Below, piece after piece: positions 1 to 64,000 of a DNA stretch of 64,000 nt. The stretch is from assembly GCA_029785085.1 (NCBI GenBank), contig JAFMAI010000001.1, forward strand, positions 112,677 to 176,676, written 5' to 3'. Positions within the stretch are counted from its first letter, which is position 1. Every line of letters starts with the position of its first letter. A program made the translations under genes and the position numbers. This stretch comes from Nitrososphaerota archaeon. GTDB taxonomy: Archaea; Thermoproteota; Nitrososphaeria; Nitrososphaerales; Gagatemarchaeaceae. Below the pieces are notes generated by a model. The model made no database searches. It was given only the letters and a program-made list of their open reading frames with translations, and had not been told where the DNA came from.

Positions 1-276
1 ATGAATGGGCTGCTCATAGGCGTGGGGGCGCTCAGGGGACTGGAGGGGGCGTGCCTCCTGGGGGAGACGTCGGGCTACGTCGTCGACGCCGCGGCGTCCA
101 AGGCTGTCCTCGAGCTGCTGTCGAAGGTGCTAGACATCCCGGTGGATACGTCCAGGCTGAAGGAGAGGGCTGAAGAGACACAGAAGGTGATTAGCCAGCT
201 CCAGGCGATGGCAGATCAGTCGCGAGAGGCGGCCCCGCAGTCGTCGCGCGAACAGAGGCCCGGCTACATCGGATAG
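1..276 (+). CDS. C-terminal part of PAC2-family (proteasome assembly chaperone-like) protein, 5' truncated by window edge
   Basis: ORF open at window start; GLLIGVGALRGLEGACLLGETSGYVVDAAASKAVLELL resembles PAC2 family C-terminus. Confidence 0.6.
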   Translation: MNGLLIGVGALRGLEGACLLGETSGYVVDAAASKAVLELLSKVLDIPVDTSRLKERAEETQKVISQLQAMADQSREAAPQSSREQRPGYIG

Positions 277-280
277 GAAG

Positions 281-646
281 TCAGAAGGGATAGAAGTCGG
301 GGAACCTGACCCCGAAGATGCCTACCAGAATCACATCCAAGACCAGCAGTATGAGCCACGCCAGGACAGCTATTCCGACGGCACCGAGCCATGACGTGTC
401 GAAGGCGTTCCTGAAGACTGCCAGCCATCCTAGGAAGCCGAGGAGGAGGGCTATTGCCACCGCGGGCGAGCCTATGACAGCCCCAAGGGCGAAAGCGACC
501 AAGAAGTAGACGACGTAGTAGACCACTACCCCACCCAATGTGGCGCCCATGGCGTCGCCGAAGGTGGCGTTGCCTCCCTTGACTAGCTTGCCTGCAAAGT
601 ATACCGGGACTGACACTACGACCCAGAGAACGGCCAGGCCCACCAA
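281..646 (-). CDS. small multi-pass membrane protein, hypothetical
   Basis: 121 aa ORF with several hydrophobic segments; preferred over the overlapping 264..704 frame. Confidence 0.6.
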   Translation of the reverse strand: MVGLAVLWVVVSVPVYFAGKLVKGGNATFGDAMGATLGGVVVYYVVYFLVAFALGAVIGSPAVAIALLLGFLGWLAVFRNAFDTSWLGAVGIAVLAWLILLVLDVILVGIFGVRFPDFYPF

Positions 647-700
647 GTAGACGAGTAACCCGACTGCGTCGCTGGGCAGGTGTGGTTGAATCGACCTGGA

Positions 701-2158
701 TCACCCTTTGATGTTGCCCACTGGCCGCAGCGCTACGACCTTCTTTGAGATGCCTGCCTTGTCCATGGTCTCCACCACCTCGGAGATGTCCTTGTAGGCC
801 ATCCCGGCCTCCTCGGCAAGCCCGTCCATGGTGGCAGCCTTCACGTAGATTCCCCGATCCAGCATCTTACGCTGTAGTTCGGCGCCACGCACCTCGCGTT
901 TCGCCGCTGTCCGGGACATGGTCCTCCCTGACCCATGGGCAGTGGAACCGAAAGTCTCCGCCATGGCTTTCTGGGTCCCGACGAGCAGGTAGGAACCGGT
1001 CTCCATTGACCCTCCTATAATCACGGGCTGCCCTATGTCCCGGTAAGGCGCGGGGATGTCCGGGTGTCCCGGGCCGAAACTGCGCGTCGCCCCCTTCCTG
1101 TGCACCAAGACATCTGCGTTCGTGCCGTCGTAGGCATGCCTCTCCACCTTGGCTACGTTGTGGCATACGTCGTAGATGAGATGCATGTCGAGAGCCTCGG
1201 CTTCTCTGTGGAAGGTCTTGGAGAAAGCCTCCCTGACGCGCTGCACTATGATCTGCCTGTTGGTGAACGCCATGTTAGCTGCGCACACCATAGCCCCGTA
1301 GTAGTCCTTACCCTCCTTCGACGTGAACGGGGCGCAGGCGAGCTCTCTGTCCTTGACCTGGATGCCATATCTCTTCATCGCGCCGTCGAAGACGCGGAGA
1401 TAGTCGCTCCCTATCTGGTGGCCGAACCCTCGGCTCCCGCAATGTACCATGACGAGCACCTGGTCCTCCTGGACAATCCCGAAGTGCCTGGCGAGTTGAG
1501 GGTCGAAGTGCCTGGCCGGGTCAACCACCTGAATCTCAAGATAGTGGTTGCCGGAGCCCAGCGTCCCGAGTTGGCCAATCCCCCTGGTCCGAGCCTGGCG
1601 ACTGACCTTGGATGGGTCCGCCCCCTTGATGTACCCTCCCTCTTCGACGTGAGCTGGGTCGTCCTCCCATGCCTGGCCGTTCTCGGCGCACCATTTCACA
1701 CCGTACTTCATGATCTCGTCGAACTGAGGCTCACTTACCCTCAGGAACCCCTTTACGCCCACTCCTGCGGGGACGAGTTTGAAAATGAGGTCTACTAGCT
1801 CTTTTATCTTTGGTTTGACCTCTGAGTATGTAAGATTCGTTCTTATCAAGCGCATTCCACAGTTAATGTCGAAACCAATCCCTCCCGGGGAAATAACCCC
1901 TTTTTCGAGGTCGAATGCTGCTACCCCCCCTATCGGGAACCCATACCCCCAGTGGGCGTCTGCCATGGCGTAGGCCTGTCGGACGATCCCCGGGAGGCAG
2001 GCGACGTTGGTCACCTGCTCAATCACGCCGGAGTCCATCGCTTCGAGGAGCTTGCGCGTAGCGTAGATCTTCGCAGGGACGTTCATCCCAGGTTTGTAGG
2101 CCTGCGGAATCTCCCACGAGAAGTCGGACAACTGCTTGAACGAGCTTGTCTGTGCCAC
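701..2158 (-). CDS. rtcB: RNA-splicing ligase RtcB
   Basis: 485 aa; FPIGGVAAFD, GGIGFDINCGMRLI, GTLGSGNHYLEIQ, HGSGRTMSR motifs typical of RtcB. Confidence 0.97.
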   Translation of the reverse strand: MAQTSSFKQLSDFSWEIPQAYKPGMNVPAKIYATRKLLEAMDSGVIEQVTNVACLPGIVRQAYAMADAHWGYGFPIGGVAAFDLEKGVISPGGIGFDINCGMRLIRTNLTYSEVKPKIKELVDLIFKLVPAGVGVKGFLRVSEPQFDEIMKYGVKWCAENGQAWEDDPAHVEEGGYIKGADPSKVSRQARTRGIGQLGTLGSGNHYLEIQVVDPARHFDPQLARHFGIVQEDQVLVMVHCGSRGFGHQIGSDYLRVFDGAMKRYGIQVKDRELACAPFTSKEGKDYYGAMVCAANMAFTNRQIIVQRVREAFSKTFHREAEALDMHLIYDVCHNVAKVERHAYDGTNADVLVHRKGATRSFGPGHPDIPAPYRDIGQPVIIGGSMETGSYLLVGTQKAMAETFGSTAHGSGRTMSRTAAKREVRGAELQRKMLDRGIYVKAATMDGLAEEAGMAYKDISEVVETMDKAGISKKVVALRPVGNIKG

Positions 2159-2215
2159 CCAGAGCCCCTGCCTCTTCTCTTGGTTGCGAGTTGGGCCTTT
2201 AAGGGTTTGGAGGCC

Positions 2216-2638
2216 TCAGATGTCGAGGACGATGGTCGCCCTCCATCTGTCCCCCTCGTGGCGTATACCGAACATGTGCATGGTCACGGCTTTCACGTCA
2301 TTCCTGAGAGAGTGACGCTCCCTGTCGATCGACTCCCCTCGTGCCTTCGCCCGGAGCGACCGGCCGTCGGACGCAACCTCGACGCTGTAGTCCCTGAAGA
2401 GAAGAGAGTCGACGTCCTTGGCTATGATGAGCTCGGTGAGGAAGTCGTACAGAAGCCTGTCGGCGTCGTCGGACTCCAGGGCTATGTCCCTGCCTACCGT
2501 GGCGCGGAGCGTCGCCGGGTCTACCATGATGTCGGTGACCGCGAGGGCGCAGGATTCGAAGAGCCCGCCGAGGGACGTGGCTTCAGCCTCGAACGCAACA
2601 TCGGCTAGCGCCACGTCTGGGAGGTAGCGGAAGGTCAA
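2216..2638 (-). CDS. archease (RtcB cofactor)
   Basis: 140 aa; archease-like pattern (FRYLPDVALADVAFEAEATSLGGLFESCALAVTDIM, DDADRLLYDFLTELI); directly upstream of rtcB. Confidence 0.93.
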   Translation of the reverse strand: MTFRYLPDVALADVAFEAEATSLGGLFESCALAVTDIMVDPATLRATVGRDIALESDDADRLLYDFLTELIIAKDVDSLLFRDYSVEVASDGRSLRAKARGESIDRERHSLRNDVKAVTMHMFGIRHEGDRWRATIVLDI

Positions 2639-2686
2639 CCGGTCTCTTTGACCGTCGTCAGCCCCGGCTCTTAACCTGTGCGCAGC

Positions 2687-3898
2687 TTAGGCATGGTGTT
2701 GAGCCTGGACCACGCCGAGCTCCTTCCCGGCGGTCTCAAAGGCGCCTATGGCGAAGTCGAGGTCCTCGTCCGTCAGGGCGGCATTCATGATGGTCCTAAT
2801 CCTTGCCTTGCCCTGGGCGACCATCGGGTAGACTATGGGCAGGGCAAAGACCCCGATCTCGAAGAGCCTGGAGCTGAGTTTCTTCGCCTTCCCGCTCTCT
2901 CCCACCATCACCGGGGTTATGGGGGTCTCGCTCTTGCCTATGTCGAAGCCCAGGTCCTTCATGCCCCTCTTGAAGTAACGGGTGTTGTCCCAGAGTTTCT
3001 GGACGTGCTGCGGCTCGTTCTCCAGCACGCCTACGGCTGCCATGCATGCGGCGGCTACCGCAGGAGGGTGGGACCCGCTCAGAAGCCAGGTGCGGGACTT
3101 GTTGTAGGCAAAGTTGATCAGGTCCTTGGAACCTGATACGTGTCCTCCTACGACCCCGAACGCCTTGGAGAATGTCCCCATCTCCACCTGGACCTTGTCC
3201 CTTGAAAGGCCGAAGTGGGAAACTATCCCTCTTCCTCCTTTACCGAGGACGCCTTCGCCATGGGCGTCATCGACGTAGACCATGGCTCCGTGCTCGGCAC
3301 CTAGGGCTGCGACCTCGTCGAGGGGCGCCACGTCGCCATCCATCGAGAAGACGCCGTCCGTTATTATCAGGATCCGCCTGTACGCCGGCGTCGACCTCTC
3401 CGCCTCGGAGAGCACCCGGGCGAGGTCATCCGTGTCGGCGTGTTTGTAGACCTTGCGGTCTGCGGCTGACAGCCTTACTCCGTCGATTATGCTTCCATGG
3501 TTCAACTCGTCGCTTATGATCAGGTCCCCTTTTCCCGCCAACTGGGGAATCAGCCCGGAGTTCGCTGCGAAGCCTGTCTGGTACACGAGGGACGCGTCGG
3601 CGTCTTTGAACTTCGCGAGTCTCTTCTCGAGCTCCATGTGGATGTCCATGTTCCCCGCGATGGGTCTGACTGAACCCGAGCCAGCGCCGTGGGTCCTGAC
3701 GGCCTCGATGGCTGCCTCCTTCAGCTTGGGGTGGTTGCTGAGCCCGAGGTAGTTATTCGAACAGAACATCAGAACCTTCTTCCCGTCGACCGAGCACCAA
3801 GGGGTGCTGGGTCCTCCGAGGACGCGGAGTTTCCAGTCGAGCTCCTGGCTGACTAGGTCACCGTACTCTTGTCTGAGAAAGCCGGTAGGGTCCCTCAT
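2687..3898 (-). CDS. kbl: glycine C-acetyltransferase (2-amino-3-ketobutyrate CoA ligase)
   Basis: 403 aa alpha-oxoamine synthase; MFCSNNYLGLSNHPKLKEAA, DELNHGSIIDGVRLS, VYVDDAHGEGVLG, GTFSKAFGVVGGHVSG. Confidence 0.9.
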   Translation of the reverse strand: MRDPTGFLRQEYGDLVSQELDWKLRVLGGPSTPWCSVDGKKVLMFCSNNYLGLSNHPKLKEAAIEAVRTHGAGSGSVRPIAGNMDIHMELEKRLAKFKDADASLVYQTGFAANSGLIPQLAGKGDLIISDELNHGSIIDGVRLSAADRKVYKHADTDDLARVLSEAERSTPAYRRILIITDGVFSMDGDVAPLDEVAALGAEHGAMVYVDDAHGEGVLGKGGRGIVSHFGLSRDKVQVEMGTFSKAFGVVGGHVSGSKDLINFAYNKSRTWLLSGSHPPAVAAACMAAVGVLENEPQHVQKLWDNTRYFKRGMKDLGFDIGKSETPITPVMVGESGKAKKLSSRLFEIGVFALPIVYPMVAQGKARIRTIMNAALTDEDLDFAIGAFETAGKELGVVQAQHHA

Positions 3899-3924
3899 CG
3901 CTGACAGCCGCGCCCACCGTGTGG

Positions 3925-4893
3925 TTAAACGGTTTTCCCCTCAGGCCTTAGCCGGGTCGTGAGCTTGGCGAGCATGTCGGCCACCATCCCGGGGAGGTCG
4001 TAGTCTGGTTCCCAACCCCAGTCTCGCCTTGCCTCTGTGTCGTCTATGGACTGGGGCCAGGAGTCAGCTATCTTCTGGCGTGAGTCAGGAGCGTAGGTCA
4101 CCCTGAACCCAGGGACAAGCTTCGCTAGCTCTGAGGCTAGCATCCCGGCCGAGAAACTGAATGCGGCCAGGTTGTAGCCAAGGTGCCGAGGCACCTTGGA
4201 TGCGGGTGCTTCCATCACTTGGACGGTGGCCTTCAGAGCGTCTGGCATGTACATCATGGGGAGGACCGTGTCTTCCCGCAGGAAGCAGGTGTACGACCCG
4301 GTCCTGATGGCTCCATAGAATATCTCCACGGCGTAGTCCGTGGTCCCGCCTCCGGGAGGGGTGACGCTGCTGATTAGCCCTGGATAGCGGAGGCAGCGGA
4401 CGTCAAGTCCGTACTTCGCGTGGTAGTAGTTGCAGAGGAGCTCTCCGGCGACCTTGGTCACGCCGTACATGGTCGTAGGGGTCAGGGGGGCGTTCTGAGG
4501 AGCGTTAGCCCTGGGCGCGTCTGGGCCGAAGGCGCCGATGGAGCTCGGCCAGAACACCTGCGAAACACCGTTCGTCCTTGAGGCTTCAAGTACGTTCCTT
4601 AGCCCGTCCATGTTCACCGTCCAAGCGAGCTGGGGGTTCTTCTCCCCCGTCGCGGACAGTAGCGCTGCGAGGTGATAGACAGTGTCTACCTTGTACTCCT
4701 TCAGGGCTGCGACAACGGCGGCCTGATTTCCGGTGTCGAGGGTGAGTAAAGGGCCGTCCCTGAGCGACGGGCCGCCAGGCGACGTGTGAATCGCCGCAAC
4801 CACGTTGTCTTTACCATAGAGGGATCGGAGATGCGGGACGAGTTCTGCGCCTATCTGACCAGCCGAACCGGTGACGAGGACCCTGGGAGCCAA
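3925..4893 (-). CDS. SDR-type L-threonine 3-dehydrogenase / NAD-dependent epimerase family
   Basis: VLVTGSAGQIGAELVPHLR Rossmann motif, YGVTKVAGELL; adjacent to kbl. Confidence 0.8.
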   Translation of the reverse strand: MAPRVLVTGSAGQIGAELVPHLRSLYGKDNVVAAIHTSPGGPSLRDGPLLTLDTGNQAAVVAALKEYKVDTVYHLAALLSATGEKNPQLAWTVNMDGLRNVLEASRTNGVSQVFWPSSIGAFGPDAPRANAPQNAPLTPTTMYGVTKVAGELLCNYYHAKYGLDVRCLRYPGLISSVTPPGGGTTDYAVEIFYGAIRTGSYTCFLREDTVLPMMYMPDALKATVQVMEAPASKVPRHLGYNLAAFSFSAGMLASELAKLVPGFRVTYAPDSRQKIADSWPQSIDDTEARRDWGWEPDYDLPGMVADMLAKLTTRLRPEGKTV

Positions 4894-4934
4894 CTCGGAA
4901 CTGCGCTGGCTCTACCTGTTTAAGGGTTAGCGGC

Positions 4935-5165
4935 TCACAAGAGTACCTTCATCGTGATAGTGGAGACCACGCCAGGCTTCGACCTGAGGTTCTCCGCGAT
5001 GATGGACTTCACCGCCTGGTCGTCCGCACCTTCCACCATTATGAGCAGGTCATACAGCCCATAGAGTTGATAGACAGATTTTATGCCCGGCGTGCCCCTC
5101 AGCGCAGTGATGTTCTGCTCTTCGGAACCGGGACTCAGGTTCACCAGTACTATCGCTCGTTCCAT
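4935..5165 (-). CDS. Lrp/AsnC ligand-binding (RAM) domain protein without HTH
   Basis: 76 aa; AIVLVNLSPGSEEQNITALRGTPGIKSVYQLYGLYDLLIMVEG. Confidence 0.85.
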   Translation of the reverse strand: MERAIVLVNLSPGSEEQNITALRGTPGIKSVYQLYGLYDLLIMVEGADDQAVKSIIAENLRSKPGVVSTITMKVLL

Positions 5166-5214
5166 GCCTTGCTGAGTGAGCGGAAGCCCTTGGATTAAAG
5201 ATTACGGCCTCGTT

Positions 5215-6486
5215 TCAGGCGCGGGAGATTCGCTTGACCGCGTCCTCCAGCGGCATGGTCTCTTCGGCACGCCCTTTCATATCCCGCAGGGTGACCGTGC
5301 CTACCCTGGCCTCCCTCTCGCCTATGATCACGGTCCATGTAGCCCCCATCCGGCTCGCGTCCTCAAGCTGCTTCGATAGCGGCCTGTCCTGGAGCGAGGT
5401 CTCGCATGGAATCCCCGAGTCCATCAAGGCCTTCCGGGCCTTCGAGGCTTGAGCCCCGAAGCGTCCACCCGCAACCGCCACGTAGACTAACAGCCCGGCG
5501 GGCCTGGTCTGGGCGGCGATGGATAGTGCCATTCGTTCGATCCCGCCTGCCGCCCCGGTGGCCGAGAGATCGGGCCGTCCGAACATCCGGGGAAGGGCAT
5601 CATACCGCCCACCCCCGAACAGGGAACCGAGCCGCGGGTTCCTGTTGTCCGTGGCTTCGAAGACTATTCCGGTGTAGTAGTCGATTCCTCGCACTATACT
5701 CATGTTGTACTCCACGTTCCGCACCCCCCTGGAATCGAGCATGTCAGCCAGGGCCCGGAGGTCCTTGGTCGCTTCCTGGCCCAACCCCGAGACCTCCGAC
5801 AGAACTTTGTCAGGGCTCCCCCGTACGCTGCCGAATTCGAGCAACTCGCGTACGCGCTCCGGACCGAATCCTTTCCCCACATACTCGTCCGTCAACTCCT
5901 CGATGGTCTTCTTCTCGACCTTGTCGAGAGCTCTCATCAGGTCGACCAGCTGCGCCCCGTCAGTGATTCCGAGCTTCCCTCGGATGAAGCCGTCCACCAC
6001 CCGTCTGTCGCCGACCTTTATCGTAGCTTCCGACAACCCGAGCCGGCCAAGCATCGCTGAGCAGGCATCCAACACCTCGGCGTCGAGTTCTACTGACGGC
6101 GGTCCGAACACCTCCAGGTCCCACTGATGGGACCATCTGTACCGCCCGTACTGGGGCTCGTCGTAGCGCCAGATCCCGCCAGAGGCGGCGAGCTTGACCG
6201 GCAGCCTCAACCCCTTGCGGGAACAGACATACCGGGTGATCCCCACTGTCATATCGAACCGGAGCCCGACGTCCCTTCCTCCCTTGTCCTTGAAAGCGTA
6301 GATCTCCTTGTCGACCGCTTCGCCGCTCTTGGCTCTGAGTACGCCGAGGTGCTCCAGCGATGCTGGTTCCATCAGCTGGAAGTTGTAGAGCCGCGACACT
6401 TCCTCGAAGGCCGCTCTTACCCTCGAGTGGAGCGCGTATCTATCAGGCTCAATGTCGTCCACTCCTCTGGGGAGAGCGAGGTCCAA
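5215..6486 (-). CDS. hisS: histidyl-tRNA synthetase
   Basis: 423 aa class II aaRS; MEPASLEHLGVL, RFDMTVGITRYV, GGRYDALPRMFG. Confidence 0.93.
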   Translation of the reverse strand: MDLALPRGVDDIEPDRYALHSRVRAAFEEVSRLYNFQLMEPASLEHLGVLRAKSGEAVDKEIYAFKDKGGRDVGLRFDMTVGITRYVCSRKGLRLPVKLAASGGIWRYDEPQYGRYRWSHQWDLEVFGPPSVELDAEVLDACSAMLGRLGLSEATIKVGDRRVVDGFIRGKLGITDGAQLVDLMRALDKVEKKTIEELTDEYVGKGFGPERVRELLEFGSVRGSPDKVLSEVSGLGQEATKDLRALADMLDSRGVRNVEYNMSIVRGIDYYTGIVFEATDNRNPRLGSLFGGGRYDALPRMFGRPDLSATGAAGGIERMALSIAAQTRPAGLLVYVAVAGGRFGAQASKARKALMDSGIPCETSLQDRPLSKQLEDASRMGATWTVIIGEREARVGTVTLRDMKGRAEETMPLEDAVKRISRA

Positions 6487-6488
6487 CT

Positions 6489-7457
6489 CTAGCTGGCCTT
6501 CTCCTTCAGCGAGGAGATCTGGGCGAGCATTGCCGTAAGCTGGAGCTCAGGTTGCGACCCCTGCACGAGGCGGAAGTCGTACTCGGCGAGTATGGATATG
6601 ACCTTGCCTAGGTCCGGGACCTTGATCCCCCCCAGGGATTCGTTGGCGTACTTCAGGAAGTCTCTCTCCGGGACACCGTAGACCCGGGTGAGCTCGACCA
6701 TCTTCGACCTCGCAGCTTCGAAGTCCCCGTCGAGGGCTGCGCTCATGATGTCTGCCACGCGTCCCTTCACGGTGGCGCCGGTCACGGACCTGACTGAGTC
6801 CAGGGTAATCTCTCCGGTGGCGGACGCGGCCTGCAGCATGTTGATCGCCTGCCGCAGATCGCCTTGGGTGGCTTCGTAAATCGCACCAAAGACAGAGTCT
6901 CCCGAGTGTTCCAGCTTCTCCTTCTTCGCGATGGCCTTCAGGTGCTCCACTACAGGCCCCTCGCCATACCTCTGGAACCTGAAGATTGCGCACCTACTCT
7001 GCAGGGGCTCGATTATGCCTGACGAGTAGTTGCAGATCAGTATGAAACGGGTGTGCGCAGAGTTCTCCTCCATTATGCGGCGGAGAGCAGTCTGCCCATC
7101 TGAAGTCATCTCGTCGCTTTCGTCGAGAATCACCAGCCTGTATGGGACCCCCTCCCGCCTGTCTGCGAAACGGGCGAAGGTCTTGATCCTTTCTCTAACC
7201 ACATCTATCCCACGTTCGTCGCTAGCGTTGAGCGAGAGCGTGTAATCATGCCAGGGTTCGCCGAGTATGTACCTCGCGATTATCGCCGCGGTGGTGGTCT
7301 TCCCTGAGCCAGGGGGGCCAGCAAAGAGCAGATGCGGGAGTTGTTCCTTCTTCTGGAGAAGCGCCTGGAGCCTTTGCTTGACCGACTCCTGGTCGACGAG
7401 CTCCGCCATGGTGGCCGGCCTGTACTTCTCCACCCACATCATCTCCGAAAGGGGCAT
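6489..7457 (-). CDS. rfcS: replication factor C small subunit
   Basis: 322 aa AAA+; WVEKYRPATMAELVDQ, LLFAGPPGSGKTTTA, DESDEMTSDGQTALRRIME. Confidence 0.96.
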   Translation of the reverse strand: MPLSEMMWVEKYRPATMAELVDQESVKQRLQALLQKKEQLPHLLFAGPPGSGKTTTAAIIARYILGEPWHDYTLSLNASDERGIDVVRERIKTFARFADRREGVPYRLVILDESDEMTSDGQTALRRIMEENSAHTRFILICNYSSGIIEPLQSRCAIFRFQRYGEGPVVEHLKAIAKKEKLEHSGDSVFGAIYEATQGDLRQAINMLQAASATGEITLDSVRSVTGATVKGRVADIMSAALDGDFEAARSKMVELTRVYGVPERDFLKYANESLGGIKVPDLGKVISILAEYDFRLVQGSQPELQLTAMLAQISSLKEKAS

Positions 7458-7737
7458 CTAATCCCTTCTCCGCGTGGTCCACAAGTTCCGCAATTACGTG
7501 AAGACTAGCATCCCATTCTTATTTATCCGTTCAAGGAAAAGAGGCCCTGACCCGGGTCGCCTCGTCTCCCGGCCTTCTTTAGAGACGCCAGTCGGTCTGA
7601 TGTCTCAGTCTGCAGACAAAACAACCACCTGTGCGTCCAGGAGCGCTGGCGTCTGGAAGCCCGCATGGGTGGAATGAGCGAAGTCTGGTCAGGCATCGAA
7701 CAAGCGCCCAATGTTTATTATCGAGGCAGGCCATTTG

Positions 7738-8310
7738 ATGCCCGACTTGTCCGAAGAGCAAATCGCCCTAAGGCAGATGCTCGAGCGTAGGGAGAGGGAA
7801 TACCTGCTCGGCACAGCCAGGGCGAAGATGCGGTCGTCCATCGAAAACCTCGACGTAGGCGACTTCCACATTGAGAAGTTGTCCGAGGGCGAGGCCGTGG
7901 AACTCCCCCGATGGGTATTGGACGAGCTGGCAGCACAGGGCATGGCTGAGTCATCGGAGGCCCCCTTCGAGAACGAGATCTTCAACGCCCTCAGCAAAGA
8001 GAAGATGATGGGACCGCTGCAGCTTTCAGGGCTGGCTCCGGATTTCTACATAAGGATGAAGAGGCGCCTGGGCACGCTCAAGGCCGCAGTGGCCGAGGGG
8101 AAGACAAGGAGGGAGGACCTCGAAAGACTGCGGGTGGTCTGCTACGACCTTATCGGGATAAGGCTCAGCAAACTCCTTTCGCTTTCCAGCTCGTCGACCC
8201 CCGCTTCGACCCTGGCGGACAAGCTCACCCCTGAGGAGAAGGAGTTCTTCGTGATATCTCAGTCACTATCCAAAGAGTGGAAGTCCGGGCTGCTCGGAGG
8301 CTCGAGCTAG
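7738..8310 (+). CDS. GINS complex subunit
   Basis: Directly upstream of MCM; GINS-like central region; TATA-like tttatta about 25 nt before ATG at 7738 (ORF track starts at 7711). Confidence 0.8.
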   Translation: MPDLSEEQIALRQMLERREREYLLGTARAKMRSSIENLDVGDFHIEKLSEGEAVELPRWVLDELAAQGMAESSEAPFENEIFNALSKEKMMGPLQLSGLAPDFYIRMKRRLGTLKAAVAEGKTRREDLERLRVVCYDLIGIRLSKLLSLSSSSTPASTLADKLTPEEKEFFVISQSLSKEWKSGLLGGSS

Positions 8311-11300
8311 GTGGCTACACTCACCAGTGGAAAGCTCTCTGAACAGTTCGAGGACTTTCTGAAGTCGGTCGTGGACCGAGATGGGGCTCCATTGTACAGG
8401 AGCAAGATTTCACAGCTCATAGCTACGGAGGGGAAGTCTCTGGTAGTCGACTTCGGCGACCTCCTGCGATACAACAACGACCTGGCGAACAGGGTCCTCA
8501 TGGAGCCAGACTCGTCACTTGCTTCTTTCAAGATAGCCGCCTTTGAGACCATGAGGAGCGAGAACGCCCTCTACGCCGACAGGGTCAAGCGGGAGCTGAC
8601 AGTCCGTCTTCGGAGCCTCCCTGACCTTGTGCCACTAAGGAGAGTAGACACGTCTTACATCGACCACATGCTCGCGGTCTCAGGTATGGTGGTGAGAACA
8701 TCCGAGCTGAGGCCGATGATGACAGAAGCCGCGTGGGTCTGTCCGAGCGGCCACCTCACCTACCAAGAGCAGGACGACCTGGTCCTCAAGCGCCCTCCGA
8801 AGTGCGAGCTTTGCGGGGAGGCGAGGAATTTTGAGCTCAACAAGAAACATTGCAAGTTCATCGACTTCCAGGTGCTCAGGATCCAGGAGCTCCCTGAGGA
8901 ACTCCCCCCTGGTCAGCTCCCGCAGTTCTTCGACGTCAACGTCGAAGGCGACATCGTGAATATGGCGAGGCCAGGAGACAGGGTGGTGCTCACCGGCGTG
9001 GTGAGAGCAGTACCCGACTACACTCTCGGCCAGGTGAGAACTAGGCTGTTCAGATCGCAGGTAGACTGTAACCACGTCGAAGTGAGGGGGAAGGAGCCAG
9101 ACCAGGTGCTCGTGACGAAGGAGGACGAGGAACTGATCAGGAAGATTGCGTCCGCACCGGACGCCTACGAGAACCTAGTCAACTCCATCGCCCCCGTCAT
9201 CATGGGTCACCTGCAGGAGAAGGAGGCGATTCTCCTTCTGCTCGCAGGAGGAAGCGCGACGAAGCTCCCCGACGGGACCAAGCTGAGAGGGGACATCAAC
9301 GCTCTATTCGTAGGCGATCCCGGATGCCTGGTCGCGGACGAAAGAGTGGCCCTCGGGAATGGTGCGATTGCCAAGATTGGAGAGATTGGATCGTCACACC
9401 TGCAGCCAATCGAACTCCAGGTTCTAACGGGAGAGGGAGGAGGCAGGCGCGCCTGGGCGAAGAAATTCCATCACTACCAGGGTCAACCTACCATGGAGAT
9501 TGTGACGGAGAGCGGCAAGAGCATCAGGGGCACTTTCAACCACCCCCTCCTCGTGGTCGGAAGCGATGACGGCACTCCTTTCAGTAAATGGAAGCGCCTG
9601 GACGAGCTGAAGGTAGGAGACAGAATAGCCGCCGCTACCTACATTCCCTGCACCATCACAGACAATATTCCGACTGGGTTTAGAGTGTTCCAGCCGAGAC
9701 TCGGGCCGAAGTTCAAGGGAAGGCTCCCGGCATATGTTGACGAGGATCTAGCAGGGTACCTAGGCTACCTTCTTGGAGATGGGTTCGTGGACCGGTGCAG
9801 CGCGGTGGCCACCATATCCGAAGACGAAATCGACTTGCTCCCGAAGCTAGAGGGGATGATAACACGGCTGTTCGCAGTGACTCCTAGGTTGACCCGTCGC
9901 CGCAGGGCCGACAGAAACGTGCGGATGACCGACCTATACCTGAACAGCGAATGCATAGCTGCGAACTTGGCGTTTCTGCGGGTCAAGCGGGTTCCGAACC
10001 TCATCCTGAGATCCGGAAATAAAGCGGTGGCCTCTTTCCTGAGATGGCTCTTCGAGGCCGATGGGACGGTGCTCTCGAAGGGGAGGGGTCGAAGAGCGGT
10101 TGGCCTCAAGGCCAAGGACATAGAGCTCCTACGTGACGTCCAGGTCCTGCTCCTCAGGTGGGGAATCCACTCTAGAATAGTCGGAAATGCTCTCCTGATA
10201 AGAAGAGGAGAGGACCTCGTCAAGTATGCAGAACACGTTGGGTTCGTGTCAAAGAAGAAGACGTCGAAACTCGAACGGCTTGCCAAAGAAGCCAAGATTT
10301 TCGGCAGGGTTCACAAGCAAATGAGCGAGAGAGTCGTGGCCGTCATTCCGAGGCCCGCTGCAGACGTGTACGACATTGAGGTTCCCCAGGGCCATAGGTT
10401 CATCGCAAACGGACTCGTCTCCCACAACACGGGCAAGTCCGAGTTGCTGAAGTTTGCGTCTCAGGTGGCACCGCGCGGACTCTACGCCTCAGGGAGGGGG
10501 ACCACGGCCGCGGGACTTTCGGCGGCTGTGATCAGGGAGAAGAACGTGCTGATGCTCGAAGCAGGAGTGGTTGTGCTGGCCGACCTCGGCATAGCCGCCA
10601 TAGACGAGTTCGAGAAAATGAAGCCTGAGGACAGGACAGCTCTCCATGAGATGATGGAGCAGCAGACGGTGACCATCGCGAAGGGAGGTATCTACGCGAC
10701 GCTTAACGCTAGGACGGCCATCCTGGCGGCCTGCAATCCGGTACTGGGACGGTACAACCCGTTCCAGAACCTCATCGAAAACATAGGGACCCTCCCTATC
10801 CCGCTGCTGACGAGATTCGACATCATCTTCGTCTTCAGGGACCAACCAACCCCCGCGGACGACGAGAAGCTGGCCAATCACATCCTGTCGGTTCACGCCC
10901 GCCGATCATATACGACCCCTCCGCCAATCGAGTTCAGCCTCCTCAAGAAGTACCTGACCTTCGCCAAGAGGATCTCTCCGACGCTTACGAAGGCAGCCAT
11001 GGATAGGATAAGGGAGTTCTATCTCGACCTTAGGAGGGCGAGCGGGACGGAAGACTCGATCCCCCCCACGCTGAGGACACTGGAGGCGCTGATCAGAATC
11101 TCGACCGCCCGGGCGAGGGTGCTACTCAGGGACGAAGTGACCGAAGAAGACGCGCTAGCCGCCATAGGCCTGATGAACAGGATGGTGGAGGACATCCTCA
11201 CCGACGCGGCGACGAAGAAGACTGACTTCGGGATTCAGCTGGGCAAGCCAGCGGGGGAGACCAAGAACCTCAGGTCCGCGTTGGAGGTCCTGAAGGCCCT

Positions 11301-11463
11301 GGAGGGCCCTGAGAAGAAACCAGTCGAGCGCAAGCTGTTCAAGGACGAGCTCGTGAAAGCTAAATTCGCAGACGAAGACGCGGAGAAGATGATAAGGACC
11401 ATGTTCAGGGAAGGCATGGTATACGAGTCCAAGCCAGGTTACATCCGCAGGTTGGGCGCCTAG
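8311..11463 (+). CDS. mcm: MCM replicative helicase, intein-containing precursor (1050 aa)
   Basis: N-terminal zinc-binding region CPSGH...CELCGEA, Walker A split as GDPG/intein/TGKS, IDEFEKMKPEDRTALHEMMEQQTVTIAKGGI, arginine finger LLTRFDIIF. Confidence 0.96.
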   Translation: MATLTSGKLSEQFEDFLKSVVDRDGAPLYRSKISQLIATEGKSLVVDFGDLLRYNNDLANRVLMEPDSSLASFKIAAFETMRSENALYADRVKRELTVRLRSLPDLVPLRRVDTSYIDHMLAVSGMVVRTSELRPMMTEAAWVCPSGHLTYQEQDDLVLKRPPKCELCGEARNFELNKKHCKFIDFQVLRIQELPEELPPGQLPQFFDVNVEGDIVNMARPGDRVVLTGVVRAVPDYTLGQVRTRLFRSQVDCNHVEVRGKEPDQVLVTKEDEELIRKIASAPDAYENLVNSIAPVIMGHLQEKEAILLLLAGGSATKLPDGTKLRGDINALFVGDPGCLVADERVALGNGAIAKIGEIGSSHLQPIELQVLTGEGGGRRAWAKKFHHYQGQPTMEIVTESGKSIRGTFNHPLLVVGSDDGTPFSKWKRLDELKVGDRIAAATYIPCTITDNIPTGFRVFQPRLGPKFKGRLPAYVDEDLAGYLGYLLGDGFVDRCSAVATISEDEIDLLPKLEGMITRLFAVTPRLTRRRRADRNVRMTDLYLNSECIAANLAFLRVKRVPNLILRSGNKAVASFLRWLFEADGTVLSKGRGRRAVGLKAKDIELLRDVQVLLLRWGIHSRIVGNALLIRRGEDLVKYAEHVGFVSKKKTSKLERLAKEAKIFGRVHKQMSERVVAVIPRPAADVYDIEVPQGHRFIANGLVSHNTGKSELLKFASQVAPRGLYASGRGTTAAGLSAAVIREKNVLMLEAGVVVLADLGIAAIDEFEKMKPEDRTALHEMMEQQTVTIAKGGIYATLNARTAILAACNPVLGRYNPFQNLIENIGTLPIPLLTRFDIIFVFRDQPTPADDEKLANHILSVHARRSYTTPPPIEFSLLKKYLTFAKRISPTLTKAAMDRIREFYLDLRRASGTEDSIPPTLRTLEALIRISTARARVLLRDEVTEEDALAAIGLMNRMVEDILTDAATKKTDFGIQLGKPAGETKNLRSALEVLKALEGPEKKPVERKLFKDELVKAKFADEDAEKMIRTMFREGMVYESKPGYIRRLGA
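9325..10428 (+). mobile_element. intein with LAGLIDADG (DOD) homing endonuclease inside MCM Walker A
   Basis: Starts Cys (CLVADERVALGNG), block B-like GTFNHPLLV, DOD motifs LGYLLGDGF and LRWLFEADGTV, ends VSHN followed by Thr of extein; 368 aa in frame. Confidence 0.95.
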
Positions 11464-11558
11464 AATGGGAGCGCGGGACTTGGGCGACCGCTGGAAGGGC
11501 CGGAGCGCCTTGAGCCTGACCTGCCCGGCATCCAGAAGGTAGGTGGGCATTCCTGAAG

Positions 11559-13697
11559 GTGGACGAGATAAAGGCGCCAGAGGAACTAATCCAGTTCGTG
11601 AAGGACAAAGGCATCACCGAGCTCTATCCGCCCCAGGAACAGGCAATACGAGCGGGGCTGCTCGAAGGAAAGAGCCTGGTAGTGTCGTCCCCCACCGCCT
11701 CCGGGAAGACCTTGCTCGCTCTGATGTCTGCGTACTTCAGGGCGAAGCTGGAGAGAAAGAAGGTGGTGTACCTTGCCCCCCTGAGGGCGCTAGCTTCAGA
11801 GAAATACGCCGAGTTCTCCGAGCTGACCAGGTTCGGCATACGCACAGCCATCTCGACCGGGGACTACGACTCGAGCGGCGAGACCCTCGGCAAAGCCGAT
11901 GTCATAGTACTCACCAACGAGCGGTTCGACTCTGTGATGAGGCACAGGGTGTCCTGGGTCAATTCGGTTGGGCTGTTCGTCGCCGACGAGGTGCACCTAG
12001 CAGGGAACGACAGGCGGGGGCCCACCCTGGAGATGATCCTTACGAAGGTAGTCCACCTCGGCCTGGACGCGCAGCTCCTGGCCCTGTCTGCAACGGTCAG
12101 CAACGTGAAATCGGTCGCGGAATGGCTTCACGCCACCCCAGTGGAACTCGACTGGAGGCCTGTCCCCCTCAAAGAGGGCGTCTACGACTACGGAAGAGTC
12201 GTGTTCACCGATGGCGAAGAGGTGCAGATCCCCAGGTCCACCTATGGTTCTCCCATCGACGTCGCCATGGACACTTTGAAAGAAGGTGGCCAGGCGCTGG
12301 TCTTCGCCAGCACCAGGAGGAGGGCGGTGAGCCTTGCCACCAGGTCGGCGGAGTTGACCCACAGACGCCTGACCCCGGACGAGAAGAGGGCAGCGTCCGA
12401 AGCATCACGACGGATACTGGGGTCAGGTGAAGAGACGAGCTTGAGCCGGCTCCTCGCTGAAGTGGTGGCGAAGGGGAGCGCGTTCCACCACGCGGGACTC
12501 GAGCCTGAGCACAGGCGAATCGTGGAAGACTACTACAGAGCCAGGGCAATCAAACTCCTCGCAGCGACCCCGACCCTCGCGGCGGGGGTCAACCTCCCAG
12601 CGCGGCGGGTTGTGATAGCCGACATGACCCGCTACGACGCAGAGAGAGGCGGAAACTCGGAGATTTCGGTCCTAGAGTACAGGCAGATGGCCGGCAGGGC
12701 CGGGAGACCCCAGTACGACGACCACGGGGAGACGGTGATGGTCCCGCCCCCCTCGCAGACTGCCGCAAGCTTCCTGGAGCACTACACGAAGGAGCCGCCC
12801 GAGCCGATAAAGTCCAGGCTGTCGGACGAGGCATCGATGCGGTCGCATACCCTGGCCACCATAGCCACAGGGAGGGGCCTCTCGAAAGGGGACCTCGACA
12901 GCCTCTTCAGGGAGACTCTGCTGGCCAGGGAGGCCGGCCAGGCGGAGGTCTCGAAGCTGACCGAGAAGGCTCTCGGCTACCTTCTCTCCGAAAGGCTGCT
13001 CGAGCCCCATGGCGGGCTATTCTATGCGACGGATTTCGGGACTAGGGTGTCCGTCCTCTACATAGACCCGGCCACCGCCGTCCTATTCAGGGACGCGGTG
13101 AGGCGCACTGAGCCCGGGAGGGACTACACTGCCGGCTTATTGCATCTGGTCGCCTCAGCGCCTGACTTCGAGCCGAAGTTCCCGTTGAGAAGCAAGGACT
13201 ATGAGCAGGCCATGGCATTCATGGAAGAGCATGCTTTCGAGATGCTGGCCAAGCACACGACGAGGGAGTTCTCAGACTATGACAGGGCCCTCCAGGACGT
13301 GAGGAGCGTCATGGCGCTCCATGGATGGATAGACGAATGGAGAGAGGAGCAACTCCTGACCAGGTTGGGGGTAGAGCCGGGCGACATGCACAGGGCTGTC
13401 GACAACGCAGACTGGCTCCTCCACGCGCTGGGGGAGCTTTGCAAGCTGTTCAAACTGCCTGACATGGTGAAGCAGTCGGACATCCTGCGGAGGAGGGTGG
13501 TGAGCGGCGTCGGAAGGGAGCTGGTGGAGCTCACTACGGTCAGTGGGATCGGAAGGGTGAGGGCGCGCGCGCTGTACTCGGCTGGATTCAGGACCATTGA
13601 GGACCTAGACGAGGCGCCTGCAGAGAGGCTCGCCGCGGTCGACAAGGTAGGGGCGGCGGTTGCCAGGAAGATCAAAGAGCAGGTGAAGAGTCGCTGA
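11559..13697 (+). CDS. hel308: ATP-dependent DNA helicase Hel308
   Basis: 712 aa SF2; LYPPQEQAIRAGLLEGKSLVVSSPTASGKTLLALM, ADEVHL, YRQMAGRAGRPQ, C-terminal HhH. Confidence 0.95.
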   Translation: MDEIKAPEELIQFVKDKGITELYPPQEQAIRAGLLEGKSLVVSSPTASGKTLLALMSAYFRAKLERKKVVYLAPLRALASEKYAEFSELTRFGIRTAISTGDYDSSGETLGKADVIVLTNERFDSVMRHRVSWVNSVGLFVADEVHLAGNDRRGPTLEMILTKVVHLGLDAQLLALSATVSNVKSVAEWLHATPVELDWRPVPLKEGVYDYGRVVFTDGEEVQIPRSTYGSPIDVAMDTLKEGGQALVFASTRRRAVSLATRSAELTHRRLTPDEKRAASEASRRILGSGEETSLSRLLAEVVAKGSAFHHAGLEPEHRRIVEDYYRARAIKLLAATPTLAAGVNLPARRVVIADMTRYDAERGGNSEISVLEYRQMAGRAGRPQYDDHGETVMVPPPSQTAASFLEHYTKEPPEPIKSRLSDEASMRSHTLATIATGRGLSKGDLDSLFRETLLAREAGQAEVSKLTEKALGYLLSERLLEPHGGLFYATDFGTRVSVLYIDPATAVLFRDAVRRTEPGRDYTAGLLHLVASAPDFEPKFPLRSKDYEQAMAFMEEHAFEMLAKHTTREFSDYDRALQDVRSVMALHGWIDEWREEQLLTRLGVEPGDMHRAVDNADWLLHALGELCKLFKLPDMVKQSDILRRRVVSGVGRELVELTTVSGIGRVRARALYSAGFRTIEDLDEAPAERLAAVDKVGAAVARKIKEQVKSR

Positions 13698-13753
13698 GCT
13701 TAGACGGCCTGGAAAGAGCCGCCCACGAGCTGGCGGGGCGCGTCCGGGCCGCG

Positions 13754-14464
13754 GTGGAAAGTTCAGTCGGGGGGGAGGAGAAGGTGGCGGTCGCATTCTC
13801 TGGAGGGCTGGACAGCTCAGTAGTGGCGACGTGTGCGGCGGCCGATGCCCAGGTGATTGCGTGCACAGCCTACGCAGACGGCGCGGGGGACTCGGCACGC
13901 GCCCGCAGGGCAGCCGACGCCTTGGGGGTGGAGCTCGTGGTCACCCGTCTCACCCCTGAGACAGTGGCGCGAGAAATCGCCGGAATCGACCTCCCCTTCG
14001 AGGCTACCCTCATGGACCGGAGCCTCTGGTGCCTGTACTCCATCGTCTCTCAGAGCGCGAGAGAAGCAGGGGCGCGGCTGATTCTCCTGGGCCAACTGGC
14101 AGACGAGTTGTTCGGCGGCTATGCGAAGTACTACGCCGCGATGGGCGGTCGGGGGGCGGACGTCGTCGCATCGATGATGGAGGCCGATGTGGAGGAGTAC
14201 TTCCGTAGGGGGAGGATTAGAGACATGAAAGCTTGTTCCAGGTGGGTTGAACCGAGGCTCCCCTTCGAACAGCTAGTCGGATATGCCGCGACGATCCCGA
14301 TGTCCCTCAAGATGAGGGACGGTGTCAGGAAGGCGGTCCTGAGGAGGGCGGCGGTGGAACTCGGCGTCCCCGAGACGATAGCCTGGGAGCCCAAGAAGGC
14401 GGCCCAGTACAGCTCTGGAGTCCAGAAGCTGGTGGCCAATGCACCTTTTAACAGCCCCGAATGA
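13754..14464 (+). CDS. asparagine synthase-like / PP-loop ATPase domain protein
   Basis: VAVAFSGGLDSSVVA PP-loop, LLGQLADELFGGYAKY; start may lie upstream. Confidence 0.75.
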   Translation: MESSVGGEEKVAVAFSGGLDSSVVATCAAADAQVIACTAYADGAGDSARARRAADALGVELVVTRLTPETVAREIAGIDLPFEATLMDRSLWCLYSIVSQSAREAGARLILLGQLADELFGGYAKYYAAMGGRGADVVASMMEADVEEYFRRGRIRDMKACSRWVEPRLPFEQLVGYAATIPMSLKMRDGVRKAVLRRAAVELGVPETIAWEPKKAAQYSSGVQKLVANAPFNSPE

Positions 14465-14473
14465 AGGGAGCCC

Positions 14474-14737
14474 ATGATACCTTCGCCGCAACCAAAGGGG
14501 AGACTCGTCGGATTCAAGCCCTTGCAAGAGAGGTTCAGCTACTACGCCCTGGACGATGGGACGGTGCTCGGGATAAAGCCGGCCATGGTGAAAGTATACA
14601 GGCTCCAGAACCCGGACAACACCCTCGCTACATCCCCTGACGGGACCCCGGCGTACTTCTATACGACCCAGAACATAACGCAGGTGCTCACCCCCGCCGA
14701 ATACAAGTCCCTGAAGGGCGACGACCTGACCGAATGA
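14474..14737 (+). CDS. hypothetical protein
   Basis: 87 aa ORF, overlaps next start by 4 nt, consistent with translational coupling. Confidence 0.6.
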   Translation: MIPSPQPKGRLVGFKPLQERFSYYALDDGTVLGIKPAMVKVYRLQNPDNTLATSPDGTPAYFYTTQNITQVLTPAEYKSLKGDDLTE

Positions 14738-15342
14738 GCAGGGAGCCGTATCTCGCTTCAGAAGACTCTGCACTCCTGAAGGCAGCGTTGACTGCCTACT
14801 CGGGGGATAGTTGCCTGGAGATAGGGGCGGGGAACGGGGGGAACCTCATTGAACTGGCCAAAAGATTCAGGACGGTGGTAGGAACAGACCTGGTCAGACC
14901 CTCCATGACAGACTGGAGGCGGGAGGCAGACTTCGTCCTCACGGACGGAGCGGCGTGCCTTCGCAGCTCTTGTTTCGACCTGGTGGCTTTCAACCCCCCC
15001 TATCTTGAGGGGGATGAGACTGGTGACATCGCGGTCGAAGGAGGACGTCTGCTGGAAGTCCCCAAGGCCTTTCTGTCTGAAGCCTTCCGCGCGGTGAGCC
15101 GGACTGGGAGGGTAGTTTTCCTCGTCAACGATGACATAAACATAGAGGAAGTGAAGGCGACGTGCGAAGAAAGAGGCTTCGGGCTCCGGCTGCTAACCTC
15201 ACGCAGGGTGTTCTTTGAAGTGCTTTCAGTGTACGAGGCGGCCGCAATGAGTCAGGGAATTGGTTTGGACGAGGGTTCCCAAGCTCGGATGCAAGGGCAT
15301 GGGGCGGGGACCGCCTCCCACATAGGTGAATGCGCTGCCTAA
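14734..15342 (+). CDS. HemK/PrmC-like N5-glutamine methyltransferase
   Basis: CLEIGAGNGGNLIELAKRF SAM motif and FNPPYLEG (NPPY) motif. Confidence 0.85.
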   Translation: MSREPYLASEDSALLKAALTAYSGDSCLEIGAGNGGNLIELAKRFRTVVGTDLVRPSMTDWRREADFVLTDGAACLRSSCFDLVAFNPPYLEGDETGDIAVEGGRLLEVPKAFLSEAFRAVSRTGRVVFLVNDDINIEEVKATCEERGFGLRLLTSRRVFFEVLSVYEAAAMSQGIGLDEGSQARMQGHGAGTASHIGECAA

Positions 15343-15437
15343 TTTGTTAGGGGAGCCGTTCATAAGGGAGTGATTTCCACTTCTGGAAATCGTCTTTCCG
15401 GGTTAAATATATGTGCGATACCCTAACCTGTTAAGCG

Positions 15438-16082
15438 ATGCTGAGACAAATAACAATCCAGGTGAGGACGGAGAATAAGCTACAGGACGTGGCGAAAGCC
15501 AACGGGGTCAAACTCAGCGTTGTAGACTGCAAGCCGTTCAACAGGACAGGGATGTCGCTCCTCCTAGAGCTAAAGGGAAATCCCAAGAGCGTCCGCTCAG
15601 CTGTGGCGGAGATTCGCAAGGCCGAGGGAGTAAGGCAGGCGGTAGAAGGCGAGATGGAAGGCGACTCTGTCCCGCTCTTGGTAGTCCTGTCCCGGCCGGC
15701 GATATGCAGGGCGTCGAACGACGCCGCCATAGTCTGCCTCGAGTGCCCGTTGAACTCTGAGTCTCAACCCGCCTCGTGGAAGCTCATAGTCAGGAAGACC
15801 AGCGATTTCAGACAGGTGCTGTCTAGCCTTGAGAAGGAAGGAGTAGAGGCGAAGATTGAAGACGTCGCCCCGCTCGAAAGGAAGGCCACACTGACAGACA
15901 GGCAGAAGGAGATCATGTCCACGGCTGTGGCGAAGGGATACTTCGAGTTCCCGAGGAGGATCAGCCTTACTGGTCTGAGCGAGATGGTAGGCGTGAAGCC
16001 CTCGACGCTCAGCGAGATTCTGAGGAGCGCAGAACGTAGGATAATGTCGAACGCCCTGAACGTCCCGCTTCAGGAAGAGTAG
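15438..16082 (+). CDS. bacterio-opsin activator-like HTH (HTH_10) regulator
   Basis: C-terminal LTDRQKEIMSTAVAKGYFEFPRRISLTGLSEMVGVKPSTLSEILRSAERRI. Confidence 0.85.
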   Translation: MLRQITIQVRTENKLQDVAKANGVKLSVVDCKPFNRTGMSLLLELKGNPKSVRSAVAEIRKAEGVRQAVEGEMEGDSVPLLVVLSRPAICRASNDAAIVCLECPLNSESQPASWKLIVRKTSDFRQVLSSLEKEGVEAKIEDVAPLERKATLTDRQKEIMSTAVAKGYFEFPRRISLTGLSEMVGVKPSTLSEILRSAERRIMSNALNVPLQEE

Positions 16083-16179
16083 AGGCACCAGCGTGCGGGC
16101 CATGGCGCCTGTTATGGTCATGCTACGCGTCATCTGCGAAACCTTTTGAGGCGCCACTCGACAGTTTAGCTCTCATATT

Positions 16180-18009
16180 TTGAGCAGCCCGACATTGAGA
16201 ACGCGGGTAAACCGCGTCATTCAGCAAGGGTACCTCGCGAAGTGGGTAACGGTCGGCCTGCTGATAGGCGTCGTCGCCGGGGCTGGTGCGGTCGGCTTCT
16301 ACCTGGCCATCCAGGCAGTGAACAACTACCTCCTTGGCGGAATAACAGGGTTCTTCCCCCCCAACCCCGCGGGCGAAGGAGCAGCCCCGATATCGGTCCA
16401 CCCAGACTACCTGCTGATACCGGTGGCGACGGTGATAGGCGGGCTAGTCGCGGGGTTCCTTGTCTACCGCTTCGCCCCCGAGGCCGAAGGGCATGGGACG
16501 GACGAGGCCATAGCGGCCTTCCATCGACACGACGGGAATATCCGCAGGAGAATCCCGCTGGTCAAGGCACTGGCGTCGGCGTTCACGATAGGTTCTGGGG
16601 GGAGCGGAGGAAGGGAAGGTCCGACCGCCCAGATCGCTGCGGGCTTCGGCTCCTTCATCGGAGACATCCTGAAGCTACCCGTGAAAGATCGGCGCATCGC
16701 CGTAGCGGTCGGGATTGGAGCCGGAATTGGGGCCATCTTCAAGTCACCGTTCGGCGGTGCCATCCTGTCTGGGGAGATACTTTACAGCGGTGGAGACTTT
16801 GAAGTGGAGGCGCTAATCCCGTCATTTATCGCGTCCCCCATAGGGTATATCATATTCGCCTCCTACACCGGGTTCACCCCCATCTTCGGAAGCGGGCTCT
16901 CCTACTCATTCACAGAACCCAGGAACCTACTCATCTACGCGGCCCTCGGCATCGTATGCGGGCTCGTAGGAAGGCTGCACACTACTACGTTCTACTCCGT
17001 GAAGAGCCTCTTCGCAAGAATGCCCTTCACGAAGTATCTCAGGCCCGTGGTGGGCGCCGCGGTCGCCGGGGTAATCGGAATCTTCTTCCCACAGGTGCTG
17101 GGGCTGGGATACGGATTCCTTCAAATCCTGATCAACGGCAACAGCGTCAGCGGACTGGCGCTGGAGAACTTCACAAACCTGGCCATTCCGCTGTTTGCAT
17201 TCCTGGTGGCGGTCGTCTTCTTGAAGATCGTGGCCACCGCGTTCACGGTAGGATCTGGCGGCAGTGCGGGGGTGTTTGCGCCCTCTCTGGTGATAGGAGG
17301 GTTCGTGGGAGCCGCGTTCTGGATGGCAGTCAACACGCTCCTCCCCGGATGGATACCGATCCCGGCACCGCTGGTCGTAGTGGGAATGATGGCGCTATTC
17401 GGCGGGGTGGGACGCGTCCCCATAGCGGTGATGCTCATGGTGAGCGAGATGACGGGGTCCCTCAACCTCTTGGCTCCATCCATGGTCGCTGTGGTTGCGG
17501 CCTATTTCGTCACCACCCCCAGGTACACCATCTACAGGAGCCAGGTCTCCAAACGCTCCGACTCTCCCGCCCACCGAGGCGAGTATAACGTTCCGTTGCT
17601 CACCAAGATATTCGTCTCTGACGCCATGAACCAATCCGTGTTCACGCTCTCGCCCAGCGACTCGGTAGGCGCGGCGTACCAGGTGGTAGTCGGGAAGGGA
17701 TACAGAGGAATCCCCATCGTTGAAGGCGAGAAACTGGTGGGCATCGTGACGATGAGCGACCTGCTGAGGATACCGCGTGAAAGGATGGACACCACGCCAC
17801 TGAAGGAGGTGATGACCCAGAATGTCCTCGCCGCGCACATCGACGACACCGCACTCACAACCCTCGAGACTATGACCAACAATGGGATTGGCCGCCTCCC
17901 GGTGATTACTATAGAGTCGGGCAAGTTGGTCGGGATCATCACGAGGACTGACATCATAAGGGCGTATGAGAGGTCGCTGGATCTCCTTTCGAAGTCAGAC
18001 CCGACTTAG
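16180..18009 (+). CDS. ClC-type chloride channel with C-terminal CBS pair
   Basis: GSGGSGGREGPTAQI, GIGAGIGAIFKSPFGGAI, GSGGSAGVFAPSLVIGG; two CBS repeats at C-terminus. Confidence 0.93.
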   Translation: MSSPTLRTRVNRVIQQGYLAKWVTVGLLIGVVAGAGAVGFYLAIQAVNNYLLGGITGFFPPNPAGEGAAPISVHPDYLLIPVATVIGGLVAGFLVYRFAPEAEGHGTDEAIAAFHRHDGNIRRRIPLVKALASAFTIGSGGSGGREGPTAQIAAGFGSFIGDILKLPVKDRRIAVAVGIGAGIGAIFKSPFGGAILSGEILYSGGDFEVEALIPSFIASPIGYIIFASYTGFTPIFGSGLSYSFTEPRNLLIYAALGIVCGLVGRLHTTTFYSVKSLFARMPFTKYLRPVVGAAVAGVIGIFFPQVLGLGYGFLQILINGNSVSGLALENFTNLAIPLFAFLVAVVFLKIVATAFTVGSGGSAGVFAPSLVIGGFVGAAFWMAVNTLLPGWIPIPAPLVVVGMMALFGGVGRVPIAVMLMVSEMTGSLNLLAPSMVAVVAAYFVTTPRYTIYRSQVSKRSDSPAHRGEYNVPLLTKIFVSDAMNQSVFTLSPSDSVGAAYQVVVGKGYRGIPIVEGEKLVGIVTMSDLLRIPRERMDTTPLKEVMTQNVLAAHIDDTALTTLETMTNNGIGRLPVITIESGKLVGIITRTDIIRAYERSLDLLSKSDPT

Positions 18010-18033
18010 GCTGCGAAGGGACCCTTGCATGAG

Positions 18034-18176
18034 CGGGCCCGGTGGGATTCGAACCCATGGTCTCCGAGGCTGACGCCTCTTCAGCTCCGAAGGCTGACGC
18101 CTTAATCCGTGTTTGGGGCAACCATGGATATCCCTATCCACGTGCTTCCCCTCAGCGGAGTCTAGGCTACGGGCCC
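18034..18176 (-). tRNA. tRNA-Arg(TCG) with two inferred non-canonical insertions (about 50 nt in D-loop, about 17 nt in variable region)
   Basis: GGGCCCG/CGGGCCC acceptor, GCCT/AGGC D-stem across insertion, TCAGC-CTTCGGA-GCTGA anticodon arm, TTCGAAT T-loop; 143 nt against about 76 nt expected. Confidence 0.75.
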
Positions 18177-18201
18177 ACAGGGGCGGGCCGACGCCAGCTA
18201 A

Positions 18202-19293
18202 TTAAGCCATGAAAGCGGCGATGCTCTCTTCGAATGGCGGCGCCACTAGACCCCTCTCGGTGATCATCGAGGTTACCAACTCCGGCGGGGTCATGTCAAA
18301 GGCAGGGTTCGAGACAGGGACCCCCTTTGGGGCTATCCTCCTGCCGCGGATCTGCACCACTTCCTCCGCCCCTCTCTCTTCTATTGTCACCTCGTCGTAG
18401 GTCCGCCCCAGGTCGAAGGTAGACCGGGGGGCGGCCGGGTGGAATGGTATCCCGTGCGTATGGGCCAACACGGCCTCCTGGTAGGTCCCGATCTTGTTGA
18501 AGACGTATCCGTCCTTGGTTATCCGGTCCGCCCCCACCACGACCCTGTCGACCCTGCCCAGGCTCATCATGTAACCGACGGCGGTATCAGAAATCAGGGT
18601 GCACGGTATGCCGTCGTGAGCCAATTCGAAGGCGGTCAGCCTCGCCCCCTGAAGAGCAGGCCTGGTCTCGGGGACCAGGACCTTGACAAGCTTCCCCTGC
18701 TCCACGGCAGCCCTGACCACCCCCAGGGCGGTCCCATAGCCGACGGTCGCCAGCGACCCGGCGTTGCACTGTGTGAGCACTGTATCCCCGTCTTTTATGA
18801 GGTCCGCGCCGGCCCTTCCTAACTTCCTGTTCACCTCCACGTCCTCGTCTTCCATGCGCTTCGCCTCTGACTCAACCTCTTCCTTCGCGCGCTTCACCGA
18901 AGGCGAGGATCTGGCCTTCGCCAGAATCCTGTCGATCCCCCAGAAGAGGTTTACCGCCGTAGGCCTGGTAGAACGAAGCATCGAGGCGCTTGTCTCCAGG
19001 TCGCGGACGAGCCCTGAGATATTCGTAGCCTTGGACCTTCGTGCGGCCAGTGCGACCCCCATCGCTGCGGCAACCCCAATCGCCGGTGCGCCGCGGACCA
19101 CCATCGTTCTGATGGCAGCGGCTACCTGCTCCGGGGCGGTGTAGACCACGTAGGACAGCCTGTTAGGGAGGGCAGTCTGGTCTATCATCTTCACGCGCCC
19201 ATCCTCCCACGTCACGGTTCGGAGCGAAAAGAAGTCTGCCATGATGACGAACTCATCGGAGCCCGCTAAAGGGTTTCCGGAGCCGCGGCCCAA
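18202..19293 (-). CDS. MtnA / eIF2B-like isomerase (S-methyl-5-thioribose-1-phosphate isomerase or ribose-1,5-bisphosphate isomerase family)
   Basis: VVRGAPAIGVAAAMGVALAA, LTQCNAGSLATVGYGTALGVV, DRVVVGADRI; start likely MADFFSL near 19242. Confidence 0.88.
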   Translation of the reverse strand: MGRGSGNPLAGSDEFVIMADFFSLRTVTWEDGRVKMIDQTALPNRLSYVVYTAPEQVAAAIRTMVVRGAPAIGVAAAMGVALAARRSKATNISGLVRDLETSASMLRSTRPTAVNLFWGIDRILAKARSSPSVKRAKEEVESEAKRMEDEDVEVNRKLGRAGADLIKDGDTVLTQCNAGSLATVGYGTALGVVRAAVEQGKLVKVLVPETRPALQGARLTAFELAHDGIPCTLISDTAVGYMMSLGRVDRVVVGADRITKDGYVFNKIGTYQEAVLAHTHGIPFHPAAPRSTFDLGRTYDEVTIEERGAEEVVQIRGRRIAPKGVPVSNPAFDMTPPELVTSMITERGLVAPPFEESIAAFMA

Positions 19294-19331
19294 TCACCTT
19301 CAAATAGAGTCGGTGGAGCGTCCGGCACCGG

Positions 19332-19874
19332 ATGCAAGAAGCGGAATCAGAAGGAGAAGCCAAGCCGTACAACGCTCTCCTTGAGGGCGGAATGGTGAAA
19401 ATCACCGACAGTGAGCGGTTCGGGGAGCTCGAGGAGTCTGGGTACGGCACGCGAGAGGGACGCCGTCTGTCGCTACGCGACTACGAGGCGCTATACCTCC
19501 TCTACGCCGGAAAGTTGGAGGCGACCGAGTCAGGGAAGAAGGTGAGTTTCGACAGGCTCGCAGAGCTCTCCCAGAGCAGAGCTGGCGACTCCTGGACGAA
19601 ATTCATCATCTACAGGGATTTGAGGAGCAGGGGGTATGTTGTGAGGGAGGGTTTCGGGTTCGGGACGGACCTCCGGGTGTACGAGCGCGGAGACTACCCC
19701 AAAAAGCCCGCAAAGTACGTGGTGTTCGCCCTGGACGAGGGCATCGAGAAGGACATGTCAGAGCTCCAGAAGTCGGTGAAGGAGATGGCAAAGATGGGGA
19801 AGGAGGCAATCATTGCTGTGATTGAAAGGCGTGGCGAGGTGATCTACTACAAGGTCAGCAAGGCCAGGTTCTGA
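19332..19874 (+). CDS. endA: tRNA-splicing endonuclease EndA family subunit
   Basis: FIIYRDLRSRGYVVREGFGFGTDLRVYERGDYPKKPAKYVVFALDEG and AVIERRGEVIYYKVSKARF. Confidence 0.9.
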   Translation: MQEAESEGEAKPYNALLEGGMVKITDSERFGELEESGYGTREGRRLSLRDYEALYLLYAGKLEATESGKKVSFDRLAELSQSRAGDSWTKFIIYRDLRSRGYVVREGFGFGTDLRVYERGDYPKKPAKYVVFALDEGIEKDMSELQKSVKEMAKMGKEAIIAVIERRGEVIYYKVSKARF

Positions 19875-19878
19875 TGCG

Positions 19879-20724
19879 ATGAAACCCGCTGGAGCAATCA
19901 AGCTCATCAGGCCTGTTAACTGTGCCATGATCGGCTTTGCGGTGATAGTCGGCGCGTTCGTCTCCAAACCTGCGTCGATCCTCCCGGCTCAGCTTGCCCT
20001 CGGGTTCCTGACTGGCTTCTTCATCTGCGCCTATTCCATGGTGGTCAACGACGTTTACGACATCGAAGTAGACAGAATCAACAGGAGCGATAGACCCATA
20101 CCAAGCGGGAGCGTGTCGTTACGCGAAGCGAGCAGGATTTCGGCGGTCACCCTAGCCGCTGGATTGGCCTGTGCGGTCTTGTCTCTCGATTTCCTCGCGG
20201 TGCTTGTAGCCGCCGCCTACGCGTTCCTCTCATGGCTATACAACAGCCGAGGGAAGAAGGCGGGCTTGTGGGGGAACCTGATTGTGGCTTCGTCTCTGGC
20301 GATTCCGTTCGTCTACGGCGGAGCGGTCGCGCGAGGGTCGCTACTCGATTCGCTCCTCCTCATGATGGCTTTCACAGCCTTCTTCTCGGGGGCAGGGAGG
20401 GAAGTGGTGAAGGCCATGGCCGACGTCGAAGGGGACGCCAAGAGGAACGTGAATTCCGTGGCAAGGAAACAGGGGCTGGTGCCGGCATCCCGGGTGGGCG
20501 CCCTCTTCTTTCTCCTGGCGGTCATCGCCAGCTGGTTGCCGCTCCTTACCGGCTTGGCAAATGAAGTGTACACCGTCGGAGTGGTCGTCCCGGACGCCAT
20601 GTTCGTCTACCTGGCGGCATCTATAGTCTACAGCCACAGCCCGTCCAGCGCGCTGCGCGTGAAGGACATCGCCCTGGCCGGGATGACCGTCGGGTTGATA
20701 GTCTTCATCGGGGGTGCGCTCTGA
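19879..20724 (+). CDS. UbiA-family prenyltransferase (geranylgeranylglycerol-phosphate geranylgeranyltransferase-like)
   Basis: NDVYDIEVDRINRSDRPIPSG UbiA motif, multiple TM segments. Confidence 0.9.
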   Translation: MKPAGAIKLIRPVNCAMIGFAVIVGAFVSKPASILPAQLALGFLTGFFICAYSMVVNDVYDIEVDRINRSDRPIPSGSVSLREASRISAVTLAAGLACAVLSLDFLAVLVAAAYAFLSWLYNSRGKKAGLWGNLIVASSLAIPFVYGGAVARGSLLDSLLLMMAFTAFFSGAGREVVKAMADVEGDAKRNVNSVARKQGLVPASRVGALFFLLAVIASWLPLLTGLANEVYTVGVVVPDAMFVYLAASIVYSHSPSSALRVKDIALAGMTVGLIVFIGGAL

Positions 20725-21901
20725 TACGTGGTCTGAGAAACACAGGCCCAGACGCCTAGAGGAGATGGTAGGCAATGATGAAGCAAGGGCCAAGCTCATG
20801 CTTTGGCTCAAGAAGTGGAAGCCTGGAGGGAAAGCCGCGCTGCTGGTCGGCCCTCCGGGGACGGGGAAGACCACGAGTGTCCACCTTGTAGCAGAGAAGC
20901 TCGGGTTCCAGCTGGTAGAGCTGAACGCCAGCGACGCCCGCACGAAGGACAAGCTAGCCAAGAAGATCGGCGAGGCGATGGCGAGCTCCAACCTGTTCGG
21001 CGGACATACAGCGGTGTTCCTTGACGAGGTGGACGGCCTCTCTGGGAGGTCTGACTATGGGGCGATCGACTTCATCAAGGATGCGGTCAAGATGAGCGAG
21101 GCGCCTGTTTTCATGGCAGCCAACGACCCCGACTCAGACGAGGTGAGGAAGCTTGGGAGTGCCGCCACGAAGATAGAGTTCAGGAGGCCAGACGACCAGG
21201 CTGTCCTGGAGAGGCTGCGGGCGGTCTCAAGTGAAGAGGGGCTCCGGGTGGGAGACGTTGAGATGGCCAAGATAGCGAGGGCGGCGAACGGCGACCTCAG
21301 GGCCGCGATGAACTTCCTGCAGTCTGGGATGCCGGCACAGAAGGACGAAGAGCTGACGGCTTCGGAGTCGGTTAATGCGTTCTTTGACGCAGTAAGCGAG
21401 AGCGCCGCTCTCAGAGCCCTCCGGGCGTATCCGGGCCAGCCCAGGGAGAAGCTGCGCGACCTGTTTACGGCCGTGACTAGGTCCAGGGTCCACGAAGAGC
21501 GGAAGGCGGCGGCGCTCGAGGTCCTTTCAAGGGCCGATGTGGTCATGGGGAGGATGCTGCACGGGAAAGACTGGAGGCTCCTGAGGTATCTCGACCCAAT
21601 GCTGGCATCGGAGTTCTGGAAGGCCCTGGGTGATGGAGGGCTGCGGTATACCCTCGACTCGGTACCTTGGCCCCTGCAGCTCCGGATATGGAACGACTCG
21701 AAGAAGTTGAAGGGAATAGCCCTGCTCGCGGGGAAGCGGCTGGGGACGAGCCAGAGAGGGTTTCTGGTCCAGGACATGCCCTTTGTCCTGTTGCTCTGCG
21801 CCGACAGGGGTTTCAGGGAGGGACTGGTCAGGAGCCTCGAGTTGGATGAGAGCTACGACGCATTGCTGGCCAAGGAAGCGACGAGACAGCCCGGGCGCTA
21901 G
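20714..21901 (+). CDS. rfcL: replication factor C large subunit
   Basis: WSEKHRPRRLEEMVGNDEA, LLVGPPGTGKTTSVHLVAEKLG, FLDEVDGLSGRSDYGA. Confidence 0.95.
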   Translation: MRSDTWSEKHRPRRLEEMVGNDEARAKLMLWLKKWKPGGKAALLVGPPGTGKTTSVHLVAEKLGFQLVELNASDARTKDKLAKKIGEAMASSNLFGGHTAVFLDEVDGLSGRSDYGAIDFIKDAVKMSEAPVFMAANDPDSDEVRKLGSAATKIEFRRPDDQAVLERLRAVSSEEGLRVGDVEMAKIARAANGDLRAAMNFLQSGMPAQKDEELTASESVNAFFDAVSESAALRALRAYPGQPREKLRDLFTAVTRSRVHEERKAAALEVLSRADVVMGRMLHGKDWRLLRYLDPMLASEFWKALGDGGLRYTLDSVPWPLQLRIWNDSKKLKGIALLAGKRLGTSQRGFLVQDMPFVLLLCADRGFREGLVRSLELDESYDALLAKEATRQPGR

Positions 21902-22149
21902 CTGAACGGGAGCGACTCGGCTGACCCGCCGACGTCCTTCCAGTCGGCGTAGAATCTGGAGAGGGCGCCAGCCAGGGGGCTGGCTGCGTCGACTCTGAAT
22001 ATCCTTATCCTGTTGAAGCGCTTCTCTGTGAGTATCCCGGACCTAGTGAGGAATTCGAGGTGGCGGGAGGCTGAGCCGTGTGATAGCCCTGACCTCCGGG
22101 TTATCTCCGAGATGTTCAGTTCCCCCGCCTCGAGCATTATCGTGAGCAC
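21898..22149 (-). CDS. winged-helix transcriptional regulator (ArsR-like)
   Basis: LNISEITRRSGLSHGSASRHLEFLTRSGIL. Confidence 0.75.
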   Translation of the reverse strand: MLTIMLEAGELNISEITRRSGLSHGSASRHLEFLTRSGILTEKRFNRIRIFRVDAASPLAGALSRFYADWKDVGGSAESLPFS

Positions 22150-22180
22150 CTTGGTCCTGCCGTAGGAAGACAGGAGCGTC

Positions 22181-23356
22181 TCAAGCTCGAACGTCTGCGA
22201 GCATCCCCTTCTCGAGCTCTCCCATCAGCTCCTTGGCCGAGACCAGAGACAACCCAATCATGGTCGTCCTCCCCCTCACCCCTTTCCCTGAGAGCTGCGC
22301 CTCGATGATTCCTTTCCTCGACAGCTCGTTGACGTCGCTCCACACCTGAGTATGGTGGTACGCGGTCACATTCCGGGCCTCGCAGAGCGCAGAATAGCTC
22401 TTCTCCACCTCCCCTATAGTGACATAGGTCGAACCCCCATTCTTCAGCAGCGAAGAGATGGCCATGAGCAGCAGCTTCTGGTGGGTGGTCAGATAGGACA
22501 ACTCCTCCTTTCTCAGTTGTGGCGGGAGCGAAGCCTTGGCAGACCTCACGTGCTCAGGCAGCACGCGGGGTGACCCTGAGTCGTCGGCCAACTTTCCCGA
22601 GCGCCAGACCAGATCCAGCGCGTAGCGGGCATCCCCGTATGTCCCCGCTATGTCTGCGGCCAGTTGGATGATATCATCGTCAATGGAGCCGTCACTGAAC
22701 GCCTCGCTGCGCGAGTTCAGGATGTCGGCGAGCTGCTCTGATGGGTAGCTGTCGAGGGCTATCTCGTTCCATTGAAGGGAGCTCAACGTACTCAGGTCCA
22801 CCTTCTTGAGGTAGTCCGTCGTCTTCGATATGAGCAGCGATGAGAGGACCTGGGCCCCTGGTGACATCTCTCTAAGCCTGGTTATGGTGTAGAGCGACGC
22901 AGGATCAGACAGCACGAGCGAGTCAACCTCATCGAAGGCTATGACGAGGTGTATCCTGTTGCTCCTCAGCTCCTCGACCAACGCGGCGAGGAGCTCTTCG
23001 AAGCTGTAGCCTCGGGTGGGATAGTTCTGTCCCAGCGACTTCAGCGCCTTCACCATTATGGCCTGTAGGGTCCTGTCTATCCTGCAGTTGACGTGAACGG
23101 CCTTCACCAGGTTCCCATGGAGCGCTGCCTTCCTCGGGAGCGACTCTAGCAGTAGTTTCTTAGCCAGCATGGTCTTGCCTGCCCCCACTGGCCCAGTTAT
23201 CATGACGGTCTGGCTGGCCTTGGAGGCGTTCTGCGCGACACCCTGGAAGTAGAGCTCGAGCTTCTTCAGCTGTGCCTCACGGTGAGGTATCTGGTGCGGG
23301 AGGTATTCCTGGAGGAGGATGGCTTCGTCTCTGAAGACCGAGCGCGGGAGCGTCAT
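22181..23356 (-). CDS. orc1: Orc1/Cdc6 origin-binding AAA+ protein
   Basis: LPHQIPHREAQLKKL, MITGPVGAGKTMLAKKLL, LVIAFDEVDSL; C-terminal winged helix. Confidence 0.93.
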   Translation of the reverse strand: MTLPRSVFRDEAILLQEYLPHQIPHREAQLKKLELYFQGVAQNASKASQTVMITGPVGAGKTMLAKKLLLESLPRKAALHGNLVKAVHVNCRIDRTLQAIMVKALKSLGQNYPTRGYSFEELLAALVEELRSNRIHLVIAFDEVDSLVLSDPASLYTITRLREMSPGAQVLSSLLISKTTDYLKKVDLSTLSSLQWNEIALDSYPSEQLADILNSRSEAFSDGSIDDDIIQLAADIAGTYGDARYALDLVWRSGKLADDSGSPRVLPEHVRSAKASLPPQLRKEELSYLTTHQKLLLMAISSLLKNGGSTYVTIGEVEKSYSALCEARNVTAYHHTQVWSDVNELSRKGIIEAQLSGKGVRGRTTMIGLSLVSAKELMGELEKGMLADVRA

Positions 23357-23469
23357 GAGCGTTGCAAGATTCCCCTAATTTCTCTTATAACCTTAGTCGT
23401 GCGCTCAGTGGAACGAAAGATAGAGGGTTCGCCGAAAGTGTTCTGACAAAGTGGAAATAAGCCCGAAGG

Positions 23470-24510
23470 GTGGCCGAGGCGTTGAAGGCAGTCAGGTTCC
23501 ACAGCCATGGCGGCCCGGAGGTGCTGAGGTACGAGGACGCCCCAGACCCAGCCCCGAACGCGGATGAAGCGCTGGTGAGGGTGAAGGCGTGCGCGCTGAA
23601 CCATCTGGACATATGGGCAAGGAATGGGCTGCCAAACGTCGTCATCCCGCTGCCGCACATATCTGGGAGCGACATATCAGGGGTCGTGGAGCGGGTCCCT
23701 GCCGAAGAGAAGGAGTTCGCGGCCGGGGATGAGGTCATAGTCAACCCCGGGATCGGATGCGGGCGCTGCGACAGATGCCTTTCGGGGAGGGATGACCAGT
23801 GCAAAGACTACACCATAATCGGATACGGCGTGGACGGAGGATACGCGGAATTGGTGAGAGTCAGGAGGACCCACCTGATCAGGAAGCCGGAACAGATGTC
23901 GTTCGAAGAGGCCGCTTCATTCCCGCTGGTGTTCGAAACCGCATATCACATGTTAGTAACCAAGGCGAGGGTGACCCCAGGGGACGTCGTCCTCATCCTC
24001 GGCGCAAACTCTGGCGTGGGTTCGGCGGCCGTCCAGGTAGCAAAGCTCTTCGGCGCTAAGGTCATCGCGACGGCCGGGGACCGGGAGAAGGCGGAGAAGG
24101 CGCGCATCCTCGGCGCTGACGAGGTGATAGACCACTACTCCCAGGACGTCCTAGCTGAGACCAGGCGCCTTACAGACAAGAGAGGGGTTGACGTTGTGAT
24201 TGAGCACGTCGGGAAGTCGACGTGGCAGGGGAGCGTGAAGGCGCTCGCGAAGGGGGGGCGACTGGTCACCTGTGGGGCGACCACGGGAGCGGAGGTGACC
24301 ACGGACCTCAGGTTCGTCTACAATAGGGAACTGACCATCTACGGGAGTTTCATGGCAGGGATGGGGGAGCTGTTGGAGGTGGTTGACCTACTCAAGGCCG
24401 GGAGGCTGAAGACGGTGGTGGACTCGGTGTTTCCCCTTGCCGAGGCGAGTGCAGCCCAGGCCAGGATGGAGTCGAGCAGGCACTTCGGAAAGATAGTCCT
24501 GAAGGTCTAG
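23470..24510 (+). CDS. zinc-binding alcohol dehydrogenase / quinone oxidoreductase family
   Basis: MDR fold; GCGRCDRCLSGRDDQC structural-zinc cysteines, NSGVGSAAVQVAKLFGAKVIATAG. Confidence 0.9.
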   Translation: MAEALKAVRFHSHGGPEVLRYEDAPDPAPNADEALVRVKACALNHLDIWARNGLPNVVIPLPHISGSDISGVVERVPAEEKEFAAGDEVIVNPGIGCGRCDRCLSGRDDQCKDYTIIGYGVDGGYAELVRVRRTHLIRKPEQMSFEEAASFPLVFETAYHMLVTKARVTPGDVVLILGANSGVGSAAVQVAKLFGAKVIATAGDREKAEKARILGADEVIDHYSQDVLAETRRLTDKRGVDVVIEHVGKSTWQGSVKALAKGGRLVTCGATTGAEVTTDLRFVYNRELTIYGSFMAGMGELLEVVDLLKAGRLKTVVDSVFPLAEASAAQARMESSRHFGKIVLKV

Positions 24511-24848
24511 GGGACTATTTCGTAGGAGTGTGTGATCTTCGCGGTGGGCTGGATCGTAGCCCCCACGCTGCAGAATTTTTCGGTGCTGTCCCTGATGGCC
24601 TCCTCGACGTAGTTTTTCTCGAGGTTCACGCCAGACAGGATGTATCTGATATGCACGGATGTCCAAGGTCTTGGGAGGCCGTGCTCAGGCCGTTCCCCCG
24701 AAATGCGAATCTTGAGCGAGGTCAAATCCTGCTTCCGTTTCTTGAGGATGGCCACTATGTCCATCCCTGTGCAGGCGCCGAGAGAGGCGAGCAGCGCGTT
24801 CATCGGACCGATGCCTTTCGGCGTGGCTTGCACTGCGTCGAATACCAC
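24507..24848 (-). CDS. OsmC-like protein (N-terminus probably extends to about 24920)
   Basis: GIGPMNALLASLGACTGMDIVAILKKRKQ; upstream same frame reads WQAEVDWSGDN. Confidence 0.85.
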   Translation of the reverse strand: MVFDAVQATPKGIGPMNALLASLGACTGMDIVAILKKRKQDLTSLKIRISGERPEHGLPRPWTSVHIRYILSGVNLEKNYVEEAIRDSTEKFCSVGATIQPTAKITHSYEIVP

Positions 24849-24921
24849 GGTGTGGCCAGAGGCGTCGGAGCCGAGGAAGACGTTGTCCCCGCTCCAGTCT
24901 ACCTCCGCCTGCCACTCTCGA

Positions 24922-25485
24922 TTACTCGACCTCTATCACCACCGGCTTCGATGCCGACTCGACGTCACCCTTCTCTATGAAACTCCTCCTGCCCCATCGT
25001 GCTTTTGCCTCGGCGATGAGCCCGTGGTATCCGGGCCCAAGCGACGATGCAGGGAATCCGAACTCCTTCTCAACGTCGAGCATCTTGGACCTCGCATCCT
25101 CCACATTTCTGGGTATCTTAGGGGGGCCACCGTCTTCAGGCATGATCATCACCCAGATGCGGTATGGCAGGTCTGGGTCACGGCTCCAGTAGAAGCTTGC
25201 CCTCCGTACCTCCTTCTTGATCTCCTCGAGCTTCCTAGGGCGTATCCCTCTCCTGGCACCTAAGGTGAGCCTCATGGTGAGAGGCATCCTCTTGTCGAAG
25301 TCCTCCCAGGCAACCGTCCAGACGTCCGGGTGGAAAGCCTCCCTCAGCCCCCCCACGATCCTGTAGGTTACGTTGACCTTCACAGTGTCCCCTGAGGCAT
25401 AGTTCTTCTTGTCGGTGACGAGACGGACGTGGTCAATCCTGGTGGGCGGCCACTCGTACTCTCTGCGCCTGTCCTTCAGAGACAA
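24922..25485 (-). CDS. hypothetical protein
   Basis: 187 aa ORF with ordinary composition. Confidence 0.6.
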   Translation of the reverse strand: MSLKDRRREYEWPPTRIDHVRLVTDKKNYASGDTVKVNVTYRIVGGLREAFHPDVWTVAWEDFDKRMPLTMRLTLGARRGIRPRKLEEIKKEVRRASFYWSRDPDLPYRIWVMIMPEDGGPPKIPRNVEDARSKMLDVEKEFGFPASSLGPGYHGLIAEAKARWGRRSFIEKGDVESASKPVVIEVE

Positions 25486-25531
25486 CGGGGGTGGGCGGGC
25501 TCCGCAGACGGTTTAAAGTTTGGCGCGCTAC

Positions 25532-26320
25532 TCAGAGGGCGCGTTCGGAGGGCCTCGCGAGAAGACGGGGGGCTGCTGTCTCCAAAAGCGCCACCCTGAA
25601 CGAACAGACCTCGTCCCCTCCAGTTAGGCACTGGATCTCGCTCACCTCAAAGATCCTGCCGAAGGTCCCAGACATGAATCCCCGAAGGTGCGCCCTGAAG
25701 AATGCGCTCCTTCGGTGGAGGTCCTGCTTCGTGTTCGGCTCGCATTCGAATAGCCTCTTCGCGTTCACCACCATGAGGAAGCCCGGAGTCTTGCCTCGCT
25801 ATATCGAGATGCCAGCGTAGCCAAGGGCAACACGGGTCCTGATTAGCTCGTCGAGCTGGTCGACCATGAACTTGGCTCCGAAGTCTTCTGCGACCTCCTT
25901 GGCCGAGTGCCTCCTCATCGCTTCGGCCATCTGATCTATTATGGTCGCCGCTCCGGTCTCGAAGACCGTCCACAGCCTGTTTAGCGTCTCGTTCAGCGAT
26001 CGGCCCTCATCAATATGCCATTTCGGCCGGCCCATTGCGCGGGAAAGTGTTGTTTGTCCACCATAGACCCATCCTCCGCTGCGATGGCATCTACGAACTC
26101 GATGAGGTCCATGGACTGCGGCGACTTCTTCAGACCTGACAGGCCTTCTTCGGCATCCGTAATGTCAGCAAAGAAGCTCAGAGTCGCTGCGTTAGACCGC
26201 CCTGGCGCGGTGAAGCCCGCTAGGACGTTCACGCCGCAGTCGCTAACAGCCTGGCTGCGCCTGGCGAGGGCCCCTTCTCGTTTCTGATCCTGATGACCGC
26301 TTCCGCCAGCCTACGACCTG
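25532..26320 (-). pseudogene. decayed ACT + V4R domain regulator (several frameshifts plus an in-frame TAG)
   Basis: ACT-like EGALARRSQAVSDCGVNVLAGFTAPGRSN and V4R-like MSGTFGRIFEVSEIQCLTGGDEVCSFRV are split over frames 25993..26232, 25799..26035 and 25532..25774; TAG at the 25799 junction. Confidence 0.75.
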
Positions 26321-26471
26321 GGGCATGCTCCCATATCTTTCTATCTTTTAGATAACGCATGAGTGACTTGCTAGCCTCCCATACATATTCTTAATAGAGG
26401 CCGCCTTTGCTTCGGGGCCCCGTGCGACAGGCCAGGGGGCCAAGCGGGAGCGAGGTATCGAGACTACAGAT

Positions 26472-27677
26472 TTGGAATCTACACCGCTTAAATCCAGTCG
26501 AGAAGCGTCGCCGCCTGGTACCCTGGAGGGCAACATGACAGGAATAGAACAGGAAGTCGACAGCACCAACTTAAGGACGGTGCAGTTGGTAAAACTCCTC
26601 TCTGACCTTGGGCCAGACGTCCCGGAGATTGCTAGGAGGCTGGGGCAGTTCAAAGAGTCTGTGCGATACAGATACAAAGAGAAGATTGTCAACCGCGGCA
26701 TAGCGGTCCAGGCGGCCGTCGACCACGAGAGGCTTGGGCTCCGGAGGATGATGGTCGTGGCTGATGTGGCGGAGCCGTACAGAGGGTACGCCCAGGCGAT
26801 CTTTGCAGCCATGCACGAGCTCTGCTACGTCGTCGGTTTCGCGAAGACCTTGGTAGGCGGAGAGCACGTGATCAACTTCAGCATCCCTGAAGAACACGTC
26901 CGCGAAGTCCGCGCCGTTTTCAAAGAACTGGAGGGGAAGGGCATGTTCACCCGCCTCGAAGTCTACGAGTTCGACTGGTTCCGCACTGTCCCGATGAAGG
27001 CGGAGTATTACGACTTCGACACCGGAAGGTGGGACTTCGACTGGCAGGGGAGCGGCCCCGATGACTTCCAAGCCGCCGCCAGCATCCCTTCGGAGAAAAG
27101 CAGGTTCGACGGCATAGACCTCCTGATAGTGAAAGAACTACAGATGGACGCCAACAAGTCACTCAAGGAGATGGCTGATAAGCTGAATGTCAACTACAAG
27201 AAGCTGGCCTGGCACTATTCATCGCACGTCATCGCCAGGAAGCTGATATCAGGGTACACAGTCAACTGGATGGGGACGCGATACGACTACACCCTCGAGA
27301 AGGCCTTGCACCGCAAACACAGGTACTTCGCTGTGGATCTCTTCGTCAGGAGTCTTAGTGAACTCGAGGCGATGACGCTCCGGCGTAGGATCAATAGACT
27401 GCCATTCCTCTGGGGGGAGGCTGGTGGCGGCAACTACTTCGCAGAATTCGCATTCCCTGTCGACAACGTAGTCGAGGCGCTTCAGTTCATCGGGAACGTC
27501 ACACATGAAGTAAAGGGCAGGACCAGCATCTACCCCATCGACCAATCGGAGGCTGCCCGTTTCACCATAGCCTATCAGCTGTACGAGCCTGCGACGAAGC
27601 AATGGGGGCACAGCGGGGAGAGTCTGCTGTCGAAGTTCGAACAGTTGATGGTCCAGATAAAGGCAGGGGTCAGCTAG
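26472..27677 (+). CDS. Lrp/AsnC-like two-module transcriptional regulator
   Basis: HTH-like LSDLGPDVPEIARRLGQFKESVRYRYKEKI and KELQMDANKSLKEMADKLNVNYKKLAWHY; start may be 26535. Confidence 0.75.
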   Translation: MESTPLKSSREASPPGTLEGNMTGIEQEVDSTNLRTVQLVKLLSDLGPDVPEIARRLGQFKESVRYRYKEKIVNRGIAVQAAVDHERLGLRRMMVVADVAEPYRGYAQAIFAAMHELCYVVGFAKTLVGGEHVINFSIPEEHVREVRAVFKELEGKGMFTRLEVYEFDWFRTVPMKAEYYDFDTGRWDFDWQGSGPDDFQAAASIPSEKSRFDGIDLLIVKELQMDANKSLKEMADKLNVNYKKLAWHYSSHVIARKLISGYTVNWMGTRYDYTLEKALHRKHRYFAVDLFVRSLSELEAMTLRRRINRLPFLWGEAGGGNYFAEFAFPVDNVVEALQFIGNVTHEVKGRTSIYPIDQSEAARFTIAYQLYEPATKQWGHSGESLLSKFEQLMVQIKAGVS

Positions 27678-27683
27678 GAGAGC

Positions 27684-27818
27684 CTAGCTGACACCGAAGC
27701 CGCCGATTATCTCGAGCGGCCCGACCTTGAGGCCCAGCGACGCAAAAACAATGCTTGCGCCAGTCAGGGCGATCATCCCGTAGCGGATTTTCTCGTCCAG
27801 TGTCATGTCGGCAGCCAT
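27684..27818 (-). CDS. small (44 aa) single-TM protein
   Basis: MAADMTLDEKIRYGMIALTGASIVFASLGLKVGPLEIIGGFGVS; TATA-like cttaaaag about 20 nt before ATG; below the ORF-track size cut-off. Confidence 0.5.
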   Translation of the reverse strand: MAADMTLDEKIRYGMIALTGASIVFASLGLKVGPLEIIGGFGVS

Positions 27819-27941
27819 GGCACGTCTCGGCTTTTAAGAATGAGCCTATGCATGACGGCGAGGCTGTTGTGTCAGGCGAAATCCAAGTGCCAAAAGGAAC
27901 GCCTGCCCTAGCGTTGCATCAACTTCTAAATAAGAACGGTC

Positions 27942-28667
27942 GTGCGCTGCCGGCGAGCAAAACTGCCCACCCAATCAGTAGAGAAGCACCCTCACATTCC
28001 AGCACGTAACGTCCTAGACAGGATAGTCCTGGGAGGGAGCGATGGGGCGATTGAGGGGGTGGCGATGACATCCGCCCTGAATGGAGCCGGCTTGCTGTTC
28101 GGGACGATCGCTGTGGCGGGCATCGCCTTCGCGGCTGCGGGCGCTCTTTCGATGTTCTTCAGCAACTACCTTTCCAGGAGGACGGAGGTGGACTCCCTGA
28201 AGATTGACCTGGCGAGGGAGAGGATGGAGATCGAGACAGAGCCCGAAGAGGAGACGCAGGAGATGGTGGACCTGCTAAAGAGGGACGGCTATGGCGAGCG
28301 CGAGGTCGAAGTGATAATGAGGAGGCTGAAGAAAGACAAAGAGCTCTGGCTTAGAGAGATGCTCCGAAGAGAACTGCGCGTGAACGCAGAAGACGTCAAC
28401 GTAGACCCCTACGGCCATGCGCTCGCCGCAGGCTTGGCGTTTTTCTTGTTTTCCCTTCTTTCGGTTTCCCCATATCTCTTCCAGATTCCTAGGACGGACG
28501 CGCTCGGAACATCGATGATTCTGTCGCTTGTCGCACTGTTCGCCCTTGGTTCTAGGGCGTTCGTACCCAGGAACTTCAGGCCGAGATCCGGCTTCGAATC
28601 AGCGGCCGTAGGAGCCATAGCTGGCCTCCTGCTCTATGTCGTGGGAATCCTGTTCTCAGCGCTCTGA
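27942..28667 (+). CDS. VIT1/CCC1-family (iron/manganese transporter-like) membrane protein
   Basis: DRIVLGGSDGAIEGVAMTSAL motif, C-terminal TM segments. Confidence 0.85.
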   Translation: MRCRRAKLPTQSVEKHPHIPARNVLDRIVLGGSDGAIEGVAMTSALNGAGLLFGTIAVAGIAFAAAGALSMFFSNYLSRRTEVDSLKIDLARERMEIETEPEEETQEMVDLLKRDGYGEREVEVIMRRLKKDKELWLREMLRRELRVNAEDVNVDPYGHALAAGLAFFLFSLLSVSPYLFQIPRTDALGTSMILSLVALFALGSRAFVPRNFRPRSGFESAAVGAIAGLLLYVVGILFSAL

Positions 28668-28722
28668 GAAGCCTCGTTGGGCCGTCGACGGTCCCTGCTA
28701 AGCCTGATCAGCCTCTCGGAGG

Positions 28723-29790
28723 GTGCGATGCCTCTGCCCGAGAGCTACCGGAAAGGACTTGGGTCGGCGCTCTGGCCCTCGAGCCGTGAAGAGGCTCCCG
28801 CTCGGGAAGATCCCAATCGAGATATTGAACGGCACGGTGCTGAAGCTGACCGGAGCAGATTCGGACCAGCTGGTGGCCCGGCCCCGGGCTGGACTGGACT
28901 TTGCGGCGGTCAGGGTCGGAGGCAAGTTCATGGTTGCTTCGGCGGACCCGATAACTGGCGTTTCGGAGAACGTGGGCGCCTACGCCGTGGGCGTGAGCGC
29001 CAACGACGTGGCGACCAGCGGGAACAGACCGCAGTTCGCGGAGGTCGTGATTCTTCTCCCACGGGGGGCGTCAGCTTCAGATCTCAAGCGGATCGCCCTG
29101 CAGGTCCACGGCGCGGCCATGAAGATTGGCGTCACCATACTTGGAGGGCATACTGAGGTCGCCCCTGGCATCGACCATCCAATCATCATGGCTACGGTAT
29201 TCAGCCTGGTGGACAGGTTTGTCACCTCGGGGGATGCCCAAGAGGGCGATGCCATAATGATGACGAAGACCGCGGGCTTGGAAGGGACCGCGGAACTGGC
29301 ACGGGAGTACAGGTTCCACACGAGAGTAAGCGCCTCCACGCTCAGAAGGGCACGGCGGTTCGTCGAACAGGTCGACATAACGAAGGAGGCAGTCGCCTCT
29401 TTCGGGACCGGAAGGGTTCATGCGATGCACGACTGCACCGAGGGAGGTGTCCTGGGAGCGGTCTTCGAGATGTCCCTGGCCTCTGGTCTCGGCTTCATGC
29501 TCGAAGAGGCTGCAGTCCCGGTGGCGCCTGAGACCAGAGAAATATGCGACGCCCTGTCTATCGACCCCCTGCGGCTCATCGGCTCAGGCTCGCTTCTTCT
29601 GGCGGTGGAGCCGGGAGCCGAGGCTGAGGTGGAGGGGGCGTTGCGCGGAGTGTGCAAGGTCACCAGAATCGGCTCATTTGTCAAGGACAGGAGGTCTGTG
29701 GTTGGAAGGGACGGCTCCACGCGGGAACTGAAGAGCGCCCCGCAAGATGAGCTATGGAGAGTGCTCGCCCGACGTAGTGGCCCGAGGTAG
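28723..29790 (+). CDS. AIR synthase-related / HypE-like protein
   Basis: GKIPIEIL, VASADPITGV, GAYAVGVSANDVATSGNRPQF, GGHTEV; start may be GTG at 28786. Confidence 0.85.
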   Translation: MRCLCPRATGKDLGRRSGPRAVKRLPLGKIPIEILNGTVLKLTGADSDQLVARPRAGLDFAAVRVGGKFMVASADPITGVSENVGAYAVGVSANDVATSGNRPQFAEVVILLPRGASASDLKRIALQVHGAAMKIGVTILGGHTEVAPGIDHPIIMATVFSLVDRFVTSGDAQEGDAIMMTKTAGLEGTAELAREYRFHTRVSASTLRRARRFVEQVDITKEAVASFGTGRVHAMHDCTEGGVLGAVFEMSLASGLGFMLEEAAVPVAPETREICDALSIDPLRLIGSGSLLLAVEPGAEAEVEGALRGVCKVTRIGSFVKDRRSVVGRDGSTRELKSAPQDELWRVLARRSGPR

Positions 29791-31329
29791 CGGCTTGGCG
29801 TTCGCGCCGCCTGGAACCCACGTGGAGGAGGTCTGGAGGACCCAGGCGAATTTGTTCTGGAGAGACTTGCTGTAGACCTTGGCCCAGTCGAGACCCACGT
29901 AGTCACACCAGGCCTTGTAAATCCGCGGGTCGATGTAGTTCTTCATCGATGTATTGAGGTTGTAGCTCTTGGTCCTTTCGTAGAACTCGAGCTCCCTCTT
30001 CAGCCTGGGGATGCGCTTGACATCGTTCTTGGCGATGGCATCTTCGAGCTTCTGTTTCTTCTTCCTGTGAGCCTCGTCCCAGGTCTTCGGAGGCGTCCTC
30101 TGGTGGTTGCAGAATATCGCCGCCTGGAGGTTCGCTTCCTTTGCGTGGTAAAGCTTGTCCAGGTCGTCGGCGTCTTTCATGTCTTCCGAACCAAGGTACT
30201 CCCTTGCTTTCGCAGTAGCGTGGTAGGTCCTGAACACCTTCGCCGTGACCCCGGGGACCGTGGAGGAGAGAAACTGGTTGACCATGCTCGAGCTAACGTC
30301 GTGGAATATCTCGTCCCCAGGCTTCTTGCCGTCCATGAACTCATGAAGGTTATCGACGGCTGGCTGAGGGAGGGCCTCCGATTTGTTCCAGGCGACCGAA
30401 TCCTTTCCCAAGAACTTGAACTCTGCGATGTTTCCCCTTAGGCCCACGTGCTCCACTCTCAGGGTGCTGGCGCCTACAGTGTCCGCCTCGTCTTCGTCCT
30501 TCTCGTCCCCTACCCTCATCCCAAGTGCGTCGATCAGATAGCAGACTGTCGCAACCTGCCGCACCCTCTCATCCTTCGACTCGAGGCCTCGAAGTATCCT
30601 GGCTCTGATCTTTCCGAGGTGGGTGCCTACCTTCTTGGCGTTGTCATACTTTGCCTTGCTCCTGGACTGCTGCAGCGGCGAGCTCTCGTGCAACCACACG
30701 TACTTCTCCTTGTCAGTCAGCTTGTCAATCCACTTGGCCATCCACATGGAGTTGTGGTCGTGTACCACGTCCTTCCACTCACCAGGCGGGACCTGTGACC
30801 CCTCGCCGAGATTGAGCACCACATCAGAAGGCTGTGTCCTGGGCTTCCACCTGCCTCGCAGGGGGTGCTGACCCCTGCCCATGAAGAGCCCCGGTGGCTC
30901 GACCATCCAGTTCGCCATGTCCACCTCCTTGCCGTCCAAGACTGCCCGGCCGTACTTTGCCTTCAAGGCTTCTCGCCGCTCTTTTCTCGAGGCAGCCAGC
31001 GCCCTCTTCTCCTCCTTGGACATCCCTTCCTTGGCCGCCTTCTCCGAGTCAATCCTCCGATAGAACTTCGAGAAGTCTACAGCCTCGAACTTGGCTCCCT
31101 CGCACCAGTCAGGGAGCTGCTTTGCGAAATCAGACATGAAGTTGGACCTGAAGACAAGGTCCTGGAAGTAGGGGGTGTCCTTCTTCTTTGCAAAGTTGTA
31201 TGCCATCTCTTCGGCCAAAGGCGAAAGCGACACCTCTCTGCCGCCCACAGAAATGGTAATGCCTTCGGGGACATACGGGTCAGGAAAATTGACTCCGTTG
31301 TGAGAAAGCGTCTTCCAGTAGGCACTCAA
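29752..31329 (-). CDS. eukaryote-like DNA topoisomerase IB
   Basis: 525 aa; VVHDHNSMWMAKWIDKLTDKEKYVWLHESSPLQQ, ALGMRVGDEKDEDEADTVGASTLRVEHV, SYNLNTSMKNYIDPR active-site Tyr region. Confidence 0.95.
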   Translation of the reverse strand: MSAYWKTLSHNGVNFPDPYVPEGITISVGGREVSLSPLAEEMAYNFAKKKDTPYFQDLVFRSNFMSDFAKQLPDWCEGAKFEAVDFSKFYRRIDSEKAAKEGMSKEEKRALAASRKERREALKAKYGRAVLDGKEVDMANWMVEPPGLFMGRGQHPLRGRWKPRTQPSDVVLNLGEGSQVPPGEWKDVVHDHNSMWMAKWIDKLTDKEKYVWLHESSPLQQSRSKAKYDNAKKVGTHLGKIRARILRGLESKDERVRQVATVCYLIDALGMRVGDEKDEDEADTVGASTLRVEHVGLRGNIAEFKFLGKDSVAWNKSEALPQPAVDNLHEFMDGKKPGDEIFHDVSSSMVNQFLSSTVPGVTAKVFRTYHATAKAREYLGSEDMKDADDLDKLYHAKEANLQAAIFCNHQRTPPKTWDEAHRKKKQKLEDAIAKNDVKRIPRLKRELEFYERTKSYNLNTSMKNYIDPRIYKAWCDYVGLDWAKVYSKSLQNKFAWVLQTSSTWVPGGANAKPLPRATTSGEHSP

Positions 31330-31437
31330 GAGCCTTTATGCGGGTTTCTCCTCGTCGTTTATTAAAGTCCACCCGGCTTTTGGCTGAGCTGAGTTATGAG
31401 GGTTAAATAGGAAGTCAGGCTCCAGCGACATTAGCAC

Positions 31438-32163
31438 ATGTGGATCGACTATGTCGGGTCGCGCGTAAGCAGTTTGAGGTCTCCGGCGATGATCGTGGCG
31501 GTCTCGACGTCGATGCCCCAGTATCGCGCGCTCTACTCCCAGGCGCGCGAGCTTGCAGACTACATGCTGAGGAAGATGGAGTTCGAGAGAATAGGGACAG
31601 TCAGGGCCTCCGCATTCCCTCCTGAGGTTCTCCTTCGGGACGATGGGATATCGAGCCTGCCCGAGTGTGGTTTGTATCTGAGCAGGGGGAGACGCGACAC
31701 CATCCTCTTCGCTGGAGACACCAGCCCCATGGACGAGCAATATGAGTTCACCGAGTTCCTCCTTGGGAAGGCGGAGCAGATGGGCGCCGAGGAACTTTAT
31801 TCGGTGGGGGCCAGGTGGACCGAGAACCCCCTCCCCCCCGAGGCGGACCCGCAGGCGCTCGGCTTCGCGACCGATGCTGTCGGTGTAGCCAAGCTGCGAA
31901 AGAGCGGGGTGAAGATTCTCGCAGAGGAGCCTGCTCCCTTCTTCGCTTCGATGGTGGTAGCCATGGCGAAAGACCATGGAATCAGGGGGTACAAACTGTC
32001 GGTCGACCATGGCGAACCGAGCCCTCATGCGAGGTCGGTCGCGAGGCTGCTCGAAGTCCTCGAGAAGCTGGCTGGCTTTCGGGTTGACCTGGGTGAGCTG
32101 AAATCGAAGGCCCTCCCCACCCTCCCTCCTCGCCAGTCAGGAAGCAGCTCCATCTACCACTAG
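31438..32163 (+). CDS. PAC2-family-like hypothetical protein
   Basis: 241 aa with ordinary composition; TATA-like ttaaatag about 27 nt upstream of ATG; family call tentative. Confidence 0.6.
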   Translation: MWIDYVGSRVSSLRSPAMIVAVSTSMPQYRALYSQARELADYMLRKMEFERIGTVRASAFPPEVLLRDDGISSLPECGLYLSRGRRDTILFAGDTSPMDEQYEFTEFLLGKAEQMGAEELYSVGARWTENPLPPEADPQALGFATDAVGVAKLRKSGVKILAEEPAPFFASMVVAMAKDHGIRGYKLSVDHGEPSPHARSVARLLEVLEKLAGFRVDLGELKSKALPTLPPRQSGSSSIYH

Positions 32164-32253
32164 CCTGTTGGCTGCAGCTGGCCGTGTCCGTCTACGAAAG
32201 GAGAAGAGACAGGCAGCATGGCTCCTGACTCAGGTAGGACCTGCTGGGCAGGC

Positions 32254-32742
32254 TCACGCGCCTTTGGCAAGTGTCCTCCCGGTAATGGCCATCGCCAGCC
32301 CAATCCAGTAGGGAAGGTATCCCAGGACAGGGCCGAAGCCCCCCAGCCTGTACGCCGAATAGCCGAAGCCTATGATCAGGCCCAGGAACCCCGCCCCTCC
32401 GCCTAGCCAGACCAAAATCCTGCCTACGGTCACGAAGCGGAGAACGATGGCCAGGCCGCCGATCATCACCGTCAGCCCGCCCAGGGCTATGACCCCTTCC
32501 ACGAGGGTTATCGAGAGCACAGCCGCGCTGGCATAGACCCCGACTAGGAGGTCTGATATTCTCGGCTCGGCGTAACCGAGAGCAGTGTAGAGGAAGCCCC
32601 TGGACGAGTAGCCGCTGGCGAGCATAAGTGCGCCCCCGACCAGCGCAAGGCCGCCTGCGAGGACCCTCCTGAATGCCATCGTCTCCATTTCGTCAGGCCG
32701 ATAGAATAGCGTTTCGTGAGACTGCTGAGTCAGCAGATACAC
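32254..32742 (-). CDS. multi-pass membrane protein, hypothetical
   Basis: four or five hydrophobic segments. Confidence 0.6.
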   Translation of the reverse strand: MYLLTQQSHETLFYRPDEMETMAFRRVLAGGLALVGGALMLASGYSSRGFLYTALGYAEPRISDLLVGVYASAAVLSITLVEGVIALGGLTVMIGGLAIVLRFVTVGRILVWLGGGAGFLGLIIGFGYSAYRLGGFGPVLGYLPYWIGLAMAITGRTLAKGA

Positions 32743-32781
32743 GCTATGTTTATCCGTGTGGCGGGCTCCGCGGGAAAATCA

Positions 32782-33534
32782 ATGCGCCTCGCAAGCAGCG
32801 ACAGACAGCTCCAGAGCACACTCGACTGGGCGCTCGACAGGATGCGACAGAAAGGGTATGCCGTGAAGTCGAAGGTCACCCTCAATGTCGAGCCGAGCCT
32901 CGCCATAATGGGCTATGCCAAGAAGGAAGGCGAGATTCACAAGATCCTGATCTCCGAGTGGGCGCTCGACTCCGAGATGCTTGGAGGGCTCGTCCTGCAC
33001 GAGCTTGCTCATGTCTACTTCACTGAGCGGGGCGCGAGCTCGCACGACAGCGATACTCTGGAAGCGCTCCTGGAGGAGCTGGAAGAGAAGGACGGTTTGA
33101 GGGCGAAGGAGACTGAGTGCCTGATAAACGCGTTCAACCACCTTCAGAACGTGATGGTAGACGACGTGGTCTTCGCAGTCATGGGGGAGAAGGAGAGGGC
33201 GATGGCGAAGAGATTCTTCGCTGAATGGGTGTCAGACAGGCCGTCAGGGGACCCGGTGACCGACACGGAGCTCCTATGCAGAAACGCGTTCGCCGTCGCG
33301 TCGCTCATGAGACGGGGGCTGTTCGACAAGACCAGCGAGATGCACTACAGGAACGAGGCGTTCGTGTCCTCGCTCGGACCCAAGGCAGAGGGCGAATTCG
33401 AATGGCTCGAATCGTTCCTCGCGACCGCGAGTACGGAGTGGGAGGCGGATAAGTTCAGAGACGCCCTGGAGTCGTACTTCGACAGGCTGCTTTCGCTGAT
33501 GCGCGCGTCTTCCAAGCTCGACGACCTCCGATAG
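32782..33534 (+). CDS. putative zinc metallopeptidase-like protein
   Basis: HELAH motif in GGLVLHELAHVYFTERGA; TATA-like gtttatcc upstream; ORF open from 32716. Confidence 0.7.
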   Translation: MRLASSDRQLQSTLDWALDRMRQKGYAVKSKVTLNVEPSLAIMGYAKKEGEIHKILISEWALDSEMLGGLVLHELAHVYFTERGASSHDSDTLEALLEELEEKDGLRAKETECLINAFNHLQNVMVDDVVFAVMGEKERAMAKRFFAEWVSDRPSGDPVTDTELLCRNAFAVASLMRRGLFDKTSEMHYRNEAFVSSLGPKAEGEFEWLESFLATASTEWEADKFRDALESYFDRLLSLMRASSKLDDLR

Positions 33535-33662
33535 CGAGCTCACACCGGGAATCGACCACCGGCGACCGGCAGGTCCCGAGAGGCTCAGGCCACCCCATCC
33601 TAGGCGAACGCTGAAGCCCACGCTCCCTTCGTTTATTAGAAGGGCAGCGCGCCGGACCTCTC

Positions 33663-34121
33663 TTGACCCAAGAGTTCGGGGGCGATGGGAGTCACCCCCA
33701 TCAGAGGGCTCTGAGCGCTGAGGCGCTGGAGAGGAAGTTCCAGGACTTTGGGGAGGTGGCTACGGCGTTCGTGAGAGAGGTGAGCGCCACAGGGGCTTTC
33801 TCCTACAGGGGGGAGACGAGATCCGTGAAGGACAACCTGCGCGTGACGAAGATGGTGTTCAGCAAGTGGTCCATCGAGATATTGACCAGCACATACTCCC
33901 TGAAGACGGCTGGTTTCGCAGACCTGAGGAGGCTGCTCCGCGGGATAAGCCCCCGGGTGCTCTCAAAGAAGCTGAAGGACCTCGAAGAGCTGGGGTTCAT
34001 CCGGAGGGAGGTAATCGGCACGCGGCCACCGAAGGTCAGATACACCCTTTCGAAGAAGGGCGAGGTGCTTGCAAAGCTTGGGGAACCCGTCATCCTCTAC
34101 TTGCGCGAGTCAAGCGGGTAG
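33663..34121 (+). CDS. HxlR-family transcriptional regulator
   Basis: KWSIEILTSTYSLKTAGFADLRRLLRGISPRVLSKKLKDLEELGFIRREV. Confidence 0.9.
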   Translation: MTQEFGGDGSHPHQRALSAEALERKFQDFGEVATAFVREVSATGAFSYRGETRSVKDNLRVTKMVFSKWSIEILTSTYSLKTAGFADLRRLLRGISPRVLSKKLKDLEELGFIRREVIGTRPPKVRYTLSKKGEVLAKLGEPVILYLRESSG

Positions 34122-34127
34122 CGGCCC

Positions 34128-34571
34128 CTAGAAGGAACCCAGCAGGCGCCTGAGCGCGAGGCCGGTCATCGCATAGTTCAGGAAGTACATCGTCATGCAG
34201 ACAGGGCAGACGGCGTGTATGACGCCAAGCTCGAGGTACCACAGATAGAGCGTGAACAGGTTCCCCACCATCAGTGCGGGGACCATCACTTCTCCGTCTA
34301 GCGAGCCTTTCCTACGACCATACCACACCCCGAGCGCGACCATGAGCGGGAACCAGACCAACCCATAGACATAGAGAGGTATGCCGTACGGGCCAGGGGG
34401 GAAAGTCACGTCCCCGCTGGCGAAGACACTCCCACAGGAGAAAAATGCGTTGACGTTGCACACCCTCGATAGCGGAGTGGAGAATGCCGTAATCTCGTCA
34501 TATGCGTGGAAGGTCGCCACCGCCACCCCGACGGCTGCTAAGGCTACGAAGCCCTTGGTCAGACGGTCCAT
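34128..34571 (-). CDS. vitamin K epoxide reductase (VKOR) family protein
   Basis: [48 protein letters not shown]. Confidence 0.9.
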
Positions 34572-35509
34572 CGTGGGTCAGAGATCCTGGCCGGGACTGC
34601 CACCAGGGCCGTGGATGTCCCCTGGGCTGGCGAGACGTTCGCAAGGGTCGCGGTCGCGTATTGCTGGTTGCATACTGACCCTGGCTGGCCGCCATCTACG
34701 TTGCAGATGGCGCTGATCAGGTAGTTGGCTGCGCCGTCTACCAGCTGCGCGATCGGGCTACCGGGCGTATTGAGTTGAGAAGCTATCTGGGTCCAGTTCA
34801 TGCCGATGATGTTGGGCTGCGATGGGGATGTCAGGTATTGTGATTGGTCGGGGAGCTCGAACTGGGCACCACAATTGACTGCGTATTGGTTGGCTATGTC
34901 GACGAACGGAATGCCTCCGGTTGACTGTGTCGCCGAAGCCGAACACGTGTCGTACTGGGACACGAGGCTGGTCTGGGCCGCTGTGAGAGTCTGCCTCACG
35001 TCGCTCTGGCCTGCCCGGCCGTACTCCTCCACTGCCACGAACGTGATGTAGCTGCTGGTGTAGGTGACGTTCGCGAATGTGAACGTCGGTGTGTTGGCGT
35101 TGAGGTCGGTGCTCGAGGAGAGCATGTACTGAAGGCCGCTGAACGTCCCGAAGTGCGAAAGAGCCACGATAATCGCCCACCTCTCGATGGCGCAGAACGG
35201 GCAGAACTCCCCGCCGACATAAAGGACCTCGGGCTTCCCCCCGGACGTGAGGAGAGAGCCGGAGATCTTGGCGGGGGGAGACACGCCCGTCGGGGTCCCG
35301 ATGGCGTTAAGGGTCGAGTCGCTCACGCCGGTCACCTGGCCGAGTACGGTCTGGGAGACGGGCTGGCCGATGTACTTCGTGTAGGGGTCGCTGCCGGCAG
35401 CAGCGATGAAATAGACTACAACCAACAGAGCTACTACGACGGCGATGACAGAGATCAACAGTATGCGCCTCCTCCTCTGCCTCGCACGCAGGGTCGCCTT
35501 GATGGACAA
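34559..35509 (-). CDS. DUF929 secreted/anchored thioredoxin-like protein
   Basis: N-terminal [29 protein letters not shown] CxxC; overlaps VKOR gene. Confidence 0.88.
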
Positions 35510-35682
35510 CTAAGAGCGACTTCCCCATCGGGTAAATAAAGAAAGCCTCGCGAGGAGTCAGATGTCTGAGCTCCTAACTCTTCGGCACAGACCCAGCCAA
35601 GGGTCACCCGTCAGTGTTGGTGCAACGAACCTGCGAAAGACTGACTTTCCGGCAGCCCACAGCAGCACCCCCGCGTAGTGTT

Positions 35683-37401
35683 CTATGTCCCGGTGATCGG
35701 CTGGATAGGCAGCGGCTCGCCGTGCTCGCCCGCCGCGCAGCCGCAACCTTGGACATGGCCGCCGCGCCTGAGCGTTCCCCTATAGAGACCATCCTCCAGC
35801 TTCCTACCAGTCTTTGCTTCCCACTGTTCAATCGGCATGCCGTACTTCTGCTGTATCCTGTCACGATACCATTCCGGGAGAACATTGAAACTACAAAATG
35901 GTATGATCCTCAGGTCGGGGGTGAGGTAGTGGATGTCGCAGCGCTGAAGCCGCTCCTCATCCTGGTTATATTTATCCTGGAAGTGCATCATCCCGATGAA
36001 CATGCTCTTCAGGTGGAACTGGCCTACTGAGGAGTAGTCGTGCTTCACAAGGGCGTCGGTGAGGAGCTTGGCGAAGCTCAGGCTCTTGGGCTGCTTCTCT
36101 TTGTTCACGAAGGACGAGATCCTTGTAAGGACCTTCGCAGCCACCACATAGCGGTTTGTCCCCGAGTAGATTTCCTCCGTCTTCTCGTCCAAGTACTCAA
36201 CTAGCCCAGGTATGTCGACGAACTCGGGCAGCGGAACGAGCCTCTTCTTGTCTGGGTCGTTGAACACGTATGTCCCTGCCCCGCAGGCGAAGTGGATAGA
36301 GAGCTCATACTGCTCCTTCTTGGTGAAAGCCTCTATGAAGCCTGTCACCGGCGAGCAGGACGGGACGGGGAACCATCCGTCCTTCGATATCATGCCGTTG
36401 GTCTGTTCCTCTATCTTCTCGATGCAGTCTGGTATCGTAATCCTGTACTTCGCCCTTTCTGACTTTGTCAGCCTACCTGTAAGCGAGACAGGCTGGAAGT
36501 TGACCGCGTGGACGGTATCTATGTTGTTCGCGCCGAAGCGGATTATGTCACCTAGCTCGTGGTCGTTGATCGACTTTATGACGGTCGGGACAAGGACTAC
36601 GCCCAAGCCCACTCTCCGGCAGGCGTCGATGGCGTAGGGTGCCTCCCAGTGGTTCTTCGGGTTGGTCTTCGGAGTGACTCCGTCGAAGCTCATGTAGAGG
36701 TTGGAGACCCCGGCGTCCTTCAAGCGCTTCGCAAGGCCCGGATTGAGAGCCAGATTGATGCCATTGGTGTTGAGCTGGATGTGGTCCACCCCTTCTTCCT
36801 TCAGTATCTTGATGATTGTCGGCAGCTCCTCGCGGAGCGTCGGCTCCCCTCCGGTGATCTGTACGGAATTGCCCGCCACAGGTCGCTCCGCCTTCAGCGA
36901 GCGCCCCATCTCCCTTACCTGGTCGAGGGTAGGCTCGTAGACGTAGGCCCCCTCCAGTCCCTTCTTGACGTAGAAGAAACAGTACCAGCAGGTGAGGTCG
37001 CATCTGTTCGTCACTATGATGTTTGAGAGGCCGGTGTGCGACAGATGGTTGGAACAGAGACCGCAGTTCGCTGGGCATGAGCAGACGTCGAGGGGGACAT
37101 TAGCTGCGTGCGTCCCCTTCCCGTCCTTCCAATAGCGCGAAAACTTGCTGTACATTTCATAGGAGCCGAAGTAGAGCTCTTCAGTCTCGCCGTGTTCAGG
37201 GCATGTCTTCGTCATCCAGACCTTGCTGTCCCGCTCGAAGACGATAGCTGGCAGTATCCTGTTGCAGTCAGGGCAGATAGACTGCGTCTGGCGGATGAAG
37301 TTCCCCTTGGAAACTTCTTTCTTCAGTTCAAGGCTGACGTCAGCGATTTGAGCCAAAATAGGTTCGCTGGAGAGTCTCTCCCGCCGAGTGGATATAAGCA
37401 T
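35683..37401 (-). CDS. tes: radical SAM protein, tetraether lipid synthase (Tes, MJ0619-like)
   Basis: CPDC...CPEHG, CSCPANCGLCSNH, CDLTCWYCFFYVKKG, QITGGEPTLREELPTI, long C-terminal domain. Confidence 0.85.
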   Translation of the reverse strand: MLISTRRERLSSEPILAQIADVSLELKKEVSKGNFIRQTQSICPDCNRILPAIVFERDSKVWMTKTCPEHGETEELYFGSYEMYSKFSRYWKDGKGTHAANVPLDVCSCPANCGLCSNHLSHTGLSNIIVTNRCDLTCWYCFFYVKKGLEGAYVYEPTLDQVREMGRSLKAERPVAGNSVQITGGEPTLREELPTIIKILKEEGVDHIQLNTNGINLALNPGLAKRLKDAGVSNLYMSFDGVTPKTNPKNHWEAPYAIDACRRVGLGVVLVPTVIKSINDHELGDIIRFGANNIDTVHAVNFQPVSLTGRLTKSERAKYRITIPDCIEKIEEQTNGMISKDGWFPVPSCSPVTGFIEAFTKKEQYELSIHFACGAGTYVFNDPDKKRLVPLPEFVDIPGLVEYLDEKTEEIYSGTNRYVVAAKVLTRISSFVNKEKQPKSLSFAKLLTDALVKHDYSSVGQFHLKSMFIGMMHFQDKYNQDEERLQRCDIHYLTPDLRIIPFCSFNVLPEWYRDRIQQKYGMPIEQWEAKTGRKLEDGLYRGTLRRGGHVQGCGCAAGEHGEPLPIQPITGT

Positions 37402-37431
37402 TTTAACTTTCCAGAGGGTGAAAAGTTAAAG
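37401..37431. promoter_or_regulatory. inverted repeat TTTAACTTT-11 nt-AAAGTTAAA between divergent tes and trmB-like genes
   Basis: Perfect 9-bp arms at 37402-37410 and 37422-37430, next to gatataag TATA-like element. Confidence 0.65.
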
Positions 37432-37456
37432 ATGGCCCGTGCTGTCGGGCGGGCAG

Positions 37457-38221
37457 ATGACACTGAGCGAACGCGCCACCGTGTCCCTCGAGGCACTCGG
37501 GCTGACGGGGAGCGAAGTGAAAGCCTACGTCGCCCTTCTCAAGGGCGGGACGATGACCGCGAGCGACGTGAGCCGGGAGGCGAGGATACCATACTCAAAG
37601 GTCTACGATGCGCTCGAGTCCCTCCATAGGCACGGCTGGGTGGAGGAACAGAAGAGCAGGCCGACCGTCTACACGGCCAAGCCGCCTGACACGGCCTTGG
37701 AAGAGCTGAAGTCCCGCCAGGAGACCGAAAGGAAGGAGATGGAGCAGGTCGCGCTGGAAGAGCTGATGGGAATATACGTCAGCAGGGGGGAGCAGGAGAA
37801 ACCAGACATATGGATCATGCGGGGGACGAATGAGATTCTCTCGAGAGTGAAGAACCTCCTTCTGAACTGCAGGGCGGAGTTGCTCATCGCCCTACCCGCA
37901 CAACTGGCGCCGTTCACCGACCGGATCGAGCCGCTACTTGCGGCACTTAAGGAGAAGGGGGTGAAGTGCCTGATCCTTACTTCACCTGACCTCCCAAAGG
38001 AGGCAGCCGGTCAACTGGCCAGACACTCGGAACTCAGGACGAGGAAGACTATGTATGGCGGAGGCCTCGTGTCAGATTCGCGCGAAGTAGTTCTCCTGCT
38101 CGGAGGAGGCGAGCAGGGAGGACTCCCTCTGGCCATATGGGCATCGCACCATGGGCTGGCCAGCTTTGCCAAGGACTACTTCGAGTTCCTGTGGAACTCG
38201 CCAGGGACCACCAAGCATTGA
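37457..38221 (+). CDS. TrmB-family transcriptional regulator
   Basis: LEALGLTGSEVKAYVALLKGGTMTASDVSREARIPYSKVYDALESLHRHGWV; TrmB C-terminal region (ORF track starts at 37439). Confidence 0.9.
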   Translation: MTLSERATVSLEALGLTGSEVKAYVALLKGGTMTASDVSREARIPYSKVYDALESLHRHGWVEEQKSRPTVYTAKPPDTALEELKSRQETERKEMEQVALEELMGIYVSRGEQEKPDIWIMRGTNEILSRVKNLLLNCRAELLIALPAQLAPFTDRIEPLLAALKEKGVKCLILTSPDLPKEAAGQLARHSELRTRKTMYGGGLVSDSREVVLLLGGGEQGGLPLAIWASHHGLASFAKDYFEFLWNSPGTTKH

Positions 38222-38583
38222 GCAAGGGAGAAAGCATCAGAGACGAGGAAGGGGTCCTCAAACGGCTTGGCGTGGACGCCGGCCTGTCCCGGAACGAGGC
38301 ATCGTTGTACCTCAGGCTGCTCCAGGAAGGACAGATTCCCTCATCCCGTGAGGCGGAGGCTGCTACGCTCCTGGAGAGGGGGATGGCAATAATCTCCGGT
38401 GACGGGAAGAGGATAATCCCAGTCCATCCTAGGCTCGGGATAGCGAACCACTATAGGACGTGGAGGGAGGCGATGGTGAAGGAGATCAGCGAGAGGCGGA
38501 TGAGGGTAGACAGGCTGATCCTTGAGCTAATCCCCCTGTACGACGCCGCAATGGAGAAAAGGGCGGATGCGGGGGGCGCCTAG
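38218..38583 (+). CDS. small TrmB-like HTH protein
   Basis: LKRLGVDAGLSRNEASLYLRLLQEGQIP; TTG start overlapping the upstream TGA. Confidence 0.65.
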   Translation: MSKGESIRDEEGVLKRLGVDAGLSRNEASLYLRLLQEGQIPSSREAEAATLLERGMAIISGDGKRIIPVHPRLGIANHYRTWREAMVKEISERRMRVDRLILELIPLYDAAMEKRADAGGA

Positions 38584-38587
38584 TATC

Positions 38588-39013
38588 ATGGCTGCGCCAC
38601 ATGAGCACGAGATAGTCTTCTTGGGCATGGTTAACGTGAACCGCGATAACTACCTTCAGGGGGTAGTGGACGTTTGGAGGTGCAGAGGCTGCAAGAAGCT
38701 CTTCTGCGACGACAAGAGATACGATGAGCCGCTCAAGGCGAGCGTGGGGTTCGAGTCGATTCCCGATGACGAGGAGTGGGCTGTGCTGACGTGCACCACG
38801 CTGAAGGACGTGCACATGAACTCCCTGGGGGTAAAGCATGGCAAGAAGTTCACCCACGCGTGTAGGGACGGCAAGGTACAAGAGTATGTGGTGGGCGCCG
38901 ACTACACGCTCTCGCCGAACACGGGCAGCCCCATCCACAGGCTCTATCTGGTAAAGGACAACATCAACAAGAACATTGAGGCAGGACACTACAAGCTGGC
39001 GATGGTGAAGTAG
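38588..39013 (+). CDS. hypothetical protein with CxxC
   Basis: MAAPHEHEIVFLGMVNVNRDNYLQGVVDVWRCRGCKKLFCDD. Confidence 0.65.
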   Translation: MAAPHEHEIVFLGMVNVNRDNYLQGVVDVWRCRGCKKLFCDDKRYDEPLKASVGFESIPDDEEWAVLTCTTLKDVHMNSLGVKHGKKFTHACRDGKVQEYVVGADYTLSPNTGSPIHRLYLVKDNINKNIEAGHYKLAMVK

Positions 39014-39014
39014 C

Positions 39015-39413
39015 CTGGCTCTGGCGCAAAGAGCCTCGACAACCTTCAACCTTCTGACAGGGATATGGGCGGCGATAGTCGGCTGGGGTCTCGGCCCGTC
39101 GTTTCTGTGCCCCAGAAGCGGCTGCCCAATACCAGCCCTGCAGGGCGCCGTACCGGCCCTAGGGGCCATTCTTGTCCTAGATGCCCTGGTCTGCTACATC
39201 GGGTTCAGGAGCGCTTTCATGGCAGGCGGCGCCCTCTCCGCGATCGTGGCGGCTATCACCCTCTACAACTGGGCAGGACAATATGGAGGCTGGGCCTGGA
39301 CCGGCCTGGTAGTCCTCTCCTTCGTGTCGCTGATCTTTGACCTCCTGGCCCTGAGGCCCAGAGAGCAACTGAGAGAGCAGGCGAATCCGATGAACCTGCC
39401 TGTGTTCGGCTAG
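39015..39413 (+). CDS. small multi-TM membrane protein (start codon uncertain)
   Basis: Frame of ORF 39219..39413 stays open and hydrophobic upstream to about 39015; no ATG/GTG/TTG start found. Confidence 0.45.
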   Translation: MALAQRASTTFNLLTGIWAAIVGWGLGPSFLCPRSGCPIPALQGAVPALGAILVLDALVCYIGFRSAFMAGGALSAIVAAITLYNWAGQYGGWAWTGLVVLSFVSLIFDLLALRPREQLREQANPMNLPVFG

Positions 39414-39970
39414 ACTTCGAAGCTGATGAAACGTTTCCTCTTCAGTATCTCTTCAGAGCCCGCTTTCAGGCGGTCGACCCTGAAGGCCCCATAGGATGGC
39501 CGTGAAGACCCCAGCATCAGTACCCCACTTTCCAAAATGCCCAGAGCCACCGTATCTTCGCCCTTCTGATGGTGGACAAAAGCGGCGCAGACCAGTATCA
39601 CCCCCTGCAGGAGGGCCTTCTCGTCTCCGGCCCTCGTCCGCCAAATCCCTTCGAGGACCTCGTGGCACTCCCAGTACCGCTCGGCGTTGAACAGCGACTT
39701 GGCCTCGGTGAAGATCTCGTCTTCGGGCCTGAACTTCGGGGCGGTGTTCAGGTCGTGGGTGAATTCTGGCGCCGTAAGAGGCTCCAGCGCGGCGACGAAG
39801 AGTTCGAAGTCTGGACGGCCAGGCACGAACACGTCCAGCTCCAAGGCGCCGTAGGAAGTCCACTTCGGGTTCTTCGCCTCCACCCCGAGCTCTCGGGCCA
39901 TCGCGCGGACTACCCCCAGGAGGTCCCCTCGGAAGGCGCCACCCTTGAGCCTGATGAGAAAGCGCAACAC
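39410..39970 (-). CDS. DUF309 domain protein
   Basis: EAKSLFNAERYWECHEVLEGIWR....LLQGVILVCAAFVHHQKG. Confidence 0.85.
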   Translation of the reverse strand: MLRFLIRLKGGAFRGDLLGVVRAMARELGVEAKNPKWTSYGALELDVFVPGRPDFELFVAALEPLTAPEFTHDLNTAPKFRPEDEIFTEAKSLFNAERYWECHEVLEGIWRTRAGDEKALLQGVILVCAAFVHHQKGEDTVALGILESGVLMLGSSRPSYGAFRVDRLKAGSEEILKRKRFISFEV

Positions 39971-40171
39971 GGTATGAAAGATGATTGGAACGCTTTAATG
40001 TTGACCCTGCCCTTCAGAGGTCGTGGGTGATGACCGGATTTAGCCTACTGAACCGACAGATGTCGAGGATCTTGAGTACGAGAACCCACAATCTGGTCGA
40101 GGCATCCGCCTCGGTGCGTTGGGAATCAATTTATAACCTCTGAAACGCGCCGCAGATTCAGGCGAAGTCGG

Positions 40172-40648
40172 GTGGTTGAGCTTGATCTCACCTGCAATCT
40201 AGAGGGGTTCAGACGGTTTCTAATCAGCAGTACTTGTAGGAGTTTCATCCCAGAGTCATACCTCAGAGACCCCGAAGTATTCCCCGAGAAGCAAGGCGAC
40301 CAGGGATCCATCTACGTCGAGGCGGTGGACAAGGTCGACCTCAAGAAGATCAGGGACATCACGTTCATCAACGCTAGGGATGTGCTTGGCATCATCTACA
40401 CGTCTAAGAGTGGAAACACGAAGCTGAAGTGGCGGCAGCTCAGGGGGAGGATAGGAAGGATGTCAGGCGACGCCTCCGCGAACTCTCTCGTGAACCTCTC
40501 GATGTCAAGGATTCTCTCACCAGAAGACGTCGAAGCCATAATGGCGAACCAGCAGAACGAAGGTGGCGTATCGGTGCCTCTAGAAGAGCAGCAGCCGGAG
40601 TCGCCTGAAGAGAACCAGGCCGAGCCTCGGCCAGACTCGCTGCAATAA
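40172..40648 (+). CDS. hypothetical protein
   Basis: 158 aa ORF with acidic Gln/Glu-rich tail. Confidence 0.6.
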   Translation: MVELDLTCNLEGFRRFLISSTCRSFIPESYLRDPEVFPEKQGDQGSIYVEAVDKVDLKKIRDITFINARDVLGIIYTSKSGNTKLKWRQLRGRIGRMSGDASANSLVNLSMSRILSPEDVEAIMANQQNEGGVSVPLEEQQPESPEENQAEPRPDSLQ

Positions 40649-40657
40649 CTCGTTTTC

Positions 40658-41059
40658 ATGCGGCAAACCGAGCGCAAACCGCTGGCGCTGAGTTTATACC
40701 AGCGGCAGCGAGAGACATGCCAGATGAGCAAGGTGAAGGTGAACCGGATCAGCGGCGTGACTGACCCCCTGACTGGGCTCCCTGCGAAGCAGATCGAGTT
40801 GGTGGAGGTCAGAGACGCGCGCAGGCCGGAAATGTTCCCTGCTAACGATGAGGCCAGAGTCGTCCAGGGGATGGTGTCGCAGTTGCAATCCATGGGTCTG
40901 ATGCCCCAGATGAGGGAGACAGGGTTCTCCAAAATCATCATGACCCTGACTGAGTCAGAGTATGATATGTTAGGCATGAGGCTCGATGTCAATGAGATTT
41001 ATGACCTAGACATCCGGAACGGGTCGATTACCCTGAGGAAAATCACTGAAGGGACCTGA
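40658..41059 (+). CDS. hypothetical protein (start likely MSKVKVNRISG near 40724)
   Basis: Ordinary composition; TATA-like gtttatacc upstream. Confidence 0.65.
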   Translation: MRQTERKPLALSLYQRQRETCQMSKVKVNRISGVTDPLTGLPAKQIELVEVRDARRPEMFPANDEARVVQGMVSQLQSMGLMPQMRETGFSKIIMTLTESEYDMLGMRLDVNEIYDLDIRNGSITLRKITEGT

Positions 41060-41064
41060 GTGGC

Positions 41065-41523
41065 TTGAGCGGTCCAAAGGTCGGCGAAAAGGCCCCGGAC
41101 TTCACCCTCCCAGCGCCGGGAGGACGGATGGTGTCGCTGCACGACTTCGCGGGTACGAAAAATGTAGTCCTGTACTTCTATCCAAAGGACTTCACCACGG
41201 GGTGCACGGCAGAGACGAAGGCATTCGGCGAAAGCTATGACAGCATCCTGGAGATGGGAGCAGAAATAATCGGCATAAGCTCCGACTCAGCCGAGAGCCA
41301 TAGCGGCTTCGCGAAGGAGTGCGGTGCCAGATTCCCGCTGCTCGCTGACGAAGAGGGGAAAGTCAGAGCTGAGTACGGTGCGAAGTCGATGGGCCTCATC
41401 CCCGGCCGGGTCACATTCGTCATAGACAAGAAAGGCGTCGTGAGGCATACGTTCTCATCGCAACTCAGGCCCAAACAGCACATTACCGAGGCAATTGAAG
41501 CGCTAAAGGCCATCAGAGACTGA
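41065..41523 (+). CDS. peroxiredoxin (BCP/AhpC-TSA family)
   Basis: KAPDFTLPAPGGRMVSLHDF, LYFYPKDFTTGCTAETKAFGE. Confidence 0.95.
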   Translation: MSGPKVGEKAPDFTLPAPGGRMVSLHDFAGTKNVVLYFYPKDFTTGCTAETKAFGESYDSILEMGAEIIGISSDSAESHSGFAKECGARFPLLADEEGKVRAEYGAKSMGLIPGRVTFVIDKKGVVRHTFSSQLRPKQHITEAIEALKAIRD

Positions 41524-41698
41524 CTACCTATGCCATCCGGAACCAGGAAGGCCCTGAGGCTGGCAGCCGTATATGAAACGAAGCGTGTGTAACGGAGTTT
41601 TCGTACGACTTCGGCGACAAGCGTAAATCCGTTCTACGAGCGCGCGTTCCAAGGTCTGGCAACGCCCGCTCTGAACGGTTGCACGGTGCTCTTAATGG

Positions 41699-41770
41699 TG
41701 CGGCCTCCGGGATTCGAACCCGGGCAAGTGGCTTGGGAAGCCACTATCCTAACCACTGGATCAAGGCCGC
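41699..41770 (-). tRNA. tRNA-Gly(CCC), intronless
   Basis: GCGGCCT...AGGCCGC acceptor, GTGGC-TTCCCAA-GCCAC anticodon arm, CCGGG-TTCGAAT-CCCGG T-arm; 72 nt. Confidence 0.95.
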
Positions 41771-41827
41771 ACTACCCGCCCCCTTGAACGGAAATGGTAT
41801 AAACCAAGCACTTTATCCGTCCCAAGG

Positions 41828-42688
41828 TTGTCGACCGAGCAGATTCTGTCCAAGCTGGCACCGAGGCTGAAGAAGCTTGATGCCGGCGCCTATGAGAGGA
41901 GCTACAGGACAGGAGGCACCCAGAGAAAGACGAGCACCCACCAGTTAGTCGCCGACCTCCTTGGCTCGCTGGGCATCGGGTTCAAGGAAAGTGTCGCGGT
42001 TCCTGGCACTGGGGGCCTCAGGGCGGACTTCCAGGTCAACGGCATCTGGATGTTCGTCGAACGTGAGTTGAGCGAGAAGGAACAGGTCCTCCTCAAGGGG
42101 AAGAGCTGCCTCGTAGTCAGGAGGGACTCGCTGAGAAGCGACAGGTCCGACCACGGCATAAGAGTGCTTGGTTTGAACGAAGAAGAGAGAGTACAGACTA
42201 TCTTCTTGGACGACCCGTCCTTCAACTTCGACTATGCCCACATTCTTCCGAAGACCGAGAAGTGTTCCGTGATGCATGGGCATACCTCCAGCGTTCTGGT
42301 GGAGGTGGCGGGTAGACCTGTCGAAGGGATGGTTGTTGACTTCGGCGTCGCGAAGCAGATTGTCAGGGAAGCCATCAGGGGCCTCGACCACAAGCTGTTC
42401 ATTCGCGGCAAGTATGTGACATCCATAGACAGGAAGAGCGTGTCAATGAAGTTCGACACAGTCCACGGAGAGTTCGCCATCAAGGCCCCGAAGGACACCA
42501 CTGTGCTGCTGGATGGAGAAGCAACCGTCGAGAACCTGGCGAGGGAGGTGCTGTCTAGGATTACACCCAACATGCCAAAGAACGTGACCTCCGTGGGCGT
42601 TTACGTGTACGAGGGGCTGAACAAGGGAAGTCACATCCTGGCGAAGATTCACCAGGACGGTGCGCGATCGGCACGAAAGAAGCCATAG
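41828..42688 (+). CDS. fusion: unknown N-terminal domain + C-terminal QueD/6-pyruvoyl-tetrahydropterin synthase-like domain
   Basis: C-terminal FNFDYAHILPKTEKCSVMHGHTSSVLVEVAG (His/Cys/HGH pattern), MVVDFGVAKQIVREAIRGLDHKLF; about 120 aa preceding domain unassigned. Confidence 0.85.
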   Translation: MSTEQILSKLAPRLKKLDAGAYERSYRTGGTQRKTSTHQLVADLLGSLGIGFKESVAVPGTGGLRADFQVNGIWMFVERELSEKEQVLLKGKSCLVVRRDSLRSDRSDHGIRVLGLNEEERVQTIFLDDPSFNFDYAHILPKTEKCSVMHGHTSSVLVEVAGRPVEGMVVDFGVAKQIVREAIRGLDHKLFIRGKYVTSIDRKSVSMKFDTVHGEFAIKAPKDTTVLLDGEATVENLAREVLSRITPNMPKNVTSVGVYVYEGLNKGSHILAKIHQDGARSARKKP

Positions 42689-43320
42689 TGCTCCTCTCGG
42701 GCGGAATAGACTCCGCCACCGCGCTCCTGCTGGCCAAGGAGACATACAGCGCAAGGGCTCTCACCTTCGAATATCGCGGGATAGCTGACAGTGAGATCCA
42801 GTCTGCCAGGGAAATGGCGGCCAAAATCGGCGTGATAGAACACAGGTTCGTGAGGCTTCCCGACCTCAGAGAGGCCGCTGACATCCCCGGCATCAATTTT
42901 GGCGGCCTTCCGCCGACATACATTCCGCTCAGGAACAGTGTGTTCTACTCCTTCGCCGCGTCCTATGCCGAAGAAACCAAGGCATCGGCGCTAGTGGGAG
43001 GACACAACAGGGACGACACGCCCGTCTTCGCTGATGTTAGCCCGACGTTCTTCGCTAACTTGGAGAAGGCGTTCCGCGCTGGATCCCCAATTCTAAGGAG
43101 CAGGAGGCTCAGAATCCTCCGTCCGCTGGGGCGCATGCGAAAGCACCAGGTGGTCAGGCTAGCAAGCTCGATAGGTGTGCCGCTCAGGCTCACATGGAGC
43201 TGCCACCGGAGCGGGAGGGAGCACTGCTGGGAATGCACCGGATGCCTCGCGAGGAGCGCGTCGTTCAGGAAGGCAGGGGTGGAAGACCCTCTCGCGCCTG
43301 ACCTAGGAAAAGTTACTTAA
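42688..43320 (+). CDS. queC: 7-cyano-7-deazaguanine synthase-like QueC
   Basis: LLSGGIDSATALLLA PP-loop; CHRSGREHCWECTGCLARSASF zinc motif. Confidence 0.85.
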   Translation: MLLSGGIDSATALLLAKETYSARALTFEYRGIADSEIQSAREMAAKIGVIEHRFVRLPDLREAADIPGINFGGLPPTYIPLRNSVFYSFAASYAEETKASALVGGHNRDDTPVFADVSPTFFANLEKAFRAGSPILRSRRLRILRPLGRMRKHQVVRLASSIGVPLRLTWSCHRSGREHCWECTGCLARSASFRKAGVEDPLAPDLGKVT

Positions 43321-43346
43321 GGAGTGCCGAAGGGTTTCGGAACTCC

Positions 43347-44093
43347 TTGAAGCGGCATGAACGAACAGCCGACGCCCTGGACTTCATCGATGCGACGGCC
43401 GACGTACAGGCTGAGGTCTCCCAGTTGCCTGTGGACGCTGGCATCGCTAATCTCCGAGTGATCAGCAGCTCGGGTAGCATGACCATGCCAATCGGACTCT
43501 CCATCCAGACCTCCACAGGGCTCCATAGGGGGGTTCACATGAGCCGGATGGTGAAGGCGGCCAACAGCAGGAAACCGAAGGGGGTGGAGCAGTGGCTGCG
43601 GTGGATTTGCAAAGAGGTGAATCAGACACAGCCGGGGTCTAGCGTCACCGCGGACTTCGAACTCCCCTACGAGGATCAGTTCGCGAAGGTCACCATGAGG
43701 GCAACGGAGCGAGGCTTGGTCACATACCGGTACGTGGTAGACGGGATGACGGCATGCCCATGCTCAAAGAAGATGATCGGCGTGGGGCACATGCAGAGAG
43801 CGCAACTGACGGTGTACCTGAAGAGCAACAAGCCCCTCAATTCTATCGCCGTCATTGGAAGAATCACAGAGTGCTTCTCGGCATTTCCCATCGAACACAT
43901 GAAGAGGCTGGATGAAGCGAAAAAGATCCTCGAGGCTCAATCTAACCCGAGGTTCGCGGAGGACATCGTTAGGGAGTGCGTCAGCAGGTTCCCGAATGCC
44001 CTGTTCATAGGCGGAAGGTGCTTCGAGTCGATACACTCCCACGACGCGGTGGCCACGTGGTCGGCGAGACCAGGTTGGATGCCCATCCTCTAA
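43347..44093 (+). CDS. GTP cyclohydrolase, MptA/FolE2 family
   Basis: GLHRGVHMSRM, YRYVVDGMTACPCSKKMIG, GHMQRAQLTVYL. Confidence 0.9.
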   Translation: MKRHERTADALDFIDATADVQAEVSQLPVDAGIANLRVISSSGSMTMPIGLSIQTSTGLHRGVHMSRMVKAANSRKPKGVEQWLRWICKEVNQTQPGSSVTADFELPYEDQFAKVTMRATERGLVTYRYVVDGMTACPCSKKMIGVGHMQRAQLTVYLKSNKPLNSIAVIGRITECFSAFPIEHMKRLDEAKKILEAQSNPRFAEDIVRECVSRFPNALFIGGRCFESIHSHDAVATWSARPGWMPIL

Positions 44094-44141
44094 GGACGAT
44101 GCCCCAGACTTAAATCAAGAGCAGCCCCGCAGCCCGACCGG

Positions 44142-45002
44142 TTGACCGACCTTCTCCTCGGCACGTCAGGCTGGTCGTACAACGAGTGGAATGGCGTATT
44201 CTACCCGAGCTCCTCGATTAACAAACTATCATACTACTCCAAGCTCTACGCGACTGTGGAAATTGACTCGACGTTCTACGCGTATCCCTCGAAAGGGATG
44301 GTGCTCGGCTGGGCGAGATATACGCCCGAGAACTTCATCTTCTCTGTGAAGCTCCCCAGGTTGATTACCCACGACAAGAGGCTGGACCTGTCGCAGGGAG
44401 TCGAAGCGGACACGGTCAGGTTCTTGGGCCTTCTGAAGCCACTCATAGCAGCTGGGAAGCTGGGACCGGTCCTGGTACAACTCTCTCCGAGTTATTCCTT
44501 CCAAGATGACTTTCAGAAGCTGAAAGGCTTCTTTGACAGGGCGCCTGATGACCTGTCGTTCGCGGTCGAGTTCAGGCACCCCTCGTGGCTGAGAGAAGAG
44601 GTCTGGTCGTACCTCAGTAGCAGGAACTTGGCCAACGTAATCGTCGATGAGCCCTTACTCCCTCCGGATACTATCGTGACTGCGGACTTCGCCTTCGTAA
44701 GATGGCACGGGAGGGGTGGCAGGCCATGGTACAACTACAGGTACACCGACGGCGAGCTCGACGGATGGGTTCCGAAGGTGAGGGATGTCACGTCCAGGGT
44801 GAAGAAAACGTTCGGCTACTTCAACAACCACTTCAGGGGGTTCGCGGTTGAAAACTCGCTCAAGATGATGGAGAAACTAGGTGTGTCGACACCACTCCAG
44901 AACGAAGCTAGAGCGAAAGCGACCAAGTTCATCGCCACGGGCAGGAGGGACACAGGAGAGGGGAGCATCCTCGAGTTTGTCGGAGCTGGGAGCGACAGGT
45001 GA
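44142..45002 (+). CDS. DUF72 family protein
   Basis: LLGTSGWSYNEWNGVFYPSS, YATVEIDSTFYAYPS, FVRWHGRGG. Confidence 0.92.
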   Translation: MTDLLLGTSGWSYNEWNGVFYPSSSINKLSYYSKLYATVEIDSTFYAYPSKGMVLGWARYTPENFIFSVKLPRLITHDKRLDLSQGVEADTVRFLGLLKPLIAAGKLGPVLVQLSPSYSFQDDFQKLKGFFDRAPDDLSFAVEFRHPSWLREEVWSYLSSRNLANVIVDEPLLPPDTIVTADFAFVRWHGRGGRPWYNYRYTDGELDGWVPKVRDVTSRVKKTFGYFNNHFRGFAVENSLKMMEKLGVSTPLQNEARAKATKFIATGRRDTGEGSILEFVGAGSDR

Positions 45003-45811
45003 AGGCGGTCCTCCTGCTGGACGGTGACGCTCCCAAGGTCGCTCCGGCGCAGTTGAGCAGGATTGTTCTGAAGGCCGGCATCGAAGTGGGAAGGGCCGGA
45101 GCGGACTTCGGCATCGTCGTAGGCGGGGATGGGCGGTTCGGCAGATACGGGCGGACCGAGAAGCTCCCACTGCTCTTCGTAGGCGTACGGTCGAAGGGGG
45201 CCGCCGGATCAAAAGCCCACCTTGCGCAAACCACCTTTGACGAACTCCCTGAGGCGTTGGCAAAGATCAGGTCCGGAGAATATGCGGTAGATGCGCACCG
45301 ACGGCTGAGGGTCACTAAGGAGGCAAAAGTGCTCGGGGAAGTGTTCACGGACGTCTACCTTCAGAGGGGAGACGAAGGGAGCTGTCTCCGCTACAAGTTG
45401 AGCGTCTCTGGGAAAGGCGCTAGGTTCGAAGAGGCGGCCATAGCGGATGGGGTAGTGGTTGCCACGCGAGCGGGCTCCACTGGCTACTACTCCTACGTCG
45501 ATAGGATTAGAGGGAACATGGTCGAGCCATCCGCATTCGCCCACGTCGGGAGGGACGAAGTGGGCATATGCCACATAACCCCCACCTACACCGAAAGGCT
45601 CGGTGCCGAGATTCACCCGCTGAGATACACGGTCCCCTGGGGGAGCAAGATAGAGATCTCTCTGTTCAGAGAGGCGGACGCCAGGCTCTTCGGGGTCGCA
45701 GACAGCCGAGCAGGAATCAAGGTCTCCATGGGGGAGAAGGTATCCATAACAGCTGGGAAGGAAGTCACGAAGGTGATGACTCTGAGGTACGATCCTCACA
45801 GGTCATGGTGA
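44999..45811 (+). CDS. NAD kinase-like (ATP-NAD kinase) protein
   Basis: GIVVGGDGRFGRYGR and DGVVVATRAGSTGYYSYV; diverged GGDG motif. Confidence 0.8.
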   Translation: MKAVLLLDGDAPKVAPAQLSRIVLKAGIEVGRAGADFGIVVGGDGRFGRYGRTEKLPLLFVGVRSKGAAGSKAHLAQTTFDELPEALAKIRSGEYAVDAHRRLRVTKEAKVLGEVFTDVYLQRGDEGSCLRYKLSVSGKGARFEEAAIADGVVVATRAGSTGYYSYVDRIRGNMVEPSAFAHVGRDEVGICHITPTYTERLGAEIHPLRYTVPWGSKIEISLFREADARLFGVADSRAGIKVSMGEKVSITAGKEVTKVMTLRYDPHRSW

Positions 45812-46095
45812 TAGCCACCCGGTGGCTACACGCTCGACCACATCCCCGATGTAGGTCGCATGGTCTGCGATGCGCTCGAGGCGCCTGAGCATCAGCATGG
45901 AGGAAAACACGCACTTTGGGTCGTCCTTTCCCTGAAAGGGCTCCTTGACGTTCTCTGTAGCTGGAGGCGATGGCGTCGTCCAAGGACGGAATCTTCCTCG
46001 CGAGCCCAGCACCTCTTCGGGCGAATTCGCCCACGCTCATCCAGATCATTTCCTGTATCTTCCGGGCCGTCGCGACGACCGAGCCATGACTCCCT
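45803..46095 (-). pseudogene. C-terminal remnant of a PhoU-like protein, frameshifted
   Basis: VVATARKIQEMIWMSVGEFARRGAGLARKIPSLDDAIASSYRE continues in a different frame as LRRLERIADHATYIGDVVERVATGW. Confidence 0.75.
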
Positions 46096-46202
46096 TGCCT
46101 CTGTTCCGCCGGGCTAGGTCGCGCCTCTGGAGTCTATCCCAATGACCAATTGTCGTCCGGGCAAGAAGTATATACTGGCTATTCCCCAACATTCGGGGCG
46201 AC

Positions 46203-47243
46203 TTGATGGCCGAATCCAGAAGGCAAGATTTCAGGAGGGTGCAGAAGACGGGAGGAGACAGCTTCGTGGTTTCTCTTCCGAAGAGCTGGGTAACTGATGT
46301 AGGGTTGAGGGCAAAGGACCCCGTAGCCGTGCTCGTGCAGCCCGACTCTTCGCTACTGATAGTCCCTAGGAGAGACATACGGACATCCTCCAAATCAGAG
46401 GCCACCCTTGAAACTGCACAAGGTCTCGACAGAGACTTCTTGCTGAGGCATTTCATCTCCTATTATCTGGCTGGGTACGACATCATTAGGGTCGCTATTG
46501 GCAAATCTGATCCTGGACTCAGAGGGTTCATCCGAGAAGGCATCAGGCGTAAACTGGTAGGCGTAGAGATAATCGAAGAGTCGTCGGGAGGCATACTCAC
46601 GCAGTGCCTGTCCGGCTACATCGACCTTCCGCTGAAGAAGGCCTTGGAACGCATGGCCATCATCGCTGGAGGTATGCTAACCGATGCGGTCAGTGTCCTT
46701 CAAGGAGAGAACACGGGAATGTCAGGAGAAGTCGTAGAACGCGACGACGAAGTCGACAGGTTCTACCACTTCCTCCTTAGGCAGCTCAACATAGCGGTGA
46801 GGGATAGGTCGGTGATCCAGGAGATAGGCCTAGCGTCGACGAGAGACTGTCTAGGTTACAGGCTCGTAGTCAAGAACGTAGAGAGAGTAGCCGACCACGC
46901 GGCGAGCATAGCCACCGAAGCAGAAAACCTCGGCAATCTTTCGGAGCAGGCCGTCAAGAAGATCCATGAAATGACCGCGCTTTCCAAGAAAGTGTTCGAC
47001 AGCTCTATCGCTTCATTGCTCCGACTCGACGGCAAGATGGCAGAGGAAGCCATAGCAAAGTCGAAGGAGGTCCTGCAGATGGAGGGGAAAGTCAGCGGCG
47101 AAGTGCTAGCGCCGAAGATGAGCGGAGCCCAGGTCGCCTCTGCGAAACTAATGCTCGAGAGTATTAGGAGGACGGCGGAGTACGGGTCGGACATCGCCGA
47201 AATCGCCATAGACCTCACCGTCGCGGAGCCCCAAGTGGTCTGA
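46203..47243 (+). CDS. AbrB/SpoVT-domain PhoU-like phosphate uptake regulator
   Basis: RRVQKTGGDSFVVSLPKSWVTDVGLRAKDPVAV N-terminus; KNVERVADHAASIATEAENL and RRTAEYGSDIAEIAIDLTV. Confidence 0.9.
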   Translation: MMAESRRQDFRRVQKTGGDSFVVSLPKSWVTDVGLRAKDPVAVLVQPDSSLLIVPRRDIRTSSKSEATLETAQGLDRDFLLRHFISYYLAGYDIIRVAIGKSDPGLRGFIREGIRRKLVGVEIIEESSGGILTQCLSGYIDLPLKKALERMAIIAGGMLTDAVSVLQGENTGMSGEVVERDDEVDRFYHFLLRQLNIAVRDRSVIQEIGLASTRDCLGYRLVVKNVERVADHAASIATEAENLGNLSEQAVKKIHEMTALSKKVFDSSIASLLRLDGKMAEEAIAKSKEVLQMEGKVSGEVLAPKMSGAQVASAKLMLESIRRTAEYGSDIAEIAIDLTVAEPQVV

Positions 47244-47258
47244 GGGGTCGGGTAGGCC

Positions 47259-47570
47259 TCAGCGAAATTCTGGAAGCTCGCAGGTCGTCTCCAGCATTGT
47301 CACGAGCAGCGCCTCGCCACGCTCGGTCAGGGCCACCTCTTCTTCGACTCCGAGACCTGTCATGGTGGACACGACGTCGACGAGGTACTCCCGCTGAAGC
47401 CAGCCGAGGAGGCTGTCGAAGGCCGCGTGAGACAGCTTGGTACGCCTGCGAAGGACGCTGGTGCCCATCCGTTTCGAACCTACAAGCGCGAGCAGGGCGC
47501 AGAGGCTCCGGTCGGCCAGGGCGTCCTTGGAGGACACCTCTCCGAGATTTGATGTTTCTTGTACTTGCAT
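47259..47570 (-). CDS. winged-helix DNA-binding protein, hypothetical
   Basis: 103 aa; LRRRTKLSHAAFDSLLGWLQREYLVDVVSTM. Confidence 0.6.
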   Translation of the reverse strand: MQVQETSNLGEVSSKDALADRSLCALLALVGSKRMGTSVLRRRTKLSHAAFDSLLGWLQREYLVDVVSTMTGLGVEEEVALTERGEALLVTMLETTCELPEFR

Positions 47571-47752
47571 CGGCCCGAAAAGCGTCGGAGCGAGCTAAAA
47601 TGGTTCTCGAATGAGTCCAATGGGTAATCATACACTATAGCGACGACTCCGTGCTATGAGTATGAACCGGTCCATTATCTGATAGAACGCGCCTAGCAAC
47701 GACTACCGCCGGGGGCAAAGGCTGGCTCGCGCGCTTCCAACCCAGCGGAAGA

Positions 47753-48022
47753 TTGAAGGGCGCGGCGGTCGGCATCAGGACCATGGGGTGGTACTACCAT
47801 ACCTGCCCAAAGTGCCACGAGAAATCCCGGAAGCGTGTGCTATGGAACAAGAGGAAGTCCGCCGAGAAGGTCGAACTGTCAAAGAGAGGATGGGTGACCG
47901 GGAGAGGGGTGCAGTTGAAGGAGCCCTACCATGTGTGGGTATACTCCTACGAGGAGGAGCACGAATGCCAGCGGTGCAAGCATAGATGGATCGAGTACGT
48001 CACGAAGCAGAGGCCTTGGTAG
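47753..48022 (+). CDS. small zinc-ribbon-like protein
   Basis: CPKC...CQRC spacing, basic; start may be internal ATG MGWYYHTCPKC. Confidence 0.6.
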   Translation: MKGAAVGIRTMGWYYHTCPKCHEKSRKRVLWNKRKSAEKVELSKRGWVTGRGVQLKEPYHVWVYSYEEEHECQRCKHRWIEYVTKQRPW

Positions 48023-48109
48023 GCAGACTGGAGGTCGGCATAGCGCTTCTCCATCGCCAGGTCCTAGGAAAAGGCCCAGCGCCTGGTTGCCGTGATATGG
48101 TTGCTCCAC

Positions 48110-48378
48110 CCCATCACCTTTGCCTGCGGTTACCAGGTTACGCAGGCTGCCTCTGATGGGTGAACCCCAGGCGTCGGCATGGGAGTCACAGCGTCGCAGC
48201 GTTGGGACTGGGCTCTGGTGGGTGAACCTGATCTCGGTCTTGGCGCCCCTTCTGGAGACATCGAAGACAATCTTCGTGCCTCTCCACTCGGTCTTATCGC
48301 TGACGAATCTAGGGCCGCCCTTGATGACTGGCCAGACCACCCTCTTGCCGGGATCTAGCTCCGCCTATCGGTGAGTCA
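48110..48378 (-). pseudogene. N-terminally truncated SRPBCC (AHSA1/START-like) C-terminal fragment
   Basis: ELDPGKRVVWPVIKGGPRFVSDKTEWRGTKIVFDVSRRGAKTEIRFTHQSPVP...GSLRNLVTAGKGDG; no N-terminal half, abuts tRNA-Ile. Confidence 0.65.
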
Positions 48379-48398
48379 ATCATAAGCTGTTTCCTAGG

Positions 48399-48491
48399 TG
48401 GGCCGGAAGGGATTCGAACCCTTGGCCTCCCGATTATCAGTCGGGTGCTCTAGCCAAGCTGCTCCCCTATAAGGGACTGAGCTACCAGCCC
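48399..48491 (-). tRNA. tRNA-Ile(GAT) with an 18-nt insertion in the D-loop
   Basis: GGGCTGG/CCGGCCC acceptor, GCTC/GAGC D-stem, CCCGA-CTGATAA-TCGGG anticodon arm, AAGGG-TTCGAAT-CCCTT T-arm; insertion TCCCTTATAGGGGAGCAG between CAG repeats. Confidence 0.9.
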
Positions 48492-48612
48492 AGCCTCCGG
48501 GGCATGTGACATCCTCTATAAGCGTGCGAGTGCTGGTGGGCCCAGCAAGCTGCCTCGGCCCGGAGGCCGATTCCCCTAGTTTAAAATGCCCAGAAGGAAC
48601 GTCGCTGAGTGT

Positions 48613-48705
48613 GGGCCGGTAGTTCAGCGGTACGAACGTCCGCCTTGCACGCGGAAGAGCCCCGAAAGGGCTCCAAGGTCGGGGGTTCAATTCCCCCCCG
48701 GTCCA
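48613..48705 (+). tRNA. tRNA-Ala(TGC) with an about 20-nt hairpin insertion in the variable region
   Basis: GGGCCGG/CCGGTCC acceptor, TCCGC-CTTGCAC-GCGGA anticodon arm, GGGGG-TTCAATT-CCCCC T-arm; insertion contains GAGCCC-CGAAA-GGGCTC. Confidence 0.9.
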
Positions 48706-48749
48706 CGCATTCTCAACCCGTATATCATCCCGAAGCCTGCCGCCAGAAC

Positions 48750-49217
48750 ATGGTCGTGGAGGAACCTACAGTCGCAAAGGCGATGTCGCAGGTGGTGATG
48801 GCAATCGAGTTGAACGTCAGTGCCGCAGACTGTGCGAAGGCGATGGCAAAGAAGGGAGTTAGCTGCGCTGTCATCACGCAGAGCGGTTCAGCCATCGGGA
48901 TTGTGACGGAGCGAGACCTAGTGTCTAAGGTGCTCGCCGAGTCCATAGAAGCGAAAAAAGTACTCGTACGCGACATAATGTCCACCCCGCTAATCACCAT
49001 CGGCCCCGACGCTTACTTGACCGGCGCCGCTGAACTGATGTCCAGGTACCGCGTCAGGAGGCTCGTTGTCGTCGACCAGGTCGGGACGCTCATGGGGATA
49101 ATCACTACGGGCGACATCGCCAGGTCGCTGGCCGAGAGGCAAGGATACCGCGAAGCCACTTTAAACGCAATGGCGCGGTTCAGCGAAGGGAAGATGGAAA
49201 ACGGACCTTATCAGTAG
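48750..49217 (+). CDS. CBS-domain pair protein
   Basis: Two CBS repeats; ATG at 48750 preferred over the 48609 ORF start, which overlaps tRNA-Ala. Confidence 0.88.
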   Translation: MVVEEPTVAKAMSQVVMAIELNVSAADCAKAMAKKGVSCAVITQSGSAIGIVTERDLVSKVLAESIEAKKVLVRDIMSTPLITIGPDAYLTGAAELMSRYRVRRLVVVDQVGTLMGIITTGDIARSLAERQGYREATLNAMARFSEGKMENGPYQ

Positions 49218-49219
49218 TC

Positions 49220-49858
49220 CTATTCGACTCGGACCCTGACCCCACTGGGCCGTGCAGTCTTCAACGGAATAGTCACTTCAAGGACCCCGTTGTTGTAAGC
49301 AGATATAGCACGCTTCGGGTCGACCACTCCAGGGAGGTCCAGCTTCTTGTAGTACCCCCGGTCTTCGTGCTCTACAGAGATTATCATTGTGTTCTCGTTT
49401 ACCGTCACGTTGATGTCTTCTTTCCTTACTCCTGGCATCTCCGCTATCACCCGGACATCCTTGCTTGAGGTGACGACGTCGACGAGGGGCTCGCGCTTAT
49501 CCTGGATGGACTTCCAAGCTTTCCCCTCCTCGCGCCTTACGTTCCCGAACTCTCTTACCACCGGCTTCCCGTCTGGCCCAATAGTCACAGAGTAACCGTA
49601 GACAAATGGTCCGATCTCCTTCCTTACTCCCCCTCCGGGTATCTTCGACTCCCTCACGAGGTTCCTTGGGAGCTCTTTCTCGAGGTCCTTGAATTCCACC
49701 GAGAAAGCCCTCTCCACTTCTTTCATCATCTCGTCGATGTCAGGTAACCCCCACGGGCCGAATGGAGCCCTGCGCCTCCTGTGGACGCTCCAGTCATCCT
49801 TATCGTCGTCTTCCATATTCCCTTTCTGAGGACCCGTAGAGGGATTTATTCCTTTCAC
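49220..49858 (-). CDS. Hsp20/alpha-crystallin small heat shock protein
   Basis: VDVVTSSKDVRVIAEMPGVRKEDINVTVNENTMIISVE; YNNGVLEVTIPL; start likely MEDDDK near 49816. Confidence 0.92.
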   Translation of the reverse strand: MKGINPSTGPQKGNMEDDDKDDWSVHRRRRAPFGPWGLPDIDEMMKEVERAFSVEFKDLEKELPRNLVRESKIPGGGVRKEIGPFVYGYSVTIGPDGKPVVREFGNVRREEGKAWKSIQDKREPLVDVVTSSKDVRVIAEMPGVRKEDINVTVNENTMIISVEHEDRGYYKKLDLPGVVDPKRAISAYNNGVLEVTIPLKTARPSGVRVRVE

Positions 49859-49940
49859 GCAGAGCTCGTTCCGCCCCGCCGGGTTAAAGACGGAATCTGA
49901 AAAAAGCTTTTACAGACACAACGCCTTTGCGAGAGTACGA

Positions 49941-50843
49941 ATGTCGACCGCTCTGTATGCGAAGATAACGGTGCTCTTCTTCGTGCTCACGGCGCTACTC
50001 ATGCTCATAGGATACCTCGTCGGGTGGTACTTTTTCGGAGATCCAGTAGCCTTTGTAGGGCTGGCCCTAGTCCTCGCCGCTGTAATCAACTTCGTTTCAT
50101 ACTACTACAGCGACTCGCTTGTCCTCCGGATGAGCAAGGCCAAGATCGTCCAAGAGAGCGAGTATCCGAGCCTGTTTAGGATTGTGAGAAGTGTCGCCCA
50201 GAAGGCGAACATCCCCATGCCCAAGGTGGGCGTCGTCGACTCCTCACAGCCCAACGCCTTCGCGACGGGGAGAGGACCAACTAGGGCATTGGTGTGCGCC
50301 ACATCTAGCATCCTCCAGACGCTCACCCCAGACGAGTTAGAGGCAGTCATCGGACACGAGATAGGGCATGTGGTGCATCAGGATGTCCTGATGTCAAGTG
50401 TAGCGGCCACGATGGCCGGGGCGATCTCATACATAGGGCAAATCGCGATGCTTTCTATGATCTTCGGAGGCGGAGGGAAAAACAGGAACGGTGGGTCCCC
50501 CCTTGCCCTGTTGGCCATCATACTGGTGCCCTTGGGTGCGACCTTCGTACAGCTTGGCATCAGCAGGGATGATGAGTATAACGCCGACGAGTACGGCGCA
50601 AGGCTCACGCGGAACCCTGCTGGGCTGGTGACAGCACTGGAGAAGATCACCGCCAAGGCGCAGACGAGGCCCATAGCCACGCATGCCTCCAAGGCGCCTT
50701 CGCCGGCGACTGCCTCTTTGTGGATCGTCAACCCGTTCCGCGGGAACTCGCTGACCGAGATGTTCTCCACCCATCCCTCTCTGCCTCACAGGGTAGAGAG
50801 GCTGAGAAAAATTGGCCGAGAAATGAACGTCTACGTCCCCTAG
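49941..50843 (+). CDS. htpX: HtpX-like M48 membrane metallopeptidase
   Basis: LEAVIGHEIGHVVHQDV HExxH, N-terminal TM helices, DEYGARLT. Confidence 0.93.
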   Translation: MSTALYAKITVLFFVLTALLMLIGYLVGWYFFGDPVAFVGLALVLAAVINFVSYYYSDSLVLRMSKAKIVQESEYPSLFRIVRSVAQKANIPMPKVGVVDSSQPNAFATGRGPTRALVCATSSILQTLTPDELEAVIGHEIGHVVHQDVLMSSVAATMAGAISYIGQIAMLSMIFGGGGKNRNGGSPLALLAIILVPLGATFVQLGISRDDEYNADEYGARLTRNPAGLVTALEKITAKAQTRPIATHASKAPSPATASLWIVNPFRGNSLTEMFSTHPSLPHRVERLRKIGREMNVYVP

Positions 50844-51289
50844 CCCAGCAGGAGGCGAGCCAGGGCGAGGATAGCGCCCATCTCTACCAGGTCGTCCTCC
50901 CTCGCTTGGTTCTTGGGAACCTGCTCGGACGGAGGCTGAGGGACGGGCATCGAAATGGAAAGTGACGGAAGAAGCGTGGTTGGGAAGAGGGCAGGGGAGT
51001 AGCTGAACTGCTGTGATTGAGGGGAGGGCGGAGGAGCCATGGCAGCCATCGGCTTGACCTGAGGTGGGGGAGACGTCTGGCCCTCAGTGGGCTGTGGCTG
51101 TGCACTCTGGGGCATGACCCGCCTGGACGTCTCGTTTTGCGGCCTGGAGGCCGGCGGCAGCGGAGGATGCGAAGAGGCGAGTAGCGCAGGGATGACCATG
51201 AGAAAGCCGAAGACAGACAGTAGGTAGAAGCCGACAAAGACCCCTGCAATGATAAGGAACAGGCCGAATATCAGGAGGCTCCTGTTCAT
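50840..51289 (-). CDS. membrane protein with Pro/Gln-rich cytosolic region
   Basis: Two N-terminal TM segments followed by a low-complexity linker. Confidence 0.6.
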   Translation of the reverse strand: MNRSLLIFGLFLIIAGVFVGFYLLSVFGFLMVIPALLASSHPPLPPASRPQNETSRRVMPQSAQPQPTEGQTSPPPQVKPMAAMAPPPSPQSQQFSYSPALFPTTLLPSLSISMPVPQPPSEQVPKNQAREDDLVEMGAILALARLLLG

Positions 51290-51329
51290 GGCAGAAGGAA
51301 GAGTCGGGTCTTGGTATTAAGGATTGAAG

Positions 51330-51454
51330 TGGGCCGGGGCGGAGTTGAACCGCCGACCTTGGCGCTTCGCGTTTGATTCGCCGTCTTCTGCTAGCAAGTG
51401 TCAGAGCTTGACGGGATCCACCCTGACGTCCTAACCATGCTAGACGACCGGCCC
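51330..51454 (-). tRNA. tRNA (Val-like by acceptor and D-arm; anticodon not resolved) with about 50 nt extra sequence
   Basis: GGGCCGG/CCGGCCC + A acceptor, GTCT-AGCATGGTTA-GGAC D-arm, GGCGG-TTCAACT-CCGCC T-arm; 125 nt in total. Confidence 0.75.
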
Positions 51455-51600
51455 CTGTTTAGACCGCCATCGAACCTGCCTTTTATGCTTAGCATGCCTC
51501 GACCAGGCAACTGGAACAGGATGCCGTTCGCCGATTGACGAGAGCGGTTCCGCCGCCATTCTATCAATTAAATAACCAGATGGACGGACGGCGCTGCCAG

Positions 51601-52872
51601 ATGACAGAAAACTCGGAACTTCAGGGGTTCTACAAACTCTCCATGGAAGAGAGGAGAGAACTTCTCAAGAAGGCTACGGGACTTACTGATGAAGAACTCG
51701 GTATATTGGCAGGGACCGGGTCGCTCCCGCCTGGGACCGCAGACCACATGATTGAGAACGTGGTGGGGGGATACACATACCCCCTCGGCATAGCCACCAA
51801 CTTCCGCATCAATGGGAAGGACTACTTGGTCCCCATGGCCCTCGAAGAGCCTTCCGTCGTGGCTGCTGCCAGCAATGCAGCCAAGATGGCGAGGGTAAAA
51901 GGAGGATTCAAGGTGACGAACACCGGCCCGGTGATGATTGGCCAGATCCAGGTGGTCAACGTTCCGAAGCCTGAAGAGGCCAAAGCACACCTGCTCTCAA
52001 AGAAAGCTGACGTCTTGAAGAAGGCGAACGACCAGGACCCCATGCTTGTCTCGCTTGGTGGGGGAGCCAAGGACCTCAACGTCAAGGTGCTCTCCAGCAT
52101 CAAGGGACCCATGATAGTCGCCGAGCTCGTAGTGAACACTGGGGACGCCATGGGGGCTAATGCTGTCAACACCATGGCGGAAGCGGTAGCCCCCATGGTG
52201 GAAGAAATCACAGGAGGGAGGGTGTTCCTCAGGATCATCTCTAACTTGGCCGACAGGAGGCTGGTCAGGGCAACAGCGGTCTTCGACAAGGAAGCGATTG
52301 GGGGAGAAGACGTGGTCGACGGTGTGGTCTACGCCTATGCTTTCGCAGACGCCGACCCCTACAGATGTGCCACCCATAACAAGGGAGTCATGAACGGCGT
52401 CATAGCGGTCGGGATAGCCTGCGGCCAGGATATCAGGGCGCTAGAAGCTGGCGCGCATAGCTACGCCTCCAGGACAGGCAAGTACAAGCCAATCACGACG
52501 TGGGAGAAGAATGTCGATGGGGATCTCGTAGGGACCCTCGAGATGCCGATGGCCGTGGGACTAGTCGGCGGTGCGGCGAAGACACATCCGACTGCGAGGG
52601 TGAACATCAAGATACTTGGCGTGAAGACCGCTACGGAGTTGGGAGAGATCCTGGGGGCAGTCGGCCTCGCCCAGAACTTCGCTGCCCTAAGGGCCTTGGC
52701 CAGCGAGGGAATCCAGAGGGGCCACATGAAGCTGCATGCGCATAACGTCGCTTCCTCTGCCGGAGCCACGGGGGACCTGATCGACATCGTGGCTGCGAAG
52801 CTGGTCGAAGAGAAGAAGGTCAGGTTCGACCGGGCGAAAGAGCTGGTCGAAGAATACAGAAAGAAGGCCTAG
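51601..52872 (+). CDS. hmgA: hydroxymethylglutaryl-CoA reductase
   Basis: ENVVGGYTYPLGIATNFRING, MGANAVNTMAEA, RGHMKLHAHNVA; ORF open from 51535, ATG at 51601 preferred. Confidence 0.96.
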   Translation: MTENSELQGFYKLSMEERRELLKKATGLTDEELGILAGTGSLPPGTADHMIENVVGGYTYPLGIATNFRINGKDYLVPMALEEPSVVAAASNAAKMARVKGGFKVTNTGPVMIGQIQVVNVPKPEEAKAHLLSKKADVLKKANDQDPMLVSLGGGAKDLNVKVLSSIKGPMIVAELVVNTGDAMGANAVNTMAEAVAPMVEEITGGRVFLRIISNLADRRLVRATAVFDKEAIGGEDVVDGVVYAYAFADADPYRCATHNKGVMNGVIAVGIACGQDIRALEAGAHSYASRTGKYKPITTWEKNVDGDLVGTLEMPMAVGLVGGAAKTHPTARVNIKILGVKTATELGEILGAVGLAQNFAALRALASEGIQRGHMKLHAHNVASSAGATGDLIDIVAAKLVEEKKVRFDRAKELVEEYRKKA

Positions 52873-53046
52873 TCGCCAACCATCACCTCAGACGCCTCTG
52901 CTGCTCTGATTCAATGAATCGGCTGCTGAGGTGGCTTGAGCGTGTGGGACACGCATACGACTACGTGCTGGAAGAAGGCGGTCCGAATGCGTTTACGCGT
53001 CGGCCGGCGCGTTGGGGAGCATCCCGAAGGGAGGACAGGCTGACCT

Positions 53047-53886
53047 TTGATACGACTTGGAAAGTCCTATAAGCGAAACAGCTCGGTCGCGCCAGAGTTG
53101 CAGGAATCGCCCAAACTCCCCGAGTCGGTGCTGCCACGCGGCAGATGTCTCCTCGCCGTCGCCGTTCTAGTCTTCGTCGTGGGGTCGCTCGAGGCGGCGG
53201 ACATCGTCAACATTCCATTCGGCTCTTGGTTTTCCTTCCTCGCCGGCTCGGTACTTTCTTCTGCGACCCTGACCGATTTCATGACAAAGTATGGTTACGC
53301 TAGCCTGTTCGGCCTTATGGCGCTCGAAAGCGCGTCTCTTCCTGTCCCCAGCGAGGTAGTCCTCCCCTTGGCGGGCTACTTCGTCAGGACAGGCGTCCTG
53401 AACTTCTGGGTGGCGGTGGGCGTAAGCACCGTAGCGAGCCTGGCGGGCGCGCTACTGGACTACATCCTCGCCATCTGGCTGGGGAGGCCCTTCGTGGTCG
53501 GACTGCTGAGGCTCTTCAAGTTGCACAAGGACATCCTAGACAGGGCGGAGGCATGGTTCGGACGCTCGGCCCAGTGGACGGTCTTCGTTGCTAGGTTCAT
53601 ACCGGGACTGCGGACGGTTATATCGCTGCCGGCGGGACTGTTCGAGATGAAACTATCCCGCTTCATCGTGATGACGGTGGCAGGATGCTTCCTGTGGTCT
53701 GTCGTCCTGATTTACGCGGGTTACCTAGCGGGTGGGCTCACAGGGAACACCTTCGCGTCGTCGTCTGTGGTGGTGGACGGGCTTTCAGGGGTACTCGCGG
53801 CCATCTCCGCGGCCTACATAGGTTTCTACTTCTACTCTGGATTCCGCATGAAGTCGGGGCCTACACCTCCATCATCGGGACCTTGA
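53047..53886 (+). CDS. DedA family membrane protein
   Basis: [41 protein letters not shown]. Confidence 0.92.
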
Positions 53887-55537
53887 CACCTTTGCCCTTC
53901 GCGGTCTTGATGGCTTCTTCATACCCTGCGTCCACATGCCTCGCTACCCCTAGGCCGGGGTCATTGGTGAGTGCCCTTTCGATTGTGGCGTCGGCCTCGG
54001 GGGTACCGTCGCACAGGACTGCCAAGCCTGCGTGGATAGAGTATCCAATCCCGACACCGCCACCGTGGTGTACGGAGACCCAAGATGATCCAGACACGGC
54101 GTTGAGCAGCGCGTTGAGGATAGGCCAGTCTGCGATCGCGTCAGACCCATCCTTCATACCCTCGGTCTCCCGATAGGGTGACGCTACGGAGCCTGAGTCC
54201 AGATGATCCCTCCCGATGATCACCGGGGCTGAGATCTTGCCGTCACTCACCATGCCATTGATTATTTTGCCGAACTTAGCCCGCTCGCCGTACCCCAACC
54301 AGCAGACGCGCGCAGGGAGGCCCTGGAAACGGACCTTGTCGTGGGCTTTCTGAATCCACCTTACGAGAGACTGGTTGCCGGAGAACTCCCTGACCACAGC
54401 CTCGTCGGTGGCAAAGATGTCTTCCGGGTCTCCCGACAGGGCGGCCCAGCGGAATGGCCCTCGCCCCTCGCAGAAGAGCGGCCTTATGTATTCAGGGACG
54501 AAACCGGGTATCCTAAACGCGCATTCTACCCCCGCGTCCTGGGCCATCTTCCTAATGTTGTTGCCATACTCGAACGCTATGGCGCCACTCTCCTGGAACT
54601 CTAGCATGGCCCTGACGTGCTTGGCGATGGACTTCATGGAGCGGTCCAAGTACGCCTTGGGGTCTGATGCCCTAAGCGACTCTGCCTCCTTTATCCCCAG
54701 GCCTTCTGGTATGTACCCCGCCAGGGGGTCGTGGGCGGCCGTCTGGTCCGTGATGATATCAGGCCTGAATCCCGACTGCAGTAGTTCAGGGAGGACTTCT
54801 GCGGAGTTGCCCAGCAGGGCGACGGACAGCGGCTTCCCTCGGTCGGCCGCGCCCCGGGCTAGGTCGAGCGCCTCCTTCACGTCCTCTGTCACGACATCAC
54901 AGTATTCCTTGTCGAGCCTGCGCTGTATCGCCCTCCTGTCCACCTCCACTATCAGGGCCACGCCTTCGTTCATGGTCACGGCCAGAGGCTGAGCCCCGCC
55001 CATCTCTCCCAGACCTGACGTCAGCGCGACCTTGCCTCTCAGGGAGCCGCCGAAATGCTTGTTGGCTACAGCAGCTAGCGTTTCATAGGTCCCCTGGAGG
55101 ATCCCCTGGGTCCCGATGTACATCCAACTCCCGGCGGTCATCTGGCCGAACATCGTGAGCCCCCGCTCCTCCAGCTCCCTGAAATAGGCCCAGTCCGCCC
55201 ACTTCGGGACTAGCATCGCGTTTGAGATGAGCACCCGCGGCGACGCCGGGCTCGTCCTGAAAATCCCAACCGGCTTCCCCGACTGAATGAGAAGCGTCTC
55301 GTCGTTCTCGAGGGACTTCAAGGACCGCACGATGGCGTCGAAGGCCTTCCATGACCTAGCTGCCCTCCCCGTACCACCGTAGACTATCAGATGCTCGGGG
55401 TCCTTGGCGACTTCGGGGTCGAGGTTGTTCATCAGCATCCTGAGGGCGGCTTCCTGATGCCAGCCTTTGCAGGAGATGGCTGTCCCTCTCGGCGCCCGGA
55501 CCTCACGCCGCTGCATGAAACTCTGAACCTCGCACAC
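53861..55537 (-). CDS. hutU: urocanate hydratase
   Basis: 558 aa; [58 protein letters not shown]. Confidence 0.96.
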
Positions 55538-55580
55538 GATTTAAGACTTCGGCCCGACGGGTCGGCAAGCCTTATCACGT

Positions 55581-56852
55581 GTGAGTGCGACTCTGAGAAT
55601 AGGTGCTTGCTTGTTCGACCTCGCTTTGGTCCACGCAGGCGAACTAGTGACCTGTGCCGGGGGGAGCGGGACGGCCGAGGAGGGGCTCGGCATCGTGGAG
55701 GACGGGGCACTTCTCGTATCAGGAGGGAGGATTGTCTGGACCGGAACGACCAGGCAGCTCCGCCAGAAGTCCACGGGCAAAGTCGAGCGGACGGTCGACG
55801 CGCGAGGACACCTTGTGACTCCTGGCCTGGTCGACCCCCACACCCACGCGATATTCGCAGGGAGCAGGGAAGACGAGCTCGAGAGGAAGGCATCCGGAGA
55901 GAGCTACATCTCCATCCTTGCCGGAGGGGGCGGGATACTGCGGACGGTCCGCGAGACCAGGGCTTCAACCACCACGGAATTGGTCGGCGCGTCGAGGGCG
56001 CGCCTTGACCAGCTTATGATGAACGGGGTCACCACAATGGAGGTGAAGACAGGGTACGGGTTGGACCTCGCTGGAGAGAGTCACATCCTCGCCGCGATCC
56101 GAAGGCTGAAGGAGGAGTCCGCGGTGGAGCTCATTCCCACGTTTCTAGGGCTCCATGCCAAGCCCCCCGGGTTTAGAGACGTGGGAGGGTACGTGGATTT
56201 CGTGACCCGCAAGGTCCTCCCTGCCGTAGCCAGGAGGAGAGACCGGCCGGTATTCTCCGACTCCTTCTGCGAGGAAGGGGTATTCACGGCGTCCGAGTGC
56301 TCGAGATATCTCCGAGCCTCGAAAGACCTCGGTTTCAGGCTGAAGATACACGCAGACGAGTTTGCTGAATCGGGCGGCGCAGCCTTGGCCGCCGAAGTAG
56401 GATGCGTTTCAGCAGACCATCTTGGGAGGAGCAGTGCCACTGGCATAGGCGCGATGGCGAAGAAGGGGGTGACCGCTGTTCTCCTTCCAGGGACATCGCT
56501 CTACTCGTCGATCCCATACGCGGACGCCCGAGGGATAATGGCTGCAGGGTGCAGGGTTGCCCTTGGGACAGACCTGAGCCCGAACTCCTGGGTGGAGTCT
56601 CCGCAGTTCGTGATGAGCCTGGCATGCACCGGCATGAAGATGACCCCCGCCCAGGCACTCCTAGGCTTCACCAAGCACGCAGCAGAGGCAGTCGCCAGGG
56701 ACGACTTGGGCGCGCTCGCCATAGGGACGCAGGCAGATTTCGTGGTGCACAGGGTGCCAAGCTACAGATTCCTTCCTTACCGCGTAGGCGGTTCGTATGT
56801 CAATGCGGTGTTCAAACGGGGGAAGCAGATATACGGTTCCGGAGAGAACTAG
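55581..56852 (+). CDS. hutI: imidazolonepropionase
   Basis: GLVDPHTHAIFAGSREDELERKASGESYISILAGGGGI, KIHADEFAESGGAALAAE. Confidence 0.95.
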   Translation: MSATLRIGACLFDLALVHAGELVTCAGGSGTAEEGLGIVEDGALLVSGGRIVWTGTTRQLRQKSTGKVERTVDARGHLVTPGLVDPHTHAIFAGSREDELERKASGESYISILAGGGGILRTVRETRASTTTELVGASRARLDQLMMNGVTTMEVKTGYGLDLAGESHILAAIRRLKEESAVELIPTFLGLHAKPPGFRDVGGYVDFVTRKVLPAVARRRDRPVFSDSFCEEGVFTASECSRYLRASKDLGFRLKIHADEFAESGGAALAAEVGCVSADHLGRSSATGIGAMAKKGVTAVLLPGTSLYSSIPYADARGIMAAGCRVALGTDLSPNSWVESPQFVMSLACTGMKMTPAQALLGFTKHAAEAVARDDLGALAIGTQADFVVHRVPSYRFLPYRVGGSYVNAVFKRGKQIYGSGEN

Positions 56853-58360
56853 TGGAGCTTCCCAGCCAACACTTCTCCCGCCAAGGACTCGATCTCCTGG
56901 CCCTGTGAGCGGTCTCCCCGCAGGAGAGGGGAGAGAGACCTGACAAATTCCAACAGGCCCTTAGTGTGCTCTGACAAGCCGCTTGTGGCCAGTCCAATCG
57001 CGTTAGAAGAGCAGATCAGTTCGACTGCAAGGATGCGGGACACGTTGGTAGCCACCTGCAAAGCCTTCACCCCTGCGTTTACCCCATGGCTTGCGTGGTC
57101 TTCGATCCCCCCCGAGACGTTTGAAGGGTACGATGATTCAGGATAGATGTTCTTGGCGTTGTCGGCGTTCAGCGCGGTGGCGGTGTACTCCAACAGCATG
57201 AGTCCTGATTCCAGGCCGGGTTTTGCCGCCATGTACTTCCTATCGGGGGAGGTCTTCGAAAGCAGGAAGTGGACCCTAGCGAGAGACATCACCCCGAGAT
57301 ATGATAGGGCAAGGGACATGAGGTCCAGGGACATTGCTACAGGCTGCGCGTGGAAGTTCCCCCCGTGGAGCACCTCCCCGTCCTCCAAGAGGACAGGGTT
57401 ATCCGACACAGAATTCATCTCATTTACCACGATCTTCTCTGCGAAGCCCAGCGCATCGCTCAGCGAGCCATGTACCTGCGGGGCGCACCGAATCGAGTAG
57501 GGGTCCTGGGGGACCGGCTCCTGCCGCATCCTTCTGCTCCCCTTCAGGAGCGTGCGAAGCTCCCTCGCCACCGAGTTCTGGCCAGGGTCTAGTTTTATCC
57601 CGACCAGTCGCTCGTCGAATGGCTGGGAACAGGCACCAAGCGCCTCTGCGGTCGTCACCAAGGCCGAGTTGGCCGCCCTCAGTAGGGCTTGTCCTCTGTG
57701 GACCGCAACACACCCCAGGGCGGTCGTAAACGCAGTCCCATTGATCAGGGACAGGCCCTCCTTCGCCTTCAGATGCGCTGGCTTCAGACCCGAGGCTGCG
57801 AGGGCTTTGGTCGAATCGGTCACGGTTCCATGATGGTACGCCTTCCCCTCTCCCACCAGGGTCAATGCCATGTGTGCCGAGGGCGTCAGGTCCCCCGATG
57901 CGCCGAGCGACCCGAACTCGGGCACAAGGGGCGTCACATTCCTGTTCAGCAGCCCCACGATAAGCTCTGCTACTCCCTTCCTCACGGCGCTGTTCCCGTT
58001 CAGGAGGCTGTTGAGTCGGATTAGCATGGCAGCTCGCACCACGGTTATGGGGAGAGGGGAACCGACCCCCGACGCATGGCTCCTGACCAAGTTGAGCTGC
58101 AGCTCTTCCAAGTGCTCAGAGCTCACAACCTTGTCAGCGAGAGAGCCAAAGCCGGTGTTGACCCCATAGACCACCGCTCCACCAGCTAGCTTACCCTCGA
58201 GGAGGGCACGGAACCTCTCCAGTCTCTTCAAGCTGGCCGGACTCGCCCTCACGGCTGCACCGCCTTCGGCTACGTCCATGGCTAACCGCAGCGTGAGGGA
58301 CCTCCCGTCTACGACTACTACTGCCAATCCTGCTGTCCCCGAGCGCAGGTCGACAAGCAC
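56849..58360 (-). CDS. hutH: histidine ammonia-lyase
   Basis: VYGVNTGFGSLADKVV, GSLGASGDLTPSAHMAL (Ala-Ser-Gly MIO triad), QEPVPQDPYSIRCAPQVHG. Confidence 0.96.
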   Translation of the reverse strand: MLVDLRSGTAGLAVVVVDGRSLTLRLAMDVAEGGAAVRASPASLKRLERFRALLEGKLAGGAVVYGVNTGFGSLADKVVSSEHLEELQLNLVRSHASGVGSPLPITVVRAAMLIRLNSLLNGNSAVRKGVAELIVGLLNRNVTPLVPEFGSLGASGDLTPSAHMALTLVGEGKAYHHGTVTDSTKALAASGLKPAHLKAKEGLSLINGTAFTTALGCVAVHRGQALLRAANSALVTTAEALGACSQPFDERLVGIKLDPGQNSVARELRTLLKGSRRMRQEPVPQDPYSIRCAPQVHGSLSDALGFAEKIVVNEMNSVSDNPVLLEDGEVLHGGNFHAQPVAMSLDLMSLALSYLGVMSLARVHFLLSKTSPDRKYMAAKPGLESGLMLLEYTATALNADNAKNIYPESSYPSNVSGGIEDHASHGVNAGVKALQVATNVSRILAVELICSSNAIGLATSGLSEHTKGLLEFVRSLSPLLRGDRSQGQEIESLAGEVLAGKLH

Positions 58361-58400
58361 ACCACATATCTTTAACTCGATTGGCCCCCGCCTCGGCCCG

Positions 58401-59375
58401 TTGAGGATACCCGCACGCTATCCAGCCCCAAAATACAGCGACCCTGAAGACCTGCGACTGACGCAGATAATCAAGCCCTCGACCAGCGCGCGGAGAGGAG
58501 GGGTGAACGTCGTGGGGGTCCCATTTGATGGGGCTGTCCTAGGAAGGAGAGGCGCCGCCGGCGGGCCCGCAGCGATACGCGAAGCCATGTCCGCCTTTTC
58601 CAACTACAACGTGGAGCTTGCCCTGGGTCTCGAAGGAGCGCAAGTTCTCGACCTGGGCGACCTCTCTGTGGAGCAGTCGGACACCCTCATGGCTCACAGA
58701 CAGATCGAGGCAGAGGCGACCGAGGACATCGGTCCGGGGTCCCTGTTGGTGGTCCTTGGCGGAGACAATAGCGTGTCACTGCCTTGCATCCGCGCTGCTT
58801 CGAAGAGACTTGGGAGGCTTGGTCTCGTGGTCATCGACTCGCACTTTGACCTCCGAGGAGAAATCGATGGTAAGCCGACGAGTGGGTCATCCTACGGGCT
58901 GGCTGTCAGGACTCTGAAGAGCCTCGATCCCCGAAGAGTGGTGGAGATCGGGATGCATGGCTTTCTGAACTCGAAGAGCTACCACGAGACAGCGGAAGAG
59001 CTCGGCATAACAGTCGTCACAGCCAGGGAAGTGTACGAAAAAGGACCCGAGGCCGTGGCGCGGCAGGCGTACGCGAAGGCGTCCCGTGGAGCAGAGGCGG
59101 TATACCTTAGCGTCGACCTGGACGCGGTTGACATTGCGTACGTCTCTGGAGTGAGCGCGCCCAGTGCAGGAGGGATATCGGCCGACCAACTGTTCAGGTT
59201 AGTGTATGAAATCTCGCGGAATGACAAGGTGAAGTGCGCGGACGTCGTGGAACTTGCCCCGACCCTGGATCCTTCAGGCCGGTCAGCGAGGGTGGCTGCG
59301 TCGGTCGTGACGTATATTATCGCAGGCCATGCGGCCAGAGGCAGCAGTGACGCCAGGAAGAGACGAAGGTCGTAG
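58401..59375 (+). CDS. hutG: arginase/ureohydrolase family, probable formimidoylglutamase
   Basis: GVNVVGVPFDGAVLGRRGAAGGPAAIREAMSAF, VVIDSHFDLRGEIDGKPTSGSSYG, SVDLDAVD; beside hutH; TTG at 58401 preferred. Confidence 0.88.
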   Translation: MRIPARYPAPKYSDPEDLRLTQIIKPSTSARRGGVNVVGVPFDGAVLGRRGAAGGPAAIREAMSAFSNYNVELALGLEGAQVLDLGDLSVEQSDTLMAHRQIEAEATEDIGPGSLLVVLGGDNSVSLPCIRAASKRLGRLGLVVIDSHFDLRGEIDGKPTSGSSYGLAVRTLKSLDPRRVVEIGMHGFLNSKSYHETAEELGITVVTAREVYEKGPEAVARQAYAKASRGAEAVYLSVDLDAVDIAYVSGVSAPSAGGISADQLFRLVYEISRNDKVKCADVVELAPTLDPSGRSARVAASVVTYIIAGHAARGSSDARKRRRS

Positions 59376-59494
59376 GAACCACGCTCGGGTTACCGGAGAA
59401 CGTCTCCTGTTTCTGGGTCTGAGGTCGGCTGAAAGAACCTGCAGAGCCTCGGCATCATGCGCTGCGGCATTAAGTGAACTGGAGTTGCGTCAAC

Positions 59495-60325
59495 TCATGG
59501 AAGAGACGGCCCGCTAGTGTGACCGCTGAGAGTCGAGGAGAGCTTCGCCACCGAGACGTAGTTGAGGTAGAGTATGGCCACGGCGAAGGCGGGCAGGACG
59601 AAGTAAGTGAAGTAGTACAGCAACAGGTTTGAAGCGAGGGCGTCGGCCAGGGCCACAGGCAACAGGTAGAAGCTGACGAGCCCCGCGACGGAGAGGCAGC
59701 AGGACGAGCCTAGGATAATCCCCATCATCGGGACCAGGACGAAGGATTTCGCCCTCTTGGAAGCTGAACAGATCTTTCCTAACTCTCGCGTCTTCCCTAC
59801 GTTGGCCACGACCAAGATTGCTATGACCACTGCCATCGAGATGCTGTAGAAGCTCAGGGCGGCGGAGAACTCGGGGGGATAGGTGAAGATGATAGCCGGG
59901 TTGTAGGATAGGTCCGACAGCGCGCTGAACAGAGACGGGGGCACAAACGTGTCGGTGTAGACGTACAGGGAGGATGTGGAGACGCCGAGGAGCTGGGGTC
60001 CCTGGATGGCGGTCACGATGCCTTCCAGCACAAAGCCGTAGAGGATCAAGTGCGTCGCAAGGTAGCCTGCAAAGATGACGGGCCCCAGAACTGTCTTCAG
60101 CGAGCGGGTGAAGTCCAAGAAGACGGCGCGCAGCGGGAATGCCAGCAGCAGGCAGACGAAGCCTGCCCAGAAGACCAAAGCCCCGGCGAACTCTGCAGGG
60201 TTGACCGAAGGCGCTGCCCAGATGTAGCCGTAGTACGACAGCACCAGACCCAGGATGAGTGTCGCAGATAGGGAGACAAGGGCCGCCAGACGATGCACTG
60301 AGCTCTTATTCCTCTCTTCAATCAT
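59495..60325 (-). CDS. multi-pass membrane protein with GSSCCLS motif
   Basis: 276 aa, about 6-7 hydrophobic segments; similar in layout to the divergent neighbour. Confidence 0.7.
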   Translation of the reverse strand: MIEERNKSSVHRLAALVSLSATLILGLVLSYYGYIWAAPSVNPAEFAGALVFWAGFVCLLLAFPLRAVFLDFTRSLKTVLGPVIFAGYLATHLILYGFVLEGIVTAIQGPQLLGVSTSSLYVYTDTFVPPSLFSALSDLSYNPAIIFTYPPEFSAALSFYSISMAVVIAILVVANVGKTRELGKICSASKRAKSFVLVPMMGIILGSSCCLSVAGLVSFYLLPVALADALASNLLLYYFTYFVLPAFAVAILYLNYVSVAKLSSTLSGHTSGPSLP

Positions 60326-60402
60326 TAGTTTCCGAGGGCAGGCGAATCCATGGGATATTTACAGCCATCTCGCGAGTATCCCGCTTCTCGCCTCGGCGAA
60401 TG

Positions 60403-61317
60403 ATTAATACCCTAGAGCGGAGTCTCGGCCACCTGAAAGGGGTGGGGATGGCGCTTCAGACGAGGCTGATGGCTCTGGTGCTGGGCGGCATTGGGGCGGT
60501 TGGAGGTGCGTCGGTGGTCTACGCCATCTTGGTTGACAGCATCCCCGTCATAAGCCCCGCAGGGGTAGAGAGCCTGCTGTGGGGGTCGTACGCGTTCGCT
60601 GTGATCTTCATAGCAGGTGTCATGGCTGTTCTTATCGGCCTAGGTGGATACGTTCGCAGTGCGGGCCGCGGGCTCGCGGGGTCGTCCACCATCCAACTCA
60701 CGCCTGGATCCTTCATCCCTTACTTGCTCACGACAAGGCGCTACAGGCGCTTCTTCTCGATATCCACGGTACTGTACGGGGCCCTCTACGCTTTTGCGAC
60801 GAGCATGATCGTGTATCAGCCCACAGTGAACTTCATCCAGGCGTACAACGCCACATTCCCCTCAGCCTTCGTTTCAGTCTGCTGCGGGCCACCCCTATCA
60901 ATCCCCACCGTCACTGCCTATCTCATGAACCACGTTGGTCTCTTCATCGTCCCCCTGGACGTCCTCCTGCTGCTCATAGTCGCGCCATTAGTCGGGCTCA
61001 ACGTCGCCTTCGCCGTGTTCGCGCGCGATAGTAGCGCGGCGGGGGCGTCGAAGTACGGGCTAGGCGGGCTGGGGGCGGTGGTCGGGTTGTTCACTGGATG
61101 CCCCGCCTGCGCGGGCCTCTTCCTTGCCGGGTCGATAGGCGGGACCGGAGCCGTCGCATTCGCCTCGGCCCTCTCGTACTACCAACCCGAGTTCATTGCG
61201 GCGACCCTGCCGGCACTGCTCCTGACTCTCTATCTGGTTTCGCACAGCCTCGCACGCGCATATAACGGGAGGTGCCCGATTCCCCAGAGAGCTCGAGACG
61301 ATGCACTCCGCAGATGA
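60403..61317 (+). CDS. multi-pass membrane protein with VCCGPP and TGCPACAG motifs
   Basis: ORF open from 60259; real start probably between 60403 and 60451; about 6-7 hydrophobic segments. Confidence 0.65.
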   Translation: MNTLERSLGHLKGVGMALQTRLMALVLGGIGAVGGASVVYAILVDSIPVISPAGVESLLWGSYAFAVIFIAGVMAVLIGLGGYVRSAGRGLAGSSTIQLTPGSFIPYLLTTRRYRRFFSISTVLYGALYAFATSMIVYQPTVNFIQAYNATFPSAFVSVCCGPPLSIPTVTAYLMNHVGLFIVPLDVLLLLIVAPLVGLNVAFAVFARDSSAAGASKYGLGGLGAVVGLFTGCPACAGLFLAGSIGGTGAVAFASALSYYQPEFIAATLPALLLTLYLVSHSLARAYNGRCPIPQRARDDALRR

Positions 61318-61448
61318 AACGACAAGGAGAGGCCTCCCTGAAGTGGGGGTCGAGCGACTGCGGCCTCCGCGTCGCTGCGTCTGCCCAGGGATTTCCTATG
61401 AGTGAATTGAGCCCGAACAGGCAGATACCTGGCCTGTTGGACAGCCTG

Positions 61449-62363
61449 TCATCGTTTCTTCTGGTTTTCTTTCAACTCAGTTACAGTATTCTCGATGTCT
61501 AGAAGCATAGAACTCCTGGCCGGAGCCTCATAGGCCCCTTTGCAGAATGCCTCGACAACGACAATCACGTCAGTAGGTGTGATGTTCTCGAAGTACACTG
61601 CGACTGTTTCAGGCTTAGAAACACTCGCGTTCCTCGCAACGACGTCGTGTAACGCTCTAGCCAGCGCCGTAGTGTCGACCGGCTTCGCGACATCATACCT
61701 CACCCTGACGAGCCTTTCGCTCGTGCTGTGGTCCACGACCGAGGCCTGGATCACTATGCTGTTCGGAACTTTGACCTGAATCCCATCGTCCAGTCTGATT
61801 GTGGTGTAGTTCAGCCTGATGTCTTCAACCACACCTGTGTAACCTGGTATCAGTAGGTTGTCGGAGAAGAACTTCGGGGGGTATGAGGGTAGAGCGAACC
61901 CCCATTGCCATGTCGAAATCGTTATCCTGCTCCCCACCAGGAATGGTCGCGAGGTGAGGATCAGCAATCCCGCAAAAACGTTCGATAGCGTCTGCTGGCT
62001 AGCCAATCCGAGCACGAGCCCGGTGAACGTTCCCCCCGCGAGGAGTTGGGTTCCAGTAATGCCAACCAACCCCAACACTACGAAGGCGAGGATGATGTAA
62101 CCGATGAATCTGAAAGCCGTGGCCACCGTGGCCCCCCTCTCCGCTCCGGAGGTCCTCGAAATCCCTCTCTTGATCTGGTTCGATATGATGCCGATCGCGA
62201 GGTAACCCGCGACCACAGCGACTGCAAGCTTTGTCAGGAGCAGGGTGCCGAACGGTATGTCCCTGGCGAAGTAGAAGAGGAAGGACAGCAGGACTGCAGC
62301 AGCCGCTATGACAGTGATTGCCCCTATGAGTCTTGAAGAGAGAGAGGTATTCCAGTTGCTCAA
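61449..62363 (-). CDS. MscS-family mechanosensitive channel
   Basis: LAGGTFTGLVLGLASQQTLSNVFAGLLILTSRPFLVGSRITI; VVEDIRLNYTTIRLDDGIQVKVPNS. Confidence 0.92.
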   Translation of the reverse strand: MSNWNTSLSSRLIGAITVIAAAAVLLSFLFYFARDIPFGTLLLTKLAVAVVAGYLAIGIISNQIKRGISRTSGAERGATVATAFRFIGYIILAFVVLGLVGITGTQLLAGGTFTGLVLGLASQQTLSNVFAGLLILTSRPFLVGSRITISTWQWGFALPSYPPKFFSDNLLIPGYTGVVEDIRLNYTTIRLDDGIQVKVPNSIVIQASVVDHSTSERLVRVRYDVAKPVDTTALARALHDVVARNASVSKPETVAVYFENITPTDVIVVVEAFCKGAYEAPARSSMLLDIENTVTELKENQKKR

Positions 62364-62517
62364 CCGTTCAGTTAATCTGAATTCGTGATTTATGTGTTTG
62401 GCACGTGAGATGGGGCCAGCTTGACAATCGTGTGAAGACGTGCGAATGCGTCGGAGCTCGCGTTGCCCGGATTAGCGGCGGTATGCGCGTCTACGCACGT
62501 AGCTGCTCGGCCGTAAC

Positions 62518-63459
62518 CTAGTGGCTACCGTCATTACGAGGAGGGAGCGTAATCTGCAGCTTCGAGATGGCGTCCTTCAGTATGTGGTAGCTCGCGTCGA
62601 GGGCGTCCTTCTCGGCTTTGTTTAGCTCGACTTCGAGTATCCTCTCCACCCCTCCCTTACCCACCACCATTGGGACATCCATCACGACGTCGGAGAACCC
62701 GTACTCTCCGTCAAGGTATGTCGACGCGTTGAAGACGGCTTTCTTGTCGTTGATGATTGCGTCGACCAAGACAGTCACGGCCGCCGCAGGGCCGTGGATC
62801 GTCGCACCCTTCCTGGCGATGACCTCAGCGGCGACTCCTCTGGTGCCCTTGACCACCTCATCAAACTTTTCAGGGCTCATCAGCTTCGATGCGGGGATAC
62901 CCCCCACGGTAGTGTATCCCGGAATCGGAACCATGCTGTCACCGTGCTCGCCGATGATCATGGTAGTTACCGATGAGCGAGCTACGCCCAGCTCGCCTGC
63001 CAAGAAGTTGCGAAGCCTGGAACCATCAAGAGTCCCGCTCATTCCGAGGACCCTGTGCCTTTCGAACCCCGTGACTCTAGAGGATACGTACGTCATGACG
63101 TCGAGTGGGTTCGTCACCATCAGCAGCACTGCGTCCGGAGCGTTCTTCCGGATCTGCTCACAGACATCCTTGATTATTCCGGCGTTGGAGTTCATCAAGT
63201 CCAGCCTTGTCTGGCCAGGCTTCCTCCCAAACCCTGCTGCCACGATCACTAACTTAGATCCCGCTATGTCCCCGTAGTCGTTGCTGCCGGTCACCTTGGT
63301 CTCGGCTCCGTAGGCTGAGAGCATGTGAGTGATGTCCATCGCTTCACCCTGAGGAAGCCCTTTGACCACGTCAACCAATGTGAGGTCGTCGTATCCCTTC
63401 ATGGCGAGGTGAACCGCTACGTTCGCCCCTATCTTGCCGCTGCCGACTATCGATATCAT
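62518..63459 (-). CDS. mdh: malate dehydrogenase (LDH-like family)
   Basis: MISIVGSGKIGANVAVHLAMKGYDDLTLVD, VTNPLDVMTYV, GEHGDSMVPIPGYTTV. Confidence 0.93.
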   Translation of the reverse strand: MISIVGSGKIGANVAVHLAMKGYDDLTLVDVVKGLPQGEAMDITHMLSAYGAETKVTGSNDYGDIAGSKLVIVAAGFGRKPGQTRLDLMNSNAGIIKDVCEQIRKNAPDAVLLMVTNPLDVMTYVSSRVTGFERHRVLGMSGTLDGSRLRNFLAGELGVARSSVTTMIIGEHGDSMVPIPGYTTVGGIPASKLMSPEKFDEVVKGTRGVAAEVIARKGATIHGPAAAVTVLVDAIINDKKAVFNASTYLDGEYGFSDVVMDVPMVVGKGGVERILEVELNKAEKDALDASYHILKDAISKLQITLPPRNDGSH

Positions 63460-63887
63460 GGCTCGACGGGCCTAATGAGTGAGGAGAGTATAGGTGTTTT
63501 GCCAGCAGTCACCGGCCGCATTCGAGCTTGGGTTCGAACGTTCCACACGACAGATAGCATCGTCGAGCGCTGCGTGGCTCTATGAGCAGTCAACTAGTGT
63601 CGCGTCTATAACAAATCTGGCGTTATGACTGTCAATAAGCCACTCCTTTCTCGAACGGAATCATAGCTTGAGATCTTGAAGAGCGTAGCTAGGCGTCTGA
63701 GCTCAAACCACGACGCTAGGGATTTCTACGACGCGACACTAGGTTTGGGACCCGGTTCATGGGTGTGGGCCAACAGTGAAGTGTGTCCTGAGGCGGAGGA
63801 GGGTCTGGTCGATACCAACCCCCAGTCGGGGCGCCGGCTTGCTCCAAGTCACGACGGCCCGCTGCGTGTCGTGCCCGAAAGCGTAAA

Positions 63888-63985
63888 TGCGGTGGCCGGG
63901 ATTTGAATTCTCGAGTCATTTACATGACTTCCCGAGTTAGTAGCGTGGCAGGCTACTGTCCTGGACCAGGCTAGACGACCACCGC
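63888..63985 (-). tRNA. tRNA-Gly(GCC) with an about 23-nt insertion at the T-stem/T-loop junction
   Basis: GCGGTGG/CCACCGC acceptor, GTAGC-CTGCCAC-GCTAC anticodon arm, TCGGG [insertion with AGTCAT-GTAA-ATGACT hairpin] TTCAAAT CCCGG. Confidence 0.85.
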
Positions 63986-64000
63986 TCGTTTCAGGTCGCA

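Follow-up and report, generated by a model that had tools for sequence, protein, structure and literature searches.

A tRNA-Val(GAC) gene with three bulge-helix-bulge introns in a Nitrososphaerota archaeon and the 0–3 intron series of its relatives

Archaeal tRNA genes interrupted by as many as three introns have been described before. In the Thermoproteales, tRNA-Glu(UUC) of P. calidifontis and tRNA-Pro(UGG) of P. islandicum carry three introns each (PMC4390854, PMC4090602), and the positions described include, among others, 29/30, 30/31, and 45/46 (PMC4090602). Introns average 0.84 per gene in the Thermoproteales and 0.21 in archaea overall (PMC8450103). Caldiarchaeum subterraneum tRNA-Thr(GGU) has two, at 24/25 and 45/46 (PMC3293823), whereas the Asgard archaea of wetland soil contain introns in 92–95% of their tRNA genes (PMC11291895). 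Noncanonical introns of Thaumarchaeota tRNAs were modelled in tRNAscan-SE 2.0, which splices iteratively, since excision of one closely spaced intron has to precede formation of the following motif (PMC8450103). A genomics paper on the Gagatemarchaeaceae (PMC10640624) does not mention introns.

The gene described here is another such case. It lies in a stretch of 64,000 nt (hereafter the window) from a Nitrososphaerota archaeon near Ca. Gagatemarchaeum, i.e. in the phylum of the Thaumarchaeota introns mentioned above and with introns of the same kind. It shares with the multi-intron genes of the Thermoproteales short introns (about 12–25 nt), bulge-helix-bulge boundaries, a maximum of three introns per gene, and a mixture of canonical and non-canonical positions, but it differs from them in host (Nitrososphaerota) and in being a tRNA-Val interrupted at 28/29, 36/37, and 44/45. 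As in the case of the wetland-soil Asgard archaea, the hosts are soil archaea whose tRNAs carry several non-canonical introns; the lineages are distant and no shared origin is claimed. In Caldiarchaeum, the intron number of one tRNA varies between strains; for tRNA-Val it varies here between species. In Caldiarchaeum, intron gain was linked to an inserted element (PMC3293823).

The original prediction, a 125-nt Val-like tRNA locus, proved to be real and to correspond to a pre-tRNA-Val(GAC) on the minus strand. We are close to certain that the locus constitutes a functional tRNA-Val(GAC) gene with a TATA promoter and three bulge-helix-bulge introns, composed as follows:

51330..51454, minus strand, pre-tRNA-Val(GAC) gene, 125 nt, tRNA positions 1–73 including A73
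51425..51454, minus strand, exon 1, GGGCCGGTCGTCTAGCATGGTTAGGACGTC, positions 1–28 (acceptor 5′ strand, D arm, position 26, first two nucleotides of the anticodon stem)
51408..51424, minus strand, intron 1, AGGGTGGATCCCGTCAA, 17 nt, position 28/29
51400..51407, minus strand, exon 2, GCTCTGAC, positions 29–36, with the anticodon GAC at 51400–51402
51385..51399, minus strand, intron 2, ACTTGCTAGCAGAAG, 15 nt, position 36/37
51377..51384, minus strand, exon 3, ACGGCGAA, positions 37–44
51359..51376, minus strand, intron 3, TCAAACGCGAAGCGCCAA, 18 nt, position 44/45
51330..51358, minus strand, exon 4, GGTCGGCGGTTCAACTCCGCCCCGGCCCA, positions 45–73 (variable loop, T arm, acceptor 3′ strand, A73)
51480..51486, minus strand, TATA-box-like element ATAAAAG, 26–32 nt upstream of the tRNA-Val gene

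The gene sense is the reverse complement of 51330–51454 and extends over exactly 125 nt from acceptor GGGCCGG to CCGGCCC plus A73. On the minus strand, the order is GGGCCGGTCGTCTAGCATGGTTAGGACGTC-[AGGGTGGATCCCGTCAA]-GCTCTGAC-[ACTTGCTAGCAGAAG]-ACGGCGAA-[TCAAACGCGAAGCGCCAA]-GGTCGGCGGTTCAACTCCGCCCCGGCCCA, with introns in the inner brackets. As had been predicted, acceptor, D stem, and T stem are perfect (7, 4, and 5 bp, all paired in the precursor), and the extra length between D arm and T arm, put at about 50 nt, amounts to exactly 50 nt, i.e. three introns of 17, 15, and 18 nt. Removal of the introns yields a 75-nt product with all four stems paired into a complete cloverleaf, the anticodon stem TCGCT/GGCGA (five pairs, one of them G-U), and the variable loop AGGTC. 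In this product the suspected Val(GAC) anticodon loop CTGACAC takes its expected place, and ARAGORN classifies the spliced form as tRNA-Val(gac). The neighbouring gene, encoding HMG-CoA reductase, is located on the opposite strand and starts within about 130 bp. No match was obtained in a plasmid collection.

Exon boundaries were derived by searching 60 related genomes, followed by spliced alignment of Val tRNA orthologues; that of exon 1 is based on alignment against intronless and partly intronless relatives. Orthologues with three introns occur in 11 genomes of the genus (that of the window included) and in G029, where the HMG-CoA reductase/tRNA locus matches that of the window at 99.99% identity over 11.3 kb and the tRNA locus is identical. 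A three-intron parse was also obtained for G035, from another genus, although a weaker one. The three-intron gene lies beside HMG-CoA reductase in archaeal, Nitrososphaerales, and Thaumarchaeota MAGs, whereas in the more distant Ca. Gagatemarchaeum stordalenia the gene contains one intron. An intronless Val(GAC) gene of 75 nt from another family of the same order (L037) is identical to the spliced product at 70 of 75 sites and confirms the exon boundaries. Further relatives carry the introns in various combinations: (i) 28/29 as the sole intron in L025 (Val(GAC)) and L029; (ii) 36/37 as the sole intron in L032 and L034, both Val(GAC); (iii) 44/45 as the sole intron in L035 and L065 (Val(GAC)), and also in L030, L033, and L040; (iv) 28/29 together with 36/37 in L021–L023; (v) 28/29 together with 44/45 in L058, in Val(TAC) genes (L028, L054–L056), and in Val(CAC) (L053); and (vi) no intron in the Val(CAC) gene L044. 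This modular presence and absence fixes the intron boundaries independently of structure. No simple single intron at 37/38 emerged from the alignment to Val tRNAs of relatives, an outcome that would have spoken against the original prediction.

When introns are simply penalised in spliced alignment, a reading with just two of them is preferred (17 nt at 28/29, 33 nt at 38/39; 73/75 identity), and its product passes as Val(gac) in ARAGORN. The anticodon stem would then read TCGCT/CGCCA, some of its pairs are lost, and the predicted fold is not a cloverleaf. The reading is also contradicted by the relatives with an intron at 36/37 only or at 44/45 only, which show two separate units. As the three-intron parse gives 75/75 together with three 4-bp central helices, we consider the two-intron reading highly improbable.

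Twelve distinct three-intron copies were compared, one of them from a probably mis-binned contig. The mature tRNA is identical in eight (window included) and differs at 1–4 of 75 sites in the other four, while identities of the introns to those of the window drop to 11/17, 10/15, and 11/18. These data bear on the possibility of a tRNA pseudogene whose tRNA ends were retained by chance or whose decay is recent. Such a view could draw on the unspliced precursor receiving no call from ARAGORN or from Rfam at the gathering threshold, and on the minimum-energy structure of the unspliced RNA being another fold, not tRNA-like in the middle. Against it, exons are nearly invariant over divergent species while introns change, a pattern opposed to relaxed constraint, and the upstream ATAAAAG element is kept at most of 15 loci compared. 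No uninterrupted, redundant Val(GAC) gene was found in the congeners searched, and the complete genome G005 has one Val gene for each of the anticodons GAC, TAC, and CAC, so that the Val(GAC) gene should be essential. The likelihood of a pseudogene thus appears negligible.

The mis-binned copy lies on a 25.7-kb contig of the same bin as the window (G000, contig C1, locus L152), which is syntenic with window positions 42040–55244 at ~80–84% nucleotide identity and carries its own three-intron Val(GAC). We set aside a paralogue as an explanation, since, with contig-wide synteny at this level of identity, a contaminant from a sister species is more likely. Other variants were noted among the Val tRNAs. 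In L066 (6926–7054, minus strand), tRNA-Val(GAC) has a D-arm insertion of about 54 nt, a clean D-loop intron, and in L038 (1443–1582, minus strand) tRNA-Val(GAC) has a D-arm insertion of 47–48 nt. The T loop reads GGTCC instead of GGTTC (C rather than T at position 55) in L020, L036, L046–L048, and L053–L055.

Pairing was scored by one helix rule, in which, at splice sites fixed by comparison, the four nucleotides preceding the last two exon bases of the 5′ splice site are set against the four preceding the last two intron bases. In the window, each intron shows a 4-bp Watson-Crick central helix: (i) GACG/CGTC for intron 1, with bulges TC^A and AA^G; (ii) TCTG/CAGA for intron 2, with bulges AC^A and AG^A; and (iii) GGCG/CGCC for intron 3, with bulges AA^T and AA^G. 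Across the 12 three-intron genes, 46/48, 48/48, and 48/48 cells are paired, respectively, with one mismatch in the intron 1 helix of two sequences. Compensated changes were found in the inner helix of intron 1 (C-G to G-C; GGC/GCC and GGG/CCC, plus GGT/GCC wobble forms), in the inner helix of intron 2 (U-A to C-G; CT/AG vs CC/GG), and in a central helix of the Val(TAC) gene L028, where GATG/CATC replaces GACG/CGTC. The outer helices, of about 2 bp, have the short, relaxed form, and at 36/37 the 3′ bulge is larger than standard, which is the cost of an anticodon-loop intron in this register. The two-subunit endonuclease of this phylum reportedly accepts expanded motif forms (PMC4090602; PMC4033280).

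Folding for bulge-helix-bulge motifs led to the same result: a homology-free solver with cloverleaf and bulge-helix-bulge rules finds the identical three-intron parse, and 8 of 300 interior dinucleotide shuffles match the score of the real sequence. Structure by itself is therefore suggestive and only modestly beyond chance; at the level of sequence, it is the comparative evidence that settles the three-intron parse.

Three helices had been suggested to compete within the locus, and all are present; GGCG/CGCC turned out to be the central helix of intron 3, while the other two are incidental. GTCAG/CTGAC, in which exon GTC faces the anticodon GAC and two bases of the intron, is paired in 60/60 cells in the 12 genes, yet four of its five pairs are invariant and the fifth changes only from A-U to G-U. 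In L042, L043, and L048, genes for Val(TAC) and Val(CAC), the same intron keeps AG despite a mismatched anticodon. CCGTC/GACGG is paired in 56/60 cells, is broken in L012, L016, L018, and L039, and shows no compensation. The short direct repeat CGTCA does occur twice, but needs no separate explanation: CGTC forms the 3′ side of the central helix in intron 1 and also the exon sequence at 25–28, which suffices.

The suggestion of one canonical and one or more non-canonical introns was right as to one anticodon-loop and two non-canonical introns; the loop intron, however, most plausibly sits at 36/37 rather than at 37/38, judging from the relatives. In the window alone the boundary is ambiguous, as removal at 36/37, 37/38, or 38/39 yields one and the same product. 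Three introns with the loop intron at the canonical 37/38 (its ends would then be CTTGCTAGCAGAAGA, not ACTTGCTAGCAGAAG) would thus fit this sequence by itself. In relatives, the first base of intron 2 is A, G, or T and the 3′ side is invariably ACGGC, so only 36/37 retains A37 everywhere; in L017, L021, and L034 the intron begins with G or T and A37 is kept on the 3′ side, where a 37/38 site would turn position 37 into G or T. The central helix for 37/38, on positions 32–35, is paired in 12/48 cells, as against 48/48 for 36/37. We therefore regard the canonical site as unlikely.

The way from this gene to a mature tRNA can be outlined in part from enzymes present in the window:

701..2158, minus strand, RtcB tRNA-splicing ligase
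19332..19874, plus strand, tRNA-splicing endonuclease subunit of the structural type, lacking the catalytic histidine (...YPKKPAKYVV)

This histidine is catalytic in the EndA family. The complete relative G005 has a structural subunit and a second subunit bearing the histidine, and relatives including G029 have two endonuclease subunits; the catalytic subunit was absent from the host bin, which is 66% complete. We infer that the gene would be transcribed from the TATA promoter as a three-intron precursor, that the splicing endonuclease would cut at six bulge sites, and that RtcB would join the four exons into the 75-nt tRNA, which is predicted to read GUC as well as, through wobble pairing, GUU. 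For their central helices, introns 1 and 3 draw on bases 23–26 and 39–42 of the exons, respectively; these helices are thus expected to be incompatible with the finished tRNA: the former would compete with its D stem, and the latter would take bases required by the anticodon stem. The outer helix of intron 2 (positions 29–30 with 40–41) would need bases tied up by the intron 3 helix; intron 3 is therefore expected to leave before intron 2.

Introns seem to be frequent in other tRNAs of the group as well. A rough scan of G005, which recovered 25 of roughly 45 expected tRNAs, gave preliminary counts of 14 intron-bearing genes among 25 confidently parsed ones and about 28 introns in total; 11 of the 14 contain two or more (Val genes were counted from the spliced alignment). 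In G045, from another family of the order, about 10 of 41 genes are long. The genus, in or close to Gagatemarchaeaceae, probably underwent a tRNA-intron expansion like that of the Thermoproteales, with a Val series of 0–3 introns at fixed sites in which 36/37 recurs, a reading we hold with moderate confidence. Taken alone, the single gene is ordinary by archaeal standards. If the expansion is true, the series at 28/29, 36/37, and 44/45 could reveal gain, loss, and required splicing order: a stepwise, species-level series in one orthologous tRNA suits testing one-by-one intron gain, as well as whether folds that rule each other out dictate the sequence in which introns leave. Because neither ARAGORN nor Rfam reports the gene, a genome of this group can look as though it had no tRNA-Val(GAC).

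Other tRNA genes of the window were noted in passing. The locus at 48399–48491 (minus strand) is labelled tRNA-Ser(gct) by ARAGORN; with an 18-nt D-loop intron, TCCCTTATAGGGGAGCAG, removed, it becomes tRNA-Ile(GAT) with the anticodon arm CCCGA-CTGATAA-TCGGG. The variable loop of tRNA-Ala(TGC) at 48613–48705 (plus strand) is ~18–20 nt too long, probably due to an intron near 45/46. For tRNA-Gly(GCC) at 63888–63985 (minus strand), which both ARAGORN and Rfam miss on the window, the parse places a 23-nt intron in the T arm, at 53/54. The tRNA-Gly(CCC) gene at 41696–41770 (minus strand) is intronless, and its 3′ CCA is gene-encoded.
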